Part shown: piece by piece, positions 1 through 33,232 of the stretch
How positions within the stretch are numbered: position 1 is the first letter of the stretch
How the letters are laid out: each line of letters opens with the position of its first letter
Source of the DNA: Candidatus Acidiferrum typicum
GTDB lineage: Bacteria > Acidobacteriota > Terriglobia > Acidiferrales > UBA7541
Reading direction: 5' to 3'
Assembly: GCA_025463055.1 (NCBI GenBank)
Contig: JAOAPV010000109.1
Span: 1-33,232, forward strand
Length of the DNA: 33,232 nt
Program-made: the position numbers and the translations under genes
Notes under the pieces: model-generated
The model's input: the letters and a program-made list of their open reading frames with translations, nothing else
Told to the model about the DNA's origin: nothing
Database searches by the model: none

Positions 1-630
1 GAAGACGGCCGGATGAAGAAGTCGGAGTACCGCAAATTCATTATTCGCGGCGACCAGGGGCAAGTAAACGGCACATCGGTTTCATCTGCCCTCCCGGTGC
101 TCGGGCAAAACGACGATTTCGCCAGCATGCGCGAAGCGGTGACTCGCCGCTACCGTCGAGTCCTCGAAGAAAAGCGGCCAATGCCGAGCCTGATTTTAAT
201 CGACGGTGGCATCGGCCAGTTGCACGCCGCGGCGCAAGCTTTGGAATCGCTGCAAATCATCAACCAGCCGATGGCCAGCATCGCCAAAAAAGAAGAAATC
301 TTGTACATCCTCGGCCAGGAAGATGATCCATGCATTCTGGACCGGCACTCGCCTGTCCTGCACCTGATTCAGCAGATTCGGGATGAGACGCACCGTTTCG
401 CCGTCAGTTTCCATCGGCAGCGCCGGGGCAAGCGGCAGACCAAGACGGCCCTGAGCGACATTCCCGGCGTCGGCCCGCGCACCACTCAGAAGCTGCTTCG
501 CGAATTCGGCAGCATCGCGAACTTGCGGCGCGCAGGCAAAGAAAAGCTGAGCCGCGTCGTTTCACCTAAAGTGGCCGAGGCCATTCTGACCCACCTGGAG
601 GCGGAGGTTGCGGCCGGTAACCTGAGATAG
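1..630 (+). CDS. uvrC: UvrABC excinuclease subunit C, C-terminal part (5' end outside window)
   Basis: UvrC makes both incisions around a DNA lesion handed over by UvrA and UvrB in nucleotide excision repair. The reading frame is open from base 1, so the gene begins left of the window and only about 209 C-terminal residues are visible. They match the RNase H-like endonuclease domain: YRKFIIRG, DFASMREAVTRRYRR, then PSLILIDGGIGQLHAA, where the aspartate is a catalytic metal ligand, and a conserved HRFAVSFHR. A helix-hairpin-helix DNA-binding segment follows (LSDIPGVGPRTTQKLLREFG), as is usual at the UvrC C-terminus. Family and C-terminal boundary are clear. The GIY-YIG and UVR domains cannot be seen here. 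Confidence 0.95.
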   Translation, partial: EDGRMKKSEYRKFIIRGDQGQVNGTSVSSALPVLGQNDDFASMREAVTRRYRRVLEEKRPMPSLILIDGGIGQLHAAAQALESLQIINQPMASIAKKEEILYILGQEDDPCILDRHSPVLHLIQQIRDETHRFAVSFHRQRRGKRQTKTALSDIPGVGPRTTQKLLREFGSIANLRRAGKEKLSRVVSPKVAEAILTHLEAEVAAGNLR

Positions 631-698
631 CGGTCGATAGCGGTTAGCCCGTATTGCGCGCTGCACAGTGCTATGCTACGTTCTCGCTGGAGGTTTCT

Positions 699-989
699 AT
701 GGCCGACAATGTGGGATCCAAAGTGACTTACTTCCTCGTAGGCCTCGGCGTAGGCGCGCTGGTCGGAATTTTGTTCGCTCCGAAGTCCGGCGAAGAGACG
801 CGCGATCTGCTATCCAAGAAAGCGGATGAAGGGCGCGACTATGCGCAGCGCAAGGCACGCGAACTTCGCGAACGGGCGGATGAGCTGATCGAGCGGAGCA
901 AGGATGTAGCGGTACGCAAGAAGGATTCGATTTCATCGGCCGTCGAAGCGGGTCGCGAAGCATACCTTCGTGAGTCGGCAAAATCCTAA
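699..989 (+). CDS. YtxH domain small membrane protein
   Basis: This 96-residue protein begins at the ATG preceded by CTGGAGG seven bases upstream. A longer in-frame start at 654 has no comparable ribosome binding site. Residues about 7-25 form one hydrophobic segment (YFLVGLGVGALVGILFAP), followed directly by the KSGEETRDLL motif that marks the YtxH/gas-vesicle-protein-like family. The rest is a charged, coiled-coil-like helix rich in Arg, Glu, Lys and Ala. YtxH proteins are usually treated as stress-associated membrane-anchored proteins; their biochemical role is not settled. It is followed after 97 bases by a DUF948-type gene, a pairing often seen in bacteria, which suggests a shared envelope function (inference). 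Confidence 0.85.
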   Translation: MADNVGSKVTYFLVGLGVGALVGILFAPKSGEETRDLLSKKADEGRDYAQRKARELRERADELIERSKDVAVRKKDSISSAVEAGREAYLRESAKS

Positions 990-1086
990 GCGTTCAAGTC
1001 ACAGCCGCGACAATTTTTGCGCCTCGGCATCTGTAGGCGTTGCATCGTACGCGTAAGGCGGCCCTGACAGGGCACTTGGAGTGACT

Positions 1087-1593
1087 ATGGATACCTGGCT
1101 TCAAGTCTTCATTGTGGTCGCGTCGGTCGCCATTGTGGTTCAGGCCGCGATGCTCACGGCGATGTTTCTGCAAATAAAGCGTCTGTCGGAGCGGTTGGAA
1201 CGCTTCACGGGCGATCTGGAATCCCGCCTGACCCCGATCCTCAGCCGAGTTCAGATTTTCCTCGATGATACACAGCCGAAAATTTCCGAAATGGTCGCCG
1301 ATGCCGCGCATGTGGTGTACCTGGCGCGTGCGCAGGCCCAGAAGGTCGATCGTGTATTCACCGAGGCCTCCGATCGCTTGCGCGGACAGCTCGTGCGCGC
1401 GGATCGCATTCTGACCGGTGCCATGGAAGCGATGGAAGATGCAGGATCGAAGTTTACGCATAGTGTTTGGCGGCCGGTACAGAAGGTTTCAGCCCTGATG
1501 CAAGGCATCAAGGTTGGGATTGATTTGCTGCGCTCGCGCCGCGCGAAACGACCGGAAGAGCCGCTGGAGCAGGAAGAAGAGCTTTTTATCTAG
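1087..1593 (+). CDS. DUF948-like membrane-anchored coiled-coil protein
   Basis: The product has 168 residues. The ATG at 1087 is chosen because GGAG lies five bases upstream; a GTG two codons earlier is less likely. One N-terminal transmembrane helix (about residues 4-28, VFIVVASVAIVVQAAMLTAM) is followed by a long amphipathic, probably coiled-coil region resembling DUF948 (LESRLTPILSRVQIFLDDTQP) and a basic then acidic tail ending EQEEELFI. Proteins of this type sit with YtxH proteins and are thought to act at the membrane; no enzymatic motif is visible. The gene is probably co-transcribed with the upstream ytxH-type gene and ends at a strong terminator hairpin. Confidence 0.75.
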   Translation: MDTWLQVFIVVASVAIVVQAAMLTAMFLQIKRLSERLERFTGDLESRLTPILSRVQIFLDDTQPKISEMVADAAHVVYLARAQAQKVDRVFTEASDRLRGQLVRADRILTGAMEAMEDAGSKFTHSVWRPVQKVSALMQGIKVGIDLLRSRRAKRPEEPLEQEEELFI

Positions 1594-1621
1594 CGGATTG
1601 TCTATGCTGCAGGAGTCATTG

Positions 1622-1649
1622 GGCAGGCGTATTGTGCGCCTGCCTTTTT
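1622..1649 (+). terminator. Rho-independent terminator after DUF948 gene
   Basis: An eight-base perfect stem GGCAGGCG / CGCCTGCC with a seven-base loop is followed by TTTTT. It lies between two convergent genes. No A-run precedes the stem, so it should act mainly on plus-strand transcripts. Confidence 0.85.
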
Positions 1650-1652
1650 CTT

Positions 1653-2804
1653 TTAGCGAATCCAGCCGCCACCCAGGACGCGTTCGCCATCATAGAACAC
1701 CGCGCCTTGACCGGAGGTGATAGCGCGCTGCGGAGCGTCGAACGCAATCTGCGCGTGCGTGTCATCCACGGGCGTGATAGTGGCTTCCGCAGGAACATGC
1801 TTGTGGCGGATTTTCACGGCGGCGCGCACCGGCTCCGCCGAAACTTGGTGCGATATCCAGTTGACGTCTTGCACGTCACAGGTGGAGGTCCGCAACGATT
1901 CGTCATCTCCGACTACGACGCGATTATTCTCGCGGTCGATCGCAACTACATACAGCGGCTTGCCTGCGGCGAATCCCAGACCTTTGCGCTGGCCGATGGT
2001 GAAATTATGCACGCCGCTGTGCTGTCCAACAACGACACCGTCTTCGGAGACAATCTCACCCTCGTTGTTCGATAAAGCCGCGCCGCGTTCCCGCGAATAC
2101 GCTTCGATGAACTGAACATAATTCCCGTTGGGAACGAAGCATAACTCCATGCTTTCGGGCTTATCGGCGACTGGCAAATTCGCCGCTCGCGCGGCGCCAC
2201 GCACTTCGTCCTTGCTCAGTTCTCCGAGCGGAAATTCGCTGCGCGCAAGCTGCTCTTGCGTCAGCCCCCACAGAAAATAAGATTGATCCTTGCTGTCGTC
2301 GCGAGCGCGCCACAATTCCCACCGCCCGGTCTGCTCATTGCGGCGGATGCGCGCGTAATGGCCTGTAGCCAGCCGCTCCGCGCCGATCTGACGCGCCATG
2401 CGCAGCAATGGCTCAAACTTTACATCGGTGTTGCAGTTGGTACAGGCGATGGGCGTGCGCCCGGCAAGATACTGATCCACGAAGGGGCGAATGACTCGCG
2501 CTTCAAATTGCTGCTCGAAATTAACGACGTAATGCGGAAAATTCAGGTGCTGCGCCACGCGCTTCGCGTCGTAGACGTCGTCGAGCGAGCAGCAGCGATG
2601 CTGTGCCGGCCCGTCACCCTGCAATTCCGGCAGGCGGCGCTGGTTCCAAAGCTGCATGGTCAGTCCGATAATCGGATGGCCTTGCTGCTGCAGCAGGGCC
2701 GCGACGGTTGATGAATCGACGCCGCCGCTCATAGCGACGGCAATCAGGCCGCTCTGCGGCTCGGCGCTCGCGGGTGAGGTATCGAATTGGGTTGCGCTGC
2801 TCAT
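1653..2804 (-). CDS. mnmA: tRNA-specific 2-thiouridylase MnmA
   Basis: MnmA adenylates U34 of tRNA(Lys/Glu/Gln) and transfers sulfur to give 2-thiouridine, acting in the cytoplasm. The 383-residue product has the PP-loop ATP site SGGVDSS at residues 26-32, the catalytic cysteine region [10 protein letters not shown] (Cys121/Cys124, of which Cys124 aligns with the first catalytic Cys), GHYARI at 148-153, and the second catalytic cysteine in MELCFVPNG (Cys222). The C-terminal region ([11 protein letters not shown] and the following beta-rich part) matches the tRNA-binding domains. Length is normal, with a slightly long N-terminus of about 20 residues. The gene lies 104 bases downstream of a cysteine desulfurase gene on the same strand, the expected sulfur donor. 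Confidence 0.95.
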
Positions 2805-2908
2805 GCACCATTCATTTTACGGGAAAACGAGTGTTTCCGCGCGGCAAGTCCTCGGCGCCCTGCGTTTCACAACGGTGGGACAGCCGTTTGTGGCGGTCCT
2901 GCGCAGGG

Positions 2909-4114
2909 TTACGATCGCGTTGCGGTTTCCTTGCGATAGGTTGGCGAGAGCTCGCGAAGCTGATCGACAGCGGCGGGCACGAGTTGCAGCGCGAAATTGA
3001 TTTCAGCGGACGTCGTATGGCGGCCCAGACTAAAGCGCAAACTCGCTCGTGCTTCATCGGGTGAAAGACCAATCGCGGTCAGCACATGCGAAGGCTCTAC
3101 TGCCCCCGAGGAGCAGGCGGCCCCTGTCGAGCAGGCCAGCCCCTTGAGATCGAGCGCGATTACGAGGGCTTCGCCTTCTATCCCGGGAAAAGTGATGTTC
3201 GTGGTGTTGGGGGTGCGGGACGCTCCCGCTCCATTCGCGTGTGAATGGGGCACGCGCGAAAGCAGGCCCTGCTCCAAGCGGTCACGCAACGCGGAAACGC
3301 GCGCTGCATCTTCCGAGAGCGACTTCCTCGCAAGCTCCGCGGCTTTGCCCAGACCAACAATTCCCGCTACGTTTTCCGTGCCTGGGCGGAAGCCTCGCTG
3401 GTGATGGCCGCCATAAAGCAGCTGCTGCAAGCGCGTGCCTCCGCGGATGTACAACGCACCGATACCCTTCGGAGCATAAAACTTATGGCCGGAGAGGGAT
3501 AGCAAATCCAGGCGCAAAGCATTCACGTCGACGGGGAGCTTCCCCGCGGATTGCACTGCGTCTGTATGAAAGGAAACGTCGGCGTCCGCAGCGATGCGGC
3601 CAATCTCTTCCAGCGGTTGCACAGTGCCCAGCTCATTATTGGCGTGCATCACAGTAATCAGCACCGTCCCTTTGCGGATGGCTTGGCGCAGCTCGCTTGG
3701 GGAAATGAAGCCGTCGCGGTCAACGGGCAAATAAGTGACTTCCACGCCACGCTTCTCAAGCGCTTGGCACGTATTGAGCACCGCTTCATGTTCGATTGTG
3801 CTGGTGATGATGTGCTTGGAGGGAGTACTACCGATGCCATCGCGGAGCGCTGCCGTGACTGCCTGTGCCACGCCAAAAATCGCGTGATTATCCGCTTCCG
3901 TGCCACCGCTGGTAAAGACGATTTCTTGTGGCCGCGCACCGATCAGCGCTGCAACCTGCTCGCGCGCAGTTTCGACCGCAGCGCGCGCTCGCTGTCCAAA
4001 GGTGTGAATCGAAGCAGCGTTTCCAAATTCTCCGGAAAGAAAGGGAAGCATCGCGTCGAGCACATCCGGCTCAACAGCCGTGGTGGCATTGTGATCCAGA
4101 TAGACGCGATTCAT
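2909..4114 (-). CDS. Cysteine desulfurase (NifS/IscS family)
   Basis: This PLP-dependent enzyme releases sulfur from L-cysteine as a protein persulfide for thiolation and Fe-S assembly. The protein starts MNRVYLDHNATT, the standard beginning of the family. An in-frame GTG 15 codons upstream gives a poorly conserved extension and is rejected. Seen are the cofactor region SGGTEADNHAI, His109 in IEHEAV, the PLP-binding Lys211 in SLSGHKFYAPKG, and the mobile-loop nucleophile Cys334 in CSTGAACSSGAVEPSHVL. The length of 401 residues fits the NifS/IscS (group I) class. The next gene on the strand is mnmA, so a role in tRNA 2-thiolation is likely. No scaffold iscU or regulator iscR is adjacent, so I leave the symbol blank (iscS or nifS both possible). 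Confidence 0.93.
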   Translation of the reverse strand: MNRVYLDHNATTAVEPDVLDAMLPFLSGEFGNAASIHTFGQRARAAVETAREQVAALIGARPQEIVFTSGGTEADNHAIFGVAQAVTAALRDGIGSTPSKHIITSTIEHEAVLNTCQALEKRGVEVTYLPVDRDGFISPSELRQAIRKGTVLITVMHANNELGTVQPLEEIGRIAADADVSFHTDAVQSAGKLPVDVNALRLDLLSLSGHKFYAPKGIGALYIRGGTRLQQLLYGGHHQRGFRPGTENVAGIVGLGKAAELARKSLSEDAARVSALRDRLEQGLLSRVPHSHANGAGASRTPNTTNITFPGIEGEALVIALDLKGLACSTGAACSSGAVEPSHVLTAIGLSPDEARASLRFSLGRHTTSAEINFALQLVPAAVDQLRELSPTYRKETATRS

Positions 4115-4297
4115 GGCCGTGCTATCAGCATAGACTCGACTCCTTCTGACAGCAAGCACTGCAGGGTTGACGTTTATGGCCGTAATTAGAAGGGTAGAAC
4201 GTTAACTTCGACGAGCCGAGGCAAACCACTGAAGGGTGAGTTACAGGCGAAGAAAGCGCAGCTCTCAAACGAATAGCACCAACTGCGAACTGAACCT

Positions 4298-4405
4298 CTA
4301 CATCGACCGGATTTTCATGTAACGGATAAGGTCCGGCAGAAAGGCCACCGCTCCAACTACTCCTAGAACCACGATAATGCTTGTGACGACCGTTTTTGTG
4401 CCCAT
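4298..4405 (-). CDS. Small 35-residue single-pass membrane protein (DUF6893-like)
   Basis: A complete microprotein ORF, found by reading the minus strand. The ATG at 4405 has GGGAG eight bases upstream, and a TAG follows 35 codons later. The product has a short polar start, one hydrophobic helix of about 20 residues (VVTSIIVVLGVVGAVAFLPD) and a basic end LIRYMKIRSM. This organisation, hydrophobic helix then (L/I)RYxKIRxM, resembles the very short proteins grouped as DUF6893 that I recall from several bacterial phyla; the family assignment is from memory of the pattern and is tentative. Function is unknown. The good ribosome binding site and clean membrane-protein composition argue that it is translated. 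It stands alone, about 180 bases upstream of the cysteine desulfurase gene on the same strand. Confidence 0.6.
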   Translation of the reverse strand: MGTKTVVTSIIVVLGVVGAVAFLPDLIRYMKIRSM

Positions 4406-4639
4406 AGCAGCGCTCCCGATATGACAGTTAGCCGTCGAGATCGGCCGACTTCCTTCTTCGCGGCTACCTCACAGCAAACCACATACCTGCGTAGGCCGAC
4501 CATACAGAAAAGAATGTACTTTGGCGACGGGAAAGTCAGCTTCAAGTGCGATGAAATTAGTCTTTAGACGCGAAGGCTGCGGATGCTTTGGGGAGGCGCG
4601 AGGTTTTATACGTTGTGAAGGGTGCCGATGCGCGCCAAT

Positions 4640-4918
4640 TCAGCGGGCAAGCGTCAGCAACACGCTATTCAGTTCCATCAGGTCGGCGTCCACGCGATAG
4701 AAGCCTTGGCGCCATTTCGTGTTCGCTTCCTCAGCGTCCACCTTCAGAACGGCAAAGTCGCGCTCCTGCCGCTCGCAATTGGCAAGGCTGGGGAATTCCT
4801 CCCCGACATAGGTGATGGCTCCGGGGGCAGCCAGATGCTGGCAATCTTCACGATTTAGAACTGCCCTCAGCATTCCCTGATTTTGGGTGTGGGGCTGGCA
4901 AAAGTAGAGGCTCGCCAT
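4640..4918 (-). CDS. Hypothetical protein, 92 residues
   Basis: This minus-strand ORF is not recognised. It encodes a mixed, globular-looking sequence (for example ITYVGEEFPSLANCERQERD and FYRVDADLMELNSVLLTL) with codon choice like the genes around it (GAC, GAG, CTG and GCC frequent), which is why I keep it. There is no convincing Shine-Dalgarno sequence before the ATG at 4918. An inner ATG at residue 16 has AGGGA directly before it, too close to be ideal. There is no signal peptide or membrane helix. A plus-strand ORF over the same bases looks less protein-like. It could be a genuine orphan gene or a decayed remnant. Confidence 0.4.
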   Translation of the reverse strand: MASLYFCQPHTQNQGMLRAVLNREDCQHLAAPGAITYVGEEFPSLANCERQERDFAVLKVDAEEANTKWRQGFYRVDADLMELNSVLLTLAR

Positions 4919-4954
4919 ACCTAGTGATTATCGGCATTACCCTGGGAGGTTTGA

Positions 4955-5194
4955 ATGGTACGAGAGTTCTACCTAGTGGCGTATCAGGCACACAGAAGAA
5001 GGGCGAAAGAGTGCCGGCGAGGGGCGCTCTTTTTGTCTTGCTGCGTGTATAGTCAAATTTTTCTATGGCTTACAGCGAAATTACGCATGTTACCTGTCTG
5101 CAGGCTTCGCATCCTACCCAGTGGGTCAAAAAATCCTTTCAAAGGAGCTGGGAGAATTCTTCCCCTCTTTGGATGGAAAATCAAAGGGAGCTGA
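4955..5194 (+). other. Leader-like ORF with strong ribosome binding site, overlapping a terminator hairpin
   Basis: An ATG at 4955 is preceded by GGGAGG with five-base spacing, one of the best ribosome binding sites in this gap. The predicted peptide starts MVREFYLVAYQAHRRRAKE and is rich in arginine. The frame stays open for 79 codons up to 5194, just before the secreted protein gene, but a terminator-like hairpin lies at codons 18-27 and the second half is not protein-like. It could be a leader peptide with attenuation, a short unannotated gene whose real frame is damaged, or chance. No function is assigned. Confidence 0.3.
5006..5034 (+). terminator. Terminator-like hairpin in leader region
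   Basis: The stem AGAGTGCC / GGCGCTCT (one G-T pair, seven-base loop) is followed by TTTTG and preceded by AAA, so the stem can be extended by A-T pairs. It lies about 160 bases before the ATG of the secreted protein gene, inside the leader-like ORF. Confidence 0.55.
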
Positions 5195-5195
5195 C

Positions 5196-5597
5196 ATGAA
5201 ATTGTCGAGGAACCTGTTTAGCGTAGCACTTGCGTCGTTGCTGCTGGGGGCCAGTGCCTTTGCGGCGCCAACGACCAAGGGGACCCTGAAATTGTTTGAG
5301 CCGGTCACCGTGCAAGGCAAGCAGTTGGCACCGGGACAGTACACGGTGGAATGGAATGGAGAAGGCCCGAACGTTCAATTAAGCATCGCGAGCGGCAAGA
5401 ACGCAGTAGCCAATGTCCCTGCCCGCGTGGTACCTAGCGCAAAGAATGCAACCAGTGGGTATTCCTCCACAAAGCAGCAGGACGGCAGCAACAGCCTGAC
5501 CAACGTATTCTTCCAGGGCAAGACGTTTGAGCTGCAAATCGCCGACCAGTCGGCCACGCAAGGAGCGCAACCGGGCGCCAGCGGCAGCAATCAGTAA
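5196..5597 (+). CDS. Small secreted protein of unknown function
   Basis: This 133-residue protein begins at the ATG preceded by AAAGGGAG, eight to five bases upstream. A longer frame from 5121 adds 25 residues before the signal peptide and is rejected. Residues 1-23 are a classical signal peptide (MKLSRNLFSVALASLLLGASAFA, cleavage likely after AFA), so the product is exported. The mature part looks beta-rich (TTKGTLKLFEPVTVQGKQL, then APGQYTVEWNGEGPNVQLSI) and ends in a Gln/Gly/Ser-rich tail. The pattern 'V-x-G-K-x-L-x-P-G-x-Y-x-V-x-W' recalls small acidobacterial secreted beta-sandwich proteins, but I know of no assigned function. There is no catalytic motif. It is monocistronic and ends at a strong bidirectional terminator. 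Confidence 0.8.
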   Translation: MKLSRNLFSVALASLLLGASAFAAPTTKGTLKLFEPVTVQGKQLAPGQYTVEWNGEGPNVQLSIASGKNAVANVPARVVPSAKNATSGYSSTKQQDGSNSLTNVFFQGKTFELQIADQSATQGAQPGASGSNQ

Positions 5598-5621
5598 TAC
5601 AACGATCTTGCGCCGTTAGCG

Positions 5622-5650
5622 AAAAAGGGCCGCTCTAAGCGGCCCTTTTT
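5622..5650. terminator. Bidirectional Rho-independent terminator
   Basis: AAAAA, then the stem GGGCCGCT / AGCGGCCC with a three-base loop, then TTTTT. The symmetric A-run and T-run allow termination of both the secreted protein gene (plus) and the aceBA transcript (minus), which converge here. Confidence 0.9.
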
Positions 5651-5684
5651 CTATTCTCGAACGCGTTTAGTCCGCAGATGCAGG

Positions 5685-7032
5685 CTACACGGCGGGGTTG
5701 CTCACCATCGGTTTCGTCGGATCGGGTGCGTCGTGACCGTGGAATTGTGCGGATTCGGTCGAGCCAGCCAGCGCCGTAGTCGAGGAGCTGCCGCTGGAGG
5801 CCAACTTAGCGATTTCGTCGAAATAGCCGGTGCCAACGAACCGCTGGTGCGTGACGGCCCGATAGCCAAGCTCCTGGGCCGCGAACTCTTCTTGTTGCAG
5901 CTTGGAATACGCGGTCATACCTGCCTGGGAATAGCCGCGTGCCAAGTGGAACATTCCCATGTTCAGCGAATGGAAGCCTGCCAGCGTGACGAACTGGAAT
6001 TTGTAGCCCATCTTGCCCAGTTCTTGCTGAAAATTGGCGATAGTCACATCGTCGAGCTTCTTTTTCCAATTAAACGATGGCGAGCAGTTGTACGCGAGCA
6101 GCTTGCCGGGGAACTGCGCGTGGATAGCGTCGGCGAACTTCCGCGCTTCCGCAAGGTCCGGCGTCGAAGTCTCGCACCAAAGCATGTCGGCATAGGGCGC
6201 GTACGCCAAGCCGCGAGCAATAGCCGCGTCAATGCCACCGTGAAACTGGAAAAAGCCTTCCGCGGTGCGCTCGCCATGGATGAACTCGGTCACGCGGGTC
6301 CGCGTCGGATAGGAGCAGCCCGGCGGAGTTGGCGTCCGTGCGCGCAATCAGGAGCGTGGGCACGCCGCAAACGTCGGCGGCCAGCCGCGCAGCGGTAAGC
6401 TTCTCGATGAATTCGCGAATAGGCACAACGACTTTCCCGCCCAAATGGCCGCACTTCTTGGCCGAAGAAAGCTGGTCCTCGAAGTGCACTCCAGCCGCGC
6501 CTGCCTCGATCATCGATTTCATCAGTTCATAGGCGTTGAGCGCGCCGCCGAAGCCGGCCTCGGCATCCGCCACAATCGGCGCGAACCAGTACACGCCGCT
6601 CCGCTTGCCCTCCGTTGACTCGATCTGATCGGCACGCATCAGCGCGCGGTTGATGCGCTTTACCAACGCCGGCGCGCTGTCGCAGGGATACAGGCTCTGA
6701 TCGGGGTAAACGTCTCCGGCGGTGTTGCTGTCCGCAGCCACTTGCCAGCCGCTGCCGTAAATCGCCTTCAGGCCCGCTTGCACCATCTCAATGGCCTGAT
6801 TGCCGGTAACCGCGCCCAGCGCGGCCACGTATGGGTCGCTGTGCATCAGGTTCCACAGGCGTTCCGCACCAAGGCGTGCCAGCGTGTACTCAATCTGGAT
6901 TGTGCCGCGCAAGCGGAGCACGTCGGCGTAGGAATACGGCCGCGTGATCTCCGACCAGCGCGGATTGGCGGTCCAATCGGAATGGTCGCTGTGGACTTCG
7001 TGTCTATCGTTACCGTTGCCGTTTACTGCCAT
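5685..7032 (-). pseudogene. aceA: Isocitrate lyase, interrupted by a single-base frameshift
   Basis: Isocitrate lyase splits isocitrate into succinate and glyoxylate, the first step of the glyoxylate shunt. The start ATG at 7032 has GAAGGAGA upstream. The first frame runs to residue 244 and includes [15 protein letters not shown], the catalytic Cys194 in [11 protein letters not shown], and [23 protein letters not shown]. It then breaks: the expected continuation [41 protein letters not shown] and the C-terminus are in another minus frame ending at 5685. One base appears to be missing around 6286-6289 (within GACCGAGTTC on the minus strand). Restoring it would give a protein of about 448 residues, close to the usual length. 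Both halves are well conserved, so the break is either recent or a sequence error. The gene follows malate synthase by 47 bases. Confidence 0.9.
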
Positions 7033-7079
7033 GGAGTCTCCTTCATTCGACCGATAAATATTGAATCGAAACTCCGGCC

Positions 7080-8696
7080 TTAAGCCGGATTAAACTCGCC
7101 GCGAATAATCATTTGTTCGCTGAGGCGCCGCGCCTCGCGAAGTCTGGACGTTTGCTCTTCAGCAGCTTCGGAAGCCTTGTCGCCTTCTTGCAGCAACCGC
7201 TCTAACTCTTGGTCAAAGAGCTGGTGTATCAATTCTGGTGTGTGACGAATCGCCTGCCCGTTCTCATCCAGAACTTCGACCTTATCCGCGTGCTTCATGC
7301 GTTGCGCGATCATCAGCCGGTAAATGCGATCGGTAGCCAGATCTTCCATGTAACCGTCCAGCAGGCTCGCGCCCCGGCCGTTTAACACGCCGTTGCGATA
7401 GCGAATTACGGTGCGAATCGCTGCGCGTGTCCCCGCCAGGGTCCGCTTGCCGACGCCTGTGGGCAGCGGCCGCAGGTCCGGATGGGCATCGGCATTCTTC
7501 GGGCGAGCATTGAGCTGATTCGGAGCAGGGAACTGGGTGACCGCGATTTCGTTTTGGTCTGGGTGGCCGGTCCACGCGCCATCCATCAAGCACGACGCTT
7601 CATTCTTCTTGTCCTCGGCGAGAACCGCCAGGGCTCGCGCGTTGAGCTCCGGATTGTCGCGGCTCGGATAGAGGGCGGTCATGCCACCGATCGCCAGCAT
7701 TCCGTGCTTGTGGCAAATCTCGGGCATCAGCGTGCGCAAATTCTGGAAGAAGGCCACATTGTGGGGGATAGTGTTGCGGTCTGGCAAAACCCATTCAGGA
7801 TTTTCCAGGTTGAAGTGAATCAGGCTGGCCATGTAATCCCACCGGCCCAGGTTCAAGCCCAGCATGTGCTCCCGCAGATTCCACGCAAACTCTTCCATCT
7901 GAAATGCCAGCGGATGCGCTTCCACGAGCGCCATGCATTTAATGGAATCGGCCGGAAGGCCTTTGGCGCGCGCAATCATTTGAAAGAGATCGCGCCACCA
8001 GAGCGCTTCGTCCGCGGATTCCGATTTGGGGATGTAGAAGCAAAGCGGATGCGTCAGCGCGGAAAAATCGACCTGATACGCAATCATCGCGACGTCGAAC
8101 AGTGAAGCCGGCAGCAGCTCGTCAGGAAGAACTCCGGCTTGGTGCAGGTGCAACCCGCGCGGGCGCGTGAAAAGCACCGTTTTGCTGGGCTGAATCTGCA
8201 CCGTGCGGTTCCGCTTCTTATCGAAAAACGTTAGCCGGCCGGCGAGCGCCTCCAAAATATTGCGGATTCCGGTGGTCAGGTGCTCCCAGGTGTTGGCGTT
8301 GGAGTCTTCCAGGTCCAGCATCACGCCTGGCGCGCCCGAATTCAGCATTTTCACTACAAGCTCGGCATCGTCCGCAGGACCAGTCATTTGATTCCGCTGG
8401 TCGAAGGACCATTGCGGCAGCTTGATCTGCCACGCTTGCATGGTCGCAACCGATAGCGGCAGATAATCCGGCAGCTTGCCGGCATGCGCTTCGTGGAGCG
8501 CCGTATCGCGCCGGGCAATCAGCGCCCGCTGGCGCAGGGTGAGCGCCGCGTGGAGAGGCGCTAGAAACTCCAGGAAGCCCGCTGGAAGCTCGCGCACGGC
8601 GTCAAAGCCCGGCGGCGCCGTATTTACGGGCATGAGCCGGTCAGAGACCGCGACAGGGGTGATCGAAAGGCCCGCTTTCGTGCTCGTCGTCGCCAT
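7080..8696 (-). CDS. aceB: Malate synthase A
   Basis: This enzyme condenses glyoxylate with acetyl-CoA to give malate, completing the glyoxylate shunt. At 538 residues the product fits the malate synthase A class (about 530) rather than the longer G form. The ATG at 8696 is preferred over the TTG just before it because GAGGA lies seven bases upstream. Recognisable segments are LMLDLEDS-like [14 protein letters not shown] with the metal ligands, [55 protein letters not shown] and MGGMTA-like [13 protein letters not shown]. It is the first gene of a two-gene aceB-aceA unit. The 480-base upstream gap carries a possible operator palindrome. Confidence 0.95.
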
Positions 8697-8711
8697 CAAT
8701 CCGTCCTCAAG

Positions 8712-8735
8712 CTCGTGATAAGCCTCGTGATAAGC
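8712..8735. repeat. 12-base tandem duplication
   Basis: CTCGTGATAAGC occurs twice head to tail just upstream of the aceB ribosome binding site, so it would lie in the aceB leader. It is probably a simple slippage duplication. Confidence 0.8.
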
Positions 8736-8768
8736 ATGGGTGGGCCGGGTAGGGCCGGTGGAAAGTTA

Positions 8769-8787
8769 TTGGCAATTGAGAGGCCAA
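8769..8787. promoter_or_regulatory. Possible operator palindrome upstream of aceB
   Basis: TTGGC-N9-GCCAA, a perfect 19-base dyad with an AT-rich centre, lies about 75 bases upstream of the aceB start in an otherwise gene-free stretch. The half-site spacing suits a dimeric regulator. No regulator gene is adjacent, and the match to a named operator is not claimed. The rest of 8697-9130 shows no supported gene, only a weak A-run/T-run inverted repeat at 8947-8975. Confidence 0.35.
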
Positions 8788-9131
8788 ATCTAGGGCTTTC
8801 CGATCCTGCTAAGTTGCTCATAGAAGCGGACATATTTCGCATCTCGATAGCAAGCTGTCCAATCATCGACAATCCGGTGACCAACGCCACAGACTTACTC
8901 TCCCAGACCCAGGAACTTCCCGGACCAAGCGCTATGCCTCATTCTGAAAAAGAGGGTTGTAAAACAGCTCTTTTTTGGCACCGGGCCACTGAGGAGGGCA
9001 ATACACTTTGCTATAGCCGTTAGGACGATGCTATACGCTGGATTGTGTACGAAGTTTGTCTACGAAAGGTAGATGTTTAGCACAGCTGCAGCGCCTCGAT
9101 GGAAGTGAAGCAGCTGCGCTCGCTAGAAAAG

Positions 9132-9158
9132 GAAACAGGGCCTCGCTGCGAGGCCCTG
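9132..9158 (-). terminator. Rho-independent terminator after BON-domain gene
   Basis: A ten-base perfect stem CAGGGCCTCG / CGAGGCCCTG with a three-base loop. On the minus strand it is followed by TTTCCTTTTC. It sits about 25 bases past the stop of the BON-domain gene. Confidence 0.75.
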
Positions 9159-9183
9159 CCCTATGGGAAGCAACTGCTGGCTA

Positions 9184-9741
9184 TTAGCGATTACTCTTCA
9201 CCACCAGATTGTTTTTCACCTCAAAAACATTGGGGACGCTATTGGCGCGCAAGCCAGCCAGGTTCTTATCTGCTTCGCTATCGACGACGCCCTCCAGAAA
9301 AACGTGCCCATTTTTCACAATGATGTGGATCGAGGGCATGGACGACCATCCATACTTCGATAGCGTTGGGTCGCCGTAGATTGCGCGATAAAGCGCGCGA
9401 CGCAACTGGTCGTCCATCGGAGCTGGGGGAAGCACTTCGATATTGTTCGTGACGCCAGAGATGCCCTCGATACTCTTCACGGCCGCTTCGGCGTCATGCT
9501 TGAGCGTAGGATTCGTGACTTGGCCCTCGAGCGTGACGTGATCGCCGTCCACTTTGAAAGCGAGATTGTCGAAAACCGTGTAGTACGGAAGCAAAAGAAG
9601 CTGGTGCCGTACTTCGCGGACTATATTTTGACTAGACTTTGTTTCCTGACTGAGGGCTGAGGCGCTCGTTACCGTTATAACGGCGACGCTAAGCAGTAAT
9701 GTAAGCAGGGCCGTGCCGAACCGAACCCGGTTCTTCAGCAT
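9184..9741 (-). CDS. Exported protein with two BON domains
   Basis: This 185-residue protein has AAGGAGAG seven bases before the ATG. Residues 1-31 form a signal peptide (hydrophobic ALLTLLLSVAVITVTSASA, cleavage near ASA/LS), so it is periplasmic or envelope-associated. Two BON modules follow, at about 38-105 and 108-182. Each has the typical VREVRHQL / LRRALYRAIY helix, a strand-turn-strand (VTLEGQVTN and VFLEGVVDS) and the closing GVTNNIEV / VKNNLVV strand. BON domains are thought to contact phospholipid or envelope polymers in proteins such as OsmY; a stress or envelope role is inference. The gene is monocistronic and divergent from the glycerophosphodiesterase gene. Confidence 0.85.
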   Translation of the reverse strand: MLKNRVRFGTALLTLLLSVAVITVTSASALSQETKSSQNIVREVRHQLLLLPYYTVFDNLAFKVDGDHVTLEGQVTNPTLKHDAEAAVKSIEGISGVTNNIEVLPPAPMDDQLRRALYRAIYGDPTLSKYGWSSMPSIHIIVKNGHVFLEGVVDSEADKNLAGLRANSVPNVFEVKNNLVVKSNR

Positions 9742-9892
9742 GAATCTCTCCTTACGCAGAATTTGGTGTGGTGCTGTTGTTTAGACTCAAGACCCGTTAG
9801 AAAGGACTGCAAGAGGTGGTCTTGCGGCGGGTGCTAGCATAGTCGAAGGGCCGTTCCATCCAATTCCGCAAACCGACGTGGGCGAGGGCATT

Positions 9893-10654
9893 GTGCTGGT
9901 GATTGCGCATCGTGGGGCTTCGGGTCACGCGCCGGAAAATACTCTGGCGGCATTTCGCAAAGCGGTCGCGCAGGGTGCGACGTTCATCGAGACGGACCTG
10001 CAACTTACGCGCGATGCACGATTCGTGGCCATACACGATGCCACCGTTGACAGAACAACCGGTGGCCGCGGCGCAGTGCACGACCTTACGCTTGCGGACT
10101 TGCGTCGCCTGGACGCGGGATCATGGTTCGGCAGCGAATTCGCCGGCGAGCGTATACCCACGCTGGAAGAAATTCTCGAATTTTCCAAGAAACACGATGT
10201 GGTGTTTTATCTGGAGTTAAAGCCCAGTGGCTCCTGGGGCGGCGAGCACGCGCTCATCGGTTCATTGCGCGAATCCGGCGAGATCCCCCGTTCGGTGGTG
10301 ATTTCGTTCGATGCGGAAATTCTGGATGCGCTGCGCAAGATCGAGCCCACGCTGATGACCGGATTCTTGTACGACGGGCAAATCGAAAAACCCGTCGAGC
10401 GCGCGATCGAGATCGGCGCGCGACAGTTAGCCGTGCGAGGCGATTTGGTAACGCCGGCGCTGCTGGCCCAAGCGCGAAAGAAAGATTTGCAAGTGGTGTG
10501 TTGGACGGTAAATCATCCGGCCCACATGCGCATGCTCATCGATGCTGGCGTGGACGGCATTATGAGCGACTATCCCGATCTTCTCGTCGCGGCGAAGAAG
10601 TTGAATAGTTCCAGCCAACGGTGTAGTGCACCAACGAGAGAACGCTTAGGCTAG
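9893..10654 (+). CDS. Glycerophosphodiester phosphodiesterase
   Basis: The enzyme hydrolyses glycerophosphodiesters to an alcohol and sn-glycerol 3-phosphate. The GDPD TIM-barrel signature is complete: IAHRGASGHAPENT near the N-terminus, FIETDLQLTRD with metal-binding Glu/Asp, the second catalytic His in VAIHDATVDRTT, YLELKP, then ARKKDLQVVCWTVNHPAHMR and GVDGIMSDYPDLL at the C-terminus. There is no signal peptide, so the protein is cytoplasmic. The start is uncertain: GTG at 9893 has CGAGGG four bases upstream, and GTGs at 9878 and 9899 are in the same frame. No ATG exists before the HRG motif. The stop overlaps the end of the convergent rsmA gene by nine bases. Confidence 0.9.
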   Translation: MLVIAHRGASGHAPENTLAAFRKAVAQGATFIETDLQLTRDARFVAIHDATVDRTTGGRGAVHDLTLADLRRLDAGSWFGSEFAGERIPTLEEILEFSKKHDVVFYLELKPSGSWGGEHALIGSLRESGEIPRSVVISFDAEILDALRKIEPTLMTGFLYDGQIEKPVERAIEIGARQLAVRGDLVTPALLAQARKKDLQVVCWTVNHPAHMRMLIDAGVDGIMSDYPDLLVAAKKLNSSSQRCSAPTRERLG

Positions 10655-11497
10655 ATGCAACTGCTGGTAAAGAGCCGCTAAATTTGAGACCGAAAGCTGC
10701 TCCGCGCGAGCGTCTGCGCGCAAATTCAGGTTCGCGAGCGCCTCTCTGATCAACTCTGGCTTCACGCGCAACTTCAAATTGTTCACCACTGTCTTGCGCT
10801 TCTGCGAGAAACACAATTTTACGAATTCCAAGAATGTAGCCGCGTTGATTTGCGGCAACTTCGCGCGCTCCCCCGGCAAACGCAAAGTGACCAGGGCGGA
10901 GCTGACTTCGGGTGGCGGGCGGAACGCGGTGCGCGGAATTTCCAGCACAAGTTCAGGCCGCGCATAATATTGCGTCAGTACGGAGAGATAGCCGTAATCG
11001 CGCGTCCCCGGCTGCGCAACGAGGCGTAGTGCCACTTCGTGCTGGATGACAACGTGAATCTCGTCGATGAGTTCAGCGCTGGCAAAAAGATGATGCAAGA
11101 TCGGCGAAGTGATGTAGTACGGCAAGTTACCGTAAATGCGCGCGCGCCGGCCGCCGGTGAGTGCCGCAATATCCGTTTCGAGGACGTCCGCAGAGACAAC
11201 GCTTACATTTGGAAAGCGTTTGGCAAACCGCTGTAGCGCAGCGGCGAGCGGCGCATCGAATTCGATGGCGTAAACAGGCGCGCCAGTGGAAGCGAGGTGC
11301 TCGGTCATTTCCCCATGCCCGGCGCCGACCTCGATCCAACAGGAATCTGATGAATCTCCTCGCGGGATAGGCGAAATGGACTGTTGAGAAACACGGATGG
11401 CCTGCGCGATCTCCTCACGCCACCCAGCGTCAGCTAGGAAATGCTGCCCTAAGCGTTGACGAGCCACTCTTCTCTGCGACCTCGGTGTCCTCTGCAC
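10646..11497 (-). CDS. rsmA: 16S rRNA (adenine1518/1519-N6,N6)-dimethyltransferase
   Basis: RsmA (KsgA) dimethylates two adjacent adenines in the helix 45 loop of 16S rRNA late in small-subunit assembly, using SAM. Seen are RQRLGQHFLAD at the N-terminus, the SAM-binding WIEVGAGHGEMTEHL, YAIEFD, VVSADVLETD, the catalytic motif YGNLPYYITSPI, and the C-terminal AFRPPPEVSSALVTL, then FSQKRKTVVNNL. The start is uncertain. An open frame reaches 11557 and overlaps the upstream kinase gene; I place the start at the GTG at 11497, just after the kinase stop, giving about 283 residues. A GTG at 11467 (273 residues) is also possible. It probably shares a transcript with the kinase gene. Confidence 0.92.
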   Translation of the reverse strand: MQRTPRSQRRVARQRLGQHFLADAGWREEIAQAIRVSQQSISPIPRGDSSDSCWIEVGAGHGEMTEHLASTGAPVYAIEFDAPLAAALQRFAKRFPNVSVVSADVLETDIAALTGGRRARIYGNLPYYITSPILHHLFASAELIDEIHVVIQHEVALRLVAQPGTRDYGYLSVLTQYYARPELVLEIPRTAFRPPPEVSSALVTLRLPGERAKLPQINAATFLEFVKLCFSQKRKTVVNNLKLRVKPELIREALANLNLRADARAEQLSVSNLAALYQQLHLA

Positions 11498-11508
11498 TAA
11501 AAATCTGC

Positions 11509-12075
11509 TTAGCGCTGCTCCCAAGTAGTGCTTTTTCCAAGTTCCCCAAGGCCGCATTCCTTGGCAATTTGAAGCGCTGCGCTCTTAGGATCGAATTTGC
11601 CCGTATCCACTACTACGGATGCCTCGGGAAGTTTCGGCGCGGAAAATGCCCCGGCAGCCTTTAACTCTTCGTATTTCGCCCACGACGTCAATTTTGTGTA
11701 TTGCCGGCGGGAAGGCGTATCCATACGCCGCCGGAGTTCTTCGTCATCGCAAATCAACTCCACAAACTGCATTGTTCCGCCGTTTGCGCGTATGGTTCCT
11801 TGCATTTTCGTGACAAACGCCTGGCGAACAGTGTTCTCTGCATTGAACGTGAAGATCAGTCCAGGCATTCCCGCCCGGCTGGCCTGATCAAAAACAGAAA
11901 GCCATATCGATTCGCGCAGCTCGACAAATTGCGGGCTACCGAATGGAAATACCGAGAGCAACAAGTCCACCACGAGATGATTATGAAATAGTTTGCAGCC
12001 CGTAAGCACAGAGAGCTCTTTTGCAACCGTCAGCTTTCCGACTCCCGGCAAACCGGACATGAAAATCAGTTTCAT
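11509..12075 (-). CDS. Small P-loop kinase-like ATPase (AAA/shikimate kinase-like fold)
   Basis: This 188-residue protein has the ATG at 12075 with GGGAG eight bases upstream; a TTG one codon earlier is disregarded. The Walker A loop MSGLPGVGKLTVAKEL (residues 5-20) is of the GKLT type, with Leu after the Lys, seen in a group of small uncharacterised nucleoside or metabolite kinases. A second conserved region is FHNHLVVDLLLSVFPFG. LIFTFNAEN is probably the Walker B-like strand, and LRRRMDTPSRRQYTKL supplies lid arginines. The C-terminus is VVDTGKFDPKSAALQI, a pattern common in this group. The substrate is unknown. It lies 11 bases upstream of the chosen rsmA start. Confidence 0.75.
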   Translation of the reverse strand: MKLIFMSGLPGVGKLTVAKELSVLTGCKLFHNHLVVDLLLSVFPFGSPQFVELRESIWLSVFDQASRAGMPGLIFTFNAENTVRQAFVTKMQGTIRANGGTMQFVELICDDEELRRRMDTPSRRQYTKLTSWAKYEELKAAGAFSAPKLPEASVVVDTGKFDPKSAALQIAKECGLGELGKSTTWEQR

Positions 12076-12179
12076 CAATCAGCTCCCATTCCGTGGGGGC
12101 ACATTATACGTGCAAGCTCGCTTGACGATAGTCATAGCGTCGGATAGCGTTAAACCTTCTCAATTTTCTTGGGAGCATC

Positions 12180-13688
12180 GTGCGAATCCTTTTCGTGGCA
12201 TCGGAAGGCCTGCCCTTTTCCAAGACTGGCGGTCTCGCGGACGTTGTCGAGGCCTTGCCGAAAGCATTGGTCGGTCTCGGGCATGAAGTCGCCGTGGTGC
12301 TGCCGCGCTACCGCGGTACGAAAGCGAGCTCGGTGGTAGTGCCCAGTGTGACGATTCCCATGGGCGGCACACGGCTCCGTTTTCCATCCGTGGCCGACGG
12401 TACCGTAATTAATGGAGTCCGCTATTTTTTCGTCGACGACCCCGCCTACTTTGATCGCGACGGACTTTACGGCGGCGCCGGCGGCGATTATCCGGACAAC
12501 GCCGAGCGCTACAGCGAGTTCTGCCGCACCGCCATTGAAATCGCCAAGCACGTCTGGCGGCCAGACGTAATCCATTGCCATGACTGGCAGTCCGCTCTTA
12601 TGCCCGTGCTGCTGCGAACCTCGTACGGCGATGATCCGTTAGTGCGAGACATCCCCGTGGTTTTCACCATTCACAACATGGGCTATCACGGCCTGTTTGG
12701 CAGGGATGCGCTCGATCGCGCCGGCATTCCCGCGGGCATCTTTCATCCCACTGGCATCGAATTTTTCGGCAGCGTCAATTTTCTCAAAGGCGGGCTGGTC
12801 TTCTCTGATTACCTCACCACGGTCAGCCGCAAATACGCACAGGAAATTCAAACCCGGGAATACGGCTACGGACTCGACGGCGTCGTTCGCGGCCGCGCCG
12901 ACCGGCTCGTGGGCATCATCAACGGCGTTGACTACTCAGTCTGGAGTCCGGAGAAGGACAAATTCATCGCCGCGAAGTATTCAGCAAAAGACTTGAGCGG
13001 CAAGCACGCCTGCAAGCAAGACTTGCTGGAACTGTTCGAGCTACCCTCCGAGAATTTGGCAAAGCCAGTGATCGGCATCGTCTCGCGTTTCGCCGACCAA
13101 AAAGGTTTCGACCTGATCGCGGAAAGAGCGCACGAGCTAATGCACGAAGATTTGCTTCTGGTCGTGCTCGGCACCGGCGACCGCAAGTACGAGGAGCTCT
13201 TCCGCGCGCTCGCCGCAGCGTACCCCGGGCGTGTCGGCGTAAAGATCGCGTACGACAACGCTATCGCGCACAAAATCGAAGCCGGCGCTGATATGTTCCT
13301 GATGCCTTCGCGCTACGAGCCGTGCGGCTTGAATCAGATCTATAGTCTGAAGTATGGTACCGTGCCGATTGTGAGAGCCACCGGCGGGCTTGATGATACG
13401 ATTGAAGCGTTTGACATCGAACACGGCACCGGAACCGGTTTCAAGTTTGTGGACTATTCCGGCGCCGCGATGCTGCGCAGTGTGCGCCAGGCGCTGCATC
13501 TTTTCATGGATGAGCGCATCTGGCGGCGCATTCAACTGAACGGCATGGCGAAAGATTTTTCCTGGAAGGGCTCCGCGGCCGAATATGCCAAAGTTTACGC
13601 CGCGGCGCGCACGGCGCGGGGCTTGCCGGCTATAACCGAAGCGGCTCCGGCGCCAAGAAACCAAAAGCCTGTTGCAACATCTAATTAA
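12180..13688 (+). CDS. glgA: Glycogen synthase (ADP-glucose dependent, GT5)
   Basis: GlgA elongates alpha-1,4-glucan using ADP-glucose. The 502-residue product begins at GTG 12180 with TTGGGAG six bases upstream. The N-terminal Rossmann half has RILFVASEGLPFSKTGGLADVV, where the KTGGL motif binds ADP-glucose, then HCHDWQSAL and VFTIHNMGYHGLF. The C-terminal half has GIVSRFADQKGFDL, the ADADMF-like EAGADMFLMPSRYEPCGLNQ with the conserved catalytic-site Glu and Cys, and YGTVPIVRATGGLDDTI. Length and order of motifs are normal for GT5. No other glycogen genes (glgB, glgC, glgP) are adjacent. The next gene is thioredoxin after 56 bases. Confidence 0.95.
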   Translation: MRILFVASEGLPFSKTGGLADVVEALPKALVGLGHEVAVVLPRYRGTKASSVVVPSVTIPMGGTRLRFPSVADGTVINGVRYFFVDDPAYFDRDGLYGGAGGDYPDNAERYSEFCRTAIEIAKHVWRPDVIHCHDWQSALMPVLLRTSYGDDPLVRDIPVVFTIHNMGYHGLFGRDALDRAGIPAGIFHPTGIEFFGSVNFLKGGLVFSDYLTTVSRKYAQEIQTREYGYGLDGVVRGRADRLVGIINGVDYSVWSPEKDKFIAAKYSAKDLSGKHACKQDLLELFELPSENLAKPVIGIVSRFADQKGFDLIAERAHELMHEDLLLVVLGTGDRKYEELFRALAAAYPGRVGVKIAYDNAIAHKIEAGADMFLMPSRYEPCGLNQIYSLKYGTVPIVRATGGLDDTIEAFDIEHGTGTGFKFVDYSGAAMLRSVRQALHLFMDERIWRRIQLNGMAKDFSWKGSAAEYAKVYAAARTARGLPAITEAAPAPRNQKPVATSN

Positions 13689-13744
13689 ACTGGTTCAAGA
13701 GAGGGAAAGGCGCTTGCCTCCGCAAGCCCTTGAGGACAAAGAAC

Positions 13745-14110
13745 ATGGCTGACAATAGCATTCTGGCAGTAAACGACGGAAACTTCGAACTCGAGGTTTT
13801 GACGGCGAGCAACGCGCAGCCCGTCATGGTCGATTTTTGGGCGGAATGGTGCCGCCCGTGTCACATGCTGGCGCCCACGGTCGCGGAAATTGCGCACGAC
13901 TACGCAGGAAAACTCAAAGTGACCAAGCTCAACGTCGATGAGGCGATGAATTCCGCGGGCCGCTACAACATCCGCGGCATCCCGACGCTGCTTGTTTTCA
14001 AGAATGGGCAAGTGGTCGAGCAGATCGTTGGCGCCGTGCCGAAAGAACAGATTACCAAAGCGCTCGAGCGCCACTGCGCACAACCGACGCCATCACAGCC
14101 CGCTCAATAA
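13745..14110 (+). CDS. trxA: Thioredoxin with WCRPCH active site
   Basis: The product is a 121-residue thioredoxin, a cytoplasmic disulfide reductant. The ATG at 13745 is used, with GAGGA nine bases upstream. Conserved features are VMVDFWAEWC at 28-36, the redox pair Cys36 and Cys39, LNVDE at 62-66 and the cis-proline Pro80 in RGIPTLLVFKNGQ. The active site reads WCRPCH rather than WCGPCK, an altered dipeptide (Arg-Pro) plus His for Lys. Such variation shifts redox potential or partner choice in other thioredoxins; here that is inference. A Pro/Gln-rich tail of about ten residues follows the fold. Confidence 0.92.
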   Translation: MADNSILAVNDGNFELEVLTASNAQPVMVDFWAEWCRPCHMLAPTVAEIAHDYAGKLKVTKLNVDEAMNSAGRYNIRGIPTLLVFKNGQVVEQIVGAVPKEQITKALERHCAQPTPSQPAQ

Positions 14111-14251
14111 GATATTCGTTGCTGACCGCTCGCAAGGAAGACTGCAGAACTTAAACGACGTGTCGCTATGCGGCACGCCGTTTCTTTTTCGAAGCGGTGT
14201 CGACATTTAGTCGGGATCACACGGAGCAACGATTTCTGGTATAAATCGCAA

Positions 14252-14836
14252 ATGCCTCCCGCCGCCGAAAGTCTCGTCCGCTGCCGCTGGGCCAGCAACG
14301 AGTGGAATATCCCGTATCACGATGAGGAATGGGGCGTGCCGCTCCACGACGACCGAAAATGGTTTGAGCTGCTCATTCTGGAAGGCGCACAAGCGGGTCT
14401 GAGTTGGGACACCGTGCTGCGCAAGCGCGCACGCTATCGAGAAGTGTTCGACGGCTTCGATCCCGAGAAAGTCGCCGGCTACGGCGCGAAAAAGGTCAAA
14501 CAGTTGCTCGCCGATCCCGGCATCATCCGCAATCGCTTGAAAGTTGCAGCCACCATCAGCAACGCTCGCGAATTCCTGAAAATCCAGCACGAATTCGGCA
14601 GCTTCGACACGTACGTCTGGCGCTTCGTCGACGGTAAACCGAAACAAAACGCCTGGAAGCACAAGGTGCCGGCGCGAACAAAGGAGTCCGACGCGCTAAG
14701 CAAAGATCTAGCCAAGCGCGGCTTCCGTTTCGTCGGCTCCACAATTTGTTACGCATTAATGCAAGCCACGGGCATGGTCAACGATCACGCCGTAACCTGC
14801 TATCGTTATCAGCAACTTGGTGGCAATACACGCTGA
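14252..14836 (+). CDS. tag: DNA-3-methyladenine glycosylase I
   Basis: Tag removes 3-methyladenine from alkylated DNA in base excision repair. The 194-residue product starts at the ATG at 14252; the frame is open further upstream to 14168, but those 28 residues do not match the family. Signature regions are RCRWASNEWNIPYHDEEWG near the N-terminus, LFE-like WFELLILEGAQAGLSWDTVL with the base-binding Glu, RNRLKVAATISNAREFL, EFGSFDTYVWRFVDGKP, FVGSTICYALMQATGMVNDH and a final Cys and His that with the N-terminal Cys and His form the Tag zinc site. No clear Shine-Dalgarno sequence is seen. Confidence 0.93.
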   Translation: MPPAAESLVRCRWASNEWNIPYHDEEWGVPLHDDRKWFELLILEGAQAGLSWDTVLRKRARYREVFDGFDPEKVAGYGAKKVKQLLADPGIIRNRLKVAATISNAREFLKIQHEFGSFDTYVWRFVDGKPKQNAWKHKVPARTKESDALSKDLAKRGFRFVGSTICYALMQATGMVNDHAVTCYRYQQLGGNTR

Positions 14837-15002
14837 ACCGTCCGTCTGCCCGCGCTTGCGCGAAAAGCCACCACAGCGTACGATGTTTGTTCAGTAGTTT
14901 TCTTGCAACTCCCACCTGAAACTTCCTTCTTAGAATCGCTGAGGGAAGGGTGCGGGTGACCGGCCAGGCAAGCAGCAAGACGCGTGCAAGTGAGGACGCT
15001 GC

Positions 15003-16304
15003 ATGAAATCAGTCGTTGTAGTCGGCGCGCAATGGGGTGATGAAGGCAAAGGCAAAGTCGTCGACTATCTCGCCGGCGCTTTCGACTACATCGCTCGCGT
15101 CGCCGGCGGGCACAACGCCGGCCACACCGTCATCATCGGCAAAGATCGCTTCGTACTGCAGCTCATCCCCTGTGGGATCCTGCGTCCCAAGCAGCAAGCT
15201 GTAATTGGCGCTGGCGTCGTTGTCGATCCCGCTGCTCTCGTCGCCGAAATCGAAACGCTCGCAAAAACTGGTGTCGACGTGACGGGGCGCCTCCACCTAA
15301 GCAACCGCGCGCACCTGATTTTTCCGTACCATCGCGAACTTGACCGCGCCGCCGAAACCGCACGCGGCGCAAACAAGATTGGCACTACTTCGCGCGGCAT
15401 CGGTCCCGCCTACGAAGACAAGATGGCGCGCCGCGGATTGCGCGCCTGCGACCTGCTCGATCCCGTGCTATTCCGCGAAAAAGCCGCGCGCGTTGTCGCC
15501 GAGAAAAATCGCCTGGCCAAAGGAGCCTACGGCGCGGACATCGATTTTTCCCACGAAGTGGAAGAAACGCTACGCCTGGGCCAAAAGATTCGCGCCTACA
15601 TCTGCGACACCGCCGAACTAGTGAACCGCGCGCTCGACGAAGGCAAATCCGTGCTCTTCGAGGGCGCGCAAGGAACCATGCTGGACATCGACCATGGCAC
15701 ATATCCCTACGTCACGTCCTCGAGCGCAATCTCTGGCGGTGCCACCACCGGTGTCGGGGTTCCGCCAACGAAGATCAAGCACGTGCTTGGCGTTTCCAAG
15801 GCGTACACCACGCGCGTCGGCGGTGGGCCCTTTCCCACTGAGATGCCCGACCTCGATGCGCGCGAAGTTCGCGAGCGCGGCAAAGAATTTGGCGCCGTCA
15901 CCGGACGCCCGCGGCGCTGCGGCTGGCTCGATCTCGCCGTCCTGCGCTACGCCAAAATGATCAATGGCATCGATTCGCTGGTGGTCACGAAACTGGACGT
16001 CTTCGATACCCAGCGCGAAATTCAAGTCTGCGTCGGCTACAAATACAAGGGCTCGCCGTTGCGTGAAATGCCCGCGCTCGCCGAAGAGTACGAGCACGTC
16101 ACGCCGGAGTACAAAACTTTCCCGGGCTGGTGCCAATCCACTTACGGAGTGAAGGACAACGCTAAATTGCCGAAAGCCGCGAGGGATTACATGCGCTTCA
16201 TCAGCGATTTCCTGCAAGTGGAAATCGGCATGATCTCCACAGGCCCCGAGCGCGACGCCACCATCGTGCCGCAAGGCACCGAGCTCGCGCGCTGGCTCGA
16301 GTAA
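15003..16304 (+). CDS. purA: Adenylosuccinate synthetase
   Basis: PurA joins IMP and aspartate with GTP hydrolysis, the first committed step to AMP. The ATG at 15003 has GAGGA six bases upstream. The 433-residue length is standard. Motifs are GAQWGDEGKGKVVD (P-loop-like with the catalytic Asp), RVAGGHNAGHTV with the catalytic His, GTTSRGIGPAYEDKMARRG, LFEGAQGTMLDIDHGTYP, TTGVGVPPTKIKHVLGV-type IMP region, TRVGGGPFPTE and TGRPRRCGWLD, and the guanine-recognition end STGPERDATI. The next gene, moeA, begins 23 bases downstream, so the two may be co-transcribed. Confidence 0.97.
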   Translation: MKSVVVVGAQWGDEGKGKVVDYLAGAFDYIARVAGGHNAGHTVIIGKDRFVLQLIPCGILRPKQQAVIGAGVVVDPAALVAEIETLAKTGVDVTGRLHLSNRAHLIFPYHRELDRAAETARGANKIGTTSRGIGPAYEDKMARRGLRACDLLDPVLFREKAARVVAEKNRLAKGAYGADIDFSHEVEETLRLGQKIRAYICDTAELVNRALDEGKSVLFEGAQGTMLDIDHGTYPYVTSSSAISGGATTGVGVPPTKIKHVLGVSKAYTTRVGGGPFPTEMPDLDAREVRERGKEFGAVTGRPRRCGWLDLAVLRYAKMINGIDSLVVTKLDVFDTQREIQVCVGYKYKGSPLREMPALAEEYEHVTPEYKTFPGWCQSTYGVKDNAKLPKAARDYMRFISDFLQVEIGMISTGPERDATIVPQGTELARWLE

Positions 16305-16327
16305 ACCGCAGGCGCCTGAATCCGCAC

Positions 16328-17539
16328 ATGCTCACCTACGAGCAAGCTCGCCGCACCGTGATTGACCAAGTAGAAAAGGCGAAAGGTCCGCGTGCCACGG
16401 CCACGCTCAGCGTGTGGGACGCGCTAGGTTTTGTGCTGGCAGAAGAAATCAAGACGGATCGCGAGTATCCGCCGTTCAACCGTTCCACACGCGATGGTTA
16501 CGCCGTGCGCGTGAGTGAAATCGCCGCAGGCGCAACATTGCGATGCATAGCGGAAATCAAGGCAGGCGACACGGTGACGCAGCCGCTCGCTCCTCGCACT
16601 TGCGTCCAGATCATGACCGGCGCCGCGGTTCCACCTGGCGCCGATGCGGTTGTGATGATCGAGCACACAAACCGCGATGGCGAGTCCGTCCGATTCGATC
16701 GCGCCGCGCAGTCGGGACAAAACATCGTGCCACGCGGCAGCGAAGCCAAGCGTGGCGAGCCGATTCTGTCCCCGGGCATGCGCCTGGGCTATGCGGAGCT
16801 CGCGCTGGCCGCGCAGGTCGGCGCGGCCCAACTGCGCTGCGCCAGCAAGCCGCGCGTGGCAATTCTTTCCACTGGCGACGAAGTAGTTGCCATCGATCAG
16901 GAGCCCGGCCCATTTCAGATTCGCAATAGCAACAGCGTTTCCCTCGCCGCGCAAGTGCGCCTCGCCGGCGGCGAACCCGTCCTGCTGGGAAACGCGGCCG
17001 ATAACACCGACGATCTTCGCGAGAAAATATCGCGCGGCTTGCGAGAAGACGCGCTGGTTCTCTCCGGCGGCGTATCGATGGGGAAGTACGACCTGGTGGA
17101 GACCGTTCTGAAGGAATTAGGCGCGGAGTTTTACTTTGACGCCGTCGCTATCCGCCCTGGAAAGCCCGCCGTATTCGGAAAGTGCGGAAACACATTTTTC
17201 TTCGGTCTGCCCGGCAATCCGGTATCGACCATGGTAACGTTCGAGCTGTTTGCAGTCCCCGCGATTGACTTGCTCGGCGGCGCCCCGCCGCGCGATCTGC
17301 CGATAGTAGAAGCCCATCTGGGTGCCACACTAAACGAAAAGCAAGGCCTAACGCACTTTCTTCCCGGCAGGGTCGAATGGCGCGGCGCAATACCCGAAGT
17401 AAAGGCGTTACCCTGGCAGGGTTCCGGGGATATAGCAGCCTTGGCTCGCGCAAACTGTTTCCTGGTGGTCGCAGCGGACCGCACTAGGGTCGATGTTGGA
17501 GAAACCGTTCCGATCCTGCTGCGAAAGGACGTAATTTGA
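16328..17539 (+). CDS. moeA: Molybdopterin molybdenumtransferase
   Basis: MoeA inserts molybdate into adenylylated molybdopterin to form active molybdenum cofactor. The 403-residue product has the MoeA order. First come SVWDALGFVLAEEIKTD and YPPFNRSTRDGYAVR (N-terminal domains), ending in VQIMTGAAVPPGADAVVMIE. Then comes the MoCF-binding domain with ILSTGDEVV, IRNSNS and VLSGGVSMGKYDLVE. The C-terminal domain has AIRPGKPAVFG, FFGLPGNPVSTMVTFELF and a last beta-barrel ending ILLRKDVI. The gene opens a molybdenum cofactor cluster with moaC, a response regulator and mog, all on the same strand. Confidence 0.95.
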   Translation: MLTYEQARRTVIDQVEKAKGPRATATLSVWDALGFVLAEEIKTDREYPPFNRSTRDGYAVRVSEIAAGATLRCIAEIKAGDTVTQPLAPRTCVQIMTGAAVPPGADAVVMIEHTNRDGESVRFDRAAQSGQNIVPRGSEAKRGEPILSPGMRLGYAELALAAQVGAAQLRCASKPRVAILSTGDEVVAIDQEPGPFQIRNSNSVSLAAQVRLAGGEPVLLGNAADNTDDLREKISRGLREDALVLSGGVSMGKYDLVETVLKELGAEFYFDAVAIRPGKPAVFGKCGNTFFFGLPGNPVSTMVTFELFAVPAIDLLGGAPPRDLPIVEAHLGATLNEKQGLTHFLPGRVEWRGAIPEVKALPWQGSGDIAALARANCFLVVAADRTRVDVGETVPILLRKDVI

Positions 17540-17613
17540 AACCTCTTCTCTGCGAGTTTTGTGCTCTCAGTGAACTGTGCGTTAATTCCTTTAGTCTTGC
17601 TGAGAACTAGGCG

Positions 17614-18123
17614 ATGCCAAAACTCTCTCACTACGGAAAACGCGGCGAAGTGCAAATGGTCGACGTCTCCGCCAAGCAAGTAACCACGCGCACCGGCAAA
17701 GCCCATGCCTTCGTAAAAATGATCCCGCGCGTAGTCGCCGCCGTGCGCCACCTCAAGAATCCCAAGGGCAATCCCCTCGAAGTCGCGCGCATCGCCGGAA
17801 TTGCCGCCGCAAAACGCACCGCCGAGTGGATACCTCTTTGTCATCCTCTCCCTCTCACGCACATTGATGTGACTGCGGCGCTATGTGAAAATGGCGTTGA
17901 ACTTCAATCCACGGTAGTCGCGACCGCGCAAACCGGCGTGGAAATGGAAGCTCTGGTGGCGGTTACTGCCGCAGCCCTCACGGTCTACGACATGTGCAAA
18001 GCCTTGGATAAAGGCATGGAGATCACCGACGTCTACCTGGTTGAAAAAACCGGCGGAAAGAGCGGGGATTTTCGTCGCGAAGCGCGACCTAAGAAACGCG
18101 CGCCACGGGGCCCCAAGCGATGA
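17614..18123 (+). CDS. moaC: Cyclic pyranopterin monophosphate synthase
   Basis: MoaC, with MoaA, converts GTP via 3',8-cyclo-7,8-dihydro-GTP to cyclic pyranopterin monophosphate, the first molybdopterin intermediate. The 169-residue product shows [12 protein letters not shown] at the start, [26 protein letters not shown] with catalytic-site residues and [23 protein letters not shown], then [21 protein letters not shown]. The basic tail ([11 protein letters not shown]) is slightly longer than usual. Its stop TGA overlaps the ATG of the next gene as ATGA, so the following response regulator is probably translationally coupled to it. Confidence 0.96.
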
Positions 18124-18881
18124 CCGGAGCGGCAGGGAAGACCACCGTCAAGCTGCTGCTCGTGGAAGACAATCCACTTGTTCTAGAGCTGGTCTTTCGC
18201 GGCATTGAACACGTCTGCGACGTAATGGTCGCGCACGATGGCGGAGACGCGCTGCTGAAAACCGTGGATGATCCTCCCGACGTAATCCTCTGCGACTACA
18301 AAATGCCCGGGCTCGACGGACGCCAGCTTTTTGACAAGCTGCGCAGCCGCGAGAAGACCAGGCACATTCCGTTTTTATTCATGGCCAGCCGCGCGGATAT
18401 CGAAGAGCGCCTGCGTCCTCTTGTCGATGGCGTGGAAGAGTTCATCGCCAAGCCATTCCTCGTAAAAGATCTTGTGCGCATCACCAAAAAAGTAGTGGAC
18501 CGCCTGCATCTCGAAAAAATGCAGAAGCAGGCCTCGCGCCCCGGCATTATTCAGGGCCGCCTGGAAGAAATGAGCATGACCGACCTGTTGCAGTCGCTCG
18601 AAATGGGACAGAAATCGTGCCGTCTCGTTGTTCGAAAAAACGGCGAACAGGGCGAGCTGTACTTTACCTCCGGCCAGTGCCACGACGCTAAGATGGGTAA
18701 AATCGAGGGCGACGACGCCGTCTACAAGGTGATTTTGTGGACCGAAGGCGAGTTTGAGATTGATTTCAACGCAGCTAATGCTTCTACACGGACAACCACC
18801 ACGAAGAACACCACCGGCCTGCTCATGGAAGCGATGCGGCTGATGGATGAATCCAGCCGCGACGCCGTCGAGACGCAGTAA
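18120..18881 (+). CDS. Response regulator with REC and DUF4388 (PatA-like) domains
   Basis: The 253-residue product has an N-terminal receiver domain (about 10-125): acidic pocket Glu16/Asp17 in LLLVEDNPLV, phosphoacceptor Asp59 in VILCDYKMPGLDG and conserved Lys110 in EEFIAKPF. The usual Thr/Ser before the beta-4 alanine appears to be Met87 (FLFMAS), a possible weakening of the phosphorylation switch. A C-terminal DUF4388 domain (about 140-230) follows: LEEMSMTDLLQSLEMGQKS, LVVRKNGEQGELYFTSGQ and DAVYKVILWTEGEFEI. There is no DNA-binding or enzymatic output domain, so it probably acts by protein contact. It overlaps moaC by four bases and is followed by mog after eight bases, an unusual position inside a cofactor cluster. 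No histidine kinase gene is adjacent. Confidence 0.88.
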   Translation: MTGAAGKTTVKLLLVEDNPLVLELVFRGIEHVCDVMVAHDGGDALLKTVDDPPDVILCDYKMPGLDGRQLFDKLRSREKTRHIPFLFMASRADIEERLRPLVDGVEEFIAKPFLVKDLVRITKKVVDRLHLEKMQKQASRPGIIQGRLEEMSMTDLLQSLEMGQKSCRLVVRKNGEQGELYFTSGQCHDAKMGKIEGDDAVYKVILWTEGEFEIDFNAANASTRTTTTKNTTGLLMEAMRLMDESSRDAVETQ

Positions 18882-18889
18882 TCCCGCCT

Positions 18890-19366
18890 ATGCGCGTCGC
18901 AGTGCTCACCATTAGTGATTCTGTCTCGCGAGGGGAACGCGAGGACTTTTCGGGCCCGGCCGTGGTTGCATTTTGCCGCGGTCTCAATTGGGAGATCGTG
19001 GAAACGGTGCGAGTATCGGACGATCTCGCCGCAGTTCGCGACCAATTGCGCGGGCTCGCCGATTCCGGGCGCCTCGATCTGATTCTCACCACCGGAGGAA
19101 CGGGAATCGGCCCACGTGACAACGCCCCGGAAGCGACGCAAGCCGTTGCGGAGCGTGTGATTCCTGGAATCGCAGAAGAAATGCGCCGCAAAGGCTTGGA
19201 GGAGACGCCGACGGCAGTTCTGTCGCGCGGCCTGGCCGCCACTCGCGGCAAAACTCTAATCGTAAATCTGCCGGGAAGCCCCAAGGGCGCGACAGAGTCG
19301 ATCGAAGCCGTAGCGCATCTGCTCCCGCACGCCGTTCACGTTTTGCACGGCGCCCGTCACGATTAA
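18890..19366 (+). CDS. mog: Molybdopterin adenylyltransferase (MogA/MoaB family)
   Basis: The enzyme adenylylates molybdopterin before molybdenum insertion by MoeA. The 158-residue single-domain product has VAVLTISDSVSRGEREDFSG at the N-terminus, the central LILTTGGTGIGPRDNAPEAT loop with the conserved catalytic Asp, and IVNLPGSPKGATESIEAV near the C-terminus. The Pro-Arg-Asp after TGIG is the typical binding loop. MogA and MoaB cannot be separated by these motifs alone. Presence of moeA and moaC in the same cluster supports a cofactor role. The spacing of eight bases after the regulator gene indicates the same transcript. Confidence 0.92.
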   Translation: MRVAVLTISDSVSRGEREDFSGPAVVAFCRGLNWEIVETVRVSDDLAAVRDQLRGLADSGRLDLILTTGGTGIGPRDNAPEATQAVAERVIPGIAEEMRRKGLEETPTAVLSRGLAATRGKTLIVNLPGSPKGATESIEAVAHLLPHAVHVLHGARHD

Positions 19367-19458
19367 TTTTTGGAGTGCGGCGGACTGTTTACCCCGATCT
19401 TCGAGGGCCGCCGCTTTACGGCCGTAGCGCTAGGACCATCCGGCTTATGAGCAAAATC

Positions 19459-20445
19459 CTAGAGTATGTCGTCGACCGCGATGAGCTCTCGCTCATCCTG
19501 CGTCGACCACTGCGGAACAGAAACGAGCGTCATCTTGTAGTGCAGCCGGATAATGGCAAGCCCAAGAAAAAAGACGCTGTGGTCGGTGCGCAGCACGCCT
19601 TCCGCATCCACGTATACGTGGAAAAGTTCGCGTAGCGAGCGAACGTGTCGCACGATGTAATGATCGGGCCCGCCGTCAATCATGCGATAAAAGCCGGTGC
19701 GGCCAAACGCCGACCCGGAAGAGACAAGCCCAAACGAACCATCCTCATGCGCTACGGGATTCAGATAAACATTCGCGCTGCCACGGCAGGGAAACGTGAC
19801 CTTAACGCACGGCCCCGTTTCGTCTGGCAGTTGCGTGGCGGAATAAAGACCGGCGTAAATCACGCGACCGGAAGATTTCAGGCGCCGTAGCCAGCCAGTG
19901 TTCACAATGCGGTCCGATATCGGCTCCACGAGCTGCACCACTTCGCTGGTCATTCCCTTGGCTACTTCCAGCGACGAAATTGGAAAATTCAACTGGTCCA
20001 TGCGACGGCTGATGAACTCCACCAGGAGCCATAGAAAGAAGCGGCCGGTCAGCGAGACTTCGCTCCATACGTCGAGCTGGTACTCCGCGGCATGCTCGTA
20101 GAAATGGCGGATGTCCGGATGCACGCCATCGGGATTGAAATTCGGCCCGCGCAGAAGATTAAAGTTTTCGAGGAGTCCGGCGTGCGGCGGGGTGCGGATG
20201 AGCAGACCTTCGGCCCGTGCCACGCGCTCGTAAATGCCCGTGCCGATGCGCTCTCTGCCGCCCAGTGGACCTGCAAGCCAGGGAGCGTCGCCCTTGCGCA
20301 CCAGCTTGCCGGTGAGCTGCACCCAAAGGTGAATTCCGCCTTCGAGGCAAAACGAAATCAATCCGTGCAGGGCACCGGCCAATCCTGAGGGAGGCGAGGC
20401 GCAGTCGTCCACCGCGGTTAACGTCGAATTTTGGAGCTGGGCCAT
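19459..20445 (-). CDS. Conserved-looking protein of unknown function, 328 residues
   Basis: I do not recognise this family. The ATG at 20445 is used; a TTG at 20499 would add 18 residues. No good ribosome binding site is seen for either. The sequence looks like a real globular protein: an N-terminal part ending GGRERIGTGIYERVARAEGL, a central helical part with an amphipathic or membrane-associated stretch LTGRFFLWLLVEFISRR, and a C-terminal beta-rich part with YAGLYSATQLPDETGPCVKV, FPCRGSANVYLNPV and GRTGFYRMIDGG, closing with a helical segment. There is no signal peptide, no P-loop and no clear catalytic motif. It stands alone between mog and a hydrolase gene. Confidence 0.75.
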   Translation of the reverse strand: MAQLQNSTLTAVDDCASPPSGLAGALHGLISFCLEGGIHLWVQLTGKLVRKGDAPWLAGPLGGRERIGTGIYERVARAEGLLIRTPPHAGLLENFNLLRGPNFNPDGVHPDIRHFYEHAAEYQLDVWSEVSLTGRFFLWLLVEFISRRMDQLNFPISSLEVAKGMTSEVVQLVEPISDRIVNTGWLRRLKSSGRVIYAGLYSATQLPDETGPCVKVTFPCRGSANVYLNPVAHEDGSFGLVSSGSAFGRTGFYRMIDGGPDHYIVRHVRSLRELFHVYVDAEGVLRTDHSVFFLGLAIIRLHYKMTLVSVPQWSTQDERELIAVDDIL

Positions 20446-20539
20446 TTCGCTTAATTCCCATTGTGTCACTCCAAAATGCCCACGGGGCAGGCCACGCAAC
20501 AGCGTGTGTCGGCTGTATCAACTGGTTTTGCCGGCGGTG

Positions 20540-22357
20540 TTAGCGCTTCGTTTCAGTGGGTATTATGGGCAGTTCAATGCGCGAGCGATGATCTGGCTCG
20601 TGATAAATCCGGACATGTGCAGGGCACATTTTTGACGAAACGATTTCCGATTCGCCGCTCTGCAGATTGCGAGAGAAGTGCGGGGAGAAGGCGCCAGAAA
20701 TCTGAATGCGAATCTGATGCCCGGCGCGAAAAACATTGCTGGTCAGCATGTGGTCGAGCGTGAGCTTGTAGATCTCGCCGGGTTTAAGCAATTCGGGTTG
20801 CGGCTTTTCATTGCGGTAGCTCGCCCGCAGCACGTCCAATCCGGGGCTCATGAGGTTGAATGCGGTACCGTCCGGCGCGACATCGAGGAGCCGCACCCAC
20901 AAATCGACGTCGGGCACATCGGCGGAAATATAGATTTCAGCGCGAATCGGTCCGGTCACTTCTGTATCGGCCTGCAGTGGGTCGCTATCGTATACAAGAA
21001 CGTCTTTGCGTCCGGCTAAAGCCCGATAATCATGAGCGCCGTATGCGGTGTGCGGATCGGTGACCGGGTGCGCAGGGTCGGAGTGGAATTCGTTGTAGCT
21101 CCCGGGTTTATCTGGTGCTGTTTGGTTTAACCGGGCGAACCGGGCGGAGTTCGATTCGCTCCGCAAGTAGTAGGTCTTCGCGTCAGCGTGCGGGATCGGC
21201 CACGCATTCTCGTCGCGCCATAAATTCCTTCCCATAACAAAGAGACGTACCGGCTTCTCGCGTTCAACGCCGTTCTCGATGCCGCGCACGTAGCGATCCA
21301 TCCAGCGCAGGATGATCTCGTCGTAATCGATTGCGGAGCTCGCGCCAAATTCGCGCTCGCCCGCGCGCGTTTTTTCCTGGCCGCCGTGCGTCCAGGGACC
21401 AATGATCGTGCGCGTCCGCGGATCCTTCTCGCCTTTGCGGGTTGCGAGCAAGCCATTGAAATTTGTGGTCGCGCCATCAGGGCCGTACGCTTCGTCATAC
21501 CAGCCGGAAAGATTCAGCACCGCGGCGTGCACGCGATCGTATTTCTTGCGCAGCTCCGCCCATTCCCACCATGAATCGGCGGGCGGATGCGCGAGCCATT
21601 CATAGTAAAAAGGCGCGACATCCTTCAAGTCCGGCAAGTCGCGCAGCGGTAAAAGCGATTGCAGGCGCACATGCTCGCGCTTCCATGTTTCCTCAGCTTC
21701 TTCGTAGCTCCGTGGACCGGCAAGATTCTTGTGCTTGCGAATATCCGGCGCGATGTTTACCGAAATCCATTCCAGCCACGAACCATCGAACACCCCGCCG
21801 GAATAAAAGAAATTGCGCGGCGTGGAAAAGGTCATGGCCGGCACCATGGCTTTCAGGTGCGGTGGATTTTCCACCGCGGCTAGCCATTGCACCGCGCCGG
21901 GGTAGGAGAGTCCGAAGGTGCCGACGTTGCCATCGCACCAGGGCTGCTTTGCGGTCCATTCGATGGTGTCATAGCCGTCGCGGCCCTCGTTCTGATATGC
22001 GACGAAGTCGCCATCGGAGGCGTAGCGTCCGCGCACGTCTTGCACGACTACTGCGTAACCGCGCGCGACCGCTTTCTCGAACGTTTTGTATTCCTTCAGC
22101 GCAGAGTGCTTGCCGTATGGCGTTCGGTAAATCAGGGCAGGGAACTTGCCTTCCGCGCTTGGAAGGAGGATGTCGGCGCGCAACATAACGCCATCGCGCA
22201 TTGGCACGCTCACATTGGCTTTGTGTTGCGCACCGTTCGCGGGTGACTGCGTTTCCTGCGAGTCGAGCATCGGCGCGCTGAGTAGCAGTACGAATAGCGC
22301 AAAAAACGCTGAACTGTGAATTTTTGCGGAATTTGTCGTATCTAATGAACTTTTCAT
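20540..22357 (-). CDS. Secreted CocE/NonD-family alpha/beta hydrolase (X-Pro dipeptidyl-peptidase type)
   Basis: This 605-residue product has a signal peptide (hydrophobic SSAFFALFVLLLSAPML, residues 15-31), so it acts outside the cytoplasm. The catalytic triad of the CocE/S15 group is visible: Ser151 in GTFGLSYPGAVQW, Asp287 in LNLSGWYDEAY and His323 in IIGPWTHGG. Other family marks are VPMRDGVMLRADILLP, PYGK, VQDVRGRYASDGDF, a helical cap (about 190-270), and the C-terminal jelly-roll (ITGPIRAEIYISADVPDVDLW-type region and RAGHQIRIQISGAFSPHF). Substrates in this family range from X-Pro peptides to glutaryl-7-ACA and cocaine esters, so the substrate here is unknown. No other peptide-degradation gene is adjacent. 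Confidence 0.88.
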   Translation of the reverse strand: MKSSLDTTNSAKIHSSAFFALFVLLLSAPMLDSQETQSPANGAQHKANVSVPMRDGVMLRADILLPSAEGKFPALIYRTPYGKHSALKEYKTFEKAVARGYAVVVQDVRGRYASDGDFVAYQNEGRDGYDTIEWTAKQPWCDGNVGTFGLSYPGAVQWLAAVENPPHLKAMVPAMTFSTPRNFFYSGGVFDGSWLEWISVNIAPDIRKHKNLAGPRSYEEAEETWKREHVRLQSLLPLRDLPDLKDVAPFYYEWLAHPPADSWWEWAELRKKYDRVHAAVLNLSGWYDEAYGPDGATTNFNGLLATRKGEKDPRTRTIIGPWTHGGQEKTRAGEREFGASSAIDYDEIILRWMDRYVRGIENGVEREKPVRLFVMGRNLWRDENAWPIPHADAKTYYLRSESNSARFARLNQTAPDKPGSYNEFHSDPAHPVTDPHTAYGAHDYRALAGRKDVLVYDSDPLQADTEVTGPIRAEIYISADVPDVDLWVRLLDVAPDGTAFNLMSPGLDVLRASYRNEKPQPELLKPGEIYKLTLDHMLTSNVFRAGHQIRIQISGAFSPHFSRNLQSGESEIVSSKMCPAHVRIYHEPDHRSRIELPIIPTETKR

Positions 22358-22435
22358 TGGTGGACTATTCTACTTGAACGGCCACCTCCAAACGGAGTTG
22401 ACGCACCCGCTTGCGTCGTCAACAATGCTTGGTCT

Positions 22436-23263
22436 ATGTCACAGAAACTTGCAGGCAAGAGGCTGGCGGTATTGGGGACGGGGAAGCTGGGCGGGATTCT
22501 GCTGCGCGCGTATCTGAAGCAGGGTCTGTTCGATGCTGCGCGGGTAACCGCGACGGTGAAGCACGCGGAAAAAGCGGCGACGTTGGCGAAGGAACTCGGC
22601 GTGGCGGTGACCACGGACAATCGCAAGGCCGTGCATGGCGCCGATATCGTCCTGCTGGGCGTGAAGCCGCAGGTTGTCGGCGACGTGCTGAAGGAGATTG
22701 CTTCGGAGTTGAGCGAGAAAACGCTCGTGATTTCCGTGGCGGCGTCGGTGCCGACCAACTACATCCAGCAGCATGCCGGAGGGAAAGTTCCCGTGATTCG
22801 CGCCATGCCGAATACTCCGAGCGCGGTCGGCTGCGGCATGACTGGGATTTGCCCCGGGTCGCACGCCGCGGCGCAACATTTGGAGATTGCGCAAACGATG
22901 TTCGATGCCGTCGGACGCACGGTGGTGGTCGACGAAAAAAATATGGACGCGGTTACCGGCCTTTCCGCCAGCGGGCCGGCGTTTGTGTACATCATCCTCG
23001 AATCGCTCGCCGAAGCCGGCGTGAAAGTAGGCCTGCCGCGCGATGTATCCACGTTGCTCGCAGCGCAAACAATGAAGGGCGCGGCCAGCGTCGTACTCGA
23101 AACCGGCGATCATCCTGCGCTGCTGAAAGACGCCGTGACCACGCCCGCAGGCTGTACGATCGACGGCATCCTCGAACTCGAAGAAGGGAAGCTGCGCGTC
23201 ACGCTAATCAAGGCCGTAGTGAAGGCCACACACCGCGCAGGCGAACTGCTGTTCGAGAAATAA
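22436..23263 (+). CDS. proC: Pyrroline-5-carboxylate reductase
   Basis: ProC reduces pyrroline-5-carboxylate to L-proline with NAD(P)H, the last step of proline synthesis. The 275-residue product has the Rossmann loop LAVLGTGKLGGILL near the N-terminus (family GxGxMG, here with Leu), LLGVKPQVVGDVL, ISVAASVP, IRAMPNTPSAVGCGMT, and the C-terminal dimerisation and active-site part GLSASGPAFVYIILESLAEAGVKVGLPRD, broken here only by family-typical variation, plus KDAVTTPAGCTIDGILELE. The start ATG at 22436 lacks a strong Shine-Dalgarno sequence. The atpZ-type gene follows after 25 bases, so proC may lead into the atp transcript. Confidence 0.95.
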   Translation: MSQKLAGKRLAVLGTGKLGGILLRAYLKQGLFDAARVTATVKHAEKAATLAKELGVAVTTDNRKAVHGADIVLLGVKPQVVGDVLKEIASELSEKTLVISVAASVPTNYIQQHAGGKVPVIRAMPNTPSAVGCGMTGICPGSHAAAQHLEIAQTMFDAVGRTVVVDEKNMDAVTGLSASGPAFVYIILESLAEAGVKVGLPRDVSTLLAAQTMKGAASVVLETGDHPALLKDAVTTPAGCTIDGILELEEGKLRVTLIKAVVKATHRAGELLFEK

Positions 23264-23288
23264 AAACCATCTGAGGCAAGATATTCCT

Positions 23289-23549
23289 ATGGCTTTGGAC
23301 GAAGCGCCGAAGAGCAGCGAGCCGAAAACGCCGGAGCTGGCGAAGGCGAAGAAGTATTCTTCGCAGACGGCGCTGGCGATGGAGTTGCCGTTTACGATTG
23401 TTGGGGCGGTGCTGTTGGGTGGGGTACTGGGATATTTTCTGGATCATTGGCTGCACACGAAAGTGATTTTCACGCTCGTGTTGGGCGGACTGGGATTTGC
23501 CGGCGGGTTGAAAGAAGTCTTGCGGCGTTTGGCGCAGAGCGACAGTTGA
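23289..23549 (+). CDS. AtpZ-type ATP synthase-associated membrane protein
   Basis: This 86-residue protein has a charged N-terminus (residues 1-25, rich in Lys, Glu and Pro) and two transmembrane helices, about 34-52 (LPFTIVGAVLLGGVLGYFLD) and 58-76 (VIFTLVLGGLGFAGGLKEV). The two-helix hairpin with GYFLD after helix one is the AtpZ/AtpI-like pattern (often annotated as F0F1-ATPase subunit, putative Ca2+/Mg2+ transporter). Such proteins help Fo assembly or Mg2+ supply; their exact role is debated. It lies first in the run of Fo genes. Confidence 0.85.
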   Translation: MALDEAPKSSEPKTPELAKAKKYSSQTALAMELPFTIVGAVLLGGVLGYFLDHWLHTKVIFTLVLGGLGFAGGLKEVLRRLAQSDS

Positions 23550-23554
23550 GTTGC

Positions 23555-23604
23555 GGCGCTCGTAAAGTCAAAAGCGCCCGCGAAAGTCCGCGGCCGCTAC
23601 AGGT
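23555..23604. repeat. REP-like palindromic intergenic repeat
   Basis: Between atpZ and atpI there is a nested palindrome, GGCGCT / AGCGCC, then CGCGAAAGTCCGCG. The segment GCGCCCGC-N9-CGGCCGCTAC (23574-23601 region) recurs with the same flanks inside the 3' coding end of nuoM (27668-27700), so it is a dispersed repeat rather than a local hairpin. Confidence 0.6.
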
Positions 23605-23744
23605 GCTAGTTCATCACGATTGCTCCCGATATAACGAATCGTTCCAATGTTGACGCTGCGTCTCGCACCGAGCGGCGGATTGCTTGGCTTACGCTGGCGT
23701 TCGGTGTTGCGGCCGGCGCGGCCGCGGCGATTGCTGTAAGCACG

Positions 23745-24041
23745 ATGTGGGCTGCCGGCTTGCTGATTGGGGCAGTGCTCGCTTGGCTGAATTTTCGGTG
23801 GCTGCGGCGGGGGTTGGACGCGCTGGTGGCGGCTTCGACGGCGCAGGCTGGGGTGGAGAAGCCTCGCGTGCCGCTCGGATCGTATTTTGGCGCGGTGTTC
23901 CGCTACGGCTTGATAGCCCTGATTGTGTATGTTATTTTTAAACTTCTTAAGGTTCCCCTTGCTAGCATGGTAGTGGGAATGTGCGCTTTGGCAGCTGCGG
24001 CGGTTGCCGCAAGTGTGTATGAACTGTTTCAATCGGAATGA
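23745..24041 (+). CDS. atpI: ATP synthase subunit I-like membrane protein; start unclear
   Basis: The visible ATG-started frame gives 98 residues with membrane helices AAGLLIGAVLAWLNFRWL, YGLIALIVYVIFKLL and SMVVGMCALAAAAVAASVY. The motif WLNFRWLRRGLDAL after a helix is typical of ATP synthase I (AtpI). The same frame is open back to 23610 and codes for another hydrophobic helix (RRIAWLTLAFGVAAGAAAAI), which would be the expected first helix, but no ATG, GTG or TTG precedes it. Candidates are an ATT at 23619, ATC at 23613, or a mutated ATG. The true protein is probably about 140 residues. AtpI aids c-ring assembly. The gene lies between two repeat-filled gaps in the Fo cluster. Confidence 0.7.
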   Translation: MWAAGLLIGAVLAWLNFRWLRRGLDALVAASTAQAGVEKPRVPLGSYFGAVFRYGLIALIVYVIFKLLKVPLASMVVGMCALAAAAVAASVYELFQSE

Positions 24042-24076
24042 TTTGCTGACGTGGTGGCAGTAAGAAATTCTCTTCA

Positions 24077-24144
24077 GGGGCTAAAGCCCGTTAAAGCAAG
24101 GGTGATGTCGGAGCTAAAGCCTGTCTGACGCAGGCAGGCTCCGA
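24077..24144. repeat. Paired REP-like palindromes between atpI and atpB
   Basis: A short palindrome GGGCTAAAGCCC (24078-24089) is followed by a longer hairpin at 24108-24144: outer stem TCGGAGC / GCTCCGA, inner stem GCCTG / CAGGC. Both contain the core GCTAAAGC, also found in the atpB-atpE gap at 25058. This marks a repeat family. Confidence 0.65.
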
Positions 24145-24172
24145 CCGCCAACGTAGCGGAGAGTGAAAGCGG

Positions 24173-24991
24173 ATGGGAGAGCACGCAAGCTGGATTACTG
24201 AGTTCGTGAATCGCTACCTGGGCGGGGCTACGCTGGCTCTGCTTTCTGCGTTGCACATTCGTCCCGATAATCCCAAACTGCCGATTCCGGAACACGTTGT
24301 GATGGCCTTAATGGTGCTCGTAGTCGGCACTTTGCTGGCACTTTGGGTACGGTCGCGCTTGTCGGTTGAGCGGCCGGGTGCCTCGCAGCAAGTTGCCGAG
24401 TTATTGCTTACCAATCCGCTGGGCTTCGGCATCACCGATGTTCTGGAAGAGAACGCGGGGCATCACTGGGAACGCTATGTGCCGATGGTAGGCAGCGTGG
24501 CGCTGTTCATCCTGATCGGCAATCTTTTTGGCGTCTTTCCGTTTCTCACCGCTCCCACGTCCGCAGTAACTGTGCCCTTGGCGTGCGCCATCATTGTTTT
24601 TCTGTACTTCAACTGGCAGGGCATTCGCCATCATGGCCCGTTGGGCTACGTGAAGACATTTACGGGTGGCCTAGATTGGTGGTTGGTTCCGCTGATCTTT
24701 CCCGTCGAAATCCTTAGCACGACAGCGCGTCTGCTCTCGCTCACTGTGCGTCTTTGGGCGAACATTTTTGCCAGCGATATGATTTACGGGTTGTTTCTGG
24801 GATTGTTCGCCGGGCCGGCTGTGTGGGGTTGGGAGAAGTCTCCGGTGTTAGGCGTGATTCTCGGCATTCTGCCAGCTCTGATTCCCATCGCGTTCATCGG
24901 ACTGCACATTTTTGTGTCGGTGATACAGACCTACGTTTTTACCATCTTGCCGGCCGTTTACATCGGATTGGCGACGGCGGACGAGCATTAG
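24173..24991 (+). CDS. atpB: ATP synthase Fo subunit a
   Basis: Subunit a forms the two half-channels that carry ions to and from the c-ring in the membrane. The 272-residue product has the essential arginine Arg193 in LLSLTVRLWANIFASDMIYG and preceding motif GNLFGVFPFLTAPT, plus the C-terminal helices LGILPALIPIAFIGLHIFV and IQTYVFTILPAVYIGLA, where the Gln matches the conserved channel glutamine. Five or more membrane helices are evident. The start ATG at 24173 is preceded by GCGGAGAGTGAAAGCGG; GGAG lies 11 bases upstream. Only Fo genes are here, so F1 and subunit b genes must be elsewhere. Confidence 0.95.
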   Translation: MGEHASWITEFVNRYLGGATLALLSALHIRPDNPKLPIPEHVVMALMVLVVGTLLALWVRSRLSVERPGASQQVAELLLTNPLGFGITDVLEENAGHHWERYVPMVGSVALFILIGNLFGVFPFLTAPTSAVTVPLACAIIVFLYFNWQGIRHHGPLGYVKTFTGGLDWWLVPLIFPVEILSTTARLLSLTVRLWANIFASDMIYGLFLGLFAGPAVWGWEKSPVLGVILGILPALIPIAFIGLHIFVSVIQTYVFTILPAVYIGLATADEH

Positions 24992-25029
24992 GTAATTGCG
25001 AGCCGAAGATGAGTCATCGTCATGGCGAT

Positions 25030-25079
25030 GGCCTTCTCGCTCCGCTCGCTGGGACGCGCTAAAGCACGCCCCTACAACG
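25030..25079. repeat. REP-like repeat between atpB and atpE
   Basis: The segment contains TCGCTCCGCTCGCTGGGA followed by CGCGCTAAAGCACGCCCC. The GCTAAAGC core is shared with two copies at 24080 and 24113. The TCGCTCCGCTCGCTGGGA part resembles the CTCGCTTTGCTCGGGAT palindrome at 27601 in the nuoM end. Confidence 0.5.
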
Positions 25080-25162
25080 TCTTTGTTGGCCGTTTCAGTG
25101 TGAGCCCGGCTGCACGGTGTCCGGGAACCACCTCCTGGCGGCAATTCACGAGGAGGAAGTAC

Positions 25163-25489
25163 ATGAAGAAAGCAGCAGTTGTTGTACTAGCGCTGGTGGC
25201 GGTGATGATGATCGCTCCGGCGGCATTCGCGCAAGGCGGCGCAGATCAGGGCAAGGCGCCGATTAATCCAACCACGCTGGTGCTGGCGGTGGGCTTTGGC
25301 GTAGCCATCGCGGCGGTCGGCGGCGGACTGGGGCAGGGACGCATCGCGGCGGCGGCTTGCGAGGGTATCGCGCGCAATCCGGGAGCGGCGGGCGGCGTTC
25401 GCGCAGCCATGATCCTGGGCCTGGTGTTCGTTGAGACTCTGACCCTATTTACCTTTGCGCTGGGTTTCCTCCTGTACTTGAAACTGTAA
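25163..25489 (+). CDS. atpE: ATP synthase Fo subunit c with N-terminal signal sequence
   Basis: Subunit c forms the rotor ring. The 108-residue product is longer than usual because residues 1-23 are a signal-peptide-like sequence (KKAAVVVLALVAVMMIAPAAFA, cleavage likely after AFA). The ATG at 25163 has AGGAGGA with good spacing, so this N-terminus is real. Two helices follow: TTLVLAVGFGVAIAAVGGGL and AAMILGLVFVETLTLFTFAL, joined by the polar loop with EGIARNPGA (Arg71, Asn72, Pro73). The ion-binding carboxylate is Glu91, followed by Thr92, and Gln58 is 33 residues before it. That Gln/Glu/Thr set resembles Na+-binding c subunits, while Phe96 replaces the usual Tyr. Coupling ion is undecided. 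A strong terminator follows. Confidence 0.93.
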   Translation: MKKAAVVVLALVAVMMIAPAAFAQGGADQGKAPINPTTLVLAVGFGVAIAAVGGGLGQGRIAAAACEGIARNPGAAGGVRAAMILGLVFVETLTLFTFALGFLLYLKL

Positions 25490-25503
25490 CGCCAGTCTTA
25501 TCG

Positions 25504-25537
25504 GCCCGGGAGCTATTCGCTTCCGGGCTTTTTTTTT
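25504..25537 (+). terminator. Rho-independent terminator after atpE
   Basis: Stem GCCCGGGAGC / GCTTCCGGGC (one G-T pair, five-base loop) followed by nine T residues. It ends the Fo cluster, confirming that no F1 gene is in this transcript. Confidence 0.92.
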
Positions 25538-25583
25538 GTGCCTAGCGCGCTTCTCTGACACGCAATGGTCAAAGTGCTTGTAG

Positions 25584-25633
25584 TGTCAGGGATGCTCCCG
25601 GTCTATTCTGTCAGGGATGTGCCCGGTCCGTAC
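25584..25633. repeat. Imperfect tandem repeat of a 25-base unit
   Basis: Two adjacent 25-base units beginning TGTCAGGGATG and sharing CCCGGTC agree at 20 of 25 positions. They start about 45 bases past the atpE terminator. They could be a dispersed repeat or remnant end of a mobile element; no transposase fragment is visible. Confidence 0.6.
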
Positions 25634-25670
25634 CCCGACTGTGGCGACACCCCTCCCCCCGGTTTTGCGT

Positions 25671-25745
25671 AAGTGTTCATTCTAAAGGCAGTTAAAGTCC
25701 TTTGTTTTGATACACTTTTGCAAGTGTTGATTTTAAAGCTAGTTA
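25671..25745. repeat. Two direct repeats, 24 bases each
   Basis: AAGTGTTCATTCTAAAGG at 25671 and AAGTGTTGATTTTAAAGC at 25722, each continuing to AGTTA, agree at 20 of 24 positions and are spaced 51 bases start to start. There is no coding frame across them. Confidence 0.55.
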
Positions 25746-25776
25746 GCGTTGGAGCGTTTCGGGCTCTTCACCAAAC

Positions 25777-25810
25777 AAAAAAGCGGCTGCCTGATTGCCA
25801 AGCTAGCCGC
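25777..25810 (-). terminator. Minus-strand terminator in the atp-nuo spacer
   Basis: On the minus strand, stem GCGGCT / AGCCGC with a 16-base interior is followed by TTTTTTG. It could end the nuo transcript, about 260 bases past nuoN, or a short RNA starting from the promoter just upstream. Confidence 0.5.
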
Positions 25811-25842
25811 CGAATTTCTGGACGCACCTTTAACCGACACTA

Positions 25843-25871
25843 ACTATACACAGTTGGTTACTACTTGTCAA
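25843..25871 (-). promoter_or_regulatory. Near-consensus sigma-70 promoter on the minus strand
   Basis: On the minus strand TTGACA (25871-25866) and TATAGT (25848-25843) are separated by exactly 17 bases. Transcription would begin near 25836 and meet a terminator-like hairpin about 60 bases later. No ORF of note lies downstream. The remaining spacer to 26037 shows no gene. Confidence 0.55.
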
Positions 25872-26037
25872 TGAAAAAAGTGGTGGGGTTAGGCGACGAC
25901 TGGGCGGACATCTTCAATTTGTGCGGTCGCATTCGACGCCGAGCACAAGCCTCCTAGTTCGCTTGCTGAAACGACTTGTACTTGGGGAGGGTTGGGAGAC
26001 GCAGGGGTGAGTGGGTGGCTGTTCTGACCGCGCAAGA

Positions 26038-26056
26038 GCGGCGGCAAGTCCGCCGC
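26038..26056. repeat. Perfect hairpin just past nuoN
   Basis: GCGGCGG / CCGCCGC with a five-base loop begins ten bases after the nuoN stop on the minus strand. There is no T-run, so it is more like a REP-type palindrome or an mRNA 3'-end stabiliser than an intrinsic terminator. Confidence 0.55.
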
Positions 26057-26065
26057 AGTTCAAAA

Positions 26066-27526
26066 TTAGCGGCCGAGGAGGTTGGATTGGAGGACGAAGT
26101 TCAGGATGCGGTTGGGGAATAGGCCGAAATAGATGGTGCCTAGGACGGTGATAGTTAGGACGAGGTATACGGATAGGGGAAAGCTGACCACTAACGGCTT
26201 AGCTTCGGCGCTGGGCTCGCGCATGTACATCACGACGATCAGGCGGAGGTAGTAGTAGGCGCCGATTACGCTGTTAATGGCCATGAGGACCGCGAGCCAG
26301 ATTAGGTGCGAGTTTACGGCGGCTTTGAAGATGTAGAACTTCCCGAAGAAGCCGGCGGTAACGGGCAAACCGAGCAGGGACAGCAAGAACAGGGAGAGGA
26401 TCGCGGCCGCGCCGGGTTGGCGCTGGCCCAAGCCGGCGTAATCTTCGAGGGAGAGGTGCTTTTCGCCCAGGCCGCCCAGTTCGGAGACGATGGTGAAGGC
26501 GCCGACTTTAACCAACGCGTAGCTGACCAGATAGAAGAGCACGGCGGCATAGGCCGCGGAGGCGCCGCCTTCCGGATTTCCGGCGAGATAAGTGACGGAG
26601 GCGAAGGCTACCAGGATGTAGCCGGCGTGGGCGATGGAACTGTACGCAAGCATGCGCTTGACGTTGGTCTGCACAAGCGCGCCAAGGTTGCCGGCAAACA
26701 TCGTTAGCACCGCGAGGACCCAGAAGGCCCAGAACCAGAAATGCGTGGCGGCGGGAACGGTGGCGTAGATGCGCAGGAGCAGAGCAAAGGCGGCGGCTTT
26801 GGGTCAGGCGGAGAAGAGCGCCGTCACGGGGGTTGGTGCGCCTTCGTAGACGTCTGGCGTCCAGACCTGGAAGGGAGCGAGGGCGACTTTAAAGCCGAGA
26901 CCGATGAGGATTAGCGCTAGACCCAGCTTCAGCAACGTGCTGTTGGGGTCGACGGCGGCCATATTGGGGAGAAGTGTGGTGCCGGTGACTCCGTAGACCA
27001 GGGCGATGCCGTAGAGGAAGAAGGCGGTGGCGAAGGAGCCGAGGAGGAAATACTTCATGGCGGATTCGCTGGCTTTGAGGGAATCGCGGCGGTATCCGGC
27101 GAGGACGTAGCTGGAGATGGAGCTCATCTCCAGGCCGATGAAGGCGGTCAACAGCTCCTGCGCGGAGGAGAGCACGCCCATACCGGCGGTAGCGAAGAGG
27201 ACCAGGGCGTAGAACTCGGCGGGCTGCAGGCGCTCGCGCTCTAAATAGGGATCGGCGGCGAGCACTACCAGGAAAGCGACCAGGCCTACGAGGAGGTGGA
27301 AGAAGACGCTGAAGCCGTCCATCTGGATAAGGCCGAAGAAGGCGGGGCCGCCGGGATTGCCGGCGAAGATCGTGGCGGCGGTGCCCAGGCCGGTGCCTAG
27401 GATGGCGAAGAAGGTGAGGACCTGGCGGCTGCGCGTGAAGGGCTGGAGGAGCATTAGGAGGACGCCGAAGGCACACCAGATGGCTTCAGGGAGAACTCGG
27501 ATCAGGTCGTTGGTCTGGGGAATCAT
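26066..27526 (-). pseudogene. nuoN: NADH-quinone oxidoreductase subunit N, interrupted by an in-frame TGA
   Basis: NuoN is one of the three antiporter-like proton-pumping membrane subunits of complex I. The frame starts at 27526 (ATGA overlap with nuoM) and runs through LEMSSISSYVLAGYRRDSLKASE-type helix sequences and KVALAPFQVWTPDVYEGAPTP, broken only at codon 241, a TGA at 26806-26804 following ALFSA. The same frame continues at once with PKAAAFALLLRIY, then NVKRMLAYSSIAHAGYI and the rest to a TAG or TAA at 26066. Without the TGA it would be 486 residues, the usual length. The residue normally at this place is glycine (SxGPKAA), one base from TGA (GGA). TGA is a real stop elsewhere here (for example moaC), so this is a nonsense change or a sequence error. 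Confidence 0.92.
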
Positions 27527-29256
27527 GGGCGGGCGGCAGCCTTTGCTGGGGAATTGATTGAGGGATTGGGCTGTGCCGACGGCAGAATCACAAGCAGATC
27601 CCTCGCTTTGCTCGGGATGACAACTGGTGCGTTTACGGTAGAGGCTTGTGCGGGCGTTGACGCAAGGCGCCCGCCACGGTCGGCGGCCGCTACGGTTGCA
27701 CGTTCAGGACGCTGTGCTAATGGATGCACCACAGTCGCTTCTTGGGGGAAATTGCGCTGCATTTGGTCTAGGACATTTTGGGAGGGGGCTGCGAAGCGGC
27801 GCGTGAAGTAGGGCGAGCCGATGCCCATCCATAGGGTGACAACGGCCATGGTGGCGAGAATCCATTTTTCGCGGGGTGAGGCGTCCGGCAGGGTGCGATT
27901 TTTCTCTACGGTGACTTCGCCGAAGAACACGCGCTGGTAGGACCAGAGCAAGTAACAGGCGGAGAGAATCACTCCGGTGGCGGCCCATGCGGACCAGTTC
28001 CAATGCACCTGGAAGGTGCCGAGAAGAATCAGGAACTCGCCGACGAAGCCGTTGAGCATGGGCAAGCCGAGCGACGAGAGCGCTACGAAGAGGAAGAAGG
28101 CCGCGAGCTTGGGCATCGGCGTGGCGAGGCCGCCGTACTCGGAAATTTCGAAGGTGTGGCGGCGGTCGTAGAGCATTCCGACAAGCAAGAAGAGCGCGCC
28201 GGTGGAAATGCCGTGCGCGAGCATCTGGAAGACGGCGCCCTGCATGGAGATATTTTCAAACGCGAAGATACCAAGCACTACGAAACCGAGGTGGCTGACG
28301 CTGGAATAGGCAACGAGCTTTTTGAGATTGGGCTGCACGAGAGCAACGAGCGCGCCATAGATGATGCCGATGATGGCCAGCGTGGCGACTATCGGGGCGG
28401 CGCGATGCGAGGCGTTGGGGAAAAGCGGCAAGCAGAAGCGAATCATGCCGTACGTGCCCATTTTCAAGAGTACGCCAGCCAGAATTACGGAGCCGGCCGT
28501 GGGCGCTTCCACGTGGGCGTCGGGCAGCCAGGTGTGGAACGGGAACAGCGGCACTTTGATGGCGAAGGCGAGGAAAAACGCGAGGAAGAGGTACATTTCC
28601 TCGAGCCCGGTCACGCGAATGGCGCCGGATTGCAGCATCTGCTGAATCGCGGGCAGGTCGAAGGTCCCGCCCGGGACTGCGGCCGTGCTGAGATTGTGCA
28701 GCCAGATGATGCCGACGAGCATGAGGATGGAGCCGGCCATCGTGTAAAGGACGAATTTGACGGCGGCGTAGATGCGGCGCTCGTGGCCCCAGATACCGAT
28801 CAGGAAATACATGGGGATCAGCATCACTTCCCAGAAGAGGAAGAAGAGGAAGAGGTCGAGCGAGAGGAAGACGCCGACAACGCCGACTTCGAGCATCAGC
28901 AGCATTACGAAGAATTCTTTTACGCGGTGCTGGATGCTGTTCCAGGACGCCAACACGGAAATCGCAGTGAGGAACGTGGTCAGAATGACGAGGAACAGGT
29001 TGATGCCATCGAGACCGAGGTGATAGTTGATCGGCGGAACGTTGATCCACTTGGCGAATTCCTCGAGCTGATAGCCGGCGACGCCGATTTGGACTTTCGG
29101 GATCAGGAGCAGCGAGAAAAGGAATTCGACGGTGGCGATGGTGAGCGCTAGTCGGCGAATCCAGACGTGATCGTCGGCGCGGAGGAACAGCAGCGCCAGA
29201 CTGGCTGCGGCGGGGAAGAAGATGACGATGGTGAGCAAGTAGCTGCCGTGAAGCAT
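27523..29256 (-). CDS. nuoM: NADH-quinone oxidoreductase subunit M with repeat-derived C-terminal tail
   Basis: NuoM is an antiporter-like proton-pumping subunit of complex I. The 577-residue product begins at an ATG overlapping the nuoL stop (TAATG) and ends overlapping nuoN (ATGA). Conserved parts are YHLGLDGINLFLVILTTFL near the start, EVGVVGVFLSLDLFLFFLFWEVMLIPMYFLIG in pieces including the functional Glu, AFAIKVPLFPFHTWLPDAHVEAPT with the conserved Lys, and KKLVAYSSVSHLGFV. The usual protein ends near residue 510. Here about 65 more residues follow, low in hydrophobicity, and two parts match intergenic repeats (residues about 515-535 and 545-558, the latter reading VVIPSKARDLLVIL). Confidence 0.95.
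   Translation of the reverse strand: MLHGSYLLTIVIFFPAAASLALLFLRADDHVWIRRLALTIATVEFLFSLLLIPKVQIGVAGYQLEEFAKWINVPPINYHLGLDGINLFLVILTTFLTAISVLASWNSIQHRVKEFFVMLLMLEVGVVGVFLSLDLFLFFLFWEVMLIPMYFLIGIWGHERRIYAAVKFVLYTMAGSILMLVGIIWLHNLSTAAVPGGTFDLPAIQQMLQSGAIRVTGLEEMYLFLAFFLAFAIKVPLFPFHTWLPDAHVEAPTAGSVILAGVLLKMGTYGMIRFCLPLFPNASHRAAPIVATLAIIGIIYGALVALVQPNLKKLVAYSSVSHLGFVVLGIFAFENISMQGAVFQMLAHGISTGALFLLVGMLYDRRHTFEISEYGGLATPMPKLAAFFLFVALSSLGLPMLNGFVGEFLILLGTFQVHWNWSAWAATGVILSACYLLWSYQRVFFGEVTVEKNRTLPDASPREKWILATMAVVTLWMGIGSPYFTRRFAAPSQNVLDQMQRNFPQEATVVHPLAQRPERATVAAADRGGRLASTPAQASTVNAPVVIPSKARDLLVILPSAQPNPSINSPAKAAARP
27598..27618. repeat. Dispersed palindromic repeat inside nuoM 3' end
   Basis: ATCCCTCGCTTTGCTCGGGAT, an imperfect palindrome, is read on the minus strand as part of VIPSKARDLLVIL. 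This DNA pattern and its translation are familiar as a repeat in Acidobacteria and some other phyla (from memory, not searched). Confidence 0.6.
27668..27700. repeat. Second repeat copy inside nuoM 3' end
   Basis: GCGCCCGC-N9-CGGCCGCTAC followed by GGTTGC matches the repeat in the atpZ-atpI gap (23574 on), with conserved flanks and a variable centre. It encodes about residues 520-530 of NuoM. Confidence 0.6.
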
Positions 29257-31232
29257 TAGCGCACCGCCCCGACGGTTGTGGGCCGGAGGTACGGCCAGAA
29301 GACAATGGCGATGATAACGAGCGCGCCGATCACGACCCAGACGGCGTAGCTGCGCGTGTTGCCGGATTGCGTGTGGCGCACGCCGTCACCGATGCCGGTG
29401 GCGCCTTCGGCGACGCCGTTGACGGTGGCGTCGATGATGCGAACGTCTACCGTTTGCCAGAGCACGCTGCGGGAAACCCAGAGCAGCGGCTTGACCACGA
29501 GCGCGTCGTAAATTTCATCGACGTAATATTTGTGGAGCAGGGTGTTGTAGATACCGCGCATGGATTTGGCGAGCTGTTCTGGCTTGCCGGGCTGCTTGAG
29601 GTAGAGCCACCACGCGAGGAGCAAGCCGAGGGCGGCGGTAATGACGGCGACGATAGCGAGCGGCGTTTCCAGCGCGTGTGCGGTGGCTTCCGCGGCTTCG
29701 GCGTTGACGACTGTGCCTTGCGCAAAGACCGGTTCGAGGAACTTGGCGAAATAATCGGGCTTGCCCAGGAACGCGGGCGCGGCCATCCATCCGCCGACGA
29801 TGGAGAGCAGCGCGAGAATCATTAGCGGCACCAGCATGCTCTTGGGCGATTCATGCACGTGCACTTTCTTCTCGTCGTAGCGCGGCTTGCCGAAGAAGGT
29901 TAGGAAGATCAGGCGGAACATGTAGAACGAGGTGAGCAGCGCGGTCAGCAGACCGAAGGCGTAGAGGATGCGACCGCCGTGCTCGCTTTGATACGCGTTG
30001 AGCAGGATGGAATCTTTGCTGAAGAAACCGGCGAGTGGCGGGAAACCGGCGATTGCTAGCGTCGCGGTGAGCATGGTGAGATAAGTCCAGCGGATTTTTT
30101 TGCTGAGACCGCCCATGCGGGTCATATCTTGTTCGCCACCCATGGCGTGAATGACGCTGCCCGCGGCCAGGAAGAGCAGCGCTTTGAAGAAGGCGTGGGT
30201 CATCAGGTGGAAAATGCCGGCGGAGAAGGCGCCGACTCCGAGGGCGAGGAACATGTAGCCGAGCTGGCTGACGGTGGAGTAGGCGAGGACGCGCTTGATG
30301 TCCGTTTGCACGAGACCGATGGTGGCGGCGAAGAACGCGGTGGCGCAGCCTACGATGGCGACTACGAGCATCGCGGTCGGTGCGTGCATGAAGAGCACGT
30401 GCGAGCGGGCGACTACGTAGACGCCGGCGGTGACCATGGTCGCGGCGTGGATCAAGGCGCTGACGGGCGTGGGGCCTTCCATGGCGTCTGGCAGCCAGAC
30501 ATACAGGGGAAGCTGCGCGGATTTTCCGCATGCGCCCATGAAGAGCAGCAGGCACGCGACGGTGAAGGTACCGAGGTGGCCCATTGGGTCAGCGGGCTGC
30601 GGCGCCGCCTTGTCGAAGAGCGGAACGAAATCGAGCGTGCCGAACGCTTTGAAGAGCAAAAACATGCCGAGCATGAAGCCGAAATCACCGATGCGGTTGA
30701 CGATGAAAGCTTTCTTGCCGGCATCGGCGGCGGATTTGCGGAGGAAATAAAAACCGATGAGCAAGTAGCTCGAAAGACCCACGCCTTCCCATCCGACAAA
30801 GAGCAGCACGTAATTTGCGGCGAGGACGAGAATGAGCATGAAGAACATGAACAGGTTGAGATACGAGAAGAAACGGTAGTAGCCACCCTCGTGGGCCATG
30901 TAGCCGGTGGAATAGATGTGAATGAGCCAGCCCACGCCGGTGACGACCAGCAGCATGACCACGGTGAGGTGATCGATCTGGAGGTCAAAGCCGGCGCGGA
31001 AATCGCCGGCGATGATCCAGGTGAAGTATTGCTTCACCCAGGGGATTTGCTCGGGCGAGAGCTGCGTGAATTCGCGGACGGCTTCTAGCGCGGCGAGGAA
31101 GGAGAGGCCTGTGGAGCCGACCGCGACCGTGTTGATGAGCTTGTTGGGCCACTTGCTGCCGAAAAGGCCGTTGATGGCCGAGCCGAGCAGCGGCAGCGCG
31201 GGCATGATCCAGAGATAGTTCAGTATAAGCAT
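29256..31232 (-). CDS. nuoL: NADH-quinone oxidoreductase subunit L
   Basis: NuoL is the distal antiporter-like proton-pumping subunit of complex I, with the long lateral helix. The 658-residue product starts [19 protein letters not shown] at an ATG overlapping the nuoK stop (TGATG). Seen are LQIDHLTVVMLLVVTGVGWLIHIYSTGYM in pieces, FFSYLNLFMFFMLILV, LFVGWEGVGLSSYLLIGFYF with the conserved Glu, GKSAQLPLYVWLPDAMEGPT with the conserved Lys, VSALIHAATMVTAGVYVVAR and KRVLAYSTVSQLGYMFLALG, and the C-terminal lateral and anchor helices ending near VVIGALVIIAIVFWPY. Length and order are normal. Stop TAA overlaps the nuoM ATG, indicating translational coupling. Confidence 0.97.
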   Translation of the reverse strand: MLILNYLWIMPALPLLGSAINGLFGSKWPNKLINTVAVGSTGLSFLAALEAVREFTQLSPEQIPWVKQYFTWIIAGDFRAGFDLQIDHLTVVMLLVVTGVGWLIHIYSTGYMAHEGGYYRFFSYLNLFMFFMLILVLAANYVLLFVGWEGVGLSSYLLIGFYFLRKSAADAGKKAFIVNRIGDFGFMLGMFLLFKAFGTLDFVPLFDKAAPQPADPMGHLGTFTVACLLLFMGACGKSAQLPLYVWLPDAMEGPTPVSALIHAATMVTAGVYVVARSHVLFMHAPTAMLVVAIVGCATAFFAATIGLVQTDIKRVLAYSTVSQLGYMFLALGVGAFSAGIFHLMTHAFFKALLFLAAGSVIHAMGGEQDMTRMGGLSKKIRWTYLTMLTATLAIAGFPPLAGFFSKDSILLNAYQSEHGGRILYAFGLLTALLTSFYMFRLIFLTFFGKPRYDEKKVHVHESPKSMLVPLMILALLSIVGGWMAAPAFLGKPDYFAKFLEPVFAQGTVVNAEAAEATAHALETPLAIVAVITAALGLLLAWWLYLKQPGKPEQLAKSMRGIYNTLLHKYYVDEIYDALVVKPLLWVSRSVLWQTVDVRIIDATVNGVAEGATGIGDGVRHTQSGNTRSYAVWVVIGALVIIAIVFWPYLRPTTVGAVR

Positions 31233-31534
31233 CAGAGTTTGAGCAAGTTGACGTCTTCGACGTTGAGCGTTTTGCGATTGCGCGTGATCATGATGATGAT
31301 GCCGAGGCCCACCGCGGCTTCCGCGGCGGCGACTACGATCACGAATAGTACGAATACCTGACCGTCGAGCCTATGCCAGACTTGGCTGAACGCCACGAAG
31401 GCGAGATTGACGGCGTTGAGCATCAGCTCGATAGACATGAAAATGGTGATGATGTTGCGCTTGAAGATGAAAGCGATGACGCCGAGTCCGAACAGGATCG
31501 CGCTGAGAATCACGTAATAGTGCGTGGGGACCAT
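31232..31534 (-). CDS. nuoK: NADH-quinone oxidoreductase subunit K
   Basis: NuoK is a small three-helix membrane subunit of complex I. The start at ATG 31534 gives exactly 100 residues, the usual size ([19 protein letters not shown]). An 11-residue longer frame overlaps nuoJ and is rejected. Helix two carries the conserved glutamate in [19 protein letters not shown], and helix three carries the second in [19 protein letters not shown]. Both belong to the central hydrophilic axis of proton transfer. The nuoJ stop lies one base upstream, and the nuoK stop overlaps the nuoL start. Confidence 0.97.
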
Positions 31535-31535
31535 T

Positions 31536-32042
31536 TCAGCTTTCACTCCGCGGGGCGGCGAGCACAATCGCGCCCAGAATGGCGACCAGAATCAGGAAGG
31601 ACGTGAGCTCGAACGGGTAGACGAAATCCTGGAAGAGCAGATTGGCGAGCGCTTTGGTGGGCGCGGGTAGGCCTGTTTGCGTGGCGGCTTGTACGGCGTC
31701 TTCCGAGCGGGCGACGGCGGCGGCGAGCAGGCCAGTCAAGGCGACGGCGAGCGGGATGCCTGCGAAGCCAGCGAGCTTCGATACGTTGGTGCGCTCTTCG
31801 GCTCCGGCATTGAGGAGCATGATGACGAAGACGAAAAGCACCATGATGGCGCCGCCATAGACGATGATCTGCACGGCGGCGACGAATTCGGCACCCATGA
31901 GGAGATAGAGGCCGGCGAGGGCGACCATCACAACGATGAGCGAAAGCGCGCTGTGGATGGGGTGGCGCTGCAGGATCAGGCTAATTGCGCCAATGACGCA
32001 CATGGCAGCGAGCACGAAGAAAATAATCACCGGCGCGTTCAT
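31536..32042 (-). CDS. nuoJ: NADH-quinone oxidoreductase subunit J
   Basis: NuoJ is a five-helix membrane subunit of complex I next to NuoK. The ATG at 32042 overlaps the nuoH stop (TAATG), giving 168 residues. An upstream extension of 25 residues inside nuoH is rejected. The conserved segment is [20 protein letters not shown], followed by [13 protein letters not shown], which includes the pi-bulge helix seen in complex I structures. The C-terminal part ends with [15 protein letters not shown]. Confidence 0.96.
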
Positions 32043-33232
32043 TAGCGGCTGCTCCAGAGCAGGGCAGTCGCGGTTATGACAACGTTGGCCAGCGAGACGG
32101 GTAGAAGCAGCTTCCATCCGAAAGACATGAGCTGGTCATAGCGGAAGCGGGGAAGCGTGCCGCGCATCCAGACATAGATGAAAAGAAAAATGAAGATTTT
32201 GGAGAGCAGCCAGAATGGGCCTTGGGCGAATTCATTCACAGCGGGAAACGCGATGAAGAGGACGCCGAGAGCGGTGATTACCGTGCCCACGCCGGGCAAA
32301 ATCAGTTTTCCGAACATCGTCTCGTAGCGCAGGCCGTCCCAGATCACCCAGAGGCCGAATGGAATCAGTAGCAACGATGGAAGATAGTGAGTGAAGGTCC
32401 AGCTTGCGGGGAAGGGGGAGAGCCAGCCGCCGAAGAAAAGAATTGAGCACAGGCACGACACCGTGATCATGCTGGTGTATTCGGCGATGAAGAACATCGC
32501 GAATTTAAAGCTGGCGTATTCGGTGTGAAACCCAGCGACTAGTTCGGATTCAGCTTCGGGAAGGTCGAAAGGGACGCGATTGGTCTCCGCAACGGCGGCA
32601 ACAAAGAAACAGAGGAAGCCGAGGATTTGCGGGAACGGTCCGGCGAAAATATTCCAGCGAAAAATGCCGCCCAAGCCGAGAAGGCCGTGGCCGTTGGCTT
32701 GACCATCGATGATTTCGCGCAAGCTGAACGTGCCGGCCATGAGCAGCACGCCGACTACGGACATGGTTAGGGCGAGCTCGTAGCTGACCATTTGCGCGGA
32801 GCTGCGGAGTCCGCCGAGTAGCGGATACTTGCTATTGGACGACCACCCGGCGAGCGCGACGCCATACACGCCGAGGGCGGTAATGGCGAAAAGCGCGAGG
32901 ATGCCGATGTTGAGGTCGGTAATGCCGAGATAAATGTCCTGACCCTTGAAGTGAATGGGATTCGGGCCGAAGGGAATGACGGCGATGGATGTAAGCGCTA
33001 GCGCCAAGGCCAGCAGAGGCGCGAGGTAATAGACAAACTTATCGACGCCCGCCGGAGTCGGATCTTCCTTGAAGAGAAACTTCAGCCCATCGGCCAGTGG
33101 CTGCAGCAAACCGTGCGGGCCGACGCGATGCGGTCCCCAGCGCGACTGAATGTGTGCGACGACTTTCCGCTCGAACCAGGTGAGATAGGCGTTGACCGTC
33201 AGCACCACGAAAAGAAGGATGAGTATCTTGGC
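32042..33232 (-). CDS. nuoH: NADH-quinone oxidoreductase subunit H, N-terminus outside window
   Basis: NuoH forms much of the quinone-binding chamber of complex I and joins the peripheral arm to the membrane arm. The frame is open to the right window edge; about 396 residues are visible and the first membrane helix is only partly present (AKILILLFVVLTVNAYLTW). Seen are FERKVVAHIQSRWGPHRVGP, GLLQPLADGLKFLFKEDPTP, the loop with AETNRVPFDLPEAESELVAG and FHTEYASFKFAMFFIAEY carrying the conserved Glu and Arg residues, then later helices and LPRFRYDQLMSFGWKLLLP at the C-terminus. The gene heads the visible part of the nuo operon; the upstream nuo genes must lie to the right. Confidence 0.96.
   Translation of the reverse strand, partial: AKILILLFVVLTVNAYLTWFERKVVAHIQSRWGPHRVGPHGLLQPLADGLKFLFKEDPTPAGVDKFVYYLAPLLALALALTSIAVIPFGPNPIHFKGQDIYLGITDLNIGILALFAITALGVYGVALAGWSSNSKYPLLGGLRSSAQMVSYELALTMSVVGVLLMAGTFSLREIIDGQANGHGLLGLGGIFRWNIFAGPFPQILGFLCFFVAAVAETNRVPFDLPEAESELVAGFHTEYASFKFAMFFIAEYTSMITVSCLCSILFFGGWLSPFPASWTFTHYLPSLLLIPFGLWVIWDGLRYETMFGKLILPGVGTVITALGVLFIAFPAVNEFAQGPFWLLSKIFIFLFIYVWMRGTLPRFRYDQLMSFGWKLLLPVSLANVVITATALLWSSR

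Follow-up and report, generated by a model that had tools for sequence, protein, structure and literature searches.

Mobile palindromes inside bacterial genes are already known. GTAG-tagged REPs, as described in PMC3733652, have a GTAG end and a short GC hairpin, occur as complementary-stem and loop-length variants, and form REPtrons with a gene for a REP-associated tyrosine transposase (RAYT); they are mostly intergenic and located near gene 3' ends, and intragenic copies are known. In that description, acidobacterial species figure only as carriers of TIR-flanked transposases (TIRYTs). The same source describes Rickettsia palindromic elements (RPEs), i.e., palindromes inserted in frame into genes whose products are likely functional, and mentions reported expression for some proteins bearing RPE-1, which is a longer repeat. 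RU-1, an enterobacterial small mobile repeat of 127 bp, is described as fused to the amidase ECA3499, with loss of the normal stop (PMC2759123), and QMITE2 (150 to 190 bp) as extending EnhC in Coxiella Dugway (PMC5896051). According to PMC12548453, the MIRUs of mycobacteria are operon-junction repeats at which the downstream gene is coupled with a -4-nt spacing, and they are said to insert at start codons, bringing their own ORF. Literature searches for repeats serving as coding sequence yielded these precedents, and among the papers listed for NuoM C-terminal extensions and for acidobacterial REPs or RAYTs, there was nothing specific beyond PMC3733652. The locus described here adds a well-documented member of this kind, which occurs in Acidobacteriota and in a complex I subunit and combines two stacked repeat families with an apparently parallel case.

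The window (i.e., the whole 33,232-nt stretch of DNA that was analyzed) is contig C36 of a 5.33-Mb draft genome in 146 contigs, hereafter G000. Its nuoM gene (27523..29256, minus strand) encodes a 577-aa complex I subunit M with a long C-terminal tail, and the best named relatives of this protein come from metagenome-derived genomes with labels such as Acidobacteria gp2, Candidatus Acidiferrum typicum, and Candidatus Acidiferrales, so that G000 is presumably an acidobacterium of this group. The NCBIfam NDH_I_M model (TIGR01972) stops at residue 498 (profile position 485 of 486), and the best PDB chain aligns as far as residue 493; the remaining 79 residues (499-577; 27526..27762, minus strand) constitute the tail. 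A reading of this DNA made earlier from the sequence alone (the sequence-only reading) had put about 65 residues past the usual end; there is indeed an extension, longer than stated, and tails turned out to be usual in the genus. AlphaFold2 gave residues 504-511 and 513-577 a pLDDT of <50, without helix or strand, and the tail is predicted to be disordered. After residue 500, NuoM continues for 31 to 91 aa (median, 41) in 29 same-genus genomes and for 78 aa in G000; the tail as such is normal for the genus, and it is the content of the G000 tail that is unusual. Tails across the genus are variable and often rich in Ala and Pro. Most of those of the relatives finish in an ERLGxR-like stretch, the DNA of which contains a GAAAGG-like site approximately 15 nt upstream of the nuoN start, presumably the nuoN ribosome-binding site.

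As the sequence-only reading had proposed, two parts of the G000 tail are encoded by dispersed repeats, and a genome-wide count found further copies of both in G000. Repeat A (27658..27701, minus strand; alignment and covariance model, 64.4 bits, E 4.2e-11) is a GTAG-tagged REP and is read in the NuoM frame as RATVAAADRGGRLAS. A second copy in the window (23565..23608, minus strand; E 6.8e-10) lies in the gap between the ORFs named from Pfam as ATPase_gene1 (atpZ-like) and ATP-synt_I (atpI), which bears out the earlier claim that one tail repeat is related to the repeat in that gap. In a window-wide repeat search, no direct-repeat family was longer than this pair; the others were presumed to be due to chance. 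A 308-nt tail query hit 43 places in G000 at E<=10, the strong ones mostly at query positions 125-178, and in blastn the tail repeat matched another G000 contig with 92% identity over 49 nt. The covariance model identified 32 copies in G000 at E<=0.1; of the 30 to which context was assigned (all but the two weakest), 19 are intergenic, 9 lie within a called ORF, and 2 overlap one in part. In a search of 61 genomes with stricter filters, in which weak matches are lost, A was found at E<=1e-6 in three genomes (i.e., 24 copies in G000, 2 in G022, and 1 in G025). A third G022 copy lies in the endonuclease IV gene. No Rfam family was matched anywhere in the window.

The gapless alignment of A comprised 22 copies, leaving out L017, which has an internal 5-nt deletion, and L023, which lies beside the copy of L003. 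Its consensus has a GTAG end and a GC hairpin with an 8-pair stem. GTAG is present in 19 copies, the exceptions being ATAG (twice) and GTAC (once). In the stem, 97.2% of the cells are paired, a level reached by none of 500 shuffles and compared with 26 to 63% in slid controls. One stem pair changes from C-G to G-C on both sides in 6 of the 22 copies, where shuffles average 1.6 and 0 of 500 reach 6; this is the only one of the eight pairs that varies on both sides, and the pair-count and pair-type measures do not exceed those of the shuffles, 443 of 500 of which attain them. For the window copy, the DNA fold z score was modest (-1.50).

A candidate source of A mobility is encoded on contig C119, where a tyrosine transposase matches NF047646 at 86.6 bits (cut-off, 80) and is thereby assigned to the RAYTs. 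Two copies of A flank its gene in the same orientation as the gene, one approximately 57 bp upstream and one over the last codons at the 3' end; the RAYT ORF (L156 [G000:C119:50500-58000], 2076-2750, minus strand) ends inside the latter copy and reads VAAADCGGRLL. This arrangement matches the REPtron anatomy given in PMC3733652, and the position of A on both sides of the gene suggests that A was most likely spread by this RAYT. Repeat A resembles the GTAG-tagged REPs in its GTAG end, its GC stem-loop, its dispersed and mostly intergenic copies, and its adjoining RAYT gene; the likeness to the 24 GTAG families of PMC3733652 is one of described features. Among the seven Y1_Tnp loci of G000 (L149-L155), six have neither A nor B nearby, and A adjoins only the C119 gene. 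Six of the seven reach the NF047646 cut-off, and one scores 76.8 against 80. A flanking position of B was ruled out at these loci (0 of 7), and no transposase was found for B.

Repeat B (approximately 27588..27625, minus strand; gapped pattern and blastn) is a short form, about 38 nt long, of a GTCATTCC...GGAATCTC palindrome family with the ends GTCATTCCGA and GAGGAATCTC, and it is read as VIPSKARDLL. A gapped pattern recovered six copies in G000 and none in the reversed control; a strict pattern allowing two mismatches found only two places, because the copies differ by indels, and blastn added further partial copies. A covariance model of the long form, built from 21 copies in the relative G009, matched three places in G000 at E<=1e-5. 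It scored the window copy weakly (19.4 bits, E 0.031 in a search of 63 loci), and the DNA of this copy folds no better than shuffles (z, -0.28), which led us to reject it as a strong hairpin. We assign it to the family because it shares the family ends and because the relative G022 has a long form at the orthologous place (34.9 bits). The VIPSKARDL part had been described as a palindrome; it does belong to a dispersed palindrome family, the long members of which are true palindromes, and the window copy itself is weakly paired. At E<=1e-5, the long-B model matched 41 of the 61 genomes, with 55 matches in G009, and matches were most numerous in G034 (76) and G035 (73). No B match was listed for G022 at this threshold in the 61-genome search; its NuoM copy was seen in a smaller search of NuoM loci. 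Nineteen of 21 copies examined in G009 are intergenic, one lies partly over a gene start, and only the one in NuoM is inside a gene. Two more B matches (L043:6267 and L044:6161) lie, by coordinates, approximately 1.5 kb downstream of nuoM.

Most of the NuoM tails compared lack both repeats. An ungapped scan of tails and gaps found neither A nor B in 36 distinct relatives (62 loci reduced to 37 distinct rows, with G000 as the 37th), and it missed the long B of G009, which needs gaps. Over 63 NuoM loci, including G000 and G022, the A model matched only these two genomes, and the B model matched only the tails of G009, G022, and, weakly, G000. Among the relatives, A was thus found in 0 of 36 distinct NuoM tails and B only in that of G009; the same tail was not seen in distant relatives, and both repeats are carried only by the sister genome, G022. 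This genome, which had no hit at the threshold of the first NuoM search, is 73% complete; a contig end truncates its NuoM, and its nuoN is 86% identical to that of G000 at the nucleotide level. The G022 tail contains A and B at orthologous places with conserved flanks and in longer forms: A has an additional 21 nt internally, and B has its complete double stem. Its frame is open in the part present and ends in an ATGA overlap as in G000, so that the earlier statement that the tail stays in the NuoM frame holds for both genomes. In total, the two tails differ in length by a multiple of three (21 nt in A, and a short B in G000 against a long one in G022), which is suggestive only; the tail indels allow alternative placements.

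The tail of G009 NuoM has 91 residues and holds a long B (79.4 bits). This genome appears twice (L135 and L043), apparently as the same organism. In a NuoN protein tree, from which G011 was dropped for its short nuoN, the sister of G000 is G022 (100/99), and G009 falls together with G007 and G010 (98/95), the NuoM tails of which lack A and B; the G009 branch is long, which makes its position less sure. Because of this placement, the capture of B in G009 looks independent of that in G000 and G022. In the latter two genomes, the simplest account is that A and B were each inserted once before the split, since both repeats share their sites. The longer forms in G022, together with what appears to be a separate capture in G009, strengthen the reading of the tail as a product of repeat insertion.

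The tail ends at an ATGA overlap of the nuoM stop and the nuoN start (27523..27526, minus strand). Among 37 distinct nuoM-nuoN junctions, 29 have TAAATG or TAGATG, 6 have TAATG, and 2 have ATGA (i.e., G000 and the distant L062); because the other forms prevail, the overlap is derived in the lineage of G000 and G022 rather than ancestral. The sequence-only reading had the tail keeping its ATGA coupling with nuoN: the overlap is there, and it is not one kept from the ancestor. We also considered the G000 nuoM 3' end as a frame-shifted ancestral end, with AAAGG offset by one, and rejected this, as G022 has CGC-CCA-TGA in the same frame. The downstream nuoN gene (26066..27526, minus strand) contains an in-frame TGA at 26804-26806, where all 34 other distinct rows and G022 have a Gly codon. 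Between G000 and G022, the dN/dS of nuoN is 0.089 before the TGA and 0.066 after it, and since constraint is equally strong on both sides, the TGA is either a nonsense mutation of very recent origin or an error in the draft sequence. Its presence weakens the coupling argument in G000.

Repeat A is found in the sense orientation in four genes supported by family matches (i.e., those for NuoM, endonuclease IV, an AMP-binding/PP-binding/acyltransferase protein, and the RAYT) and in antisense in the tail of an Rce1-like protein. In endonuclease IV (L175:1453-2646, minus strand), A lies in the basic C-terminal tail, which reads RATVAAADRGGRSSR; the G022 gene (L234) carries it at the same place and, as in NuoM, in a form 21 nt longer. 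In the acyl-ligase/acyltransferase (L180:580-3042, minus strand; domains from Pfam), the linker that joins the AMP-binding domain to the PP-binding domain reads PAAVAATSRGGRLSS, a diverged form. The length of this linker varies among the relatives' rows that span it (22 of 24), and a G022 contig begins inside A of the linker. The copy at the RAYT end reads RAPVAAADCGGRLL. A V/I-AAADRGGRL-type reading is common to NuoM, endonuclease IV, the RAYT, and L173, a short protein whose start is signal-like; it carries IAAADRGGRL and matched no family. The frame in which A is read is identical in all sense cases; of the two other sense frames, one would likewise be open, and the other runs into the TAG of GTAG. 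Two ORFs that contain A and lack a Pfam match (L158 and L169) look like shadow ORFs, and the position of A at the start of the L161 ORF may reflect a wrong start call. For B, a G000 copy called at an ORF start (L143; YjgF-like) probably lies ahead of where the gene really begins. The long-B model also matched in antisense over the endonuclease IV tail of G002 (L245:2617-2708, minus strand), which may carry an antisense B; the gene caller preferred the opposite ORF there.

These observations make it likely that two mobile palindromes, A and B, entered the pre-existing tail of NuoM in the common ancestor of G000 and G022 and were kept in frame. NuoM of this genus would already have ended in a disordered tail of variable length when the GTAG-tagged REP and B entered it, and both insertions would have left the frame open. 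The repeats would have been translated ever since, as the open frame suggests, because such a tail tolerates almost any sequence provided that the frame reaches the nuoN start. This lineage would also have lost the TAA that ancestrally preceded nuoN and gained the ATGA overlap. To judge from this overlap, translational coupling may act as a filter on the frame, and the filter may be just the avoidance of truncation or of uncoupling nuoN. The sequence-only reading had envisaged insertion near the gene end and subsequent capture into the reading frame; the insertion stands, and the capture of intergenic DNA does not, as the repeats entered an existing coding tail.

It is improbable, in our judgment, that the repeat-coded tail was recruited to a function such as assembly, contact in the membrane arm, or mRNA stability and has been maintained by selection, acting either on the peptide or on the hairpins. 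The frame has remained open in G000 and G022 despite a nuoN dS of approximately 0.62. However, a neutral simulation of substitutions at this distance (d, 0.62) left the frame open in 24% of runs for the G000 tail and 11% for the G022 tail, and one antisense frame is likewise open across both tails, so that selection could not be concluded from the open frame alone. The dN/dS of the tail between the two genomes is approximately 0.57 (72 aligned codons, with an uncertain alignment in B), against 0.14 in the adjoining 68 codons that end the NuoM core and 0.076 in nuoN; with its predicted disorder and its large length changes between sister genomes, the tail is weakly constrained, fits a tolerated insertion better than a function, and gives no good sign of being selected as a peptide. 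The REP core of A, outside the 21-nt difference, is identical at 30 of 30 nt, which is less change than the synonymous rate predicts over about 10 codons (hand estimate, P ~0.006 to 0.05). This identity could be due to structure, gene conversion, or chance, and gene conversion or repeat turnover would preserve the core equally well.

The long and short forms of A could alternatively stem from separate later insertions at one site in G000 and G022, guided by a target-site preference, and the finding that both NuoM and endonuclease IV have 21 nt more inside A in G022 points in this direction. Against it, the tail between and after the repeats aligns, both repeats occupy the same places, and a loss of the 21-nt inner part or gene conversion would suffice; loop-length variants inside one GTAG family are described in PMC3733652. 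We hold separate insertions to be about as doubtful as a recruited function. That a low-complexity tail merely resembles the repeats by chance, or that the locus is misassembled, might be suspected from the variable and Ala/Pro-rich tails of the genus and from a draft in 146 contigs; given the E value of A in the tail, the blastn match on another contig, and both repeats at matching sites in G022, we regard this as extremely improbable. Insertion into an existing tail before the split of G000 and G022 remains the reading that we prefer.

The earlier comparison with the palindromes of Rickettsia was apt in principle, as in both cases a palindrome is inserted in frame into a gene that is likely working (the NuoM core is intact in G000); the likeness is by description only, and the repeats of the NuoM type differ in that they sit in disordered tails and linkers. 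In the RU-1/amidase and QMITE2/EnhC fusions, as far as these are described, and in NuoM alike, a known protein is extended at its C-terminus by a mobile element with a palindrome or inverted repeat; NuoM differs in the stacking of two short families in one tail and in the overlap of its gene with the following one. MIRUs share the position at an operon junction and the -4-nt spacing; unlike them, A and B lie within the nuoM ORF, 135 nt and 69 nt from its end, respectively, and do not form the overlap themselves. The locus provides a two-species example, set against repeat-free relatives, of selfish palindromes becoming incorporated into the coding frame of a core protein of respiration; a candidate transposase and a second case, apparently independent, accompany it. 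It raises the questions of how often disordered protein tails derive from mobile repeats and whether operon coupling decides the survival of such insertions, and it cautions that tails built in this way need not be functional. A more general scheme, in which overlapping operon junctions let repeats in an upstream subunit's disordered tail persist only where the frame runs open to the next start codon, tails across the genus are steadily rewritten by palindromes, NuoM (in two lineages) and endonuclease IV (in G000 and G022 and perhaps, as antisense B, in G002) are recurrent capture sites, and hairpins retained in the nuoM-nuoN mRNA tune the translation of nuoN, is speculative, and we would not expect it to hold as a whole, even if we give it somewhat more credit than a recruited function or separate insertions. 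Many same-genus genomes have two NuoM genes, approximately 75 to 81% and 51 to 54% identical to the G000 protein, and G000 has one NuoM match at E<=1e-100.
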